From NCBI GenBank assembly GCA_900322135.1, contig ONYP01000010.1, positions 1 through 51,958 of the forward strand: a stretch of DNA of 51,958 nt, in the 5' to 3' direction. Shown piece after piece: positions 1 through 51,958 of this stretch (position 1 is the stretch's first letter; every line of letters starts with the position of its first letter). This stretch comes from an uncultured Prevotellaceae bacterium (GTDB taxonomy: Bacteria; Bacteroidota; Bacteroidia; Bacteroidales; Muribaculaceae). The translations under genes were made by a program, and so were the position numbers. A model generated the notes under the pieces. The model saw only the letters and a program-made list of their open reading frames with translations, was not told where the DNA came from and searched no databases.

Positions 1-1
1 G

Positions 2-376
2 ACCTTCGACAGCGGTATCCTCTTCGGTTTCAACAGTTCTAAGTTGAGCGAAGATGCCAAGGCATCACTGAGCAAGTTTGCCACCTCGCTCATCAACAAT
101 CCGCAGACTGATGTCCAGATCTATGGCCACACCGACAATGTGGGCACTCGCGCTGCCAACGATAAGGTTTCCACCGCTCGTGCCAACGAGGTGAAGAGTT
201 ACCTGGTTAACTCGGGTGTTCCCGGTGGCCGTCTCTCCAGCAAGGGTCTGGCTTATGACTATCCCGTTGCCAGCAACGACACCGAGGCCGGTCGCGCCCA
301 GAACCGCCGCGTTGAGATCTACATCACTGCCAACGAGGACATGATCAAGGCTGCCCAGGACGGCACGCTCCAGTAA
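2..376 (+). CDS. OmpA-family C-terminal domain protein (5' truncated)
   Basis: The reading frame is open from the left edge, so only the last 124 residues are seen. They form an OmpA C-terminal domain, which holds the outer membrane to peptidoglycan. The visible signature is GHTDNVG followed by STARANEVKSYL, a glycine-rich turn and GRAQNRRVEI, the usual order of the peptidoglycan-binding fold in YiaD/OmpA-like proteins. The N-terminal part (lipoprotein anchor or barrel) lies outside the window, so the full architecture cannot be told. A strong hairpin terminator follows 23 bases after the stop, so it ends its own transcription unit. Confidence 0.9.
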   Translation, partial: TFDSGILFGFNSSKLSEDAKASLSKFATSLINNPQTDVQIYGHTDNVGTRAANDKVSTARANEVKSYLVNSGVPGGRLSSKGLAYDYPVASNDTEAGRAQNRRVEIYITANEDMIKAAQDGTLQ

Positions 377-398
377 TCATTTCCGGTAAATTTTTATG

Positions 399-432
399 GC
401 GGGTAATCCTTAATCGGGTTACCCGCTTTTTT
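399..432 (+). terminator. Rho-independent terminator after OmpA-like gene
   Basis: Arms GCGGGTAA (399-406) and TTACCCGC (419-426) pair perfectly, can extend by three pairs inward, and are followed by six T at 427-432. Confidence 0.9.
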
Positions 433-503
433 GATGCAAATTGTTTGTTTTGAGTCACTTTGCTGTCGGTATAGTTGTCGTTTTGGAAAACTTTTTTCGT
501 TTA

Positions 504-530
504 TTGATTTTCTAAATAGTTGAAAATCAA
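504..530. repeat. Inverted repeat upstream of nrdJ promoter
   Basis: Arms TTGATTTTC (504-512) and GAAAATCAA (522-530) are a perfect 9-bp inverted repeat with a 9-nt spacer. A second 7-bp inverted repeat, GAAAATT/AATTTTC (550-568), lies just upstream of the -33 box. These sit in the only gene-free stretch over 300 nt in the window (377-682), which otherwise holds the terminator at 399-432 and the nrdJ promoter. Operator function is inference. Confidence 0.45.
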
Positions 531-551
531 CTTGTTGGTTTTTGTTTTTGA

Positions 552-641
552 AAATTTTTAGAATTTTCAAAAAATATTTTGTGGTTCAATACAATCTTAT
601 TACCTTTGCAAGGTTTTTGCCGATATGTGAAATTTTTAGAA
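552..641. repeat. 12-nt direct repeat bracketing nrdJ promoter
   Basis: AAATTTTTAGAA occurs at 552-563 and again at 630-641, one copy on each side of the promoter at 578-608. The sequence is AT-rich, so chance cannot be excluded. Confidence 0.4.
578..608 (+). promoter_or_regulatory. Bacteroidetes-type promoter of nrdJ
   Basis: The -33 box TTTG ends at 581; after 19 nt comes the perfect -7 box TACCTTTG (601-608). Transcription should begin near 614, giving a leader of about 69 nt to the ATG at 683. The promoter lies inside the longer open frame that starts at 542, which excludes that upstream start. Confidence 0.85.
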
Positions 642-682
642 ACTATTCCTTAAGAAACCTACAATTAATCAACAAGATAGCA

Positions 683-3256
683 ATGGAACCGAAAACCTAC
701 ACTTATCAGCAGGCTTATGAAGCCTCATTGAAATATTTTGACGGTGATGAGCTGGCAGCAAGGGTTTGGTCATCCAAGTATGCACTGAAGGATTCCTTTG
801 GTCATCTTTATGAGTTGACACCCGATGATATGCACAGGCGCATCGCGCGAGAGATTAACCGCATCGAGAAGAAATATCCCAACCCGATGAGCGAGGACCG
901 CTTGTTTGAGTTGATGAGCCATTTCCGCTATATCGTGCCCCAGGGTAGCCCCATGGCTGGCATCGGCAACAATTTTCAGGTGGGCTCGCTGAGCAACTGT
1001 TTTGTGATTGGCCTTGATGGCGAACCCGACAGCTACGGTGGTATCATGAAGATTGACGAGGAACAGGTTCAGCTCATGAAGCGTCGTGGCGGTGTGGGAC
1101 ATGATTTATCACACATCCGTCCCAAGGGCTCTCCTGTCAAGAACAGTGCGTTGACATCGACGGGACTGGTCCCCTTCATGGTGCGTTACAGCAACAGTAC
1201 CCGCGAGGTGGCCCAGGACGGTCGCCGCGGTGCCTTGATGCTTACCGTAAGCATCAAGCATCCTGATGCCGAGTCGTTTATCGACGCCAAGATGGAAGAG
1301 GGCAAGGTGACCGGTGCCAATGTGTCGGTGCGCATCGATGATGATTTCATGAGAGCTGCTGCTGAGGGCAAACCATATCACCAGCAGTATCCCATCGAGG
1401 GCGATAAGCCTCTCTATGAGAAGGATACTGATGCTTCTAAGCTCTGGGCCAAGATTGTCCACAACGCCTGGCGCAGTGCCGAGCCTGGCATCCTGTTCTG
1501 GGACACCATCACCCGCGAGTCGGTGCCCGACTGCTATGCCGACCTGGGCTTCAAGACCATCTCGACCAATCCTTGCGGAGAGATTCCCTTGTGCCCCTAC
1601 GACAGTTGCCGCTTGATTGCCATCAACCTGTACAGTTATGTGAAGAATCCGTTCACTCCTCAGGCCAGCTTTGACTTCGACCTCTTTGCCGAACATGTGG
1701 CATGTGCCCAACGCATGATGGACGACATCATCGACCTGGAGATGGAGAAGATCGAGAGAATCTTGGCAAAAATCAAGTCCGACCCCGAGACCCAGGAAGT
1801 GAAAACAACCGAGACTAACCTGTGGAACAAAATCCGCACCAAGACCTTGAAAGGCCGCCGCACGGGTGTGGGCACCACGGGCGAGGGCGACATGATTGCA
1901 GCCATGGGTCTGCGCTACGGTACGCCCGAGGCTACCGAGTTCTCGGTAAGCGTCCACCGTGCTTTGGCCCTCGCTGCCTATGGCTCATCGGTACAGATGG
2001 CCAAGGAGCGCGGCGCATTTGAGATTTATGACGCCAAGCGTGAGGAGAACAACCCCTACATCAACCGCATCCGCGAAGCTGATCCTAAACTCTATGAAGA
2101 AATGGTGAAGTATGGCCGTCGCAATATTGCCTGCTTGACTATTGCCCCCACTGGAACAACGAGTCTGTTGACTCAAACGACATCAGGCATCGAACCTGTG
2201 TTCATGCCGGTTTACAAGCGCCGTCGCAAGGTCAACCCAAGCGACAAGGATGTGCATGTTGATCTTGTGGACGAGAATGGCGACTCGTTTGAGGAGTTCA
2301 TCGTCTATCACCACAAACTCGTGACCTGGATGAACATCAACAACATCCCCGTGCGCCGTGATTACACCCAGGAAGAACTCAACGATATTGTCGCCAGGTC
2401 GCCATATTACAAGGCTACGGCCAACGATGTGGACTGGGTCAACAAGGTTCGCATGCAGGGTGAGGTGCAGAAGTGGGTGGACCACAGCATCAGCGTGACC
2501 ATCAATCTGCCCAATGACATCAGCGAGGAGATGGTCGGCAAGCTCTATGTCGAGGCTTGGCGCAGCGGCTGTAAGGGTTGCACCGTCTATCGTGACGGCT
2601 CGCGCACCGGCGTGCTTGTGGCCTTAAGCGACAACGACAAGAAAAAGGAAAAAGAGAAGGAGAACACGGCCAACGAGCAACAGGCCGCACGCTACATTGC
2701 CGAGGAGGAACACATTCTCAAGCGCCCCGTGGAGCTTGAGGCTGATGTGGTGCGTTTCCAGAACAAGAAGGAAAAATGGATTGCCTTTATCGGCTTGATT
2801 GACGGTCGACCCTACGAGATCTTTACCGGTATTGCCGACGATGACGAGGGCATCTTCTGTCCCAAGTCGGTCACCAAGGGCAAGATTATCAAGGCCGTGG
2901 GCGAGGACGGCGTGAAGCGTTACGACTTCCAGTTTATCAACAAGCGTGGCTTCAAGACAACCATCGAGGGCCTGAGCGAGAAGTTCAACCCTGAGTTCTG
3001 GAATTATGCCAAGTTGATTTCTGGTGTGTTGCGCTACGGCATGCCCATCCCCCAGGTGCTCAAGCTCGTCAGCAGCCTGGAACTCGACAGCCAGTCTATC
3101 AACACATGGAAGATGGGTGTTGAGCGCGCCCTCAAGCGCTACATCCACAATGGCGAGTCGGCTGCCGAGAAGTGTCCCAACTGCGGCCAGAACACGCTGG
3201 TCTATCAGGAGGGCTGCCTCATCTGCACCAACTGCGGCACTTCGCGCTGCGGATAA
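683..3256 (+). CDS. nrdJ: Adenosylcobalamin-dependent (class II) ribonucleotide reductase
   Basis: An 857-residue enzyme that reduces ribonucleotides to deoxyribonucleotides using a cobalamin-generated thiyl radical, so it needs no oxygen or separate radical subunit. Cys298 in NPCGEIPL is the expected radical cysteine; Cys106 (SNCFV) and Cys309, eleven residues after Cys298, fit the redox pair, the same spacing as known class II enzymes. APTGTTSLL is the conserved phosphate-binding loop. The C-terminus carries a four-cysteine zinc-ribbon-like tail (CPNCG...CTNCG) and a final CG, typical of the swinging redox tail in Bacteroidales versions. The start at 683 is chosen because the promoter ends at 608 and homology begins at MEPKTYTY. 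I looked for a B12 riboswitch in the leader and saw none. Confidence 0.93.
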   Translation: MEPKTYTYQQAYEASLKYFDGDELAARVWSSKYALKDSFGHLYELTPDDMHRRIAREINRIEKKYPNPMSEDRLFELMSHFRYIVPQGSPMAGIGNNFQVGSLSNCFVIGLDGEPDSYGGIMKIDEEQVQLMKRRGGVGHDLSHIRPKGSPVKNSALTSTGLVPFMVRYSNSTREVAQDGRRGALMLTVSIKHPDAESFIDAKMEEGKVTGANVSVRIDDDFMRAAAEGKPYHQQYPIEGDKPLYEKDTDASKLWAKIVHNAWRSAEPGILFWDTITRESVPDCYADLGFKTISTNPCGEIPLCPYDSCRLIAINLYSYVKNPFTPQASFDFDLFAEHVACAQRMMDDIIDLEMEKIERILAKIKSDPETQEVKTTETNLWNKIRTKTLKGRRTGVGTTGEGDMIAAMGLRYGTPEATEFSVSVHRALALAAYGSSVQMAKERGAFEIYDAKREENNPYINRIREADPKLYEEMVKYGRRNIACLTIAPTGTTSLLTQTTSGIEPVFMPVYKRRRKVNPSDKDVHVDLVDENGDSFEEFIVYHHKLVTWMNINNIPVRRDYTQEELNDIVARSPYYKATANDVDWVNKVRMQGEVQKWVDHSISVTINLPNDISEEMVGKLYVEAWRSGCKGCTVYRDGSRTGVLVALSDNDKKKEKEKENTANEQQAARYIAEEEHILKRPVELEADVVRFQNKKEKWIAFIGLIDGRPYEIFTGIADDDEGIFCPKSVTKGKIIKAVGEDGVKRYDFQFINKRGFKTTIEGLSEKFNPEFWNYAKLISGVLRYGMPIPQVLKLVSSLELDSQSINTWKMGVERALKRYIHNGESAAEKCPNCGQNTLVYQEGCLICTNCGTSRCG

Positions 3257-3302
3257 TCCCGAGAGACATCAATTAATGTAAAGCAAAAGTCACATTCAAT
3301 TC

Positions 3303-3330
3303 AGGCGTGCCCATCAGAGCACGCCTTTAT
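3303..3330 (+). terminator. Terminator after nrdJ
   Basis: Arms AGGCGTGC (3303-3310) and GCACGCCT (3319-3326) are perfect, followed by the short T-rich tail TTTATTTG. Confidence 0.75.
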
Positions 3331-3387
3331 TTGTCCTCAACCGACAAGCATCGGTGATATCCGTTGTATTATGATATTCAGATTGTC

Positions 3388-4221
3388 TTAGCCGCAATCC
3401 CAGCAGTAGTAGGCTCGGGAAAAGTCTCGGGCATCGAGGTCGTCATGGTTGACAAAGATAAAGCCGCTGCCCATGTCGCCCCACATTACCAGCGCCTTGC
3501 GGTCGATGGTCGAGTATTGGGAGTCGAGTTGTAACAACAGCGTGTCATGCTGGTCGATGTCGCGGCGTGCCTCATCCTGGCTGTAGACGGGATAACCCAT
3601 CATCTGGTGGCGGGGACGCTTCATTCCCAACTCCTTCTCGAAGTACAGGCAGTCCTCGTTGTCGAGGTATTGATACCACCGCTTTTCACTGGGTGCGGCA
3701 CCTGTAATCTCCTTGACGATGTCAAAGAACAGGCTGTTGAAATGGCCGTCGTTCACGCCCATAGCCGTCTGCTCGGCTGTGACATCGATGGCAACCTCGC
3801 ATTTGACAGGGGTGAGCATGTCATCTACCGTTTCGTGGGTGGGAACATCGGCTGGTGTGGCGCTTTCTCCGATTTCCTCATGATAGACGATGCTGAAGCC
3901 CGCGCCCTCATCATAATTACCGCGGCAGCCATACATCATCTCACGGTTGAGGCTGATGAACCATTGCAACATTCCGTGGTCGGGCAGGGGAGCGGACAAT
4001 CCCGCCTCGGCACAGTTCATTTGCAGAATCATCAGCATGGGTTTGCCTTGCTCATCGGCAGGGAAATCCTTGCCGGCAGGCCAGTAGGGCATACCCCCGA
4101 TTTTGCTGTCGGTAATTGATGGCTTGCGCTCCTCGTTTAACACCAGGCGGTAATGCTCACTGGTTGTGCGCCGAATGATTTCCTCGGCAATGCGCTTAGC
4201 GCGTTCACTCACTTCTCCCAT
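3388..4221 (-). CDS. DUF1963 / YwqG-like protein
   Basis: This 277-residue protein resembles the YwqG family (DUF1963), which has no agreed function. Visible hallmarks are SKIGGMPYWPAGKDFP near residue 40, the LQMNCAE segment, LQWFISL near residue 88, and the late block LLLQLDS...MWGDMGSGFIFVN with a final acidic-aromatic tail. No signal peptide or membrane segment is present, so it should be cytoplasmic. It is the last gene of a minus-strand run behind the fucosidase (22-nt gap) and probably shares its transcript. The pairing with a secreted glycosidase gives no clear clue to its job. Confidence 0.8.
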   Translation of the reverse strand: MGEVSERAKRIAEEIIRRTTSEHYRLVLNEERKPSITDSKIGGMPYWPAGKDFPADEQGKPMLMILQMNCAEAGLSAPLPDHGMLQWFISLNREMMYGCRGNYDEGAGFSIVYHEEIGESATPADVPTHETVDDMLTPVKCEVAIDVTAEQTAMGVNDGHFNSLFFDIVKEITGAAPSEKRWYQYLDNEDCLYFEKELGMKRPRHQMMGYPVYSQDEARRDIDQHDTLLLQLDSQYSTIDRKALVMWGDMGSGFIFVNHDDLDARDFSRAYYCWDCG

Positions 4222-4243
4222 AATAACTCCTAAATTCTAACTT

Positions 4244-5704
4244 TTAACTCGCGAAGTATCCTTCGATGTTGTTGATGCATGGGCACGCACGGCTGTCAAG
4301 GATGCGGATGCGCCACTCCTTGGCGGTTTTCTCGTGGAAGCGCACGATGCGCTTGTAGCCGATGGTCGTCGTCTCTTCATCGACAATCACGGGCACCCAC
4401 TTGCCGCAGCAGGTCTTGTACTCGATGATAAAGGCCTTGACGCGCTGGCCCAGGGGGATGTATTCCTGCAGTATGATACGGTTCAGGGTCACCTCTTTCT
4501 TGGTCTTGATTTCGATGTCGGCAACGGTCACGCCGTCGCTAGCGGCCCAGTAGGTATCCCAATCGCCGTCACCCATCAGCGATGCGCCGAAGCGCTTGTT
4601 GCGGGTATCGGTAGCGGTAAATTTGGCACCCTGCAGCAGGTTGGTTCCCAATTCGCGCAATATGCGCTCGTGCCACTGCACGGCGGTTGCCGAGTCGGTG
4701 GGATGAATCAGGCCGTCACGGTCCACAGGGAAGTTCAGCAGGAAGGTGCCGTTGTGGCCCACACTGCGGTAGTACAGGTCGGTAAGCTCGTCAACGGTCT
4801 TTACTTTGTCATCCTCGCTCTCATGGTAGAACCATCCCGGACGGATGCTGGTATTGCACTCGCTGGCACACCAGGCGTCGCCGTCGGCATGGCCCGACTG
4901 CAGTTCCTCATATTGCGGATAGCCGGGATAGACCTCCTTGCCGCGCAGGAATGCCCAGTTCGTTGGGTTGGCATAGCCTTTCTCGTTGCCCACCCAGCGG
5001 CAGCCGGGGCCTCCGTCCGAGAAGATGACGGCACCGGGCTGCAGACGGTTCACGATACCCCAGGCCATGGGATAGTTGTAATAGGTGCTGCGGTCAATCT
5101 GCCGCGTTTCGCAAGCGCCGCCATACCAGCCGTCACCGCCATTGGCACCGTCAAACCACACCTCGAACACCTCGCCATACCCGGTCATCAGTTCCTCGAG
5201 TTGGTTGTAGTAGTAAGTGACATATTCTGGAGTGCCGTAACTGGCCTGATGGCGATCCCACGGGGAGAGATAGACGCCAAAGCGTATGCCATGCCGTTTG
5301 CAGGCGTCCGACAGCTCACGCACCACATCGCCCTTGCCGCCCCTGAATGGGGAGGCCGCCACACTATAGTCGGTGTATTTCGAGGGCCACAGGCAGAAGC
5401 CGTCGTGGTGTTTGCAGGTCAGGATCACGCCTTTCATCCCCGCCTTGATGATGGTCTGCACCCACTGCTCGCAATCGAGCCTGGTAGGGTTGAAAGCCTC
5501 GGCAGGCGTGTCGCCATAGCCCCATTCCTTGTCGGTAAATGTGTTGGGCCCGAAGTGGATAAACGCATAGGTTTCCAACTGTTGCCAAGCCACCTGCTGT
5601 GCCGAGGGCAACGGCCCTATTGCCTCAGGCGCCAGACTGTTATCAGCCATCGCTCCCAGCCCGACCAATATGGCCACTATCATCAGTAATAGTCTATATC
5701 GCAT
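4244..5704 (-). CDS. Exported alpha-L-fucosidase, GH29
   Basis: A 486-residue glycoside hydrolase that should release alpha-linked L-fucose from host or plant glycans in the periplasm. A signal peptide covers roughly residues 1-20 (hydrophobic core LLLMIVAILVGLGAMA). The GH29 barrel follows: HFGPNTFTDKEWG near 50, ILTCKHHDGFCLWPS near 94-108, and EVWFDGANG near 181, where Asp185 is the expected nucleophile. From about residue 370 the tail looks like a discoidin-type beta-sandwich (DWDTYWAA..., then RIRILDSRACP). That layout is commoner among alpha-1,3/4-fucosidases, but the subfamily is inference. It lies 10 nt behind the cvfB-like gene, with no SusC/SusD pair nearby, so it is an orphan rather than part of a polysaccharide locus. 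Confidence 0.9.
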   Translation of the reverse strand: MRYRLLLMIVAILVGLGAMADNSLAPEAIGPLPSAQQVAWQQLETYAFIHFGPNTFTDKEWGYGDTPAEAFNPTRLDCEQWVQTIIKAGMKGVILTCKHHDGFCLWPSKYTDYSVAASPFRGGKGDVVRELSDACKRHGIRFGVYLSPWDRHQASYGTPEYVTYYYNQLEELMTGYGEVFEVWFDGANGGDGWYGGACETRQIDRSTYYNYPMAWGIVNRLQPGAVIFSDGGPGCRWVGNEKGYANPTNWAFLRGKEVYPGYPQYEELQSGHADGDAWCASECNTSIRPGWFYHESEDDKVKTVDELTDLYYRSVGHNGTFLLNFPVDRDGLIHPTDSATAVQWHERILRELGTNLLQGAKFTATDTRNKRFGASLMGDGDWDTYWAASDGVTVADIEIKTKKEVTLNRIILQEYIPLGQRVKAFIIEYKTCCGKWVPVIVDEETTTIGYKRIVRFHEKTAKEWRIRILDSRACPCINNIEGYFAS

Positions 5705-5714
5705 GATGTCTCAG

Positions 5715-6548
5715 TTAAGATGTTGCTAATTTGACGGTGTCGCCGAGGGTGACTTTTTGTTGCTTGTAGAGGAGGCCGAGGGCTTTCTTGAAGTCTTTCT
5801 TGCTGCAGTTGAAGGCCTGGTTGATGTCGTCGGGGTCGCTCTTGTCGGTGAGGGTCATCTCGCCGCCGTGGGCCTGGAGATAGTCCATGATGCGCTCGGA
5901 CAGGTCATCGACGCGCATTTTCTCGATTTTGGCAAGAGTAAGGTCTATCTTGCCGTCGGGGCGCACCTGCTTGACGAATGCCGTGAGGCGGTCGCCGACA
6001 TTGACCTCCTGATAGGTCTCGTTCTGGTAAATCTGTCCCCAATGGGCGTTTTCCACGATGACGCGGTAGCCCAGGTCGCTGCGCTGCACCACCAGCACCT
6101 CGACGCGCTCACGGTGGTAGTAGTCGGGCTCGGTGCGGTTGAGGAACTTGGCGAGTTTGGCGCTGGCAACGATGCGGTGGCTGGCCTCGTCGAGGTAGAC
6201 GCGCACGATGTAGCTGCGGCCCACCTTCATGTCTACACGCTGCTCGCTGAAGGGCACCAGCAGGTCCTTGGCGACAAGACCCCAATCGAGGAAAGCGCCC
6301 ACCTGATTGACGGCCTTGACACGCATCAGGGCAAAGTCACCCACCACGGCATGGGGCACCTCGGTGGTGGCCACTGGCCGGTTCTCACTGTCGTTGTAGA
6401 CAAACACGCGGATGGTGTCACCCTCCTTCATCTCAGGCGACAAGTAGCGCTTGGGCAGCAGCACCTCATGGGTGTCGTCGTCGATGAGGTAGGCTCCGAA
6501 ATCGACCATGCGGTTGATGCGTAACTCGTTGTATTCTCCTATTTTCAT
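5715..6548 (-). CDS. CvfB-like S1 RNA-binding protein
   Basis: A 277-residue cytoplasmic protein built from consecutive S1-like beta barrels and a C-terminal winged helix, the CvfB/YitL plan. The first barrel begins at MKIGEYNELRI with DFGAYL; the second has QVGAFLDWGLVAKDLLVP near residue 100; a third S1-like unit covers about 145-210 (GDRLTAFVKQVRPDGKIDLTL). The end (about 225-277) contains the SKKDFKKALGLLYKQQKV segment of the winged helix. CvfB proteins bind RNA and affect virulence-factor expression in Firmicutes; the role here is unknown. It is the first gene of the unit cvfB-fucosidase-DUF1963. A structured non-coding region lies just upstream (6577-6643). Confidence 0.85.
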   Translation of the reverse strand: MKIGEYNELRINRMVDFGAYLIDDDTHEVLLPKRYLSPEMKEGDTIRVFVYNDSENRPVATTEVPHAVVGDFALMRVKAVNQVGAFLDWGLVAKDLLVPFSEQRVDMKVGRSYIVRVYLDEASHRIVASAKLAKFLNRTEPDYYHRERVEVLVVQRSDLGYRVIVENAHWGQIYQNETYQEVNVGDRLTAFVKQVRPDGKIDLTLAKIEKMRVDDLSERIMDYLQAHGGEMTLTDKSDPDDINQAFNCSKKDFKKALGLLYKQQKVTLGDTVKLATS

Positions 6549-6576
6549 TGTTCAGTCTGCACTAATATTATGTGGT

Positions 6577-6643
6577 GAGCAATGAGTACGGCAACTGCAA
6601 GATAAGGAGTCGATGACTGTTGACCTGACTGCCGTTATTGCTC
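6577..6643. other. Structured intergenic element (nested stems)
   Basis: Arms GAGCAAT (6577-6583) and ATTGCTC (6637-6643) enclose ACGGCA (6588-6593) and TGCCGT (6630-6635), giving 13 perfect pairs around a 36-nt apical region that includes the small hairpin AGTC-GAT-GACT. It lies in the 218-nt gap between divergent genes, where I found no convincing promoter in either direction (a weak plus-strand TACTTTAG occurs at 6728-6735). It may be part of the cvfB leader. Confidence 0.45.
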
Positions 6644-6766
6644 AGATAGTTTTATTTTTCAATTAAAAGTTTTTGCAAATTTCGGCAAAAAAATCCGTTT
6701 TTCCACTCATATTCTCCAAATTTGTAGTACTTTAGCAAAATTAAACACGATAAACCGAGCTAAGTC

Positions 6767-7618
6767 ATGATGAAAGTCAAGGTTTTTACATTCTTTATAC
6801 TGCTGTCGGCCACGGCATTATTGTTCTCTTGCGGCAAGGGCGGCAAGGGCGGCGATAATAGCCCTGCAGTAACGGTCAAGACCGAGCAACTGACGGATAA
6901 TTCCAGTTTTGTGACCGCTAACGGCAGCCGTTGCACCATCACTGCCACAGCAACCATCGACTATCCTGTGGCCCTCGCCGGTGGCGCCTCTGCCGACTCG
7001 CTGCAGCGCCTGTTTGCGCGCTATGTGCTGGAATCGGGCGACTCGCTCTCGTTAAAGGATGCCATGCGTCAAGTCGTTTCCAACAGCATGCACCAATATG
7101 ATTTTGTGGCCGAGCCTGTCAGCGACGATGAGAAGATGGAGGTCGAGGAATCTGATGACCTCAATGTCACTAAATATGAAACCAGCACCCGCATCACCCC
7201 GGTTTATAACAAGAACGGCGTGGTGACCTTTGAGCGCGTCGATGTTGTCAAGAAGAACGACAAAGCTTCCTCCGAGACCCATCGCTATTATAGCTTTGAC
7301 ATGGAATCGATGACCTATATCGATGTGAACCGCCTGTTCCGTGACGATGCGCTTGGCGATGTGTGTCAGTTGCTGCGTCAACAGCTGCTAGCCCAGAACA
7401 AGGTTGAGGGCAACGAGCAGTTGAACGATTTGGGCTACTTCAATGTCGAGAATATCACCGTGTCGAGGAACTTCTACTTCAACGACGATGGTGTTACATG
7501 GAGCTATCTGCCCAATGAATTGGCTGTCGAGGCCGTCGGCGAGCCCCAGATTACCATCCCCTATGGTGACTTGAAGCCGAGCCTGTGCGAGAACAGCATC
7601 CTCGAGCGATTGTATTGA
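6767..7618 (+). CDS. Lipoprotein with DUF3298-like (RsiV-type) domain
   Basis: This 283-residue protein has a lipoprotein signal: a hydrophobic stretch at about 6-19 and FSC with Cys22 as the lipidation site, followed by a glycine-lysine linker. The body matches the DUF3298/RsiV style: an N-terminal strand-rich part (CTITATATIDYP), a central YYSFDMESMTYIDVNRLF segment near 175-190, and a C-terminal NFYFNDDGVTWSYLPNELA...ITIPYGDL. Such domains in RsiV bind lysozyme, but the Bacteroidales lipoproteins have no proven ligand. ATG 6767 is used; ATG 6770 is equally possible. It is followed after 58 nt by rsmG, with a hairpin in the gap. Confidence 0.75.
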   Translation: MMKVKVFTFFILLSATALLFSCGKGGKGGDNSPAVTVKTEQLTDNSSFVTANGSRCTITATATIDYPVALAGGASADSLQRLFARYVLESGDSLSLKDAMRQVVSNSMHQYDFVAEPVSDDEKMEVEESDDLNVTKYETSTRITPVYNKNGVVTFERVDVVKKNDKASSETHRYYSFDMESMTYIDVNRLFRDDALGDVCQLLRQQLLAQNKVEGNEQLNDLGYFNVENITVSRNFYFNDDGVTWSYLPNELAVEAVGEPQITIPYGDLKPSLCENSILERLY

Positions 7619-7638
7619 TAAATCGAACAACTGCACAA

Positions 7639-7674
7639 CGACCAGACAACAGTTTATTGTTGTTGTCAAGGTCG
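7639..7674 (+). other. Hairpin directly before the rsmG start
   Basis: Outer arms CGACC (7639-7643) and GGTCG (7670-7674) enclose GACAACA (7645-7651) and TGTTGTC (7661-7667), 12 pairs in all. It ends 2 nt before ATG 7677, so it would cover the ribosome binding region of that start. It has no T-run and is not an ordinary terminator. Confidence 0.5.
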
Positions 7675-7676
7675 TT

Positions 7677-8318
7677 ATGAAAAGAATATATATTGTAGTG
7701 GAACATATTCTGAATTATTTTCCTGAACTGACCGACCTGCAGCGTGAACAGATGGCGCAGCTCGAGGATTTGTATCCCGAGTGGAACGCCAAAATCAATG
7801 TCATCTCGCGCCGAGATATCGACAATCTTGAGGTGAACCACCTGCTGCACTCACTGGGAATCGTGAAATTTGTCAAGTTCACTCCCGGCACGCGGGTGAT
7901 GGACCTGGGGACGGGTGGGGGACTGCCCGGCATACCCCTGGCAATCTATTATCCTGAAGTGACATTCCATCTAGTGGACCGCATCGGCAAGAAGCTGCGC
8001 GTGGCGGCTGACATCGCTGAGCGCATCGGGCTGAAGAATGTCACCTTCCAGCACGGTGACGTGGGCGAGGTGAAGGGCAAATTTGACTTTGTCGTTAGCC
8101 GGGCAGTGATGGACCTGGGTGACATGGTGCCATTAGTCAAGCGTTTTATCGACACGGTGGACCGCAATGCTGTTCCCAACGGCCTCATCTGCCTCAAGGG
8201 CGGTGACCTGACCGCCGAGGTTGCCAAGTACCGCAACCAGGTGCTCATCGACGAACTGTCGAGTTATTTCAAGGAAGAATTTTTCAAAACCAAAAAAGTG
8301 ATTTATCTCCCGCTATGA
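7677..8318 (+). CDS. rsmG: 16S rRNA (guanine527-N7)-methyltransferase
   Basis: A 213-residue SAM-dependent methyltransferase that modifies G527 of 16S rRNA. The conserved start of the family is seen as ILNYFPELTDLQ, then WNAKINVISRRDIDNLEVNHLLHSLGI. The SAM-binding motif is VMDLGTGGGLPGIPLAI near residue 80, and FDFVVSRAVMDLGDMV marks the later catalytic core. Two starts are possible: ATG 7677, or GTG 7698, which would match the usual family start and free it from the hairpin at 7639-7674. The stop overlaps the next ATG by 4 nt (ATGA), so the two genes are translationally coupled. Confidence 0.93.
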   Translation: MKRIYIVVEHILNYFPELTDLQREQMAQLEDLYPEWNAKINVISRRDIDNLEVNHLLHSLGIVKFVKFTPGTRVMDLGTGGGLPGIPLAIYYPEVTFHLVDRIGKKLRVAADIAERIGLKNVTFQHGDVGEVKGKFDFVVSRAVMDLGDMVPLVKRFIDTVDRNAVPNGLICLKGGDLTAEVAKYRNQVLIDELSSYFKEEFFKTKKVIYLPL

Positions 8319-8956
8319 TCAATGCTACAATGATGACCGTCAACCCGTTTGGCGAGAACATGTATATCCTGTGGGACGAGTCCACCCGCCAAGCCGTGGT
8401 GGTCGATCCCGGCATGATGCGCGATGCCGAGCGCGAAATGGTAACCAAATTCATCGAGGGCCAGCAACTCAGCGTCAAGCATGTCCTGTTGACCCACCTC
8501 CACCTTGACCACATCACGGGTGCCCGTTGGCTTGCCGACAAGACGGGAGCTGATGTGTGCGGCAGTGACCTGGATGCGCAGTTAGGACAGGAATTGCCCC
8601 AACAAGCTGAAATGTTCCAACTCAATGTTGAATGTAAGCCTTTGGTGCTCGACCGCAATCTCCAGGACGGCGATACCATTACCCTGGGCGACGAGACCAT
8701 CCAGGTGCTCCATGTCCCCGGTCACAGCCCTGGCGGACTGGCTTTCTACCTGCCGCAGAGTGCCCTGCTCATCAGCGGCGACACCATCTTCAACGGCAGC
8801 GTGGGCCGCACCGACCTCATGGGCGGTGACATGGCACAACTCATCAACAGCATCCGCGAGAAAATTCTGCCGCTCCCCGATGAGACCGTCATAGCATCGG
8901 GACATGGCCCGACAACCACGGTCGCCGACGAGAAACGCTGCAACCCGTTCCTGTAA
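8315..8956 (+). CDS. MBL-fold hydrolase, glyoxalase II-like
   Basis: A 213-residue metallo-beta-lactamase-fold protein. The metal ligands are all present: THLHLDH (His61, His63, Asp65, His66), VPGHS (His137), GDT (Asp156) and SGHGP (His197). The compact size and the GSVGRTDLMGGD segment are typical of YcbL/glyoxalase II-like hydrolases; the true substrate is not known, thioesters such as lactoylglutathione analogues being only one option. The ATG overlaps the rsmG stop, so it is the last gene of the rsmG unit. A bidirectional terminator follows. Confidence 0.87.
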   Translation: MINATMMTVNPFGENMYILWDESTRQAVVVDPGMMRDAEREMVTKFIEGQQLSVKHVLLTHLHLDHITGARWLADKTGADVCGSDLDAQLGQELPQQAEMFQLNVECKPLVLDRNLQDGDTITLGDETIQVLHVPGHSPGGLAFYLPQSALLISGDTIFNGSVGRTDLMGGDMAQLINSIREKILPLPDETVIASGHGPTTTVADEKRCNPFL

Positions 8957-8964
8957 AAAAAACA

Positions 8965-8998
8965 TAATCCCTGATGACCGATTGGCCGTCAGGGATTA
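8965..8998. terminator. Bidirectional terminator between convergent genes
   Basis: Perfect 10-bp stem TAATCCCTGA (8965-8974) / TCAGGGATTA (8989-8998). A run of A precedes it (T-run for the minus strand) and ATGTTTT follows it. Confidence 0.85.
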
Positions 8999-9017
8999 AT
9001 GTTTTCACGAAAGACTG

Positions 9018-9875
9018 TTACAACGCGATGGCAACGCCCAGCATCCAGGTGTTCTTGATCTCGGGTCCATAGCCCTTCTTGAACAGGTTGCATGGGCTAT
9101 AACGGCAGTAGACGCCCAAGCGGTTATAGGACAAAGCGCCATAGACATCAAAGGTCAGCTTGTTCTGCCGGATCCCTCGATAGGAGACATCATGGTGGGT
9201 CTTGTTGACCTTATAGTGGGTGTTGCACTTGGCATACACATTCCAGTTCATGGTTCCGCCCAGTGTGATGTGGAAATTCTTGCCGAAGAACTGCTGGAAT
9301 TGGAGCGGGAACTGTATGGCTCTGACCGAGAGGACCGATGAACGGTTAACGGTGCCCTCGGGATAAGACTCGGTATCCACGATGTTGGTCGCCTCGTCCA
9401 TGACAAAACAATTGGGGCGCTTGAGCGAGAAACGCTTGTTGTCATAGCCCACACCAATCGAGAATTGCTGCCCATGCAGGGTGTTGTAATTGAGGCTGGC
9501 GAAGTTGAGTATACCCCAGTTGAAACTGTTGTTGACAAGGTCATAGGAAGTGCTGAGTCCCGCACCGAAGTATAATCCTGAACACACGATGCTCCAGTGG
9601 AACTCGTTATTGCTGCTCTTCATGAAGGGCAGATTCAATTCCCAGTCGGACGACTGTGTGGTGTGAACCGTGTCATTGGCCGCGTGCTCCACCGTGTAGG
9701 TGTAACTGTAGTCCTTGTCCTCCTTGGAGCCCGTCACTGTCATCTTGACTCCCGAGGACGACTCCGTGATGACGATTTGACTGGGAGAGTCAATTACTTT
9801 TACCGTGTCGGGGGCAGTTGCGTGGGCCTGCACCATGGCAACCATGGCGATGATGATTAACGAAAACTTTTTCAT
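9018..9875 (-). CDS. Outer-membrane beta-barrel of the ECF sigma locus
   Basis: A 285-residue exported protein with a signal peptide (about 1-19, ending HATA). After a short N-terminal part that is typical of this locus in Bacteroidales (DTVKVIDSPSQIVITES), the rest from about residue 88 is a series of alternating strands with aromatic girdles, ending GVAIAL, as expected of a small outer-membrane barrel. It is clearly paralogous to the protein at 11448-12215: both share YDLxNNS, LHGQ, SxKRP, MNWN, GVYCRYSP/GIYCRYSP and GYGPEIKNTW. It is the fourth gene of the ECF operon, 26 nt behind the DUF6108-like gene. Ligand and function are unknown. Confidence 0.72.
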   Translation of the reverse strand: MKKFSLIIIAMVAMVQAHATAPDTVKVIDSPSQIVITESSSGVKMTVTGSKEDKDYSYTYTVEHAANDTVHTTQSSDWELNLPFMKSSNNEFHWSIVCSGLYFGAGLSTSYDLVNNSFNWGILNFASLNYNTLHGQQFSIGVGYDNKRFSLKRPNCFVMDEATNIVDTESYPEGTVNRSSVLSVRAIQFPLQFQQFFGKNFHITLGGTMNWNVYAKCNTHYKVNKTHHDVSYRGIRQNKLTFDVYGALSYNRLGVYCRYSPCNLFKKGYGPEIKNTWMLGVAIAL

Positions 9876-9901
9876 ATTGTTTCTCTGATGTGGTTATAGT
9901 G

Positions 9902-10354
9902 TTATTTTCTGATGAGTTTCTTGATTTGCTCCGAGTCGCCTTTCCCTTCCATATAGATGAGTGTGACGACATTTTTGGGCGATTTGCGGGCTAGCCGCTG
10001 ATTCAGGAAAAACAGGTATTGCCCGTCTCTCTTCTTTGTGGGCGCCCTGAGGGTGTAGAAGCCATAGTACAATTGGCCATTGCGGTATTCCACATCTTTT
10101 TCTACTGCATGTGCACCGTCTTTCACGACAAGGCTTTCGATAAGTTCGCCCTTGTCTTGGTCGGTAGTAGCAAGGCTGTGGTACACCGATAAACCCAATT
10201 CACCCGCCTTTTTGCCCGTGACGATGATTTCGGTCACATTGGGGCTGTTCTTGAAGTGACCGTCAAACAATCGGTTGATTTTCAGCCCCTGCTGAGCCAT
10301 GACTGTCGTAACGGTCAGTAGGCATGTGAGGATAATGATTATAGTCCGTTTCAT
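9902..10354 (-). CDS. Exported DUF6108-like protein
   Basis: A 150-residue protein with a signal peptide (about 1-20, ending VMAQ). I recognise the pattern of the DUF6108 family, short periplasmic proteins that accompany ECF sigma operons in Bacteroidales: LKINRLFDG near the start, then LSVYHSL, and the end VVTLIYMEGKGDSEQIKKLI. The related DUF4252 family is the main alternative. No catalytic motif is visible. Its place between the anti-sigma and barrel genes suggests an envelope sensor or effector for the sigma factor, which is inference. Confidence 0.65.
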   Translation of the reverse strand: MKRTIIIILTCLLTVTTVMAQQGLKINRLFDGHFKNSPNVTEIIVTGKKAGELGLSVYHSLATTDQDKGELIESLVVKDGAHAVEKDVEYRNGQLYYGFYTLRAPTKKRDGQYLFFLNQRLARKSPKNVVTLIYMEGKGDSEQIKKLIRK

Positions 10355-10366
10355 ATCGTTATCGTT

Positions 10367-10825
10367 TTATTCGTTATCCAGTTCAAGGGCAGCGCCCAGG
10401 CTCATCAATTGTTCTGACATGCCCTGCGAGGCTTCGCCCATAGTGTTCAGGTCTTGGCGGATGAGTGCCATGACCTCATCATCATCGTTGACGACAGATC
10501 CGTCAACATAGGCCACACACATGTTATCCCTCACATGTTGATGCCACAGTGCAAAGGCGCCCACGCCGATAAGCAGGGCTATCGAAGCGGCGATGCCGGT
10601 GATGTGATGGCTGCGCCTGTTGCGGCCACGCGAACGCTCCTGTGCGTCGATGGCAAAAAATCCCATAGCGAACCTTGCCTCATCGATGAGTTCACTGTTC
10701 CAGCGGCAATCGGCTAGGCACTGCCGAAGCTGGTGCTCCTCTTGCACGGTGGTCTCACCGTCAAAATACCGGCCGATGAGTTTCTCCAGTTCTGCCTTGT
10801 CAGATATGTGATGATTGGTGTTCAT
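10367..10825 (-). CDS. Probable anti-sigma factor (single-pass membrane protein)
   Basis: A 152-residue protein that overlaps the ECF sigma gene by 4 nt, the classic arrangement of sigma and anti-sigma. The N-terminal cytoplasmic part has the LIGRYFDGETTVQEEHQLRQCL segment seen in Bacteroidales anti-sigma proteins, without a zinc-binding HxxxCxxC. One membrane segment follows at about 75-92 (ITGIAASIALLIGVGAFALW), and a short acidic periplasmic tail ends the protein. Sequestration of the sigma factor is inferred from context and architecture. Confidence 0.75.
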   Translation of the reverse strand: MNTNHHISDKAELEKLIGRYFDGETTVQEEHQLRQCLADCRWNSELIDEARFAMGFFAIDAQERSRGRNRRSHHITGIAASIALLIGVGAFALWHQHVRDNMCVAYVDGSVVNDDDEVMALIRQDLNTMGEASQGMSEQLMSLGAALELDNE

Positions 10826-11331
10826 AGCTCCGTTTCCTTTTTTCTTGATTGATAGATTTCTCTCACCCGCTTGCGGGCGCGGCTCAGTTCCACGCGCACA
10901 TTGGCAGCCGTTGTGCCTAACCGTTTTGCGATTTCGTCAAATTCCAGTCCTTGCATTTCCCTGAGGTCAATGATTAGGCGCTGCTTGTGTGACAGGTCAT
11001 TATCGATGATTTGCAGCACCTGCCGGTAGGCGAGTTCGCGGCTCTCATCTGTTACATCCTCGCTGCTGCTCTCCGCATTCTCGAGTGGCACATCGGCTTG
11101 CCGGTTTTTGCTCCTTGCAATGTCGATGCTTGTCGTTCTCACAGTGATGACCGCGGCACCCCGTGCATGGCGGTTGTCGTGATAATGGCCCCGCTGCTGC
11201 CACAATTTCACGAAAGCATCCTGAACCGCATCGGCGGCATCGTCGCGGTTGCCGGTAATGCGTTCGGCCAGCGAGAGCATCTGCTCCCGCAGGGTAGTGA
11301 ATGCGCCGGTGATGCGGTCTTGATGCTTCAT
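10822..11331 (-). CDS. ECF-family RNA polymerase sigma factor
   Basis: A 169-residue ECF sigma factor. Region 2 is seen as LAERITGNRDDAADAVQDAFVKLWQQ (about 21-46), with the usual DAxDAVQDxFxKxW pattern. Region 4 is the helix-turn-helix near 125-155 (LREMQGLEFDEIAKRLGTTAANVRVELSRARKRVRE). It leads the four-gene operon sigma, anti-sigma, DUF6108, barrel. A candidate ECF-type promoter stands just upstream, which would make the operon autoregulated. The paralogous barrel gene upstream is separated by a good terminator. Confidence 0.93.
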   Translation of the reverse strand: MKHQDRITGAFTTLREQMLSLAERITGNRDDAADAVQDAFVKLWQQRGHYHDNRHARGAAVITVRTTSIDIARSKNRQADVPLENAESSSEDVTDESRELAYRQVLQIIDNDLSHKQRLIIDLREMQGLEFDEIAKRLGTTAANVRVELSRARKRVREIYQSRKKETEL

Positions 11332-11350
11332 AATCGACTGTCGTTTCTAT

Positions 11351-11382
11351 CTATAAAACGCAGAAACCTCTCATTTGTAACA
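11351..11382 (-). promoter_or_regulatory. Candidate ECF-type promoter of the sigma operon
   Basis: Read on the minus strand, TGTTACAAA (11382-11374) is followed about 13 nt later by CGTTTTATAG (11360-11351), about 20 nt before the ATG. No TAnnTTTG box is present. The resemblance to ECF promoters (AAC-containing -35, CGT-type -10) is suggestive only. Confidence 0.3.
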
Positions 11383-11390
11383 ATACATCA

Positions 11391-11424
11391 CAAAAAAAGT
11401 TCCTAAGGCATGCTCAGGAACTTT
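11391..11424 (-). terminator. Terminator of the upstream barrel gene
   Basis: Stem AAAGTTCCT (11396-11404) / AGGAACTTT (11416-11424) with seven T on the minus strand (11398-11392). It isolates the barrel gene 11448-12215 from the sigma operon. Confidence 0.85.
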
Positions 11425-11447
11425 CTTAATATCTTATCGGTAATCAT

Positions 11448-12215
11448 TTAGAGACCAAGCACGAGGCCCAGGGTCCAAGTGTTCTTGATTTCGGGACCAT
11501 AGCCGTCCTTGAAGAACTTGCCGGGGCTGTAGCGGCAGTAGATACCGACCGCACCGCAAGACAGGGCACCCATGAAGTCAAAGTTGATCTTCTCTTGCTT
11601 CAGGTTCTTGTAGCGGGTTTCATGCTCAATCTTGTTGATCTCGTAATGGTTGTCAACGCGTGCCTTGAAGTTCCAATTCATGATACCGGCAACGGTGATG
11701 TCGAGTTTCTTGTAAATCTTCTGGGTGAACATCAGCGGGAACTGCACGGCCCACTCATTCAGATTGGACGAGCGGTCCTTGATCTCTTCTACATTCAGCG
11801 AGGGATACTCACTGGCAGTTACAACACTGTTATCGTCGCGCTTGAGCATATAGGGGCGCTTGATGCTGAAGGAGCGATGGTGGATACCAACACCCAGCGA
11901 CAGGTTCTGGCCGTGCAGGCTGTTATAGTTCACTGCGGCGATGTTGAGCATACCAGCCTCAACACTGTTGTTGATGAGGTCATAACTGTGCTTAACACCC
12001 AGACCGACATAGATACCGTTGCTGGTGATTGACCAGTGCCTGGTGCTTTCTTCATCATCTTTAAAGGGGTGTTCATAGATAGGGCCGTCCTCGTCAGGTA
12101 CAGCGACGGCGGCAGCCTCGGCATTCTCGGGAGCGTTAACAGCAGCATCGGCGGGGGCTGCATTCATCTGTGCCATAGCAAACATGGCAGCAAAAATCAA
12201 AGCAATCTTCTTCAT
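11448..12215 (-). CDS. Outer-membrane beta-barrel protein (paralogue)
   Basis: A 255-residue exported protein with a signal peptide (about 1-19). A low-complexity alanine-rich acidic stretch (about 20-50) replaces the N-terminal segment of its paralogue. The barrel part from about residue 60 aligns throughout with 9018-9875, including NGIYVGLG, SYDLINNSVEAGMLN, LHGQNLSLGVG, FSIKRPYML, NWNFKARVDNHYEINK and GYGPEIKNTW, and ends GLVLGL. It has its own standard promoter and terminator, so unlike its paralogue it should be expressed independently of the ECF sigma factor. Function is unknown. Confidence 0.7.
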   Translation of the reverse strand: MKKIALIFAAMFAMAQMNAAPADAAVNAPENAEAAAVAVPDEDGPIYEHPFKDDEESTRHWSITSNGIYVGLGVKHSYDLINNSVEAGMLNIAAVNYNSLHGQNLSLGVGIHHRSFSIKRPYMLKRDDNSVVTASEYPSLNVEEIKDRSSNLNEWAVQFPLMFTQKIYKKLDITVAGIMNWNFKARVDNHYEINKIEHETRYKNLKQEKINFDFMGALSCGAVGIYCRYSPGKFFKDGYGPEIKNTWTLGLVLGL

Positions 12216-12252
12216 ATTTTATCAATAAAAAGGGATAGTTAAAAATCGGGCG

Positions 12253-12284
12253 CAAAATTAGTCATTTTTGTTGATATGGACAAA
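12253..12284 (-). promoter_or_regulatory. Bacteroidetes-type promoter of barrel paralogue
   Basis: On the minus strand: -33 TTTG (12284-12281), 20 nt, perfect -7 TAATTTTG (12260-12253). Leader of about 31 nt to the ATG at 12215. Confidence 0.85.
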
Positions 12285-12294
12285 TAAATGATTT

Positions 12295-13446
12295 TTAGTC
12301 ATCAATTTTCAATATTTTAGATAGTCGCACCTGACTTTTGTAAGTAGGAAAATTCAAAGTTAGAATAACACCGTTCTCGACGGTTGCATAGGCCTCGTCG
12401 TCAATAGGCTCCATGGTAGCATCAATCCAGAACAGGTCATAGTTGCCAGTGAAGATGGTCTTGAAGATATGCCCCTTGAGCATACCCGGCTGCCATAGCG
12501 ATTTCTTGACCTTGGCTCCGTCAATATAGATGATGTCGTAGCCGTTACCGGCCTGGACAGTGGCAATGGTGTAGCGCCCGCCCAGGCGTAGCCACTCGTC
12601 GTCCATATCACGGTCCAGGTATTGCCAGTAACCCTCAACCGGGTCGGCACTCTGGGCAAAATACTCGTCAAGGGCCTCGCGGGTCCATTCGGTCTGCAGC
12701 TCGGCCACCTGGTTGTCATTGTCGATGGTGAGGGCAGCGCTCTCGATGGCGACCCTGGCACCGGGACCAACGAGATAACCGACAGCAACGACTCCAGCGG
12801 GGCGTCGAAGCGATGATGCATCCAGCACTACCTCCAGCATGTCAATCCTCCCGATTGCCACATTCACGCCATGCTCGTCAACGGCAACTGACAAGGTGTT
12901 CATGCCGTCCTCAAGCGAAATGCCCCTATCAAGGGTTGTTTGAGCCACAACGCGTGATTGCTCGGGAGTGTGCTCAACGAGCATCACCTTCATGGTGCGC
13001 TTGTCGGTGATATCGTCATAGGGGGCGCTGTTGTCACACTCAAGCACGACGGCATAGTAGTTGCCCTGCTCATCGTAGTTGAAGACCAAGCCCCAACTGG
13101 TGCTGGTCAATGTGGTTTTTGACCCGGTCATGGGATTCTTGATGCTATAGGACTTGCCCTGCTTGTTGTTCAGGTTGGCGATACGCATCACGAAGTTGTA
13201 AGAACGGCTGGCGATATACATCGTGTCGAGGGTAATGGCAGTCGCCATCGTGGCATTCTCCTCGATGAGCAAGTTATCCTCGATAGCCTTGTAACGGCCC
13301 GCCATACGCATTCCGGGAGCTGGATATAATCCGGCGAAGCTGTTGCTTGGCTGGTAATAGTAGGTTCGGGTACGGCCGTCGGCAAGGAGGGCACTCAATG
13401 CCATCAGCCCCACCATCATTGCTATCAATATCGTCCTTTGTTTCAT
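12295..13446 (-). CDS. Exported protein of unknown function
   Basis: I do not recognise this 383-residue protein. It has a signal peptide (about 1-22). The region around 45-235 is strand-rich and looks like a concanavalin/laminin-G-type sandwich (YNFVMRIANL, SWGLVFNYDEQGNYYAVVLE, GVVAVGYLVGPGARVAIESAAL). From about 255 there is a second part (EYWQYLDRDMDDEWLRLGGRYTIA order) with a strand-rich end. The composition suggests a sugar-binding or surface protein. It lies 29 nt behind rlmH and is probably co-transcribed with it; the barrel gene downstream has its own promoter. Confidence 0.6.
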   Translation of the reverse strand: MKQRTILIAMMVGLMALSALLADGRTRTYYYQPSNSFAGLYPAPGMRMAGRYKAIEDNLLIEENATMATAITLDTMYIASRSYNFVMRIANLNNKQGKSYSIKNPMTGSKTTLTSTSWGLVFNYDEQGNYYAVVLECDNSAPYDDITDKRTMKVMLVEHTPEQSRVVAQTTLDRGISLEDGMNTLSVAVDEHGVNVAIGRIDMLEVVLDASSLRRPAGVVAVGYLVGPGARVAIESAALTIDNDNQVAELQTEWTREALDEYFAQSADPVEGYWQYLDRDMDDEWLRLGGRYTIATVQAGNGYDIIYIDGAKVKKSLWQPGMLKGHIFKTIFTGNYDLFWIDATMEPIDDEAYATVENGVILTLNFPTYKSQVRLSKILKIDD

Positions 13447-13475
13447 ATCCTCATTAATCTATAATCATCTAATCA

Positions 13476-13949
13476 TTATTCATGATGGTACGGCTCGTGG
13501 CGCAGGATGGTGAAAGCCCGGTACAGTTGTTCCACAAACACGAGCCGCACTAGTTCGTGCGGAAAAGTCATCTTGCTCAATGAGATTTTTTCGTTGGCAC
13601 GGGCATACACCTCTGGCGAAAACCCGTAAGGGCCGCCCACGACAAACACCAGCCGCTTGCTGCCACTAGCCATGCGGCGCTCCAGCCACACGCTGAAGTC
13701 CACCGATGTGCGCTCAGTGCCGTTCTCGTCGAGCAGTACAACATGGTCACTGGTTTCCAGGGCCCCAAGCAGTGCCTTGCCCTCGGCGACCTTCTGCTGA
13801 GCCTCGCTCATCTTGCGCGTGCTCTTCACATCACCGATATACTGGATGTTGAACGACACATAGTGCCCCAGGCGCTTGACATACTCCTCGATGCCCTGAC
13901 GCACAAATGCGACCTCGGTTTTACCTATTACGGCCAGAGTAATCTTCAT
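13476..13949 (-). CDS. rlmH: 23S rRNA (pseudouridine1915-N3)-methyltransferase
   Basis: A 157-residue SPOUT-class methyltransferase acting on pseudouridine 1915 of 23S rRNA in assembled ribosomes. The family pattern is complete: MKITLAVIGKTE at the start, LDENGTERTSVDFSVWL, FVVGGPYGFSPEVY with the glycine-rich SAM knot near 105-112, and the C-terminal EQLYRAFTILRHEPYHHE. The start at 13949 is used rather than 13979, because the latter lies in the -7 box and homology begins at MKIT. Promoter shared back-to-back with nadC. Confidence 0.96.
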   Translation of the reverse strand: MKITLAVIGKTEVAFVRQGIEEYVKRLGHYVSFNIQYIGDVKSTRKMSEAQQKVAEGKALLGALETSDHVVLLDENGTERTSVDFSVWLERRMASGSKRLVFVVGGPYGFSPEVYARANEKISLSKMTFPHELVRLVFVEQLYRAFTILRHEPYHHE

Positions 13950-13978
13950 ATTCAGACTGTTTTGATTAAAAACATCCA

Positions 13979-14010
13979 CAAAATTAGCAATTCCGCCAAA
14001 AACTCCCTAA
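13979..14010 (-). promoter_or_regulatory. Promoter of rlmH, overlapping the nadC promoter
   Basis: Minus-strand -7 box TAATTTTG at 13986-13979. At a 20-nt spacer the -33 position (14010-14007) reads TTAG, one mismatch from TTTG, and consists of the first bases of the nadC -7 box on the other strand. Confidence 0.65.
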
Positions 14011-14015
14011 CTTTG
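13984..14015 (+). promoter_or_regulatory. Promoter of nadC, overlapping the rlmH promoter
   Basis: Plus-strand -7 box TAACTTTG at 14008-14015. At a 20-nt spacer the -33 position (13984-13987) reads TTAG and overlaps the rlmH -7 box. Leader of about 30 nt. Confidence 0.65.
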
Positions 14016-14051
14016 TGGTCACAAAAACATTAAATTAAGAGCGTTTTTATT

Positions 14052-14900
14052 ATGAAAACAAGAGAAGAACTGATCGATGAGTTGATTGACCTGGCTTTTG
14101 CCGAGGATATCGGTGACGGCGACGCCACCACACTGTGCTGCATCCCTGCCGACGAGATGGGACGCCAACGGCTCATCGTCAAGGAGGAAGGCATTCTTGC
14201 TGGCGTGGAAATCGCACGCCGCGTGTTTGAAAAATTTGACCCGGAACTCCAGATGGAGGTCATGATTCAAGATGGAGCCCATGTCAAGCCCGGCGACATC
14301 GCCTTTGTTGTTACCGGCAAGGTGCGTTCGCTGCTCCAGACCGAGCGCCTGATGCTTAACATCATGCAGCGCATGAGCGGTGTGGCAACAACTACCGCAC
14401 GCTATGCCAAATGCCTGGAAGGCCTCAAGACCCGTGTTCTGGATACCCGCAAGACCACTCCCGGAATGCGCATGCTGGAGAAAGAAGCCGTCAAGATTGG
14501 CGGCGGTTGCAACCACCGCATCGGCCTGTTCGACATGATTCTGCTCAAGGACAACCATGTTGACTTCGCCGGTGGCATCGTGCCCGCAATCGATAAGGCC
14601 CGCCAGTGGTGCCGTGACAACGGCAAGGACCTGAAAATCGAAATCGAGGTGCGCAACTTTGACGAGTTGCAGCAGGTGCTTGACCATGGCGGCGTGGACC
14701 GCGTGATGCTCGACAACTTTACCGTAGAAAATACCCGCAAGGCTGTGGAAATCATCAATGGTAGGGTAGAGACCGAGTCAAGCGGTGGCATTACCATCGA
14801 CACGCTGCGTGCCTATGGCGAGTGCGGTGTGGACTACATCTCGGTGGGCGCTCTCACGCACTCCATCAAGTCGCTCGACATGAGTTTCAAGGCTTGCTGA
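14052..14900 (+). CDS. nadC: Quinolinate phosphoribosyltransferase (decarboxylating)
   Basis: A 282-residue cytoplasmic enzyme that turns quinolinate and PRPP into nicotinate mononucleotide, CO2 and pyrophosphate in NAD synthesis. Family motifs are clear: LIDLAFAEDIGDGDATT at the start, RLMLNIMQRMSGVATTT near 100, DTRKTTPGMRMLEKEAVKIGGG near 130-152, HRIGLFDMILLKDNH near 155-170, and VGALTHS near the end. It leads a three-gene unit; the stop overlaps the next start by one base (TGATG). Confidence 0.96.
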   Translation: MKTREELIDELIDLAFAEDIGDGDATTLCCIPADEMGRQRLIVKEEGILAGVEIARRVFEKFDPELQMEVMIQDGAHVKPGDIAFVVTGKVRSLLQTERLMLNIMQRMSGVATTTARYAKCLEGLKTRVLDTRKTTPGMRMLEKEAVKIGGGCNHRIGLFDMILLKDNHVDFAGGIVPAIDKARQWCRDNGKDLKIEIEVRNFDELQQVLDHGGVDRVMLDNFTVENTRKAVEIINGRVETESSGGITIDTLRAYGECGVDYISVGALTHSIKSLDMSFKAC

Positions 14901-15982
14901 TGAGCACGGTCACACTCAAGGATATCGGGCCTCTCGCTTTCGCCAACAGCGAGAGCGGGTCTCCTATTGTTATTGCCGGCCCCTGTAGCGCCGAAACCGA
15001 GCAGCAGACGCTGGCAACAGCACGGGCGCTGAAAGGCATCGGTGTGACCGCCTTCAGAGCCGGTGTGTGGAAACCGCGCACCATGCCCGGCAGTTTTGAG
15101 GGCATGGGCGACCAGGCATTGGCCTGGTTGCAGGCCGTCAAGCGTGAAACAGGTATGCTGGTGGCTACCGAGGTGGCTACCGAGGCCCATGTGAGAGCCG
15201 CACTCGATGCCGGCATCGACATCCTGTGGGTAGGGGCACGGACAACGGCCAACCCCTTTGCAGTGCAAGAGATTGCCGACACGCTGATGTGCAATGATGA
15301 AGTGACCGTGCTGGTCAAGAATCCGCTCAATCCCGATTTGGACCTGTGGATGGGAGCGCTGCAACGCTTGGCTGGCGCAGGCATCACTCGCTTGGGTGCT
15401 GTGCATCGCGGATTCAGTTCGGCAGGGGCACACCTTTACCGCAACGACCCCCAGTGGCACATACCCTTTGAGTTGCGCCGTCATGCACCGGGCATGACCA
15501 TCCTGTGTGATCCATCCCACATTGGCGGCAAGCGTGAGTTTGTCGAGCCGCTGTCACAGTTGGCGCTTGATGCCGGTTTTGATGGCTTGATGATTGAGAG
15601 CCATTGTGACCCGGACAACGCCCTCAGCGACAGCGCCCAGCAGATATTGCCTGAGACGCTGAAGTCGATTCTCGGTAAACTGGTCGTGCGCTCTGGCGCG
15701 CCTGTTGAGGATGAGTTGAGCCTGTTGCGCCAGCAAATCGATGACTGTGACCACGAATTGCTCGCCGTGCTGGCACGGCGCATGAGCGTATCGCGCGAGA
15801 TAGGCAGCTACAAGAAATCGCACAACCTGCGCGTGGTGCAGCCTGCTCGTTACCAGGCCCTCATCAAGGCCCGCCTTGACGAGGCCCGCACTTTGGGCCT
15901 TTCACAGGAATTCACCCAACGCATCATGCAGGCCATCCACGAGGAGAGCGTGCAACAGCAATTGGACTTGCCTGACAATTAA
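14900..15982 (+). CDS. Bifunctional DAHP synthase / chorismate mutase
   Basis: A 360-residue fusion serving the aromatic amino acid pathway. Residues 1 to about 260 are a KDO8P/AroF-like DAHP synthase (IAGPCSAETEQQT near 21, VWKPRTMPGSFEG, IVTEV-type strand VATEVATEAH, WVGARTTANPF, HRGFSS, CDPSHIGGKREFV), joining phosphoenolpyruvate to erythrose 4-phosphate. Residues about 270-360 are an AroQ-type chorismate mutase (LRQQIDDCDHELLAVLARRM...IGSYKKSHN). The mutase domain may feed back on the synthase. The start at 14900 overlaps the nadC stop by one base, which is the only start consistent with homology at MSTVTL. Confidence 0.93.
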   Translation: MSTVTLKDIGPLAFANSESGSPIVIAGPCSAETEQQTLATARALKGIGVTAFRAGVWKPRTMPGSFEGMGDQALAWLQAVKRETGMLVATEVATEAHVRAALDAGIDILWVGARTTANPFAVQEIADTLMCNDEVTVLVKNPLNPDLDLWMGALQRLAGAGITRLGAVHRGFSSAGAHLYRNDPQWHIPFELRRHAPGMTILCDPSHIGGKREFVEPLSQLALDAGFDGLMIESHCDPDNALSDSAQQILPETLKSILGKLVVRSGAPVEDELSLLRQQIDDCDHELLAVLARRMSVSREIGSYKKSHNLRVVQPARYQALIKARLDEARTLGLSQEFTQRIMQAIHEESVQQQLDLPDN

Positions 15983-15992
15983 TGATGTCGTC

Positions 15993-16715
15993 ATGAAAAA
16001 AGTGATCATCATCGGAGCCTCGTCGGGTATGGGAATGGAAGTGGCACGGCTACTGCTGGCCGATGGCTGCATGCTCGGGGTGGCGGCACGCCGCGAGGAC
16101 CGCTTGCAAGCTCTGAAACAGGATGCACCTGATAGGGTAGTGACCGCAGCCATCGATGTCACTGCGGCCGATGCTGCATCCAGGCTGCGACAACTGATTG
16201 AGGGACTAGGCGGCATGGACTTGTTTTTCTACTCCGCCGGAATCGGTCATCAAAACCGAGACCTCGCTCCTGAAATCGAACTCGATACCGTCAACACCAA
16301 TGCGTTGGGATTCACGCGCATGATAGGGGAGGCCTATCGCTATTTTGCCGAACAGGGGCATGGACATATCGCAGCCATCTCGAGCATTGGGGGTACCAAG
16401 GGACTCGGGTCGGCACCGTCCTATTCGGCCACCAAGGCTATGCAGAATGTCTACCTGCAGGCCCTTGAGCAACAGGCCAATGCCCGTGGCTTAAAAATCC
16501 GCTTCACCGACATTCGTCCCGGCTTTGTCGATACCGACTTGCTGAGCGGTGATTTCCATTATCCCATGATGCTGAAACCCGACAAGGTGGCACGCCAGAT
16601 TGTGCGTGCTGTCAAGGGCAAGCGGCATGTGGTAGTGATTGATTGGAAATACAGGATACTGACAGCCCTGTGGCGGCGCGTGCCGCGCTTTGTCTGGCGC
16701 CGTTTGAAGCTCTGA
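15993..16715 (+). CDS. SDR-family oxidoreductase
   Basis: A 240-residue short-chain dehydrogenase/reductase. The NAD(P) motif is IIIGASSGMGMEVA (about 5-18), with ARR at 35-37 suggesting NADP preference. The catalytic triad is seen as SSIGG, then Tyr in YSATKAMQ with the lysine four residues later, and PGFVDTD follows. It starts 10 nt after the aromatic-pathway gene and probably shares the nadC transcript. The substrate is unknown. Only two bases separate its stop from the convergent NlpC/P60 gene, and I see no terminator between them. Confidence 0.87.
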   Translation: MKKVIIIGASSGMGMEVARLLLADGCMLGVAARREDRLQALKQDAPDRVVTAAIDVTAADAASRLRQLIEGLGGMDLFFYSAGIGHQNRDLAPEIELDTVNTNALGFTRMIGEAYRYFAEQGHGHIAAISSIGGTKGLGSAPSYSATKAMQNVYLQALEQQANARGLKIRFTDIRPGFVDTDLLSGDFHYPMMLKPDKVARQIVRAVKGKRHVVVIDWKYRILTALWRRVPRFVWRRLKL

Positions 16716-16717
16716 TA

Positions 16718-17326
16718 TCACTTGTGTGTGTTGACGCGGCCGGCTGCGTAGAAATGGGTAGCGTAGTAGTTCTGTCGCAGGTCGTCCACCACCACACCGC
16801 GCGATGAAGAGGCGTGAACAAACTTGTTATCTTTCAGGTAGATTCCCACATGCGAAACCCGGCCGTCGCCGCTGGTACAGAAAAACACAAGATCTCCCTC
16901 GCGCAGGTCATCAAGTTGGATAACACGGCAGTTCTGCTCCAATATCTTGGCAGAGTTGCGGTTCAGTTTGATGCCGTACACTGTGTCATAAACCACCATG
17001 ACCATGCCGGAGCAATCGGTGCCGACGCCCTTGTTTTGGCAGGCATGGGCATAGGGGGTTCCCAACCAACTTTTCAGTTCCTTGTAGAGTTTCTTGTTGT
17101 CATGTCGTCCCAATTTGATATCAAGGGCTGCCCATTTCTCGTCAACGAGCCCGTAACCTCCCGGCACGGGTTTCTGTATGTCATCGTTGGGGGTGGCGTC
17201 ATCGTTGGGGGCGGCACTGCGGTTGCGGCGCTCATGGTAGGGACGATAGGTGTGTGTGTTGCTTTTGGTACTGTGGCACGATACCATTGGCAGCGACAAG
17301 AGAATCGCCGCTGCCATTATAGCCAT
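16718..17326 (-). CDS. NlpC/P60 peptidoglycan hydrolase, lipoprotein
   Basis: A 202-residue cell-wall peptidase expected to cut the stem-peptide between D-glutamate and the diamino acid. It has a lipoprotein signal with PMVSC and Cys17 as the anchor, a polar linker of about 40 residues, then the catalytic domain: TDCSGMV with Cys105, RVSHVGIY with His159, and FVHASSSRGV with His171. It is the last gene of the long nusB operon, 21 nt after DUF5606. Confidence 0.92.
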   Translation of the reverse strand: MAIMAAAILLSLPMVSCHSTKSNTHTYRPYHERRNRSAAPNDDATPNDDIQKPVPGGYGLVDEKWAALDIKLGRHDNKKLYKELKSWLGTPYAHACQNKGVGTDCSGMVMVVYDTVYGIKLNRNSAKILEQNCRVIQLDDLREGDLVFFCTSGDGRVSHVGIYLKDNKFVHASSSRGVVVDDLRQNYYATHFYAAGRVNTHK

Positions 17327-17347
17327 TGTTGTCAGGCTATCGGTTGA

Positions 17348-17791
17348 TTAGTCTTTCTTCTCCTCGGTGGGTTCTTCGGCTTGAGCCTCTTCCTCTTCAT
17401 CCTTAGCGGTGAAGTCGGTGATGCCGGCGCCAACGAGGATATTATACCAAGCGATTACTTTCTTGATATCACTGTTGTGTACACGGTCCTGATCCCAATT
17501 CTCAATCACGCTGCCAAAGAACTCGTGAAGCTGTTCGGGAGTAGTATAAGCCTTGGCGTCAATCGCCTTATTCTCAAATTTCTTGCCCACATTCTCTAAT
17601 ACCTGTGACAAGGGTATATCCTCCGAGGTCGTATACATGGAAATATCACCCAGCGACATTACGCGCTCGCGTGAGTGCACAGGGAAACGCTTGCCGTCGA
17701 CGAGACCCTCGACGAGCAACATGTTTTTACCGTAGGAAATGAGTTTATACAATCCGGGACGACCCGAGATGGATAAAATTTTCTTCAACAT
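17348..17791 (-). CDS. DUF5606 protein
   Basis: A 147-residue cytoplasmic protein of the Bacteroidetes-specific DUF5606 family. The start MLKKILSISGRPGLYKLISYGKNMLLVEGL and the middle MSLGDISMYT are typical; the tail is a run of glutamate and lysine (about 128-147). No enzymatic motif is visible. It follows coaE by 56 nt, the usual neighbourhood. Function is unknown. Confidence 0.88.
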   Translation of the reverse strand: MLKKILSISGRPGLYKLISYGKNMLLVEGLVDGKRFPVHSRERVMSLGDISMYTTSEDIPLSQVLENVGKKFENKAIDAKAYTTPEQLHEFFGSVIENWDQDRVHNSDIKKVIAWYNILVGAGITDFTAKDEEEEAQAEEPTEEKKD

Positions 17792-17847
17792 AATGAGTTA
17801 ATGTTTTGATGTTAGATAATTCGTTATTATAGATTAATTGTTGTTCT

Positions 17848-18429
17848 TCAGTTTCGAGCCAGCAGATGCAGCACTTGTGGTAGCATAGCCGCCTCGCCGT
17901 CATTGACGAGGACCGCCTCGCCATCGGCAATCCTGTCCTCGTTGACCTGGGCCTTGATGCGGGCCTCCACCTGCTCCGCTGTCAACCCGCTGCGAGCCAT
18001 GACCCGCTCGATGCGCACCCGTGCAGGAGCGGTCACATGCCACACTTTGTCAACCAATCGGTCAAGACCGGCAGTGTGGAGTAAAGCAGTTTCCACAAAA
18101 GCCACCGCTGCACCTTTTCTTGCTTGGATTTCAGCCCATTGCTGCATATCCCGTGCCGTGGCTGGATGCACAATCCCGTTAAGCCGTGCAAGGGCATCAT
18201 CGTCGGCAAATGCCACGGCGCTCAAGTGTGGACGGTTAAGTGTACCGTCGGCCATAAATGTATCCTTGCCGAATGCTTGCTCCAGCTGTTGCCTCACTTC
18301 GGGAGATTCCGTCATGATGGCCTTGGCGCGTGAGTCGCAATCATAAACCTCATGGCCCATAACTTGAACCATGCGGGCTACAACACTCTTGCCGCTGCCA
18401 ATGCCACCGGTGATCGCTACCAATTCCAC
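17848..18429 (-). CDS. coaE: Dephospho-CoA kinase
   Basis: A 193-residue kinase that performs the last step of coenzyme A synthesis, phosphorylating the 3'-hydroxyl of dephospho-CoA. The P-loop GGIGSGKS is at residues 8-15, followed by YDCDSRAK near 29-36, the lid motif RVMARSGLTAEQVEARIKAQ, and the late acceptor strand. It follows the YbbR gene after only 4 nt. The enzyme for earlier CoA steps, coaBC, is in the neighbouring operon. Confidence 0.94.
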   Translation of the reverse strand: MELVAITGGIGSGKSVVARMVQVMGHEVYDCDSRAKAIMTESPEVRQQLEQAFGKDTFMADGTLNRPHLSAVAFADDDALARLNGIVHPATARDMQQWAEIQARKGAAVAFVETALLHTAGLDRLVDKVWHVTAPARVRIERVMARSGLTAEQVEARIKAQVNEDRIADGEAVLVNDGEAAMLPQVLHLLARN

Positions 18430-18433
18430 GCCC

Positions 18434-19396
18434 TTAATGTTTCTCGATGATGTACTCGACGCTGTCTTGGGATAGTTCTACATCCTTGTAAGCAGCAGGC
18501 ACCTCTCCCACTTGAACCTTCACATTATTTCCAGGGTGGGTAAAGTCTATCGAGTTGTAATCGACAACGACTGTGAAAACCACCTCATCCTTGAGGCAAC
18601 TTACCGGCGAACGGTAGGTTACCTCCACATCGCTGGGGAATAACAGCATCTTGACACCCGGTGGAGCATTGCGCACACCAATATTGACGGTGCGCTTCTG
18701 CGATTTCAGTTTCTCGACCGGCACCATGATGTCGATGGCACGCGGCTCAACCACCGCACCATTGATGTGGGCAATAGACACCTTGCGCCGCAAGGTGTCG
18801 GTTAAGTCATTTACCACGACATGCGAGGTGTAGACCTCATTGATTTCGCCCAAAGTCTTGGCATCACTGAAAACATAGACCGAATCCTGGCTCTGAATGA
18901 GAGCCCCATAAATCGTGTAATCCTCACGAGGCTCAACCGTGATATCGGTCATGATGGGAACTTTCTTGCCAGGCAGGTCGGTATACTTGATGTTGATGGA
19001 CTCAGGCAGTACGCCCTCGATGACAGCATGGCGGTTCAACACAGCGGCAAGCGCTTTTTTCAGGTGACTCTGGTCCACCTTAAAGTTGCCGTTGCCATCG
19101 CTGTAGTCCGAGAAACGCAGGGTGAGCGTTGGAGACTTGTGGATAAGATAGGAGAAGAACCTGTAGCCGCGGTCACGCACAGTTACGGTTAGCGTGTCGG
19201 GAACCTTGGATAGCATGTGCACATTGTCGGGCTTGTTTATCTCGACCGGCACCTCAATATCCAACTGGATATTTCCGTTAAAAGTGAGAAATCCCCAGAA
19301 TACAGCAGAAATCACCACAAAAGTGAGATACTGCAGTATCGACTTTGTGCGGGGCGATTCGTCTAATTTCTCTCTTGTTCTGCTCCAGAATTTCAT
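18434..19396 (-). CDS. YbbR-like (CdaR-type) membrane-anchored protein
   Basis: A 320-residue protein with one N-terminal membrane segment (about 22-40, YLTFVVISAVFWGFLTF) and an extracytoplasmic part made of YbbR-like strand repeats (for example IEVPVEI, VTVRDRG, VPIMTDITVEPREDY, VTYRSPV). YbbR/CdaR proteins regulate the c-di-AMP cyclase in Firmicutes; no cyclase is in this window. Conserved position between yajC and coaE in Bacteroidales. Confidence 0.86.
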   Translation of the reverse strand: MKFWSRTREKLDESPRTKSILQYLTFVVISAVFWGFLTFNGNIQLDIEVPVEINKPDNVHMLSKVPDTLTVTVRDRGYRFFSYLIHKSPTLTLRFSDYSDGNGNFKVDQSHLKKALAAVLNRHAVIEGVLPESINIKYTDLPGKKVPIMTDITVEPREDYTIYGALIQSQDSVYVFSDAKTLGEINEVYTSHVVVNDLTDTLRRKVSIAHINGAVVEPRAIDIMVPVEKLKSQKRTVNIGVRNAPPGVKMLLFPSDVEVTYRSPVSCLKDEVVFTVVVDYNSIDFTHPGNNVKVQVGEVPAAYKDVELSQDSVEYIIEKH

Positions 19397-19452
19397 CCGT
19401 TTTGGCTTCAGTCCTTCTACTTCAGTCCTTCTTGTAACTTAGTTGATGTCGC

Positions 19453-19806
19453 TTACTTCTTGTTGGCAACATCGGCACCGGTCTCGGCAACTTCCTGCAT
19501 CGACTGGTAGATTGAGTTCTTGTCGATCTTGATGCGCACACCGTCAGCAATCTCGAGAATCACAGCATTGTCCTTGACCTCACGAATACGGCCATAGATG
19601 CCGCCTGCGGTCATCACCTTGTCACCGTTCTTGAGGCTGTCGCGGAAGGCATTGATCTTCTTCTGTTTACTCTGCTGGGGACGGATCATGAAAAAGTAGA
19701 ACACGGCAATCATCGCGAGAATCATGATCATAAAAGACCAATCCATGCCGCCAGTGGTGGTAGTGGTGGTAGCGGGAGCACCTTCCAGTAAAATCAAGTT
19801 AAGCAT
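19453..19806 (-). CDS. yajC: Preprotein translocase subunit YajC
   Basis: A 117-residue single-pass membrane protein of the Sec accessory complex. The membrane segment is at about 24-41 (FMIMILAMIAVFYFFMI), followed at once by the diagnostic RPQQSKQKK and NGDKVMTAGGIYGRI. Its place between nusB and ybbR is standard for the order. Confidence 0.95.
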   Translation of the reverse strand: MLNLILLEGAPATTTTTTGGMDWSFMIMILAMIAVFYFFMIRPQQSKQKKINAFRDSLKNGDKVMTAGGIYGRIREVKDNAVILEIADGVRIKIDKNSIYQSMQEVAETGADVANKK

Positions 19807-19857
19807 AATAGTTTCTTTTTTATTGTTATTGAATCATTGTTTATTATTCCAGTGCAT

Positions 19858-20790
19858 TTAAGCTTTGAGAATCTTCCCTTGCTTTTTCAGCGACTTCACG
19901 GCATTGTTGAGAATGCCGTTGACAAATTGGCCGCTGCCGGCAGTGCTGAAGTTCTTGGCCAACTCAATGTACTCGTTGAGCGTCACGGCAGTGGGAATCT
20001 TGTCAAAGGTGCGCAACTCGGCAAGTGCTGCACACATGATGATGCGGTCCATGAGCACGATGCGGTCCTTGTCCCATCGGCTGGACTGAACCATCTCGTC
20101 GATGAGTTCATTATTCTCAGGCATCTGTGTGACTGTGGCTTGGAACAGTTCCTTGCCAAAGTCGCTGTCTTCCTCGTCCTTGAACATCGGCAGGATAGCA
20201 TCTTCCTCGCCGTCGGCAAGACGGCGGAATGTCTTGCACACGAATTGCCCGATAAGGTCCATATCGTCCTCGGACCAGAACAGGGAACGCTGCTCAATGG
20301 CGTCAGCCATATTCTCGTCGGTCAATATAACCTGCTTCATGAGTTGCTGCCACAACTGGCTATCGGCTCCCATAGAGTCCTCAGCGTCTTCCATGTAACT
20401 GTTGTAGAGGTCACTCTTGAGCACCTTGTCCAGCATCAACCGCTCAAAGATGGGGTCGTCGTTCCATGTCACGGTGTGCTCCTCGGCAAACTGCTGTAGC
20501 TGTTCGTTGTCGGCCAAGGCTTTGACAAGACGGTTATTGACGAATTTTGTATTAGGATGCAGGTCCTCCTCGGTCGGCAGGTACTTGTTGCGGGCGTCAT
20601 CCAGGCGCATTTCCTGAATGTGGGTCAACTCCACGGGCAGGCGCATCAGGTAGTGATACAACTCGTAGGTCTTGTCCAGACAACCATCAAGGTCTTTTAA
20701 AGCCTTGCTAAGCGTGCACTCTGGCCGAGTGAGCATATAGGAGTACAGAATCTGTACAACTTTGGTTCTTATTAAAACTCGATTTATCAT
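19858..20790 (-). CDS. nusB: Transcription antitermination factor NusB
   Basis: A 310-residue protein, twice the size of E. coli NusB because Bacteroidetes versions carry a long N-terminal extension. The start NRVLIRTKVVQILYSY and the C-terminal NusB helix bundle (about 200-310: WDKDRIVLMDRIIMCAALAEL, then IPTAVTLNEYIELAKNFSTAGSGQFVNGILNNAV) identify it. It acts in rRNA antitermination with NusE/S10. It is the first gene of the six-gene minus-strand operon and has an excellent promoter. Confidence 0.93.
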   Translation of the reverse strand: MINRVLIRTKVVQILYSYMLTRPECTLSKALKDLDGCLDKTYELYHYLMRLPVELTHIQEMRLDDARNKYLPTEEDLHPNTKFVNNRLVKALADNEQLQQFAEEHTVTWNDDPIFERLMLDKVLKSDLYNSYMEDAEDSMGADSQLWQQLMKQVILTDENMADAIEQRSLFWSEDDMDLIGQFVCKTFRRLADGEEDAILPMFKDEEDSDFGKELFQATVTQMPENNELIDEMVQSSRWDKDRIVLMDRIIMCAALAELRTFDKIPTAVTLNEYIELAKNFSTAGSGQFVNGILNNAVKSLKKQGKILKA

Positions 20791-20809
20791 AATGTAAACT
20801 TTGAACTTG

Positions 20810-20841
20810 CAAAATTAACGATTTTAGACGGTGTGGACAAA
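20810..20841 (-). promoter_or_regulatory. Bacteroidetes-type promoter of nusB operon
   Basis: Minus strand: -33 TTTG (20841-20838), 20 nt, perfect -7 TAATTTTG (20817-20810). Leader of about 14 nt to ATG 20790. It fills the gap between rlmB and nusB. Confidence 0.88.
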
Positions 20842-20850
20842 TAAAACCCG

Positions 20851-21609
20851 CTATTTCACCGCCTGATTATCATTAAGCCTCTGCCTGACAACCTCATAAA
20901 TCATGATTCCGCCAGCAACCGACACATTCAACGAGTTGATGTGGCCAAATTCAGGGATGAGCACTTGGGTGTCACACAATTTCATGATTTCCTGGGATAT
21001 GCCTTTGTCCTCGGCGCCAAGGATAATAGCCACTGGGCCCGTGTAATCGCCCTGGGTGTAGGGTATAGCGTTCTTATCGCTGGTACCGACAATTTTGAAA
21101 CCGCTGTCACGCAGCAACTTCACGGCCGACACCAGATTGTGCTCACGGCAAACGGGCAGGTAGTTGAGGGCTCCTGCCGATGTCTTAACAGCATCGGCAT
21201 TGACACTGACACTCTCGCGGTCGGGGATGACGATGGCGCTCACGCCGGCGCACTCGCATGTGCGAGCCACGGCACCGAAATTGCGCACATCGGTAACACC
21301 ATCAAGCACGACAAAGAACGGGTTCTCTCCTTCATCAAACAACTGGGGCACTAGATTCTCGACACGGTAATAGGTCACGGCTGCCATCATGGCGAGCACA
21401 CCCTGGTGGTTGCGCCGTGTTATGCGGTCAATCTTCTGTACGGGAACCCGTTGAACGGGTACCTTCAGGGATTTGGCGCAGTTGATGATGTCTTGCGCAG
21501 TATCGCTGTTGAGTGTTTTGCTCAACAGAATCCTGTCAATGTCTTTGCCGGCCTCGATGGCCTCTGTCACGGCATGGATGCCGTAGATATACTGGTTCTT
21601 GTCAATCAT
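20851..21609 (-). CDS. rlmB: 23S rRNA (guanosine2251-2'-O)-methyltransferase
   Basis: A 252-residue SpoU/TrmH-type SPOUT methyltransferase. The N-terminal substrate-binding domain starts IYGIHAVTEAI; the catalytic motifs are VVLDGVTDVRNFGAVART near 103-120, IILGAEDKGIS near 195-205 and IPEFGHINSLNVSVAGGIMIYE near 215-236. Its start overlaps the recN stop by 8 nt, so the pair is translationally coupled; it ends the dnaN operon. TrmH specificity cannot be fully excluded. Confidence 0.92.
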   Translation of the reverse strand: MIDKNQYIYGIHAVTEAIEAGKDIDRILLSKTLNSDTAQDIINCAKSLKVPVQRVPVQKIDRITRRNHQGVLAMMAAVTYYRVENLVPQLFDEGENPFFVVLDGVTDVRNFGAVARTCECAGVSAIVIPDRESVSVNADAVKTSAGALNYLPVCREHNLVSAVKLLRDSGFKIVGTSDKNAIPYTQGDYTGPVAIILGAEDKGISQEIMKLCDTQVLIPEFGHINSLNVSVAGGIMIYEVVRQRLNDNQAVK

Positions 21610-23269
21610 TGTGACTGTGGTTGATTAGTGATTTTGCGTTTTCGATAGCTGCTTGGTTGATATCCTTGCCGCTCAGCATGCGTGCAATCTCCAAGATGTG
21701 CTCTTGATTGTCGAGAGACTCGACGCTGGTGAGTGTCTCAACCTCGTTGTCGGTCTTGAACACACGCAGGTGGTGGTCACCATTGGCTGCCACTTGGGGC
21801 AGATGGGTGATGGCGATGACCTGGATGCTGCGAGAGATGTCGGCCATCATCTCGCCGATTCGGGTGGCTATATCGCCGCTAACACCGGTATCCACCTCAT
21901 CAAAGATAATACTGGGCAATCGCATGTGGCGCGCAATGATTGTCTTGATACAGAGCATCACGCGTGAAATCTCACCACCTGAAGCCGTATCCTTGACAGG
22001 CATGGGTTGCTGGTTCTTGTTGAAAGCCATCATGAACTCTACATTGTCGATACCGCTGGCAGTCAAGTCGGTAGAGTTGAAATCGACATTGAAGGCAATG
22101 TTCTTCAGGCCCAGTGGCATGGCCATGTCAAGCAAATCACGGCCCAAACGCTTGGAAGCGTCTTTGCGTCTTGCCGAGAGCTTGTCGGCAATCTCCAATG
22201 CCTGTCGGCGTGTTGATTCAACGAGTGCTGTCAGCTCTTCGATAATGTCATCGTTGTGTTCTATTTCGCCTAATTGCTGTTCAAATCCTTGCTGGATTTC
22301 AATCAACCCGTTCACATCCTGCACATTGTGCTTGCGCTGCAGGGTATAGATGCTATTAAGGCGGTCATCAACACGGGCTAGCTCAGCGGGATCGTCGTTG
22401 AGTGTGTCCACAATAGCGCCGACACTGTGGGCAATGTCTTTGAGTTCGATAAGGGCCGTTCTCACTCTGGAAGACATGCCTTCTACCTCGTTGAGGTTGC
22501 GCTCGGCGTCTTCAAGTAGGGATGCTACTGTCGACAAGCGCTCCAGGATGCTGTTTTCTTCCCCGTCAAGGGTGTTTCCCACATTCCATAAACCCTCCTT
22601 GAGCTCGGTGATGTTGCCCAGTTTATGTTGAAGCGCTTCAAGTTCTTTATCTTCATCAGGCTTTAACTGCAAGGCTTGAAGCTGGTCCAGCTGGAAACGG
22701 ATGTAATCCTCGTCGGCACGGAGTTTTTCCATTTCTAGCCTTGTCTGCTCAAGACGGTTCAGCGCATCACGATAATCGTGATAACAGCGGTTATAGTCAT
22801 CAAGCAGTTGGGCATTGCCGGCAATATTGTCAAGAATTGATAGCTGGAACGCGGGGTGGGCGAGCAGCATGTTGCTGTGCTGGGAATGGATGTCAAGCAA
22901 AGATGTGCTCAACTCCCGCAGCACATTGAGCTGCACCGGGGTGTCGTTGATGAATGCACGAGAGCGTCCGTTGGGAGAAATCTCTCTCCTGACCAGGCAG
23001 TCATGCTCATCCCAGTCAATATCGTTATCCTTAAACAGTCGTTCAAGGTGATAGCCGCCAATGTCGAATGTGGCTTCGACAATGGTTTTGGCAGTGTTGT
23101 CGCGGATTGCTTTGCTGTCGGAGCGTTCGCCAAGGATGAGTGACAACGCTCCCAGGATAATGGATTTGCCGGCACCTGTCTCGCCGGTGATAATTGTCAA
23201 GCCCTCATCAAACCGGATGTCGAGTTTGTCGATGAGTGCATAATTGGAGATGTGCAGTTGCTTGATCAT
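21602..23269 (-). CDS. recN: DNA repair protein RecN
   Basis: A 555-residue SMC-like ATPase that acts at double-strand breaks. The P-loop GETGAGKS is at 29-36, the two coiled-coil arms run from about 155 to 370, and the C-terminal half of the ATPase has SGGEISRVMLCIK followed by SIIFDEVDTGVSGDIA and the late ITHLPQVAA. It lies 15 nt after porD in the dnaN operon. Confidence 0.96.
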   Translation of the reverse strand: MIKQLHISNYALIDKLDIRFDEGLTIITGETGAGKSIILGALSLILGERSDSKAIRDNTAKTIVEATFDIGGYHLERLFKDNDIDWDEHDCLVRREISPNGRSRAFINDTPVQLNVLRELSTSLLDIHSQHSNMLLAHPAFQLSILDNIAGNAQLLDDYNRCYHDYRDALNRLEQTRLEMEKLRADEDYIRFQLDQLQALQLKPDEDKELEALQHKLGNITELKEGLWNVGNTLDGEENSILERLSTVASLLEDAERNLNEVEGMSSRVRTALIELKDIAHSVGAIVDTLNDDPAELARVDDRLNSIYTLQRKHNVQDVNGLIEIQQGFEQQLGEIEHNDDIIEELTALVESTRRQALEIADKLSARRKDASKRLGRDLLDMAMPLGLKNIAFNVDFNSTDLTASGIDNVEFMMAFNKNQQPMPVKDTASGGEISRVMLCIKTIIARHMRLPSIIFDEVDTGVSGDIATRIGEMMADISRSIQVIAITHLPQVAANGDHHLRVFKTDNEVETLTSVESLDNQEHILEIARMLSGKDINQAAIENAKSLINHSHND

Positions 23270-23284
23270 TGCATCTCCTGGTAT

Positions 23285-24208
23285 TTAATTTGTTGTGGTT
23301 TGCTTGATCTTGTCCAGACGCGTGGTCTCGCTTGGGTATACTTGATAAAGCATTTCATAGACCGCCTCTTTCTCGGTCATATTGGCTTTGCTGTAGATGT
23401 TGATGAGCTCATCGAGCTTTGCATCTTTAAACATAGTCAAGCATACCGATAAGGGGGCCACATCATAAATCTTGGCTAAATTCTCGAGCGTGTGGGTGAT
23501 GGTTGATCGTCCCTTGTCCACAGTCACGACCATCTGGTCGAGTCCCATGCGGTGGTAGTCATAAAGCATCTGCCTGATGGGAGCCGTCTGGCTATCGGTG
23601 AATGCACTGAGCACTGCACTGCGATTGGTGTTGTCCTCAAACGCTTTCCATCCTGACTCGCCTGTGCTCTGGGCAAGTCGCACGACTTGAGCCGCACGCT
23701 CATAGTAGGGATTTCCACCGTTGAGTTCAAAGGAGTCGAAATCCAACGCAATGATCATGTAAGCCCAAAAATTCAAGATAGCCGTTAGGTTGTCTTCCAT
23801 CTCCATTTCCGAGAATACAAGCTGCTGACCAGTCTCAAAATGGAAATCCACCTTGGTATCCTTGAAGTTGATCAGGGCTGTAGTATAGGAACTGTTGAAC
23901 ACCGGGCGTTGTGATTGAATCTGCAGGTCGCCCTTCATCAAGCCCGTGGCATCATCCCATGAACTTATCGTGAACATGAGTTTGCAGTAGATTTTCTCGT
24001 TGGTGCCAAACACTGCATTGGTCCACTTGGTAGTGTTCATGTATTCGGTGACCTTCTCCTTGAGTTCCTCAAACACATCTCTACTGCCGTTAGTGATTTT
24101 TTGGCTATTGACCTCCACTTCGCAGTTGAGTTCGGTAGCCTCATCATCGGCAATGGCACTGAATGTACACAACATTGCAGCCACCAGCATCAAAAACTTA
24201 TTTCTCAT
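23285..24208 (-). CDS. porD: DUF4835 / PorD, type IX secretion-linked protein
   Basis: A 307-residue exported protein with a signal peptide (about 1-20, TFSAIADDE). It matches the DUF4835 family: ELNCEVEVNSQKI at the mature start, then FEELKEKVTEYMNTTKWT, LQIQSQRPVFNSSYTTALIN, LTAILNFWAYMIIALDFDSFELNGG near 145-170, and YDYHRMGLD near 218. The Porphyromonas homologue PorD belongs to the type IX secretion genes. It overlaps coaBC by 11 nt and precedes recN, the standard order in Bacteroidetes. Direct proof of a secretion role here is lacking. Confidence 0.86.
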   Translation of the reverse strand: MRNKFLMLVAAMLCTFSAIADDEATELNCEVEVNSQKITNGSRDVFEELKEKVTEYMNTTKWTNAVFGTNEKIYCKLMFTISSWDDATGLMKGDLQIQSQRPVFNSSYTTALINFKDTKVDFHFETGQQLVFSEMEMEDNLTAILNFWAYMIIALDFDSFELNGGNPYYERAAQVVRLAQSTGESGWKAFEDNTNRSAVLSAFTDSQTAPIRQMLYDYHRMGLDQMVVTVDKGRSTITHTLENLAKIYDVAPLSVCLTMFKDAKLDELINIYSKANMTEKEAVYEMLYQVYPSETTRLDKIKQTTTN

Positions 24209-25412
24209 GTTTTGTCAGATACTTAGATAATACATCAACGATATCGTGAGCTACATCACGCTTGCTCTTGCACTCGCCATCAATGACTTCGCCCTTGTCG
24301 GTGAAGATGGTTACTTTATTGGTATCAACCTGGAAACCGGCGTTCTTGTCACGCAGAGAGTTCATAACGATGAAATTCAGGTTTTTGCGATCAAGTTTTC
24401 CTTTTGCGTTGACATTCTCGTTGTCGGTTTCCAGCGCAAATCCCACACTCACCTGGTCAGCCCGCTTGGTCTGTCCAACGGCACGGGCGATGTCAGGATT
24501 GGGAGTGAGGCGCAGCACGGGTGCAGCATCTTTCTCCCGCTTGATTTTTTTGTCGGCGACATTTTCCACACGATAGTCGGCTACAGCGGCACACAGGATG
24601 ACAGCATCGGACTGGGGCAGCGCGTTCATGACAGCATCATGCATCTCCACGGCAGTGGTCACATCAATGCGTTCAATGTTGGCGTGTTCAGTCTTGAGCG
24701 ACACGGGGCCGGCTACCAGTGTTACATGGGCGCCGCGGCAGGCGCATTCTTCGGCTAGGGCAAAACCCATCTTGCCTGATGAGAAGTTGCTGATATAACG
24801 CACTGGGTCAATTCTTTCGACAGTGGGACCGGCGGTGATGAGAACCCGTTTGTCCTGCAGATCCTGTGATACCGCAAAGTAGGCTTCCAGTGCTTTGACA
24901 ATGTTCTCGGGTTCTTCCATGCGGCCTTTGCCGATGAGGTGGCTTGCCAGTTCACCTTCAGCCGGTTCGATGATGTGATTGCCATAGCTTTTCAGCAACT
25001 CCAGGTTGCGTACAGTGCTTGGATGGCGCATCATGTCCAAGTCCATCGCCGGAGCAACGAACACGGGGGCTTTGGCCGACAGATAGGTAGTAACCAGCAT
25101 GTTGTCGGCGACACCGTTAGCCATCTTGCCGATGGTCGATGCCGTTGCGGGAGCGATGACAAGCGCATCGGCCCATAACCCCAAGTCAACATGGCTGTTC
25201 CATTGTCCGGTGTTGGCAGTGAAGAATTCGCTGATGACGGGTTTGCCGCTAAGTGTGGATAAAGTCAGCGGCTGGATAAACTGCTTGGCATTAGGCGTCA
25301 TGATTACCTGCACCTCGGCTCCGGCCTTGACGAGCAGGCGTGTTAGTGTGGCGCATTTGTAGGCAGCGATACCGCCAGTGATGCCCAAGATGATGTGCTT
25401 GCCTTTTAACAT
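24198..25412 (-). CDS. coaBC: Phosphopantothenoylcysteine synthetase/decarboxylase
   Basis: A 404-residue bifunctional enzyme for two CoA steps: cysteine addition to 4'-phosphopantothenate and decarboxylation. The N-terminal flavoprotein CoaC domain (about 1-180) shows ILGITGGIAAYKCATLTRLL, ADALVIAPATASTIGKMANGVADN and APAMDLDMM. The C-terminal CoaB domain (about 185-404) shows VLITAGPTVERIDPVRYISNFSSGKMG, AAVADYR and KIKREKD. The gene overlaps porD by 11 nt. Bacteroidetes enzymes usually have Asp in the PAMD motif, so this is not a defect. Confidence 0.96.
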   Translation of the reverse strand: MLKGKHIILGITGGIAAYKCATLTRLLVKAGAEVQVIMTPNAKQFIQPLTLSTLSGKPVISEFFTANTGQWNSHVDLGLWADALVIAPATASTIGKMANGVADNMLVTTYLSAKAPVFVAPAMDLDMMRHPSTVRNLELLKSYGNHIIEPAEGELASHLIGKGRMEEPENIVKALEAYFAVSQDLQDKRVLITAGPTVERIDPVRYISNFSSGKMGFALAEECACRGAHVTLVAGPVSLKTEHANIERIDVTTAVEMHDAVMNALPQSDAVILCAAVADYRVENVADKKIKREKDAAPVLRLTPNPDIARAVGQTKRADQVSVGFALETDNENVNAKGKLDRKNLNFIVMNSLRDKNAGFQVDTNKVTIFTDKGEVIDGECKSKRDVAHDIVDVLSKYLTKHEK

Positions 25413-25432
25413 GATGCTTGATTAGAATTGCA

Positions 25433-26215
25433 TTATCGTTTCTTGTACTGGATGTAGAGTTTGGTGATGACCTGCTTGGTGTTCTCGGCAAAGTCACTCT
25501 TCATCATCCAGTCATAGTAGCCCAAATCGATTTTGGTGAACACTTCTTCAACGCTTCTTCCCTTGTGCTTGCCGAAGTTGAACACGGGCACTTTCTGGTC
25601 GTTGAGGATGATGCGGCCCGCAAGGTCCACATTACGGTTGTGGCACGAGTACTGCGACAAGTAGTCAACATCGTTGCGCAGGGGCTCGGCATCGTTGGCA
25701 TAATAGTCCAATTGGGCTTTGAGCACCTCGAGGGTGGTCTTGGCGTCGTCGGCAGCCGAGTGGTGGTTCTCCATCGGATGACCGCAATAGAAAATGCAGG
25801 CTGCTTCCAGATCCCGTTTCTCGCGCTTGTGGTAGATGGTCTGCACATCGATGAACTTGTGTTGGCTCGGGTCAAAGGGGACACCTGCCTTGCTCATCTC
25901 CTGGGCCAGCAACGGTATGTCGAAATGGTTACTGTTGAAGCCTGCAATGTCACTGCCCTCAAACACGCGGGCAACCTCAAGGGCCCGTTCCTTAAAGGTG
26001 GGCTCGCCCACAAGCATCTCGTTGGTGATGTGGTGTACATCAATAGCCTGCTGGGGTATGACCTTCTCAGGGTTGAACCGATAGGTCTTGCTCTCCGCGT
26101 GGCCGTCAGGATATACCTTGACATAGGACAGCTCGATGATACGGTCGTCGGTAATATTCAAGCCGGTGGATTCCAAATCAAAAACCACCAGAGGGCGTCT
26201 CAGGTTCAGTTCCAT
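25433..26215 (-). CDS. DnaQ-like 3'-5' exonuclease
   Basis: A 260-residue DEDD-family exonuclease. The first motif VVFDLESTGLN supplies Asp13 and Glu15; IAGFNSNHFDIPLL near 95-108 carries the second acidic site; HSAADDAKTT gives the final His and Asp. A C-terminal extension of about 80 residues ends KLYIQYKKR. It sits between dnaN and coaBC, so a role as proofreading or repair exonuclease is plausible, but a dedicated Pol III epsilon cannot be claimed from sequence alone. Confidence 0.88.
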   Translation of the reverse strand: MELNLRRPLVVFDLESTGLNITDDRIIELSYVKVYPDGHAESKTYRFNPEKVIPQQAIDVHHITNEMLVGEPTFKERALEVARVFEGSDIAGFNSNHFDIPLLAQEMSKAGVPFDPSQHKFIDVQTIYHKREKRDLEAACIFYCGHPMENHHSAADDAKTTLEVLKAQLDYYANDAEPLRNDVDYLSQYSCHNRNVDLAGRIILNDQKVPVFNFGKHKGRSVEEVFTKIDLGYYDWMMKSDFAENTKQVITKLYIQYKKR

Positions 26216-26269
26216 TATACTCTATAGCATTAGCTGTTAGCAGTCAGCTTGTTTGCTGATTGTATGGGA

Positions 26270-27388
26270 TTAAATCATCATGGGCATCTGTAACACGATG
26301 AGGTCCTCACCGGGTTTCTGCTCACTGGGGACAAAGACACCTGCACGCGCGGGATCAAGCAACTTGAGGAAGACGCCCTCGCAGTCGATGTTGTTCACCA
26401 CATCGATGACATCGGCGCTCTTGAAACCGATGTTCATGGGCTCACCGTTATATTCACAGTTGATGGTCTCCTCGGCAGCGGTGGAGTGGTCGACATCCTG
26501 GGCTGTGAGCACCACATGGTCGGCACTCAAGTCAAGGCGTACGAGACCGCCTACATTGGCGAACACGGCAACGCGGCGCACGGCATTGAGCAGCGTCATG
26601 CGGTCAACAGCCATCGTGTAGGGATTGTCCTCAGGGATAACCGTGTTATAGTTGGGGTAGCGACCGTTGATGAAACGGCAAGACAACTGGTAATCGGCAT
26701 TTTCAAAGGTGGCACTGCTCTCGTCGACCGTGATGTTGATGGCATCATCGCTGTTGCGGTCAATGATGCTGGCGAGAATGGAAGCAGGTTTGGCGGGCAG
26801 GATGAAGCTGCGCTCAAAATCGGGCTTCACATCGGTCTGGCGGTAACGCACCAGCTTGTGGGAGTCGCTGGCAACATACACAATCATGTCGGGCTTGATG
26901 TCCCAATAGATACCTGTGAACTGGGGGTGCATGTCGTCCTTGCCGACAGCAAACAAGGTGTGACCGATACCGGTGGCAATATTCTTGGCAGGCAGTGAGA
27001 ATTGCTTGATATCGTTGGCATTGGCAGCCTTCTCGGGGAATTCATCACCATTCAGTGCCATTGCATCATAATAACCATTCTGGTAGGTCACCTTCACGGC
27101 GAGGGTCTCATCGTTGATTTCGAAAGTCAGAGCGGTGTCGGGCAATTCCTTCAGTGAATTGATTGTGCGCTTCACATCGATAGCGAATTTACCGGAACCT
27201 TCCACATTCTGCACCTCGATGTTGGTCGTCAGGCGCGTTTCCATGTCGCTGCCAGTTACCACCAGGCGGTCGCTTTGCAGTTCAAACAGGAAGTTGTCAA
27301 GAATGGCAAAAGCGTTGTTGCTGCTCACCACTTTGCTCACGGCATTCAACCTGCTGAGCAATAATTTACTTTGGATGTTGAATTTCAT
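26270..27388 (-). CDS. dnaN: DNA polymerase III beta clamp
   Basis: A 372-residue sliding clamp of three repeated domains (about 1-120, 125-245, 250-372). Recognised by MKFNIQSKLLLSRLNAVSKVV, LFAVGKDDMHPQFTGIYW, YVASDSHKLVRY, GRYPNYNTVIPEDNP and the C-terminal VLQMPMMI. It tethers DNA polymerase III to template. It leads the operon dnaN-exonuclease-coaBC-porD-recN-rlmB. Confidence 0.97.
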   Translation of the reverse strand: MKFNIQSKLLLSRLNAVSKVVSSNNAFAILDNFLFELQSDRLVVTGSDMETRLTTNIEVQNVEGSGKFAIDVKRTINSLKELPDTALTFEINDETLAVKVTYQNGYYDAMALNGDEFPEKAANANDIKQFSLPAKNIATGIGHTLFAVGKDDMHPQFTGIYWDIKPDMIVYVASDSHKLVRYRQTDVKPDFERSFILPAKPASILASIIDRNSDDAINITVDESSATFENADYQLSCRFINGRYPNYNTVIPEDNPYTMAVDRMTLLNAVRRVAVFANVGGLVRLDLSADHVVLTAQDVDHSTAAEETINCEYNGEPMNIGFKSADVIDVVNNIDCEGVFLKLLDPARAGVFVPSEQKPGEDLIVLQMPMMI

Positions 27389-27441
27389 ACAGTTATGTCT
27401 CTTTATATGTGATTATTTTATTTGTTTCTTTTATTAACCTA

Positions 27442-27449
27442 CAAATATA
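27442..27449 (-). promoter_or_regulatory. Candidate -7 box of dnaN promoter
   Basis: Minus strand TATATTTG, a perfect TAnnTTTG match about 54 nt before the dnaN ATG. No good -33 box lies 19-21 nt upstream (the nearest TTTG is at about 12 nt). The rest of the 264-nt gap holds a terminator and nothing else that I can see. Confidence 0.45.
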
Positions 27450-27588
27450 ATGCTTTTTTTTCAAATAGGGCGCTGTTGTTGATAAAAAAACGAAAAAACC
27501 GGTCGATTATTGTGATAAGGAATTGTGCTTAATACCCTGGATATTCTTCACGCTGTTATAATCTCAAAACGATTGTCTCCAGGTAAAT

Positions 27589-27628
27589 TAAAGCCGGAGT
27601 TGCGCAACCTGATGTTAAACGCAACCCC
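27589..27628 (-). terminator. Terminator of the Omp28-like dockerin gene
   Basis: On the minus strand GGGGTTGCG (27628-27620) pairs with CGCAACTCC (27604-27596) with one G-U pair, followed by GGCTTTAATTT. Confidence 0.65.
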
Positions 27629-27652
27629 GACTCGGTAGTATTGAAGTGAAGA

Positions 27653-28702
27653 TTACCTGGTGCCCAGTACGATATCGATGAGTACGGTAATGTCACCAAT
27701 GGTGATATCGTCATCACCATCCAGATTTGCGTTGGCTGTGTTGATTACAACGGAATCCTTGCCTAGAACATAGTCGATGAGTGTCGTCACATCCAGAATG
27801 TCTATGTCACCGTCATCATTCACATCGCCAGGTTTCACAGGATTAACCCAAGCGTCAATATAACACCTGTTGGCATTGATGGCTTTCTTGGTCGTTTTGT
27901 CAACAACAACAGCAATCACATGGAGGTTGTCCTTGTTTTGGATAAGGGAAGGCTTCGGCAGATTGGCTAAAGTAAAGGTGTAGTTGAAGCCGTAGTCCTC
28001 ATAGGCTACGATAGTCGTCGGCAGACTGTTGGCGACAACGCCGCTGGTGCCCACAAGCACATCGTTGTAATGAATGCCCGACACGCTTGATGGTTTCTTG
28101 ACCCAGGGACCAAGGTAGGGGTCGTTAACGAATTCGGTGTATCCAGAGTAATAATTTTTCTGGTTCCATGAAGAGCCTGAGCCATGGAGGTCGTCGGCAA
28201 TGAGCATGACATTGATGGCATATTGGGCTGAGGATTTATCGGTGGTAAACCAGGTGTTGACATTGATGTCGATGCTGGTGCGCTCCTCGCTGGTCCATTG
28301 TGCTGTGACATCAATGCCGGCAATCACTGGGAGGTTGGCAAACTGCTCCATGGCATTAACGATATCTCCAGAAATTTCGCCAAAACCATAGAGGGCATCT
28401 ACTTTGGAGGTGCGGTCAATGTAGGCTGTGGGGTAGCCTGGGACAGAGTTGGGATATGCGCTGGAACTTACTACCTGCATAGCGTCGCTATTATGGTAAG
28501 CCACACCGATAAATTCATCACCATAGGTTTCACGCAACAATTCCATGCCGACAAGTCCACGGACACACCATCCGCACCAGGTGCCGGTGTATTCTTCAAT
28601 AAGTGGGCGGTGAACGGGAATGTCACCGACATTGGCAGCCATGGCCGATGTAGACAAGGACAACAGTCCTGCAAGAAGTAGGGTGAGTCGAATTCTTTTC
28701 AT
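27653..28702 (-). CDS. Omp28-like thioredoxin-fold protein with dockerin repeats
   Basis: A 349-residue exported protein. Signal peptide about 1-22 (STSAMAA). A thioredoxin-like part follows with EEYTGTWCGWC (Cys43, Cys46), YHNSD and VPGYPTAYIDR containing the cis-proline type loop, as in Omp28-related proteins of Bacteroidetes. The middle (about 120-285) is a strand-rich domain. The C-terminus (292-349) holds two type I dockerin-like calcium loops, GDVNDDGDIDILDVTTLIDYVLG and NANLDGDDDITIGDITVLIDIVLG. Dockerins bind cohesins in cellulosomes, yet no cohesin is visible here. It is monocistronic, with a good promoter and terminator. Confidence 0.85.
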   Translation of the reverse strand: MKRIRLTLLLAGLLSLSTSAMAANVGDIPVHRPLIEEYTGTWCGWCVRGLVGMELLRETYGDEFIGVAYHNSDAMQVVSSSAYPNSVPGYPTAYIDRTSKVDALYGFGEISGDIVNAMEQFANLPVIAGIDVTAQWTSEERTSIDINVNTWFTTDKSSAQYAINVMLIADDLHGSGSSWNQKNYYSGYTEFVNDPYLGPWVKKPSSVSGIHYNDVLVGTSGVVANSLPTTIVAYEDYGFNYTFTLANLPKPSLIQNKDNLHVIAVVVDKTTKKAINANRCYIDAWVNPVKPGDVNDDGDIDILDVTTLIDYVLGKDSVVINTANANLDGDDDITIGDITVLIDIVLGTR

Positions 28703-28767
28703 AATGAATAAAGTTTAGAATTTTTTGGTTATTATGATAAATTGATATGTTGATTAAATTTTAAGTG

Positions 28768-28798
28768 CAAAAGTATTATAATAATAGTAATAATCAAA
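28768..28798 (-). promoter_or_regulatory. Bacteroidetes-type promoter of Omp28-like gene
   Basis: Minus strand: TTTG ending at 28795, 19 nt, perfect -7 TACTTTTG (28775-28768). Leader of about 60 nt. Confidence 0.85.
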
Positions 28799-28865
28799 AA
28801 AATGGAGTATTTATTGTAGAAATATTGGCATTTTATTGTCTTTATAATCTTGACATCTAAACAGA

Positions 28866-28898
28866 AAAGCGTTAACGGCGTGAATCCGTTAACGCTTT
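28866..28898 (-). terminator. Strong terminator of the fur-DUF1015 unit
   Basis: Perfect 13-bp stem AAAGCGTTAACGG (28866-28878) / CCGTTAACGCTTT (28886-28898) with a T-rich tail on the minus strand. Confidence 0.88.
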
Positions 28899-28925
28899 CT
28901 GGTTATTGATTACAAATTGAGTTCT

Positions 28926-30170
28926 TTAGTCGAGCTTGTGGATGATGAGACCAGAACGCAGCTTGGGTTCAAACCAGGTAGCCTTGGGAGGCATGATCTT
29001 GCCGCTGTCGGCAATGTCGATGATTTGCTTCATGGTCACGGGATAGAGGGCCAGAGCCATCTTCATCTCACCGCTGTCAACACGCTGCTTCAACTCGCCC
29101 AAGCCACGGATGCCGCCCACGAAGTCGATGCGCTTGTCGGTACGCAGGTCGGTGATGCCCAGGATGTCGCGCAGGATGTAGTCACTGCTGATGGTCACAT
29201 CGAGCACGCCGATGGGGTCGTTGTCGTCATAGGTGCCCTCCTTGGCGGTCAGCGAGTACCATTTGCCACCCAGGTACAGTGAGAAATTGTGCAACTTGGC
29301 GGGCTTGTAGATTTCGGTGCCCTTCTCCTCGACGATGAATTTCTCACCGAGTTTCTGCAGGAACTGCTCCTCGGTGTTGCCGTTCAGGTCAACAACCACG
29401 CGGTTGTAGTCCATCACCTTGAGGTGGGACTGGGGGAAGCAAACAGCCAGCAGGTAGTTGTACTCCTCGGTGCCGTTGTGGTTGGGGTCAGCCTTAGCCT
29501 TCTCCTCGCCCACATGGGCAGCGGCAGCAGTGCGGTGGTGGCCGTCAGCGATATAGAGATAAGGAATTTCACCGAACTCACGGGTGATGGTGTCGATGGT
29601 CTCCTTGTCACGGATTACCCACAAAGTGTGGCCAATGCCATCCTCGCTCACGAAATCATACTCGGGAGTGGTCTGGGCGGTGCGGTCGATGATGTCCTCC
29701 AGGGTGTTGTTGTCGGGGAATGCCAGGAAAACCGGCTCGATGTTAGCGTTGTTGATCTCGATGTGGTGCATGCGGTCGGCCTCTTTCTCACGGCGGGTGA
29801 GCTCATGTTTCTTGATGCGGCCAGTGAGGTAATCCTCAACACTGGCACCAACAACAAATCCGTACTGGGTGCGGCCATCCATTGTCTGTGCATAGATGTA
29901 GTAGCAGTCCTGGTCGTCCTGAACGAGCCAGCCCTTGTCCTGGAACTTCTTGAAGTTCTCAACGGCCTTGTCATAGACTTTGGGCTCGTGTTCGCCAGTG
30001 CCGGGCTCGAAGTCGATTTCGGGCTTAATGATGTGATACAGAGACATCTCGTTGTCACCGGCTTCGGCGCGTGCCTCTTCACTGGAGAGCACATCGTAAG
30101 GCTTGGATGCTACTTTTTCTACATACTGCTTGGGCGGTCTCACGCCACGGAACGGTTTTACTTTAGCCAT
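28926..30170 (-). CDS. DUF1015 family protein
   Basis: A 414-residue cytoplasmic protein of the DUF1015 family. Marker segments are VKPFRGVRPP near the start, ASKPYDVLSSEEARAEA, SLYHIIKPEID, LYIADGHHRTAAAA near 213-226 and the late IDFVGGIRGLGEL. The GHHR motif resembles that of ParB-like nucleases, but activity is not established; in many anaerobes the gene travels with serine biosynthesis genes, which are absent here. It lies 44 nt after the fur-family gene and ends at a strong terminator. Confidence 0.9.
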   Translation of the reverse strand: MAKVKPFRGVRPPKQYVEKVASKPYDVLSSEEARAEAGDNEMSLYHIIKPEIDFEPGTGEHEPKVYDKAVENFKKFQDKGWLVQDDQDCYYIYAQTMDGRTQYGFVVGASVEDYLTGRIKKHELTRREKEADRMHHIEINNANIEPVFLAFPDNNTLEDIIDRTAQTTPEYDFVSEDGIGHTLWVIRDKETIDTITREFGEIPYLYIADGHHRTAAAAHVGEEKAKADPNHNGTEEYNYLLAVCFPQSHLKVMDYNRVVVDLNGNTEEQFLQKLGEKFIVEEKGTEIYKPAKLHNFSLYLGGKWYSLTAKEGTYDDNDPIGVLDVTISSDYILRDILGITDLRTDKRIDFVGGIRGLGELKQRVDSGEMKMALALYPVTMKQIIDIADSGKIMPPKATWFEPKLRSGLIIHKLD

Positions 30171-30214
30171 GATAAATTAACGGTTTTAAAAGTGTTAAAT
30201 AGGTTTTTATAAAG

Positions 30215-30724
30215 TCATTTATGCTTTTTGTTCTTGTCTTCTTTAGCGGCCATATTGCGTTTGGACTTGCGTGCACAGGTGCTGCAAGTGCCATAGACAT
30301 ACAGGCTGTAGTGGTCGGTGTTGAAAGCGTTAAAACGGCGCGCATTCATAAATGCAGCAAAGTTAGGGTCTCTCACTTCCTTGACTTTTCCGCAGGTAGT
30401 GCACACCAGATGGGTGTGGGGGAGGGTGATGCGCTCATACTGGGCCTGCATGCCTTCAAAGACATGACGCCTGAGCATCTTGGCGTTCATTAGCAGTTCA
30501 ACGGTATTGTAGACCGTTGAGCGGCTCACGCGGAAACCGTCGCCCTCAATCATCTGCTGCAGCTCCTCGATGGTGAAATGACCGTTAATGCCCATGATGC
30601 GGTTCAGGATAGCATAGCGCTCGGTTGTCCGTCGCATGCCGTGAGCATCAAGATACTCATTGAACTTGCGCACTACCGGGTTGTTGCTGTCAGCAAAATC
30701 TTCGATATTTGGGTCGGTATTCAT
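30215..30724 (-). CDS. Fur-family metalloregulator
   Basis: A 169-residue regulator of the Fur superfamily. The winged helix is at about 26-95 (HGMRRTTERYAILNRIM, then FRVSRSTVYNTVELLMNA, the recognition helix). Metal-binding features are THLVCTTCG and YGTCSTCARK, two CxxC pairs that should hold structural zinc, plus histidines. The subfamily (Fur, Zur or PerR) cannot be fixed. The frame extends to 30763, but the promoter -7 box lies at 30733-30740, so ATG 30724 is the first usable start. The basic C-terminal tail (KSKRNMAAKEDKNKKHK) is unusual in length. Confidence 0.9.
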   Translation of the reverse strand: MNTDPNIEDFADSNNPVVRKFNEYLDAHGMRRTTERYAILNRIMGINGHFTIEELQQMIEGDGFRVSRSTVYNTVELLMNAKMLRRHVFEGMQAQYERITLPHTHLVCTTCGKVKEVRDPNFAAFMNARRFNAFNTDHYSLYVYGTCSTCARKSKRNMAAKEDKNKKHK

Positions 30725-30732
30725 CGGTGTGA

Positions 30733-30764
30733 CAAAATTACAACCTTTTTTGGAATCAAGCAAA
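30733..30764 (-). promoter_or_regulatory. Promoter of fur-family gene, nearly leaderless
   Basis: Minus strand: -33 TTTG (30764-30761), 20 nt, perfect -7 TAATTTTG (30740-30733). Expected transcription start about 30727, only about 3 nt before ATG 30724. Confidence 0.82.
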
Positions 30765-30832
30765 GAAAGTGATGAGTTTTTAGTTGCGGTTTTTCAGTTT
30801 TATGCACAATTGATGTCGCTTGAAAAACACGC

Positions 30833-31480
30833 CTAACTCCTGTCACCGATTACCTGCTGGACCGACAGCTCTCTCACTGCATTTGCCATTAAGTCACACA
30901 AGGGACGCACCACCTCACCTGAAAGGGTAGTGCAAATGCCGATGACCCGTGCCCCCGATTCACGCGCGGCAATGAGGCCGTTGCGGGAGTCTTCAAAGAT
31001 GACACAGTCCTTGATGTCCACTCCAATCAGCTGTGCACCAAGCAGGAAACACTCAGGGTCGGGCTTGGCCTTGGTGACCATGTCACCGGTAACAATCTGG
31101 TCAAACAGGGTCGGGAACTCAGGATGCTGGCTGTAAAGCGATTGCATCTTCTTGCGGTCGCTGGAAGTGACGATTGCTATAGGCAATCCCGCGTCGCGCA
31201 GCTCACCGACAAATTCCAGCGCGCCGGGAAAAAAGTCAAAGGTCTTCTGTCGCTCAAATTCCAGCAAACTGCCAAGCACTTGCTTACGCACTTCATCGTT
31301 ATCAAAGTAGCCCAGGATCCTGGTCAAGTGGAACCCCTTGATGTAACTGGCAAAATCAGGCACTCCTGTTGGATGCTCCTTGTCCATCTTTTCCCAAAAG
31401 ATGCTGTATTGTCCCTCGCTGTCAAGCAATACGCCGTCAAGGTCAAACAAGATGCCGCAGGGTTTTGTCTTTTTGTCCAT
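30833..31480 (-). CDS. HAD-family phosphatase, beta-phosphoglucomutase-like
   Basis: A 215-residue haloacid dehalogenase-fold enzyme. Motif I is LFDLDGVLLDSE with Asp13 (nucleophile) and Asp15; motif II is IVTSSDR; motif III is the lysine in TKAKPDPE; motif IV is VIFEDSRNG. The helical cap lies between motif I and about residue 85. Such proteins dephosphorylate sugar phosphates or act as mutases; the substrate is not evident. It is divergent from the FAD oxidoreductase and shares an overlapping promoter region. Confidence 0.9.
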   Translation of the reverse strand: MDKKTKPCGILFDLDGVLLDSEGQYSIFWEKMDKEHPTGVPDFASYIKGFHLTRILGYFDNDEVRKQVLGSLLEFERQKTFDFFPGALEFVGELRDAGLPIAIVTSSDRKKMQSLYSQHPEFPTLFDQIVTGDMVTKAKPDPECFLLGAQLIGVDIKDCVIFEDSRNGLIAARESGARVIGICTTLSGEVVRPLCDLMANAVRELSVQQVIGDRS

Positions 31481-31510
31481 GTTTGGTATTTTGGTAATGA
31501 ATTATGACCG

Positions 31511-31543
31511 CAAAATTAATCGAAATTCAGTAAATTACAGTAA
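31511..31543 (-). promoter_or_regulatory. Promoter of HAD gene, overlapping the divergent promoter
   Basis: Minus-strand -7 box TAATTTTG (31518-31511). At a 21-nt spacer the -33 position (31543-31540) reads TTAC, overlapping the opposite -7 box. Leader about 25 nt. Confidence 0.6.
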
Positions 31544-31548
31544 TTTTG
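31516..31548 (+). promoter_or_regulatory. Promoter of FAD oxidoreductase gene, overlapping the divergent promoter
   Basis: Plus-strand -7 box TAATTTTG (31541-31548). At a 21-nt spacer the -33 position (31516-31519) reads TTAA and lies in the HAD -7 box. Leader about 20 nt. Confidence 0.6.
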
Positions 31549-31573
31549 TGCCATAAAAAACAGTCATCATTAA

Positions 31574-33136
31574 ATGAAAAAGGAACTACAACTGCGCGTT
31601 GACCCGCGCACGGCTGCAAGCATGGATGCTGTTTCCCAGCACCTGGCCCGCCACTATGACATACCCGCCAATAGCATACAAGGTATCAGAATCTTGAAAC
31701 GCTCCATCGACGCGCGCCAGCGCAATGTAGTGGTCAACCTCAAGGTGCGTGTCTATATCGAAGAACCCATGACACAGGACTACCTGGTGCCGCCCATTGA
31801 GTACAAGCCTGTTGACGGCAAGCGGCAAGCCGTCGTAGTCGGCATGGGACCTGGTGGCCTGTTTGCGGCCTTACGCCTCATCGAGTTAGGCATCAAGCCC
31901 ATTGTGCTTGAGCGTGGCAAGGATGTCATGAAACGCCGTGTCGATGCCTCGATGATTCAGCGCGAGGGTATTGTCAACCCCGAGAGCAACTACTGCTTTG
32001 GCGAGGGTGGGGCAGGTGCCTACAGTGACGGCAAACTCTATACCCGCAGCAAGAAACGCGGATCGGTAGAGCGCGTTCTGGGCATCTTTGTACAGCATGG
32101 CGCTCGCGAGGACATCCTCATCGATGCCCATCCCCACATCGGCAGCGATAAGCTGCCCGGCGTCATCAAGGCGATGCGCGAGACCATCCTGCGCTGCGGC
32201 GGAGAGGTGCATTTCGAGACACGGGTAACCGGTCTGACTGTAGACGGTGACTCGGTAACCGGGGTGGAGACCGCCACAGGCGAGCACTTCGAGGGTCCCG
32301 TCATCTTGGCGACGGGTCATTCGGCCCGTGATGTGTACCGGATGCTTAACGACAGCGGCATCACGGTTGAGGCCAAGGGTATAGCTGTGGGTGTGCGCCT
32401 GGAACATCCGCAGCGCATCATCGACCAGATACAGTATCACAGCGTGTTGGGCCGTGGCGAGTATCTACCTGCCGCCGAGTATAACTTTGTCACCCAGGTG
32501 GACCACCGCGGCGTATATTCCTTCTGCATGTGCCCAGGTGGGTTTGTTGTGCCTGCCGTGAGCGAGCCCGACGGACTGGTGGTCAACGGTATGTCCCCGA
32601 GTAATCGCGGTTCACATTGGGCCAACTCGGGCATGGTGGTGGAACTGCACCCCGAAGACCTGCCCGACCAGTACAAAAAATATGGTGTGTTGTCGATGAT
32701 GCAGTTCCAGCATGACATGGAACGCAAGGCATTTGTCGAGGCTGGCAACACGCTCATTGCCGGAGCGCAACGCATGAAGGACTTTGTGGATGGCAAGCCG
32801 TCACGCAACATACCTCCTTCCTCTTATCTCCCTGGCGTACAACCCTCACGGCTCGACCTGTGGATGCCGGCATTTGTCGCCAACCGTTTGCGCAAGGGAT
32901 TTAAGGTCTTTGGCAAGAATGCCCGTGGTTTCCTTACCAACGACGCCATCGTCATCGGTGTCGAGACCCGCACATCTTCCCCCCTGCGCATCCCCCGCGA
33001 CAATGCGTTGCTGCGCCATGTCGCCCTGCAGGGACTCTATCCCTGTGGTGAGGGAGCAGGCTACGCTGGAGGCATCGTTTCGAGTGCCATCGACGGTGAA
33101 CGCTGTGCCGAAGCCCTTGTCGAGGCATTCAAGTGA
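31574..33136 (+). CDS. FAD-dependent oxidoreductase (COG2509-like)
   Basis: A 520-residue flavoprotein. The first 80 residues form a small N-terminal domain seen in this family; the FAD-binding GMGPGGLFAALRLIELG is at 90-106, with the acidic end of the strand in VLERGKD. Further markers are YCFGEGGAGAYSDGKLYTR, ATGHSARDVYRML near 250 and the terminal LYPCGEGAGYAGGIVSSAIDG that closes the FAD site. The family is annotated only as NAD(P)/FAD-dependent oxidoreductase; the reaction is unknown. It is monocistronic; the next gene has a separate promoter. Confidence 0.87.
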   Translation: MKKELQLRVDPRTAASMDAVSQHLARHYDIPANSIQGIRILKRSIDARQRNVVVNLKVRVYIEEPMTQDYLVPPIEYKPVDGKRQAVVVGMGPGGLFAALRLIELGIKPIVLERGKDVMKRRVDASMIQREGIVNPESNYCFGEGGAGAYSDGKLYTRSKKRGSVERVLGIFVQHGAREDILIDAHPHIGSDKLPGVIKAMRETILRCGGEVHFETRVTGLTVDGDSVTGVETATGEHFEGPVILATGHSARDVYRMLNDSGITVEAKGIAVGVRLEHPQRIIDQIQYHSVLGRGEYLPAAEYNFVTQVDHRGVYSFCMCPGGFVVPAVSEPDGLVVNGMSPSNRGSHWANSGMVVELHPEDLPDQYKKYGVLSMMQFQHDMERKAFVEAGNTLIAGAQRMKDFVDGKPSRNIPPSSYLPGVQPSRLDLWMPAFVANRLRKGFKVFGKNARGFLTNDAIVIGVETRTSSPLRIPRDNALLRHVALQGLYPCGEGAGYAGGIVSSAIDGERCAEALVEAFK

Positions 33137-33192
33137 GGAAAACAACATAAATAATTATTAAAACATAATTTTTTTGCTGTATTGACACAATA

Positions 33193-33208
33193 TGGCGCAC
33201 TTTTTGCA
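33193..33208 (+). promoter_or_regulatory. Candidate sigma-54 promoter of the SIMPL gene
   Basis: TGGCGC then TTTTTGCA: GG at 33194-33195, ten bases, GC at 33206-33207, the exact -24/-12 spacing of RpoN promoters. Start expected near 33219, 34 nt before ATG 33253. No TAnnTTTG box is present. TTGACACAAT precedes it at 33182-33191. Confidence 0.55.
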
Positions 33209-33252
33209 GTTATCAATGCGATTATGGTTTTTATTTAACTCATGCCACTATT

Positions 33253-33954
33253 ATGAAAGAGAAAATGATTATTCCGGCAGCCCTTATCGCATTGAGCGTT
33301 TTTTGTTTGGGCTGGTTCATCAAGGCTGGTATTGATGATTTTGCAAGCAAGGACCGCAAGGTCAGTGTTAAGGGTCTTGCCGAGCAGGAAGTGCCTGCCG
33401 ACAAGGTGACCTGGCCTATCGTCTCCAAGGAGGTGGGCAACGACCTGCCAAGCCTTTACGACCGTATTGCCGCCACCCAGTCCAAGATCAAGGCGTTCTT
33501 GATTAAAGGTGGCGTCAAGGAAAATGAGATTAGTCTGGGAGCCCCTCAAGTGGCTGACCTGACGGCCCGCGAGTACGAGACAAACAAGGCCTACCGCTAT
33601 ATCGTCACCTCGGTAGTTACGGTGACGAGCAACAATGTAGACCAGGTGCGACAACTCATCGCCAAGCAGGGCGACTTGTTGCGTGAGGGTGTAGCTATCA
33701 CAGGCGACAGTTATGACAACCAGATTCAGTATGAGTTTGTCGCCTTCAAGGAGATGAAGCCCAAGATGATGCAGGAGGCTATCGAGAATGCCCAGGTCAC
33801 TGCCGAGCAGTTCGCCAAGAACTCCCATAGCAAACTCAACAAGATTGTCAGTGCCGACCAGGGCCAGTTCTCTATCGAGAACCGCGACGAGTACACTCCC
33901 TGGATCAAAAAAGTGCGCGTCGTGACCACTGTCACCTATTCCTTGAAGGACTAG
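33253..33954 (+). CDS. SIMPL-domain (DUF541) membrane-anchored protein
   Basis: A 233-residue protein with one N-terminal membrane helix (about 6-25, [21 protein letters not shown]) and an extracytoplasmic SIMPL domain: [20 protein letters not shown], then the helix with [21 protein letters not shown], the [21 protein letters not shown] segment and the late [28 protein letters not shown] proteins (BP26-like) affect oxidative and envelope stress in other bacteria; no biochemical activity is established. A sigma-54-type promoter precedes it. It is convergent with the ClpC-like gene. Confidence 0.87.
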
Positions 33955-33980
33955 GTTCCTGTAGCAACATTTTTATAAAC

Positions 33981-34025
33981 AAAAAAAGAGGGCATCAACG
34001 GTTGAATTACTGCTGATGCCCTCTT
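33981..34025 (-). terminator. Terminator of the ClpC-like gene
   Basis: Perfect 12-bp stem AAGAGGGCATCA (33986-33997) / TGATGCCCTCTT (34014-34025), with seven T on the minus strand. It may also stop the convergent SIMPL transcript. Confidence 0.88.
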
Positions 34026-34050
34026 CAATGTATTTATGCCGATAGGCGCT

Positions 34051-36234
34051 TTATTGTTCTTTTGGTGCCTTGACGGTTTTGGCTTTCTTGATGCTGGTTA
34101 CAATCTTGTTGCCGTCGGCATCGATGACAATGGTGTCACCCGCCTTGGCCTCTTCACGCAGCAGTATCTCGCTCAACGGGTCTTCGATCTCGCTCTGGAT
34201 GGCACGCTTGAGCGGACGGGCACCATACTGGATGTCAAATCCGCGGTCGGCCACGAGATTCTTGGCTGCATCGGTGATTTCGAGTTTCAGACCGTTATCC
34301 TCGACGCGCTTGAAGAACGATGCCAACTCGATGTCGACAATCTTGAGGATACAGTCGTGATTGAGCGACCCGAAGGTAACAATATCATCTACACGGTTCA
34401 AGAACTCGGGAGAGAACTGGCGGTTCAGGGCTTTGCGAATCACCGAATCGCTGCGTTCCTTGGTCAACTCATTGGTATTGAATCCAATGCCTGCACCAAA
34501 GTCCTTCAATTCTCTTGTACCGATGTTGGAGGTCATGATGATGATGGTGTTCTTGAAGTCCACCTTGCGGCCCAGGCCATCGGTAAGGTTGCCCTCGTCG
34601 AGCACCTGTAACAGCATGTTGAACACATCGGGGTGTGCTTTCTCGATTTCATCCAGGAGCACTACGCTGTAGGGGTGACGGCGCACCTTCTCGGTCAACT
34701 GGCCGCCCTCCTCATAACCGACATAGCCCGGAGGCGCACCCACGAGCCTGGAGACATTGAATTTCTCCATATATTCGCTCATGTCAACGCGGATCAATGC
34801 ATCGTCGCTGTTGAACAGGAACTGGGCGAGTTTCTTGGCCAGCAGGGTTTTTCCCACGCCAGTCGGACCAAGGAACATGAACGAGCCGATGGGGCGCCGC
34901 GGGTCACGCAAGCCCGCATGGTTACGACGGATTGAGCGTGCAATTTTCTCGATGGCCTCGTCTTGGCCGATGACCTGTTTCTTGAGTTCGTCGGTCATCC
35001 CCAGCAGTCTGATGCCTTCGCTCTGGGCGATGCGCTGAGCGGGCACTCCGGTCATCATGGCGACCACCTCGGCGATATGTCCCTCGTTGACGGTAACACG
35101 ACGGCTGTCTAGTTCGGCTTCCCAGCGCTCTTTGGCCTCCTGTAGCTCGGCCTTGAGTTTTTCCTGCTGGTCACGGTAACTGGCTGCACTCTCGAAGTTC
35201 TGCGCCTGGACAGCCTTGAATTTATTCTCTTGGGCTTCGGCAATGCGCTGCTCGAGTTCCTCGATTTCCTTGGGCGTGTCCACCTTGGTGATATGCACGC
35301 GTGACCCGGCCTCGTCCATGGCATCGATAGCCTTATCAGGGAAGAAACGGTCGCTGATGTAACGGTCGGTCAAAGTCACACAAGCACGCAAGGCTTCGTC
35401 GGTATAGGAAACACCGTGGTGCTTCTCATACATGTCCTTGATGTTTTTCAGTATTTCGAGTGTTTCCTCAGGAGTAGTGGGCTCAACGAGTACCTTCTGG
35501 AAACGGCGTTCAAGGGCACCGTCTTTCTCGATGCTCTTGCGGTACTCGTCAAGGGTTGTGGCGCCAATGCACTGGAATTCTCCACGGGCCAGAGCTGGCT
35601 TCAGCAGGTTGGCAGCATCCATCGATCCGCTGGCGTTACCAGCTCCCACGATATTGTGGATCTCGTCGATAAACATGATGACATCCTTGTTGGCGCTCAC
35701 TTCATCGATAACAGCCTTGAGTCGTTCCTCAAATTGTCCGCGGTACTTGGTGCCTGCCACAATGGCTGCCATGTCTAGCGAAACGATGCGTTTGTCAAGC
35801 AGGGTACGCGCCACCTTGCGCTCAACGATGCGCTTGGCAAGCCCCTCGATGATGGCACTCTTGCCGACACCGGGCTCACCAATCATGACAGGGTTGTTTT
35901 TCTTGCGACGGCTCAGAATCTGTGCCAGACGCTCTATCTCCTGTTCACGGCCAACAACAGGGTCCAAGCGACCTTCGGCCGCTTCACGGGTAATGTCTTT
36001 GCCATATTTGTCGATGACGGGAGTTGCCGAATTGTCACCTCGACTGACATTTCGTCGCTGTCGGGTCTCGCGGTAGGACGGGTTGTCGTTTCCGCTATCT
36101 CCAGGAAATCCTCCTCCACCAGGCAACTGGTCATCATTTTCGTCCTCTTCATCAGGAAAGTCTGCTCCCGCTCTTGGCAGCGTAATATCCTGATTCCAGT
36201 ACTTTTCTTGCATGTCGTGCTGGTTTTGTATCAT
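34051..36234 (-). CDS. clpC: ClpC-like AAA+ unfoldase without the N domain
   Basis: A 727-residue Clp/Hsp100 ATPase that should unfold proteins for a ClpP partner. AAA-1 has Walker A GEPGVGKS at 119-126 and [10 protein letters not shown]; a coiled middle region with a UVR-like [23 protein letters not shown] follows; AAA-2 has GPTGVGKT at 456-463 and [20 protein letters not shown] provides the IGF/VGF-type loop that docks ClpP. The usual pair of N-terminal Clp repeats is missing; instead residues 1-75 are acidic, then glycine- and arginine-rich and likely disordered. The start at 36234 is chosen because the sigma-54-type promoter lies at 36286-36300 and AAGG stands upstream of the ATG. The longer frame to 36360 runs through the promoter and a terminator. 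Confidence 0.9.
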
Positions 36235-36257
36235 TGTTGTCCTTTTTTCTTGTTTTA

Positions 36258-36283
36258 AATGATTGTGATAACTGTAAATCATT
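36258..36283. repeat. Inverted repeat at the clpC transcription start
   Basis: AATGATT (36258-36264) and AATCATT (36277-36283), a 7-bp inverted repeat spanning the expected start site near 36275. Confidence 0.3.
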
Positions 36284-36285
36284 AA

Positions 36286-36300
36286 GCAAACATCATGCCA
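36286..36300 (-). promoter_or_regulatory. Candidate sigma-54 promoter of the ClpC-like gene
   Basis: On the minus strand TGGCATGATGTTTGC: GG (36299-36298), ten bases, GC (36287-36286). This fits TGGCAY-N5-TTGC exactly. Expected leader about 40 nt. Confidence 0.6.
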
Positions 36301-36302
36301 GT

Positions 36303-36345
36303 TAAAACAATTGAGGACACGCCCTGTCATCATGCGTGTCCTCAA
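36303..36345 (-). terminator. Terminator of the endonuclease operon
   Basis: Perfect 12-bp stem TTGAGGACACGC (36311-36322) / GCGTGTCCTCAA (36334-36345), then TTGTTTT on the minus strand. It separates the ribBA-side operon from clpC. Confidence 0.88.
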
Positions 36346-36374
36346 GAGGTTTTCAGTCAATTCTTGCAGTGGCT

Positions 36375-38225
36375 CTAATGAACGCCATGCAACAGGATAT
36401 CAATCAGTGTCGTGATGTCGTTGATTGAGATATCGTTATCATGGTCGAGGTCGGCGGCATCCTCGTCAAACTGTTCAACGACTCTACCGAGCACTACATC
36501 AATCAATGTCGTCACATCATTGATATCTACCTCGCCATCGCAATTCACATCTCCTACTAGCGGTTGGTCAGCCGAGGCGGTAATCGTTGCGTGCTGGATA
36601 TTGGACCACACGCTCTCGGTGCCGTCGGTATAGATGGCCTTGACATAATACTCATAGACACCTTTGGCGAGCGCTTGTACGGTGTAGCAGGTATCGGTGA
36701 TGCCGCTGACGGTGCGCCAGGTGGAATCTCCCTCCTCGACGATGTCACGCGTCATGGGCGGATTCAGCAACAGGTCGCCGTTATACACATCGACATTATA
36801 GATATAGAAACGCTTGCTGACAGCCGTCATTGTAAACTTCACCTTGTCGGCTGTGCAGCCACGCAGGACTACCGTATAGGTGGCGACAGTGTCAGCGATG
36901 GGAATGGTCTTGGTTATATCGCCGCACGAAACGACCACCGAACTGTTGTCACTGCCCGCCGAGCCTCTCCAATTCTTGGCGCTGAACACTACAGTCACGG
37001 TGCTCTCGAGATCGAGTTCAGGAGTAACAAGATAGCCGATGGCCGAGGATGTGCCAACCTTGATACTTTGGCCTGCCGCGGTATAGACCTTGTAGCCCGT
37101 CCAACCCGGGTTGTCGGTGTAGCGGTCAAGCGAGGAGCCGATGTCACTGTTGCCGTCAGAGTTAGTGGTAATGCCCGAGAAGTTCTCAGACATCATCAAT
37201 GTGACGAGGTCATCTTCGCTGGCAGCGATGCGGTCGACATGCAGCGTGTAGCTCGACACATCACCGCCCGATGTCCAGTCGGCGCGGAAGGCGCCGGAAG
37301 CAATGGCTGTCGTGTCGACGGGGAGCATTTCGGGAGTGCGCTTGACAATCGGGTCAACTGGGGAGTCCTCGCCGGTCCACGATACATGCTGCTTGGTGCC
37401 CCAGATGTATTCGGCCAACTCGGGGTGATCCACAAAGGGGTTGCGGTTACCCTGTCCATAGTCCTTATTGCCGTCAATGCTGCTGTAAACCGCCTCGTTG
37501 CGTGCGCGTTCCTTGTCGCTGACGGGGTCAGCACGGTGCCACTCCATGAGCATCTGGATGGACCAGTCCGAGAACGCCTTGTAACCATTGTCTGCATAGT
37601 CCAGCTGGTCGCAGCCGGGCCATGAACCCACCAGGCTCTTGTAGCAGGTGACCATATAGAAATAGATGCGGGCAAAGTCGCCCTTGTACTCGTCATCGGG
37701 CTCGTAGACCGTCAAGGTGTAGCCGTTGTAGGTGCTCGTTCCCAACTTGCCGAGCATGGATACGCCCATCTCCTCGTTGACATAGGTCACGCCACCGGCA
37801 CACACGCCATAGGGGTTGTTGCTGCGGCGTTGGTTGACATAGGCGTCGACAGGGATGATCATCATCAGGTCGGTGAACATGGGGTCCACCTCGCCGCCAA
37901 ACCAACTCTTGGGGAACGAGTGTTCGCGGTTGAGGCCTTGACCCACATAGGATGCGCCTCCAGGGTGAGGGGAGTCATGATTGTACTTGCAGGTGGAATA
38001 CATGTCGATGTAGTAGCCATCGCTGCCCGCGTCAGTATAGGGGTAACTGTCCCACAAGGCATTGTAACCCAGTTGACGGTGCATGCTGATGATTCCCTCA
38101 AGTGCGGTCATCAAGGCCTCGTCGCTCTTGCCGACGGCAATGGTGTAATAGCCATCGGGGACGGCAGCCAGAGCCGTTAAACCGGTCAAGACGGCCCACA
38201 AAACAGAAAATGTCTTTTTCATCAT
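36375..38225 (-). CDS. Secreted endonuclease I family protein with dockerin repeats
   Basis: A 616-residue exported protein; signal peptide about 1-21. The endonuclease I domain (about 25-300) has GLNREHSFPKSWFGG with Glu101 and His102, the metal and catalytic pair in this family, and VNQRRSN with Asn131 and Asn136. The segment that is normally DLxH reads DLMM (119-122), so a usual histidine is replaced. Residues about 310-550 are fibronectin-like and jelly-roll-like strands. The tail (557-616) has two type I dockerin-like loops, GDVNCDGEVDINDVTTLID and DLDHDNDISINDITTLID. It is 13 nt behind the HD gene. Nuclease activity is likely but not certain because of the DLMM change. Confidence 0.85.
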   Translation of the reverse strand: MMKKTFSVLWAVLTGLTALAAVPDGYYTIAVGKSDEALMTALEGIISMHRQLGYNALWDSYPYTDAGSDGYYIDMYSTCKYNHDSPHPGGASYVGQGLNREHSFPKSWFGGEVDPMFTDLMMIIPVDAYVNQRRSNNPYGVCAGGVTYVNEEMGVSMLGKLGTSTYNGYTLTVYEPDDEYKGDFARIYFYMVTCYKSLVGSWPGCDQLDYADNGYKAFSDWSIQMLMEWHRADPVSDKERARNEAVYSSIDGNKDYGQGNRNPFVDHPELAEYIWGTKQHVSWTGEDSPVDPIVKRTPEMLPVDTTAIASGAFRADWTSGGDVSSYTLHVDRIAASEDDLVTLMMSENFSGITTNSDGNSDIGSSLDRYTDNPGWTGYKVYTAAGQSIKVGTSSAIGYLVTPELDLESTVTVVFSAKNWRGSAGSDNSSVVVSCGDITKTIPIADTVATYTVVLRGCTADKVKFTMTAVSKRFYIYNVDVYNGDLLLNPPMTRDIVEEGDSTWRTVSGITDTCYTVQALAKGVYEYYVKAIYTDGTESVWSNIQHATITASADQPLVGDVNCDGEVDINDVTTLIDVVLGRVVEQFDEDAADLDHDNDISINDITTLIDILLHGVH

Positions 38226-38238
38226 ATTATATATATTA

Positions 38239-38886
38239 TTATTGGTTAGTACTTGTTAGCGAATCAAAGACACGGTCGAACAGGCGACGGAAAGCCGGCT
38301 CGTCAGCCAGCATCTGCCTGAACTGCTCGAGCCGCTTGGCATTGTCGCCATGCGGAATCCACAACTTGAGGTAACCTCCATAGTCATATTTCTCGTGCAT
38401 GTGCTCCATCAAGCGCTTGTACTGTCCTTCCTTGTCAAGGGTAGGGGAGTGCTTCAAGCCGTACTGCAGGGCTCGCCGCACGATGGTCTCACCGTCGATG
38501 ACACGGTCGGCCTCGGCAACGATGCGGCCGTAGATGGTGCGGGGCTCGTGGCCGCTGGAAGCGCGATGGTCCTCGGCGGCATCGGCGATGGTATTGATTT
38601 CCTCATCGGTGAACCATCGGCGCAGGCGTTCATCCTCGCGAACAATGCGGGCACTGTGGATGTGGTGCTCGTCACGGCCGTAGGCCAGCCCCAGGTCGTG
38701 GTAGGCGGCTGCCACAAGCAACAGGCGACGGTCCACCTCGGGATAATATTGTGACAGGCTCAGTGCCTGCTCGATGACCGTATGGGCATGGTCGCGCCTG
38801 TGCCCCGCATCAAAGTCATCATAGCGCGGTACGATTTCATGCTCGACGAACTCTTGTATTTCACTGAATTCCTGTTCCATCATCAC
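38239..38886 (-). CDS. HD-domain phosphohydrolase
   Basis: A 215-residue HD-superfamily protein. Metal-binding positions are visible in RDHAHTV (His33), AAAYHDLG (His63, Asp64) and the later EDHR and EADRVID. These fit small HD hydrolases acting on nucleotides or related phosphoesters; the substrate is unknown. The ORF begins MMMEQ, so any of three methionines could be used. It is 19 nt after ribBA and 13 nt before the endonuclease gene, so the three are probably one transcript. Confidence 0.82.
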   Translation of the reverse strand: MMMEQEFSEIQEFVEHEIVPRYDDFDAGHRRDHAHTVIEQALSLSQYYPEVDRRLLLVAAAYHDLGLAYGRDEHHIHSARIVREDERLRRWFTDEEINTIADAAEDHRASSGHEPRTIYGRIVAEADRVIDGETIVRRALQYGLKHSPTLDKEGQYKRLMEHMHEKYDYGGYLKLWIPHGDNAKRLEQFRQMLADEPAFRRLFDRVFDSLTSTNQ

Positions 38887-38905
38887 TGGCTTGGATGCAC
38901 GATGC

Positions 38906-40120
38906 TCAATCGACCTTGTGCAGGTCGTGTCCCATGCGGGCCTTCTTGGTGTGCATGTAGTACTGGTTGTAGGGATTGGGAGTTACCTCGATGGGCACAT
39001 TCTCAACGACTTCCAGACCGTAGCTCTCAAGACCCACGCGCTTGACGGGGTTGTTGGTCATCAGGCGCATTTTGGTCACGCCCAGGATGCGCAGGATATT
39101 GGCACCCACACCGTAGTCTCGCTCGTCGGGCTTGAAGCCCAGATGAACATTGGCATCGACGGTGTCATAGCCGTCCTCCTGGAGTTTGTAAGCCTTGATT
39201 TTGTTCATCAGCCCGATGCCGCGTCCTTCCTGATTCATATACACGAGCACGCCTTTGCCTTCCTGCTCAATCATCTTCATGGCCATGTGCAGTTGCTCGC
39301 CGCACTCACAGCGCATCGAGCCAAAGATGTCACCCGTGGCACACGAGGAGTGGACACGCACCAGGATGGGCTCGTCGGGGCGCCACTGGCCCTTGATGAG
39401 GGCAATGTGCTCCAAGCCGTTATTGATCTGGCGGAAGGGGATGAGCCTGAAGTGCCCGTACTGGGTGGGCAAGTCCACCTCGTCGCCCACCTCTACCACC
39501 TTCTCGGTGCGCAATCGATAGGCTATCAGATCCTTGATGGTGATGATGGGCATATCGAATCTTTTGGCAACCTCCATCAGTTGGGGCAGGCGTGCCATGG
39601 TGCCGTCGGGATTGATGATCTCGATGAGGGCAGCAGCAGGGTAGAGGCCGGCAATACGCATCAGGTCGATGGAGGCCTCGGTGTGGCCCGCACGCTTGAG
39701 TACGCCCTTGTCGACGGCGCGCAACGGGTTGATGTGGCCGGGACGCCCGAAGTCCTGCGGTTTACTGTGCGGATTGGCAAGGGCACGGATGGTCATTGCC
39801 CTGTCGTGCATCGACACGCCGGTGGTGCAGCCGTCGAGCAGGTCGATGGTCACGGTAAAAGGTGTGCCCAGCATCGAGGTGTTGTCGTCGACCTGCATGT
39901 TGAGTTCCAGCTCATGGCAGCGCTCGACCGTGATAGGGGCGCACAATACGCCTCGACCCTCTCGCAACATGAAGTTGACCTTCTCCTCGGTGATTTTCTC
40001 GGCGGCTATGATGAAGTCGCCCTCGTTCTCGCGGTCCTCGTCGTCAACGACAATGACAAAACCGCCGCTTTGCAGTTGCTTTACGGCCTCGTCTATTGTG
40101 TTAAGCTTGATTTCTTCCAT
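38906..40120 (-). CDS. ribBA: DHBP synthase / GTP cyclohydrolase II
   Basis: A 404-residue fusion making both precursors of riboflavin. Residues 1-205 are 3,4-dihydroxy-2-butanone 4-phosphate synthase ([14 protein letters not shown] near 25-38, [14 protein letters not shown] near 97-110, [11 protein letters not shown]). Residues about 206-404 are GTP cyclohydrolase II with the zinc ligands Cys260, Cys271 and Cys273 ([11 protein letters not shown]...RCECG) and the late [10 protein letters not shown]. No FMN riboswitch is evident in the 107-nt upstream gap, which contains no convincing promoter. It follows the LptF/G gene. Confidence 0.96.
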
Positions 40121-40227
40121 TGTCTTTTATTGTTATTCTTGCACAAAGCATGCTGTAAATACCATAAGAAATAAAAAACACACTACTCTGTGCATGAGCA
40201 TATAAAAATCTGTCGTGTTCAATTAGC

Positions 40228-42171
40228 CTATTTCACACTATACTCCATCTCACGGTTGTACTCGCCATTGAAGATGGCTGTTAGCTGGTCACAGGTCTTG
40301 ATGGTCATGCCGATGTCGCGCTTCAGGTTTTTCTGGTGGCGCAGTCCCAGAAGCCACAACGGCAATGCGATGGGGAGCAGGGCGGCGATAACCGTTCCCA
40401 CATTCTTGATGGTAACGGGTTGATAGGTGAGCAGCTGGCGTATGACGGGAAAGTCCATTGCTTTGTTCAGCACCATCTGGTCCCTCGAGTTGGACAGGTA
40501 GTCCACCACCGAGTCCACATGCTCGGCAAGCGATTTGATGGCTGCTTTGTCATAACCCTGTTGCCAGTATTTCAGGTAACTCTGGCGTCCGGGGTAACGG
40601 TTGAGCAGTTCGGTGCAAGCGGTCTTCAGTCCATCGATGCGTGCCAATGCCACCTCGTCGACAACCTCGTCGATGATGACCTCTTTGGCCTCGAGTTTGC
40701 GTGTCTGGTGCAGGCCCGTAAATCGTCTCAGGAAGTTAAGCCAAGCATCGGGGTTGAAGACTGCCGAGTCGTTCACGGCCTTCTTCGTTAGGAAGATGCC
40801 CAGCGGCAGCAGCACAGCCGAACTGAGCCATATGCCTTGCCACACCGGCCACCTGCCGTCGCGCGCCAGTTTATACCCCATGTTGTCGATGATGTAGTAG
40901 ACGATGAACAACAGCACCGACACCACGATGGGCATTCCCAAGCCACCCTTGCGGATGATGGCTCCCAACGGTGCACCGATGAAGAAGAAAATCAGGCATG
41001 CCAGCGACAGCGTGAACTTCTTCATCAACTCTATCTGGTGTCGACGAATCACATAATTATCATCGTTGATACTGTAGCCCTGGAACTGCTGGTCCTGCAT
41101 TGTCATGGTCGTGCGCATGATGGCCTGATTAAGCAGTTGTTGCTGCTCAGTCGGCGGCAACTGCTTCATGATCTCGTCGATGTCGACGGGCTGGTCCACC
41201 TGTACCTCGTGGGAGCGCTCGTAGTGGACTTTTCCATCTTTTACCACCATGCGCTGTGACGGTACGCCACACACTGGAGTCGTCCGCATTTTGGACAATA
41301 CCTGTGTAGCGGCACTGTCAACCTTAATGCGCACCGAGTCGATAGTCTGGCGCAGTTCGGTGATATTCTTGCCCACATATTGCGAGCGCATCGTCTCGTC
41401 GTCCATGCGGGTGAAGTTGGCATCATAAGGTATCATGATTTCCTTGTCGTGGAAAGTCTCACGGCGGTAGAGTTCACCGCTCATGCCGCGCACGCCGCCT
41501 CCGCCCTTCATCTCTTCATACCATGACCCCTTGTATAGGGTCAGCACCAGGTGCCGCTTGTCCTCGGTCATCGACAGGCGTCCCGAGTCGGCAGCCACGA
41601 TGCGCGGATACATTGCAGCATTAGACACATCATATATCAGCACCCCGTGCAGCATGTCACGCTCCTTGTCCTTGCGCTTGACGAAGATGTTATAGCCGGG
41701 AATCTGGCTATAGACTGCACCCTCGGGGATGTCGAGTGTGGGAGAGGTCTGGCGCATCGAGAACAACAGAGTCCACATCTTCACCTGCGACTTGGGCAAC
41801 ACATTATTCTGGAAGAAAAAGGCTCCGATGGCAACGATTCCTATCAGCACAGCGAGCGGCTTCATGATGGTCGTCAGCGAGATACCCGACGACTTCAACG
41901 CCGTCAACTCGACATGCTCTCCCAAGTCGCCGAAGGTCATCAGCGCAGCCAGCAGGATACTCAACGGTAACGCCAGGGGCACCATCGACAGGGCGGCATA
42001 GAAGAAAAGTTCGGCAATCACATCCACACCCAGGCCTTTGCCCACAAGTTCATCGATGTAGCGCCACAGGAACTGCATCATCACAATAAACAGGCAGATA
42101 CAGAAAGTCATCAGGAACCTGGGCAGGAACCTGGACAGCATAAAAGTGTATAGCTTCTTTATTCTCAACAT
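40228..42171 (-). CDS. LptF/LptG-family lipopolysaccharide export permease
   Basis: A 647-residue inner-membrane protein of the YjgP/YjgQ family, the permease half of the LPS exporter. N-terminal membrane segments (about 15-35, 55-80, 100-120) surround MQFLWRYIDELVGKGL, a periplasmic strand-rich domain follows (about 130-330), and a second membrane cluster lies at about 390-490. A C-terminal cytoplasmic helical extension (about 500-600) and a last membrane segment near 615 are seen in Bacteroidales versions. The frame opens at 42237, but that part is the repeat; ATG 42171 (MLRIKKLY) is chosen because homology starts there and the promoter at 42197-42227 leaves a leader of about 19 nt. Confidence 0.9.
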   Translation of the reverse strand: MLRIKKLYTFMLSRFLPRFLMTFCICLFIVMMQFLWRYIDELVGKGLGVDVIAELFFYAALSMVPLALPLSILLAALMTFGDLGEHVELTALKSSGISLTTIMKPLAVLIGIVAIGAFFFQNNVLPKSQVKMWTLLFSMRQTSPTLDIPEGAVYSQIPGYNIFVKRKDKERDMLHGVLIYDVSNAAMYPRIVAADSGRLSMTEDKRHLVLTLYKGSWYEEMKGGGGVRGMSGELYRRETFHDKEIMIPYDANFTRMDDETMRSQYVGKNITELRQTIDSVRIKVDSAATQVLSKMRTTPVCGVPSQRMVVKDGKVHYERSHEVQVDQPVDIDEIMKQLPPTEQQQLLNQAIMRTTMTMQDQQFQGYSINDDNYVIRRHQIELMKKFTLSLACLIFFFIGAPLGAIIRKGGLGMPIVVSVLLFIVYYIIDNMGYKLARDGRWPVWQGIWLSSAVLLPLGIFLTKKAVNDSAVFNPDAWLNFLRRFTGLHQTRKLEAKEVIIDEVVDEVALARIDGLKTACTELLNRYPGRQSYLKYWQQGYDKAAIKSLAEHVDSVVDYLSNSRDQMVLNKAMDFPVIRQLLTYQPVTIKNVGTVIAALLPIALPLWLLGLRHQKNLKRDIGMTIKTCDQLTAIFNGEYNREMEYSVK

Positions 42172-42196
42172 CGCCTGATAATCGACTTGCAGCCTG

Positions 42197-42227
42197 CAAA
42201 GATAGTGCAAGCCGAACACAATGGCAA
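42197..42227 (-). promoter_or_regulatory. Promoter of LptF/G gene, formed with the repeat
   Basis: Minus strand: TTG (42227-42225) lies in the hairpin arm of repeat copy 1; after 20 nt comes TATCTTTG (42204-42197), a perfect -7 box at the repeat edge. Confidence 0.7.
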
Positions 42228-42271
42228 GAAAAAGCAATTTTTTCTTGCATTGTTGAGGCGCAGCCTATCTT
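42203..42271. repeat. Palindromic intergenic repeat, copy 1
   Basis: A 69-nt unit from TAGTGCAAGCCG to GCAGCCTATCTT. Its core is a hairpin GCAAGAAAAA (42224-42233) / TTTTTCTTGC (42239-42248) with loop GCAAT. It differs from copy 2 mainly by one missing C after the right arm. Confidence 0.9.
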
Positions 42272-42286
42272 CGGCAAAGCCAACGG

Positions 42287-42356
42287 TAGTGCAAGCCGAA
42301 CACAATGGCAAGAAAAAGCAATTTTTTCTTGCCATTGTTGAGGCGCAGCCTGTCTT
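42287..42356. repeat. Palindromic intergenic repeat, copy 2
   Basis: A 70-nt unit in direct orientation 84 nt after copy 1, identical over most of its length. The hairpin is complete: 15 perfect pairs, CAATGGCAAGAAAAA (42303-42317) / TTTTTCTTGCCATTG (42323-42337). Its left edge reads TACCGTTG on the minus strand, one base off a -7 box. Confidence 0.9.
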
Positions 42357-42431
42357 GCCCGATTGTCGCTGGCGCGCAGGTAAAAATTCAAAAAAATGGG
42401 TATTGTCACCTGATACAATCTGAAAAAGCAC

Positions 42432-42439
42432 TAATTTTG
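42432..42439 (+). promoter_or_regulatory. -7 box of the DUF5686 gene
   Basis: Perfect TAATTTTG. No clear TTG at 19-21 nt upstream (nearest is 26 nt). Transcription would begin about 42446, next to the GTG at 42448. Confidence 0.5.
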
Positions 42440-42447
42440 CACCCCGT

Positions 42448-44988
42448 GTGAAATCGTTCATGCTACATATTGCCCTGATTGTCGTCCTTGTCGCCCACGC
42501 TGTGGCGGCGGGGGCTCAAAATGATGCGCAGATCACTCAGGTGACGGGACTGGTACGCGACTCGTTATCGCATGAGGGCATTGCCCATGCCTCGATTGCC
42601 CTTGTCGGTACCAGCGAGGGTACATTGGCTGGAGAGACGGGCGGCTTCACCGTCAACTCACGCGCCTCGTTCTCGAGGCTGCGCGTGACGGCGCTGGGCT
42701 ATCGTCCTAAGGTGGTTGAAATAAAGCCTGGGCGCGGCAATGTGGTGGTTGTGGACCTGGTGGCCGAAGGAGTAGAACTCGACGAGGTCGTCGTGCGCCG
42801 TGGCAAGGAGCGTTACAGCAAGAAGAACAATCCTGCCGTGGAGATGGTCAAGCGGCTGCGTGAGCGTCGCGACGATGGTGATCCGCGACGGATGCCGCAT
42901 TACGGCTATTGCCGTTATGAACGGATGATGCTGGGCCTGGGCAACCTCGATGACCTGATCAGCAAACCCGAAGAGCAGCAATGGATTGAGCAATATGCCG
43001 ATACCTCGTTGCTCACGGGGCAGCGTGTGTTGCCCTTCTCCATCAAGGAGACCGTGGTGCGGGAATACTACGGCGGCGGCACGCACAAGCGGCTCATCAT
43101 GGGTACCAGCAGCGCCGGCATCGATGAGCACATCAATCAAGAAGGCATCAAGAAAGTGCTCGACGATTACATGGGCGATATTGACATTTTCCAGAACGAT
43201 GTGACTCTGCTGACCAACCGCTTCGTGAGCCCGTTGTCGCGCATTGCCGTGGACTTCTATAAATTCTATCTTAACGACACTGTCGTGGTCGACGGCGAGC
43301 GGTGCGCTGTGTTGAGTTTCGTGCCCTTCACGCCGCAGACTTTTGGCTTCCTGGGGCGACTGTATGTCTCGCTCGAGGACACCACCATGTTTATCAAGCG
43401 CGTGACGATGGGTGTTCCCCATGACATCAATCTGAACTATGTGGAGGCCATGAGCATCGTGCAGGACTTTGAGCGTGGACAGGGCGGAACCCGCCTCAAG
43501 GTGCGTGATGACATGGAAATCAGCCTCAGGCTCCTGCCTGGCTTGCCTGAGCTGTTCGCGCGGCGCGAGACATCCTACCGCGACCACAACTTTGAGCGTC
43601 CCGAGGGAGGCGTGTTTAATTTTCCTGAAGAGCAGCATGCCGCGGCCAGTGCCGCCTTCATGCCCGACGAGTTTTGGCTCGAATACCGTCCTGGCGGGAT
43701 GCGCACCACGGCAACCTCCTTGCAGGGGATGATGAAAAGGCTGCGCGGCTCCCGTCTGTTTTATTGGGCCGAGCAGGTGATTGTCGTTATCGTCAACGGC
43801 TATATCCCGACTGCCAAGGTGAGCCGTTTCGACATCGGCCCGCTGAATACCTTCATCAGCGGCAACTCGGTGGAGGGCTTGCGCCTGCGGCTGGGCGGCA
43901 TGACGACCGTCAACCTGAGCCGTCACTGGTTTGCCCGTGGCTATGTGGCCTACGGTTTCCGTGACAAGAAGTTCAAGTATATGGGCTCTCTGGAATACTC
44001 CTTCACACCCAAGAAGGCGATGGACCAGGAGTTTCCCGTCCACAGCATCAGGCTCACCCACCGCTATGATGTGGACAAGCTGGCCCAGCACTACCTGTAC
44101 ACCAATCAGGACAATGTCTTCCTCACGCTCAAGCGCCACAAGGATGTGAGGATGCAGTATCTGCGCACCACTCGCCTGGATTACCGCCACGAGTGGTATA
44201 ACCACTTCTCGCTGTCGTTGGGGCTGGAGCATAACATCCACGAGGCCACGCCGTGGGTGCCCTTTGTCCGCCCCGACAGCACCGCTTGCCGCCGTTACAC
44301 CCAGGCTGGCTTGACCGTACAGCTGCGCTTTGCCCCGGGCGAGACCTTCTACCAGACGCGCTCCTACCGCATTCCCATCAACATGGATGCGCCCATCATC
44401 ACGCTCAGCCAGACCTATATGCCCAAGGGCTTCATGGGCAGCCTGCACGAGTTGAACAAAACCGAACTGGGAATCCAGAAGCGTTTCTGGTTCTCGGCAT
44501 TCGGCTATGCCGATGTCATCCTCAAGGGCGAGAAAGTGTGGAGCCAGGTCGCCTATCCCGACCTGCTGTTGCCTAATGTGAACCTATCCTATACCATCCA
44601 GCCCGAGAGTTACTCGCTGATGAAGCCCATGGAATTTGTCAACGACCAGGCACTGTCGTGGGACCTGACTTACTGGGGCAACGGCGTGCTGATGAACCGC
44701 CTGCCGCTCATCAAGCGGCTTCGCCTGCGCGAGGTGCTCTCGTGGCGGGGCGTGTGGGGCAGCCTCAGCGACAAGAACAATCCCGCCAAGGGCGATCCCT
44801 CGCTGTTTGTCTTCCCCGCCGATGCCCTGTGCCAACCGATGGGAAGCAAACCCTATATGGAGGCGGGCGTGGGACTCGACAACATCTTTACTGTCCTGCG
44901 CGTGGACTATGTGTGGCGGCTCACCTACCGTGACCATGCCGGCACCGACCGTCACGGTATACGCATCCAGCTCCACTTCAATTTTTAA
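42448..44988 (+). CDS. DUF5686 outer-membrane protein with carboxypeptidase-like N domain
   Basis: An exported protein of 846 residues from GTG 42448, or 842 from ATG 42460. The GTG start would give the signal peptide its positive charge (MKSFMLHIALIVVLVAHA) but would be almost leaderless. After the signal comes a carboxypeptidase-regulatory-like domain (about 30-120: VTGLVRDSLSHEGIAHASIALVGTSEGTLAGETGGF, then LDEVVVR). The rest is the DUF5686 body, a strand-rich barrel-like region (for example LRLGGMTTVNLSRHWFARGYVAYGFRDKKFKYMGSLEYSF) ending LHFNF, an outer-membrane-type end. Such proteins resemble SusC-like proteins without a plug domain; function unknown. Confidence 0.85.
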   Translation: MKSFMLHIALIVVLVAHAVAAGAQNDAQITQVTGLVRDSLSHEGIAHASIALVGTSEGTLAGETGGFTVNSRASFSRLRVTALGYRPKVVEIKPGRGNVVVVDLVAEGVELDEVVVRRGKERYSKKNNPAVEMVKRLRERRDDGDPRRMPHYGYCRYERMMLGLGNLDDLISKPEEQQWIEQYADTSLLTGQRVLPFSIKETVVREYYGGGTHKRLIMGTSSAGIDEHINQEGIKKVLDDYMGDIDIFQNDVTLLTNRFVSPLSRIAVDFYKFYLNDTVVVDGERCAVLSFVPFTPQTFGFLGRLYVSLEDTTMFIKRVTMGVPHDINLNYVEAMSIVQDFERGQGGTRLKVRDDMEISLRLLPGLPELFARRETSYRDHNFERPEGGVFNFPEEQHAAASAAFMPDEFWLEYRPGGMRTTATSLQGMMKRLRGSRLFYWAEQVIVVIVNGYIPTAKVSRFDIGPLNTFISGNSVEGLRLRLGGMTTVNLSRHWFARGYVAYGFRDKKFKYMGSLEYSFTPKKAMDQEFPVHSIRLTHRYDVDKLAQHYLYTNQDNVFLTLKRHKDVRMQYLRTTRLDYRHEWYNHFSLSLGLEHNIHEATPWVPFVRPDSTACRRYTQAGLTVQLRFAPGETFYQTRSYRIPINMDAPIITLSQTYMPKGFMGSLHELNKTELGIQKRFWFSAFGYADVILKGEKVWSQVAYPDLLLPNVNLSYTIQPESYSLMKPMEFVNDQALSWDLTYWGNGVLMNRLPLIKRLRLREVLSWRGVWGSLSDKNNPAKGDPSLFVFPADALCQPMGSKPYMEAGVGLDNIFTVLRVDYVWRLTYRDHAGTDRHGIRIQLHFNF

Positions 44989-45062
44989 GCAATCGGGCTG
45001 TAGCTGTCAAAACAAATAAACCGATGTGTTACAATGTTTTACACACTAGTCGCCAATAAATA

Positions 45063-45125
45063 ATTGTCTGTCGAGGCTCCAGTATGGCAAAAAAGTAGTA
45101 TTTTTGCGGTTTCGAAGCAGACAAT
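45063..45125. repeat. Inverted repeat around the MBOAT gene promoter
   Basis: ATTGTCTG (45063-45070) pairs with CAGACAAT (45118-45125); TCGA (45071-45074) pairs with TCGA (45112-45115) with two extra bases on the right. A nested 7-bp repeat GCAAAAA (45087-45093) / TTTTTGC (45101-45107) lies at nearly the same centre. Confidence 0.5.
45099..45106 (+). promoter_or_regulatory. -7 box of the O-acetylation operon
   Basis: TATTTTTG, a perfect TAnnTTTG, 32 nt before ATG 45139. No TTG is found at the -33 position. Confidence 0.45.
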
Positions 45126-45138
45126 AATAGAGTAACTC

Positions 45139-46590
45139 ATGCTTTTTAACTCGTTTCAATTTCTGATATTCCTGCCAGTGGTGTTCGCGCTCTACTGGTT
45201 TGTGTTCAGGACCCGTCGATGGCAAAACCTGCTGCTTGTCGTGGCCAGCTATGTCTTCTATGGCTGGTGGGACTGGCGCTGCTTGGGTCTCATCGCCTTG
45301 ACCTCGCTGGCCAGTTACTTCAGCGGCGTGTTGATTGAGCGCTTTGAGGGGCAACGCGGTCGGCAGAAACTGGTGAGCGGGGCAAACATCATACTCAACC
45401 TCTCGATTCTCTGCTATTTCAAGTATTTCAACTTCTTTGCCGACAGCCTCGCTATGGTGCTGCGGTCCGCCTTCGGCTATGAGCTCGACTGGGTCACCAG
45501 CGAGGTCGTCCTGCCGGTGGGCATCAGCTTCTATACCTTCCAGGCCTTGAGTTACAGCATCGATGTCTATCAGCACAAGCTGCGCCCCACGCGCGATATG
45601 GTGGAGTTCTTTGCCTATATCAGTTTCTTCCCGCAACTTGTAGCGGGTCCCATCGAGCGAGCCAAGAACCTGCTGCCGCAGTTCCAGCGGCAGCGGTCGT
45701 TTGACTACTGCAGTGCCGTCGACGGCTTGCGGCAGATGCTGTGGGGCTTCTTCAAGAAGCTCGTCATTGCCGACAACTGCGGCGTGACGGTAAACATGTA
45801 CTGGGGGCAGTATGAAGATTTGTCCAGCCTGTCGCTGCTGGCGATGGCCGCCCTGTTCCACCTGCAGGTCTATTGTGATTTCTCGGGTTACAGCGATATC
45901 GCCATCGGCTGCGGCCGCCTGTTCGGCTTCAACCTGATGCGCAACTTCAACAACCCGTTTTTTGCGCGCAACATCCCCGAGGTGTGGCGGCGCTGGCACA
46001 TCTCCCTCATGTCGTGGTTCAAGGACTATGTGTACATCCCCCTGGGCGGCAGCCGTCGCGGCAAGCTGCGCAAGGCCGTCAACATCCTCATCGTCTACGG
46101 CTTGAGCGGCTTGTGGCACGGTGCCAGCTGGACCTATGTGTGCTGGGGACTGGCCTTTGGCGTGCTGTTGCTGGTCTACAACGGTCTGGGCGTGAACAAG
46201 AAGTATCCCATCAACACCATCACGGGCAGCCGCTATTATCCCACTCTGGTGGAGTTCCTGCAGATGCTGTTCACCTTCGTCGTGTTTGTCATAGTCACCG
46301 TGTTTATACGGTCCGACTCGATGGCCCAGGCCAGCCGGTTCATCTACGGCATCTTTACCAACTGGACCACCATGGGCCTGGGGCCCGTGCTGGGCAAGGG
46401 CGACCTGGCGATGTGTGCCGCGCTCATCTACTGCGAGTGGCTGCAGCGCGACAAGCAGCACGCCCTGCAGATCGACGGCTGGGGCATCTTCCGTCACGCC
46501 GCCGCCCGCTATGCGCTCTACATCACCCTGCTCTTGATCACGATATTGTTCTCGGGTCAGGTCCAGACATTTATCTATTTCCAGTTCTGA
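45139..46590 (+). CDS. MBOAT-family O-acyltransferase, AlgI-like
   Basis: A 483-residue polytopic membrane enzyme. Start MLFNSFQFLIFLPVVFALYWF and LLVVASYVFYGWWDWR are typical of the AlgI/DltB group; PVGISFYTFQALSYSIDVY, YCDFSGYSDIAIG and the two key histidines, His287 in WRRWHISLMSW and His327 in GLWHGASW, are all present. It should carry acetyl groups across the inner membrane for modification of a surface or secreted polysaccharide. The next gene, an SGNH-type AlgJ/X-like protein, is the expected partner. A run of seven G follows the stop (46591-46597) but is non-coding. Confidence 0.92.
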   Translation: MLFNSFQFLIFLPVVFALYWFVFRTRRWQNLLLVVASYVFYGWWDWRCLGLIALTSLASYFSGVLIERFEGQRGRQKLVSGANIILNLSILCYFKYFNFFADSLAMVLRSAFGYELDWVTSEVVLPVGISFYTFQALSYSIDVYQHKLRPTRDMVEFFAYISFFPQLVAGPIERAKNLLPQFQRQRSFDYCSAVDGLRQMLWGFFKKLVIADNCGVTVNMYWGQYEDLSSLSLLAMAALFHLQVYCDFSGYSDIAIGCGRLFGFNLMRNFNNPFFARNIPEVWRRWHISLMSWFKDYVYIPLGGSRRGKLRKAVNILIVYGLSGLWHGASWTYVCWGLAFGVLLLVYNGLGVNKKYPINTITGSRYYPTLVEFLQMLFTFVVFVIVTVFIRSDSMAQASRFIYGIFTNWTTMGLGPVLGKGDLAMCAALIYCEWLQRDKQHALQIDGWGIFRHAAARYALYITLLLITILFSGQVQTFIYFQF

Positions 46591-46629
46591 GGGGGGGTAA
46601 AACAACAGTATTTTTAACGCTCATCTGCA

Positions 46630-47649
46630 ATGAAGAAGTTTCTCATCAAGATATCTTACACCCTGTTGCCGCTGTGGCTTCTGCTCGTGGCTGGCGTGAT
46701 CTGGTTCTCGTTGTGCATCTGCCCCTACACCAGTGGCGATATCGGGCGGCTTCAGCTCATCCCCTTCGGCAACGAGTATGACAGCACGCTGGCCAAGCAT
46801 TACATTCCCGGGATGCTGTTCACCACGGTCTATGACCTGGACGAGCTCAACCGCAGCCGTGCCGATGTGATCACGGTGGGCACATCATTCTCGGAGCGGG
46901 GCGTGGACGGCTACCAGAACTACATGGCGCAGCGTGGTGTCAAGGTGGTGAACTGTGAGCGCCACATGTATTTTAACCCTTACACCTTTGCCTACGAGAT
47001 TATGAACCTGGGAATCATCGACAGCACCAACGCCCCCGTGCTCATCGTCGAGTGCGCCGAGCGGGGCGTTGACGAGTTCATGTACCGCTTCGACCCCAAG
47101 TCCTCGTTGCAGCTCGTGCGCGCCGACAAGAAGAAGCTCGCCCGCAAGAGCCCCAACCAGTGGTCCCTTGCCCGCCTTAGGGACTACTTTGCCTACCGCT
47201 CGGGCTTTACCACGCCGCCCATCATCGACCTGACGCTCGACGGCGATTACTTCTCCTACCCGGGCGGCGGGCAGCGCCTCTACATCTATGCCGAGGACAT
47301 CCAGCAGATGGCTGTCAACCCGCGGCATGAGGAGAAGATGAGGCACACCTGGCAGTTGCTCTCCGACAAGGCCCGCGACAAGGGCATCCGCCTGCTGCTT
47401 GTCGTGCCTGTCGACAAGTATGACCTCTATCAGGACCACATTGTCGACAACCCCTATGCCCGCAAGACCGTTAACGGCGACATCAGGCGCATCCTGGGCG
47501 ACGACCCGCGCGTCCTCATCACCCGCGACTGCCTCGAGCCCCTCGTGGAACGCGGCGAGCGGGATGTGTTCCTCTATAACGACACCCACTGGTCCTATAA
47601 GGCCGCCAGTGCCGTGGCCGACGAAATCTGCAGCCGCCTGGCACAGTAG
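46630..47649 (+). CDS. AlgJ/AlgX-like SGNH acetyltransferase partner
   Basis: A 339-residue protein with one N-terminal membrane anchor (about 10-32, YTLLPLWLLLVAGVIWFSLCI) and a periplasmic SGNH-like domain. VGTSFSERG places Ser87 as the nucleophile; NDTHWSYKAA near the end gives Asp318 and His320, the characteristic DTHWS motif of AlgX/AlgJ proteins. It should accept acetyl from the MBOAT protein and transfer it to a glycan. The 39-nt gap shows co-transcription. The target polysaccharide is unknown, as no glycosyltransferase genes lie nearby. Confidence 0.83.
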   Translation: MKKFLIKISYTLLPLWLLLVAGVIWFSLCICPYTSGDIGRLQLIPFGNEYDSTLAKHYIPGMLFTTVYDLDELNRSRADVITVGTSFSERGVDGYQNYMAQRGVKVVNCERHMYFNPYTFAYEIMNLGIIDSTNAPVLIVECAERGVDEFMYRFDPKSSLQLVRADKKKLARKSPNQWSLARLRDYFAYRSGFTTPPIIDLTLDGDYFSYPGGGQRLYIYAEDIQQMAVNPRHEEKMRHTWQLLSDKARDKGIRLLLVVPVDKYDLYQDHIVDNPYARKTVNGDIRRILGDDPRVLITRDCLEPLVERGERDVFLYNDTHWSYKAASAVADEICSRLAQ

Positions 47650-47720
47650 AGGCCCCGGGTTGCATTGGCTCACAAACACACAACCAGGTATGTCCGGCAA
47701 AATTGTTGTTAATAACTTTT

Positions 47721-47752
47721 TTTGTTCGGTCGGGAAAAATAGTGTAATTTTA
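47721..47752 (+). promoter_or_regulatory. Promoter of dnaE
   Basis: -33 TTTG (47721-47724), 20 nt, -7 TAATTTTA (47745-47752), one mismatch. Leader about 35 nt. Confidence 0.65.
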
Positions 47753-47793
47753 CATTCCTGTAATTAAAGCAACAAAGAATAAGTAGAAAGAAT

Positions 47794-50700
47794 ATGATAC
47801 CATTCGTTCACCTGCATGTACACTCCCAGTACTCGATTCTTGACGGCATGGCACCCGTCAAGTCGCTGGTCGACAGGGCTATAGCCGATGGCATGCGCGG
47901 CATGGCGATTACCGACCATGGCAACATGTACGGCATCAAGGAGTTTCATGACTATGTAGCCAAAATCAACAAGAAACGCGGCGATGACGAGAAATTCAAG
48001 CCTATTTTCGGTTGCGAGGTCTATGTGGCGTGGAAGGACCGCCATGACCGTAACGACAAACGTGACAACGGCAACCACCTCATCTTGTTGGCCAAGAACC
48101 TCAAAGGCTACAAGAATCTGATCAAGATTGTTTCGCATGCATGGACCGAGGGTATGTACTATCATCCCCGCACCGACCACAGCGAACTCGAGAAGTACCA
48201 CGAGGGCATCATCTGCTGTTCGGCTTGTCTGGGCGGCGAGGTGCCGCAGTTGATCATGGGTGGCCAGATGAACCAGGCGCGCGAGACGGTCAAGTGGTTC
48301 AAGAACGTCTTTGGCGACGATTATTATCTGGAGTTGCAGCGGCACAAAGCCACTGTGGCTCACGCCAACCACGAGACCTACGAGCGCCAATGCATGGTCA
48401 ATGACGTCCTGATACAGTTTGCCCGTGAGATGGACATCAAACTCATCTGCACCAACGACTCCCACTTTGTCAACGAGGAGGATGCCGATGCCCATGAGCG
48501 TCTGATTTGCGTCTCGACCGGCAAAAAACTGACTGATGACAACGTGATGCTCTATAGCAAACAGGAGTGGTTCAAGACCCAAGAGGAGATGAATGGCGTG
48601 TTTGCCGACATTCCCGAGGCGCTGCAGAACACCAACGAGATTCTCGACAAGGTGGAAATCTACAGCATTGACCATGCTCCCATCTTGCCCGATTTCCCCT
48701 TGCCCGACGGATTTGACAACGAGGACGACTACCTGCGCTATCTGGTATACGAGGGTGCCAAGGAACGCTGGCCCGAACTGGACGAGGAGCATCGCGAGCG
48801 CCTTGACTTTGAGTTGGAGACCATCAAGAACATGGGATTCCCTGGTTACTTCCTCATTGTGCAGGACTACATCAAGATGGCGCCCAAACTGGGTTGCTCG
48901 GTGGGTCCCGGACGTGGTTCAGCGGCCGGTTCGGCTGTCGCCTATTGCCTGGGCATCACCAAGATCGACCCGATGAAGTATGACCTGCTGTTCGAGCGTT
49001 TCTTGAATCCCGACCGCATCTCGCTGCCCGATATCGACACCGACTTTGATGACGACGGCCGTGCGGCTGTGCTCAACTATGTAACCGAGAAATATGGAGC
49101 CGATAAGGTGGCCCACATTGTCACCTACGGCACCATGGCCGCCAAGAGCGCCATCAAAGATGTGGCGCGTGTCGAAGACCTCTCGATTGCCGAGAGCAAC
49201 CGTCTGGCCAAGTTTATCCCGTCTACCCCTAACGATATGCCCGAGGAGAAGCCGGGAAAGAAATACAAGATCACCGTCAAGAATTGTCTGGAATGCTTCA
49301 ATGAATTCCGGGCCGAACTGGACAACGAAGACCCCAGAGTGGGGGAGACCATACGCTTTGCCGAGAAACTGGAGGGCAGCATCCGCAGCACCGGCGTCCA
49401 TGCCTGTGGCGTCATCATCGGCCACGACCCCATTTCGGACTGGGTTCCTGTGAGCACCGCCACCGACAGCGACGGCGAGCGCATCATCGTCACCCAGTAC
49501 GAGGGCGGCGTCATCGAGAGCACAGGACTGATCAAGATGGACTTCCTGGGACTGAAAAACCTCTCCATCATCAAGGAGGCGCTGGCCAATATTAAACTGA
49601 ACCACGGTATCGACATCGACATCGAGAAGATTCCTATCGATGACCCTAAGACCTATGAGCTGTATTGCAAGGGACAGACCGCAGGCACTTTCCAGTTCGA
49701 GTCGGCCGGTATGCAGAAGTATCTCATTGAGTTGCATCCCACCTGCTTCGAGGACCTGATTGCGATGAACGCCCTCTACAGGCCGGGTCCCATGGAATAC
49801 ATCCCGCAGTTCATCAACCGCAAGCATGGCGTGGAACCCATCGAGTATGACATCCCGTGCATGGAGAAATTCCTGAAGGAGACCTACGGCATCACCGTCT
49901 ATCAGGAGCAGGTCATGCTGCTGTCGCGACAGCTGGCAGGCTTCACCCGCGGCCAGAGCGACACCCTGCGCAAGGCGATGGGTAAGAAGCAGATTGACAA
50001 GATGAACGAGCTGGAGACCCTGTTCTATGAGGGCGGCGAGAAGAACGGACATGACAAGAAGGTCTTGAACAAGATCTGGGAGGACTGGAAGAAGTTCGCG
50101 TCCTATGCCTTCAACAAATCGCACGCCACCTGCTACAGCTGGGTCGCCTACCAGACTGCCTATCTCAAGGCCAACTACCCCAGCGAATACATGGCTGCGG
50201 TGCTGAGCAGCAACCTCAACGATGTGGACAAGCTCTCCAAGTATATGGACGAGTGCCGCTCGATGGGCATCGAGGTGCTGGGACCGAACATCAACGAGAG
50301 TTACAAGAACTTCAGTGCCACCCGTGACGGCCGCATCCGCTTCGGTCTCGCCGGCATCAAGGGCGTGGGCGTGGGCTGCGTGGACTCCATCATCGAGCAG
50401 CGCGAAAAGGAAGGCCCGTTCAAGGATATCTTTGACTTTGTACAGCGCATCGACCAGCGCGCCTGCAACCGCAAGGCACTGGAATCGATGGCTCTGGCAG
50501 GCACCTTTGACGACTTCAAGGAAATCAAGCGCGAAGACTTCTTTGAGACGAACCCGCGGGGTGAGGTCTTCAGCGAGACGCTCATGCGCTTCGGCAGCCG
50601 CTACCAGGCGAGCGTGCAGGAGATGCAGAACTCGCTGTTCGGCGCTATCGGCGGGGTCGAGGTCGCCACCCCTGCCATCCCCAAGGCCGAGCCCTGGTCA

Positions 50701-51336
50701 CAGCTCGAGCGCCTGAATCGAGAACGGGAGCTGGTGGGCATGTACTTGTCGGCCCATCCGCTCGATCCTTATTACATCGAGGTGACCTATGGCTGCAATA
50801 CCCCGCTTGCCGAAGTCAAGAACTGTGCCGACCAAGTGGATAAAGAACTCACGCTGGGTGGCCTCGTGGTTGACTTCCAGACGCGCATGGGCAAGAGAGG
50901 CCAATTTGGCATCATGAAGATTGAGGACTATTCCGGTTCGTTTGAATTTATGCTCTTCGGGGATAAATATGTCGACTACCAGAAGTTTGGCATCCCGGGA
51001 TATGCCATTGTCGTGCGTGGAGCCTATGAGAGGGGCTATGGCGACAATGTGCGTTTCAATGTGCGCTCCATCGACCGGCTGGAAAACCTCAAGGGCAAGA
51101 TGGTACACAATCTTGTCATCTCGCTGAATGACAGCGACCTGGGTGAAGTGGAGTTTATGAAACAGTACCTCAATGCTGCGGGAGAAAACAAATGCGACCT
51201 TTACTTCCGCATGAGGGACCAGTTGAGCGGCAATTATGTCATGTTGCGCTCCCGCAAACCCATCACCATCGATAAGCGCCTGATGGAAGCCCTGCGCGAA
51301 TCGGGCATCATGTTCAAGGTCAATGCCCGGGTGTGA
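47794..51336 (+). CDS. dnaE: DNA polymerase III alpha subunit
   Basis: A 1180-residue replicative polymerase of the DnaE1 type. The N-terminal PHP domain starts FVHLHVHSQYSILDGM and has ITDHGNM; the palm has LPDIDTDF with Asp413 and Asp415 as metal-binding catalytic residues, and GPGRGSAAGSAVAYCLGIT just before it. Further on are PGPMEYIPQFINRK, the thumb/finger AFNKSHATCYSWVAYQTAYLK, a helix-hairpin-helix near 850-880 (IRFGLAGIKGVGVGCVD) and a C-terminal OB domain (about 1000-1080, ELTLGGLVVDFQTRMGKRG). Length is normal for Bacteroidales. It is separate from the clamp and exonuclease genes at 25-27 kb. Confidence 0.97.
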   Translation: MIPFVHLHVHSQYSILDGMAPVKSLVDRAIADGMRGMAITDHGNMYGIKEFHDYVAKINKKRGDDEKFKPIFGCEVYVAWKDRHDRNDKRDNGNHLILLAKNLKGYKNLIKIVSHAWTEGMYYHPRTDHSELEKYHEGIICCSACLGGEVPQLIMGGQMNQARETVKWFKNVFGDDYYLELQRHKATVAHANHETYERQCMVNDVLIQFAREMDIKLICTNDSHFVNEEDADAHERLICVSTGKKLTDDNVMLYSKQEWFKTQEEMNGVFADIPEALQNTNEILDKVEIYSIDHAPILPDFPLPDGFDNEDDYLRYLVYEGAKERWPELDEEHRERLDFELETIKNMGFPGYFLIVQDYIKMAPKLGCSVGPGRGSAAGSAVAYCLGITKIDPMKYDLLFERFLNPDRISLPDIDTDFDDDGRAAVLNYVTEKYGADKVAHIVTYGTMAAKSAIKDVARVEDLSIAESNRLAKFIPSTPNDMPEEKPGKKYKITVKNCLECFNEFRAELDNEDPRVGETIRFAEKLEGSIRSTGVHACGVIIGHDPISDWVPVSTATDSDGERIIVTQYEGGVIESTGLIKMDFLGLKNLSIIKEALANIKLNHGIDIDIEKIPIDDPKTYELYCKGQTAGTFQFESAGMQKYLIELHPTCFEDLIAMNALYRPGPMEYIPQFINRKHGVEPIEYDIPCMEKFLKETYGITVYQEQVMLLSRQLAGFTRGQSDTLRKAMGKKQIDKMNELETLFYEGGEKNGHDKKVLNKIWEDWKKFASYAFNKSHATCYSWVAYQTAYLKANYPSEYMAAVLSSNLNDVDKLSKYMDECRSMGIEVLGPNINESYKNFSATRDGRIRFGLAGIKGVGVGCVDSIIEQREKEGPFKDIFDFVQRIDQRACNRKALESMALAGTFDDFKEIKREDFFETNPRGEVFSETLMRFGSRYQASVQEMQNSLFGAIGGVEVATPAIPKAEPWSQLERLNRERELVGMYLSAHPLDPYYIEVTYGCNTPLAEVKNCADQVDKELTLGGLVVDFQTRMGKRGQFGIMKIEDYSGSFEFMLFGDKYVDYQKFGIPGYAIVVRGAYERGYGDNVRFNVRSIDRLENLKGKMVHNLVISLNDSDLGEVEFMKQYLNAAGENKCDLYFRMRDQLSGNYVMLRSRKPITIDKRLMEALRESGIMFKVNARV

Positions 51337-51357
51337 TGGCTGGAAACGAATAAAAAA

Positions 51358-51382
51358 TGTCATAAATGTCACGCATTTGACA
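51358..51382. repeat. TGTCA/TGACA repeats upstream of trxA promoter
   Basis: TGTCA at 51358-51362 and 51367-51371 (direct, 9-nt period) and TGACA at 51378-51382, the last two forming an inverted pair with a 6-nt spacer. They lie immediately upstream of the sigma-54-type promoter. Confidence 0.4.
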
Positions 51383-51386
51383 CAAT

Positions 51387-51402
51387 TGGCACTATTTTTG
51401 CT
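51387..51402 (+). promoter_or_regulatory. Candidate sigma-54 promoter of trxA
   Basis: TGGCACTATTTTTGCT: GG at 51388-51389, ten bases, GC at 51400-51401, an exact match to TGGCAC-N5-TTGCW. A TATTTTTG box overlaps it (51393-51400), but its -33 spacing is poor (TTTG 13 nt upstream). Leader about 38 nt. Confidence 0.6.
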
Positions 51403-51450
51403 GATGGATAAATTACTCATTATTACATAAACTGTAAACAACAAATAGCA

Positions 51451-51768
51451 ATGGCAAAAGAAATTAACGACGCTAATTACAAAGAGTTACTGGAATCGGG
51501 TAAACCCGTGGTGATTGACTTCTGGGCACCTTGGTGCGGTCCCTGCCGCAGCATCGCTCCCATTATCGAGGAGTTGGCAGGAACCTACGAGGATCGTGCC
51601 ATCATTGGCAAATACAATGTCGACGATGGCGACGAACTGAGTGTGGAGTATGGTATCCGCAACATCCCCACGCTGCTCTTCTTTGACAAGGAAGGCAAAA
51701 TGGTGGACAAGCATGTGGGCACCATCACCCATGACGCCCTGGCCGCCAAGCTCGACGCCCTGCTCTGA
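51451..51768 (+). CDS. trxA: Thioredoxin
   Basis: A 105-residue cytoplasmic thioredoxin: VVIDFWAPWCGPC with Cys29 and Cys32, then PIIEELAG, and the cis-proline loop IRNIPTLLFF near residue 70. It reduces disulfides and can supply electrons to the RNR tail, so it may support nrdJ. It has its own promoter, of sigma-54 type. Confidence 0.97.
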   Translation: MAKEINDANYKELLESGKPVVIDFWAPWCGPCRSIAPIIEELAGTYEDRAIIGKYNVDDGDELSVEYGIRNIPTLLFFDKEGKMVDKHVGTITHDALAAKLDALL

Positions 51769-51793
51769 TTCCGTAGCAGGATAATGCTCGATA

Positions 51794-51820
51794 CAGCAGG
51801 TTTCGCCATGAAGCCTGCTG
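51794..51820 (+). terminator. Weak hairpin after trxA
   Basis: CAGCAGG (51794-51800) pairs with CCTGCTG (51814-51820), but no T-run follows, so efficiency as a terminator is doubtful. Confidence 0.35.
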
Positions 51821-51880
51821 ATTAGAGTTATATACACCCTTATTCAGTTGGATTATGATTCATTTTAGCATCTGAAGATT

Positions 51881-51958
51881 ATGAAAAACATTAGTATCTG
51901 GATACTCCTCTTCGGGTTCATGATGATGGGTATCGAGGCTCATGCCGAAAAATTCAAG
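51881..51958 (+). CDS. Start of an exported protein (3' truncated)
   Basis: Only 26 codons lie in the window. They read as a signal peptide: MKN, a hydrophobic core ISIWILLFGFMMMGIEA and a likely cleavage after AHA. The family cannot be told. There is no clear promoter in the 112-nt gap behind trxA. Confidence 0.7.
   Translation, partial: MKNISIWILLFGFMMMGIEAHAEKFK

Follow-up and report, generated by a model that had tools for sequence, protein, structure and literature searches.

Correia elements (CREE) of Neisseria are the nearest known kind of repeat to the element described here, being likewise short, non-coding, dispersed inverted repeats. According to the available parts of one account, CREE are about 69 to 157 bp long, are often located at TA targets and may carry promoters at either end (PMC2649163). 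In the so-called Black promoter, the element contains the –35 and a portion of the –10, and insertion in certain places completes the –10; in one Neisseria strain, potential promoters of the Black type numbered 18 and those of the Snyder type 15, and 76 CREE were located 5' of genes (PMC2649163, same parts). The BrickBuilt MITE of Porphyromonas gingivalis, likewise from the Bacteroidales and likewise non-coding and intergenic, is described in the available text of PMC4596501 as having 19 copies in one strain, internal 23-nt tandem repeats and IS5-family-like terminal repeats, which include CCTTTGCA; its promoters are bidirectional, and promoter activity was observed by lacZ in E. coli. REP elements with TnpA-REP (RAYT) and the ends of IS200/IS605 are likewise short multicopy palindromes, and for IS608 target recognition depends on the transposon pairing with a target tetranucleotide, as outlined in the accessible sections of PMC6006769 and PMC5934647. 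For the host promoters of Bacteroidetes, the sigma-ABfr consensus consists of TAnnTTTG together with TTTG near –33 (PMC7366714, available part).

From the analysis of a tandem repeat in an uncultured Prevotellaceae bacterium, we consider it probable that a short non-coding dispersed palindromic repeat, spread by copying, occupies core sigma-A promoters of host genes. No description of this element was found in searches of an open-access library, most subscription papers lying outside its coverage.

The tandem pair upstream of the LptF/G gene

The window, i.e. the whole stretch of DNA that was analysed (51,958 nucleotides of contig ONYP01000010.1, assembly GCA_900322135.1), contains a tandem with an 84-nt period at 42197–42356, in which two units share 52 nt at 96% identity. 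These are the two units before the LptF/G gene that had been noticed in a sequence-only reading of the window. The pair lies between the divergent LptF/G permease and DUF5686 genes, and the features of the region are as follows.

42191–42277, minus strand: gene-proximal element copy (copy 1), reading toward the LptF/G gene; covariance-model match, E 4.8e-20
42275–42362, minus strand: upstream tandem copy (copy 2), with TACCGTTG at the –7 position; covariance-model match, E 1.8e-17
42197–42204, minus strand: –7 box TATCTTTG of copy 1, read from the sequence and made by the right outer stem
42225–42227, minus strand: –33-region TTG of copy 1, in the 3' arm of the central hairpin, with a 20-nt spacer to the box
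42218–42253, minus strand: central hairpin of copy 1, from the fold of the centre; its stem 42248–42224 is also a terminator-like site
42302–42338, minus strand: central hairpin of copy 2, an inverted repeat with 16-nt perfect arms
42266–42273, plus strand: left outer stem of copy 1, reading TATCTTCG outward, 18 nt from a TTG
40228–42171, minus strand: LptF/LptG-family permease gene, downstream of the element; PF03739 (LptF_LptG), E 1.2e-72
42432–42439, plus strand: TAATTTTG box facing the divergent DUF5686 gene, read from the sequence, outside the element

It was found that copy 1 reads, on the minus strand, TTG at 42227–42225, 20 nt, TATCTTTG at 42204–42197, 25 nt and then the ATG at 42171. 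The promoter pattern toward the LptF/G gene, as claimed in the sequence-only reading, is therefore present, and the box of copy 1 probably drives LptF/G transcription. The –7 position of copy 2 differs from the box, which had also been claimed, and copy 2 may be a decayed duplicate promoter. The pattern TTG-N19-21-TAnnTTTG occurred 7 times in the window on both strands, copy 1 being one of these occurrences; the TAATTTTG box facing the DUF5686 gene was absent from this list. The tandem folded with a z of –5.74, and none of 200 shuffles was equally stable. Because of this fold and the recurrence of the unit at unlinked loci, the tandem unit was regarded as more than chance. The search of 41900–42700 against Rfam gave 10 matches at E ≤ 5, every one below the gathering score.

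Dispersed copies and their gene-facing edge

By BLAST, the unit gave 57 matches in its own genome at E ≤ 1, and unlinked loci matched it with E-values as low as 1.1e-28. A covariance model (R1) made from 19 copies gave 89 matches in the same genome at E ≤ 1. Of these, 14 repeated listed copies, on the opposite strand or in the centre only, and one was weak (C55:8189–8281, E 0.41); without them the set comprised 74 copies, 65 at E ≤ 0.01. These numbers bore out the earlier claim of a dispersed repeat: the copies were neither few nor mainly in 3' regions, but lay just before start codons. In the congener G007, 75 model matches were obtained at E ≤ 0.01, a few of which were opposite-strand repeats.

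The exact edge CGGCTTGCACTANNTTTG was found in 72 of 101 genomes of the genus (own genome included), in 3 of 294 other genomes of the order and in 0 of 394 other genomes of the phylum. The exact edge is thus genus-centred, and the spread over the wider named genomes is therefore patchy. A scan of named genomes gave at least 120 stretches matching the element edge; among the matches listed were Prevotella, Alistipes, Tannerella, Barnesiella, Muribaculaceae, Leyella stercorea and Hoylesella buccalis, together with one flavobacterium, which may be chance. The cultured Leyella stercorea strain DSM 18206 is among the carriers, its edge lying at L190. The suggestion in the sequence-only reading that similar units occur in Prevotella-like genomes fitted this result, as the edge was found in records titled Prevotella and other Bacteroidales among the matches listed. 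The search of plasmids for the element gave no match, that of phages gave 3 weak matches in unannotated faecal records, and IMG/VR contained 4 stretches with the exact edge.

The element is an imperfect, non-coding palindrome of ∼75–90 nt. Read toward the gene, the unit measures ∼85 nt and consists of AAnnTAGGCnnCGCCTC, a variable self-complementary centre and TCGGCTTGCACTAnnTTTGC; the hairpin arm holds the TTG, and the outer stem terminates in CTAnnTTTG, which is the Bacteroidetes –7 box. The edges are conserved and roughly two-fold symmetric (GGCnnCGCCTC and CTCGGCTTGCA). The two halves of the centre were found to pair: the mean MFE of 71 distinct centres was –9.31 kcal/mol, compared with –3.83 kcal/mol after swapping halves between copies (lowest of 60 rounds, –4.33), and 43 of the 71 centres, taken singly, beat at least 95% of swaps. 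Compared with dinucleotide shuffles, the hairpin signal was modest (median z of –1.78, 54/122 below –2), and strong structure was more frequent than in control promoters from the same loci (median z of –0.39, 15/69 below –2).

The outer arms were matched as well. In the named genomes, 61 of 73 copies showed complementarity between the left arm and the nn of TAnnTTTG, two positions that are free in the consensus, compared with a mean of 22 and a maximum of 31 in 2000 shuffles, in a test that rests on a plain pattern and a shuffling that ignores relatedness. These 73 copies remained from 124 sites after removal of 3 with short upstream DNA and 48 with an unrecognisable left edge. In the own genome, where 66 of the 74 copies had both edges, the 7-nt outer stem had a mean of 5.71 pairs versus 4.47 when shuffled, and the 29 copies without a box had 5.41 of 7 paired versus 3.78, in a test somewhat biased because the covariance model rewards pairing. 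On five of the own contigs (C121, C129, C89, C86 and C113), copies were observed in which the outer stem was unrelated to the –7 box and yet had 6–7 of 7 pairs; these are perhaps a non-promoter subfamily.

In the own genome, TAnnTTTG stood in register in 42 of the 55 gene-proximal copies and the remaining 13 had no box, R1 having been built mostly from boxed copies and so favouring their detection. None of the 19 upstream tandem copies scored had an in-register box. A TTG was located 19–20 nt from the box in 37 of the 42 boxed copies. By a simple greedy ORF call, a codirectional ORF lay at most 100 nt away in 35 of the 42, and an ATG-started frame lay within 130 nt in 41, one of these frames being only 10 codons long. 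In the named genomes, a codirectional ORF within 100 nt was found at 83 of 119 sites, compared with 134 of 621 random intergenic positions, 5 of the 124 sites having been left out with less than 300 nt downstream. We infer that selection retains the box mainly in the gene-adjacent copy.

Upstream of the murB copy on contig C77 of the own genome (L372), an unscored half copy, which lies outside the census and came from the scan upstream of the 55 gene-proximal copies, keeps TAAATTTG. Tandem upstream copies or half copies retaining TAnnTTTG were also seen in other genomes, at L147, L193, L373 and L382, the linker often being TTTGGATAA. At six other loci (L135, L143, L191, L210, L237 and L239), a different common sequence around CGGCTTGCACTAACTTTGC was observed, with no evident hairpin; this is apparently another repeated or conserved promoter-like unit.

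The sequence-only reading had proposed promoters directed outward from both edges. The gene-facing edge indeed carries TTG-N19/20-TAnnTTTG, but TAnnTTTG read outward from the left edge was found in 0 of 66 own-genome copies and 0 of 72 elsewhere, so that the second, opposite-facing promoter was unsupported; a separate TAATTTTG serves as the candidate box of the DUF5686 gene. At the level of sequence, these results demonstrated dispersal, a fixed register, a one-way TAnnTTTG edge and retention of the box in gene-proximal copies. Separately, the left edges of 11 of the 66 own copies read TAnnTTGY outward, resembling the alternative box that PMC9723704 (available text) reports for some of the promoters of a flavobacterium.

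The hairpins could instead be structural RNAs or terminators that end the transcript of the upstream gene, with their adjacency to promoters arising from short shared intergenic regions. This would suit the pairing of centre halves within each copy, the one terminator-like minus-strand site in copy 1 and the codirectional upstream gene found at 23 of 41 boxed copies of the own genome. However, at the other 18 of these 41, and elsewhere at 59 of 103 sites, the upstream gene was divergent. The region had no more terminator-like sites than its shuffles (1 versus a mean of 1.1), and the explanation would leave unaccounted for both the one-way nature of the right edge and the way it stays in register with the –7 box. 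Termination is not the general role of the element, given how common divergent upstream genes are, and we regard this explanation as unlikely. Of the interpretation first given to the tandem, dispersal and the gene-facing promoter edge thus held, and the opposite promoter and the block of read-through as a general role were given up.

Proteins encoded downstream were scanned for 30 of 41 genes, and 29 of the 30 scored higher than a Pfam cut-off. Among the proteins are enolase, an RNB-domain exonuclease, sigma-54, RbfA, pantoate ligase, a class II tRNA synthetase, MurB and peptide methionine sulfoxide reductase, and no common functional theme was evident among the 30. Leader RNAs were searched for at 18 loci, chosen mainly for a long distance to the next ORF, and two TPP aptamers and one tRNA were found. 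The TPP aptamers begin 11 nt (L099, own genome, 1403–1502) and 10 nt (L223, 6398–6496) past the –7 box of the element, with scores of 62.7 and 64.0 bits, respectively (gathering score, 54.3); L154, which looked TPP-like by eye, gave no match in this search. Because the start of a leader RNA has to precede the aptamer, the box of the element is well placed as a promoter, and the TPP positions would be an independent sign of the transcript start.

Orthologous promoters and relations among copies

Orthologous promoters of four genes were compared at 115 loci, with one genome per species and, outside enolase, with boxes counted by eye. For enolase, TTG-N19/20-TAnnTTTG was present in all 30 orthologues and the 5'UTR was recognisably similar in most; the model placed an element upstream of the box in 4 of the 30 (L282, L287, L288 and L296), and L295 and L302 look like element remnants. 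For rpoN, the element was present in 4/30 and a plain box in 26/26 element-free orthologues. For murB, 25 of 27 loci were used, two fragments of one genome being left out; the element was present in 9/25, and, one start not being found, 12 of the 15 element-free orthologues with a start had a box and 3 had none. For lptF/G, the element was present in 2/30, and the box in 21 of the 28 element-free orthologues, with none in 7; L068 resembles an element remnant. The box was intact in 18 of the 19 element-bearing orthologues, the exception being an rpoN locus (L370) that reads TATCTTTA. The box and the 5'UTR side are largely shared, and species start to differ upstream of the box; as judged from the orthologous sequences, the comparison demonstrated a change of sequence at this position.

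The distance from a conserved upstream enolase motif to the box was measured where the motif was found (it was missing from 11/30 loci, L296 among these). In the 16 genomes with no model match, the median was 118 nt, with 98–130 nt in 13 and longer distances in three (L302, 158 nt; L295, 207 nt; L283, 273 nt). In the three element-bearing genomes scored, it was 150, 227 and 267 nt, the longer distance in such genomes being expected from added DNA.

The presence of the element at orthologous promoters varied among congeners (2/30, 4/30, 4/30 and 9/25), and this bears on the idea that it is an operator, whose inverted repeats bind a regulator and regulate through promoter overlap, the copies being selected as a regulon. 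The conserved, roughly two-fold symmetric edges and the location on core promoters are what an operator might have. Nevertheless, besides the varying presence, the 30 scanned downstream proteins have no evident common theme and the central sequence is freely variable while its pairing persists, so that an operator seems decidedly improbable.

The similarity among copies did not simply follow the genes. The own enolase copy was 94% identical to the copy before a glycosyltransferase gene (C88) and 65% identical to the enolase copy of G007, which has a different hairpin type. For rpoN, the own genome and G007 share a hairpin type, and the orthologue of highest protein identity (91%) has another type, with AT as nn. 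The lptF/G copies of the own genome and G007 were 91% identical, about as alike as unlinked copies, and the mean best identity between copies was equal (0.88) within and between these two genomes. The murB copies of 9/25 congeners mostly have the same hairpin and look inherited. It follows from the lptF/G identity and these inherited-looking murB copies that not every copy is a recent arrival. The left arms of the murB copies vary with no matching change (2/9 fully paired, one with 1/7), which hints weakly that arm pairing is set on arrival.

That the copies are ancestral hairpin promoters, alike by common ancestry and by palindrome self-correction (quasi-palindrome template switching, which can keep palindrome arms matched) with no mobility, would agree with the shared murB hairpins but appears highly improbable, given that near-identical copies stand at unlinked genes while the enolase copies of G007 and the own genome are so different, and that the rpoN orthologue closest in protein identity has another hairpin type.

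Mode of spread and comparison with known systems

Most likely the element is a mobile, non-autonomous repeat that becomes established on core promoters and leaves these functional, its copies presumably arriving by transposition-like insertion. The 3' arm of the hairpin would supply the –33 TTG and the outer stem would end on the –7 box TAnnTTTG, so that the start point and 5'UTR of the gene would be kept while the upstream DNA differs. That such a promoter works we infer from the established TAnnTTTG/TTTG consensus (PMC7366714, available part).

As to how a mobile repeat would find core promoters, a tentative possibility, to which we give limited weight, is that the outer left arm acts as a DNA guide, a trans-acting single-strand transposition system pairing the arm with a resident –7 box (TAnnTTT). 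The hairpin would be inserted beside the resident box, and the repeat would be aimed at core promoters and would itself rebuild the –33 half. Guidance of this kind would explain the match between nn and the left arm in 61/73 copies, the self-complementary outer stems in the 29 copies without a box, and the differing hairpin types on the same box in different species.

Y1 transposase genes were matched in 92 of 101 genomes of the genus, and 31 Y1 loci (L247 of the own genome and 30 others, 96.7 kb) were searched for the element. One convincing match was found (L319, E 5e-9, ∼1.3 kb from the gene), together with a centre-only match (L320, ∼0.5 kb away, E 0.005) and a weak one (L330, E 0.82). As about two matches were expected from copy density, there was no enrichment at the 31 loci, and a Y1/RAYT transposase as the mover was unsupported. 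This result counts against the obvious candidate enzyme, not against pairing itself. The own Y1 locus (L247, C115:13497–13829) contains a lone IS200-like gene amid G+C-rich palindromes, of the CCAGGGG...CCCCTGG type by eye, and these are possibly a separate REP system.

If the proposed reading is true, the repeat spreads on core promoters themselves, and at little cost because both promoter halves are restored. It would then account for some of the promoter turnover in these bacteria, offer a simple motif to predict transcription starts in uncultured gut Bacteroidales and be a source of natural promoter parts; thanks to the matched arms, the way in which it spreads can be tested directly.

Among the known systems, REP elements differ in that the present element is unenriched at Y1 loci of the genus, and because of this we do not class it as derived from REP or IS200/IS605. 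A constant GTAG/GTGG foot was not seen in the left stems inspected, which had AAnnTAG and others instead, and a left stem shows GTAG only if its nn has G as the last base. Nevertheless, the arm/box complementarity found here resembles the way in which IS608 pairs with its target, as outlined in the accessible sections of PMC6006769 and PMC5934647. The resemblance of BrickBuilt to the hairpin core of the present element is by eye only, and the two are otherwise of different build. Relative to the sigma-ABfr promoters of the host, the arms of the element supply the same consensus (PMC7366714, available part), at the same spacing as in enolase promoters that carry no element. Like Correia elements and MITEs, it is a short non-coding dispersed element with terminal inverted repeats. 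It differs from CREE in its one-way TAnnTTTG edge, in having the box in most gene-proximal copies, in a centre that is unconserved in sequence and in a promoter of the Bacteroidetes type. The unusual feature of the present element is its promoter-embedded, arm-matched design.
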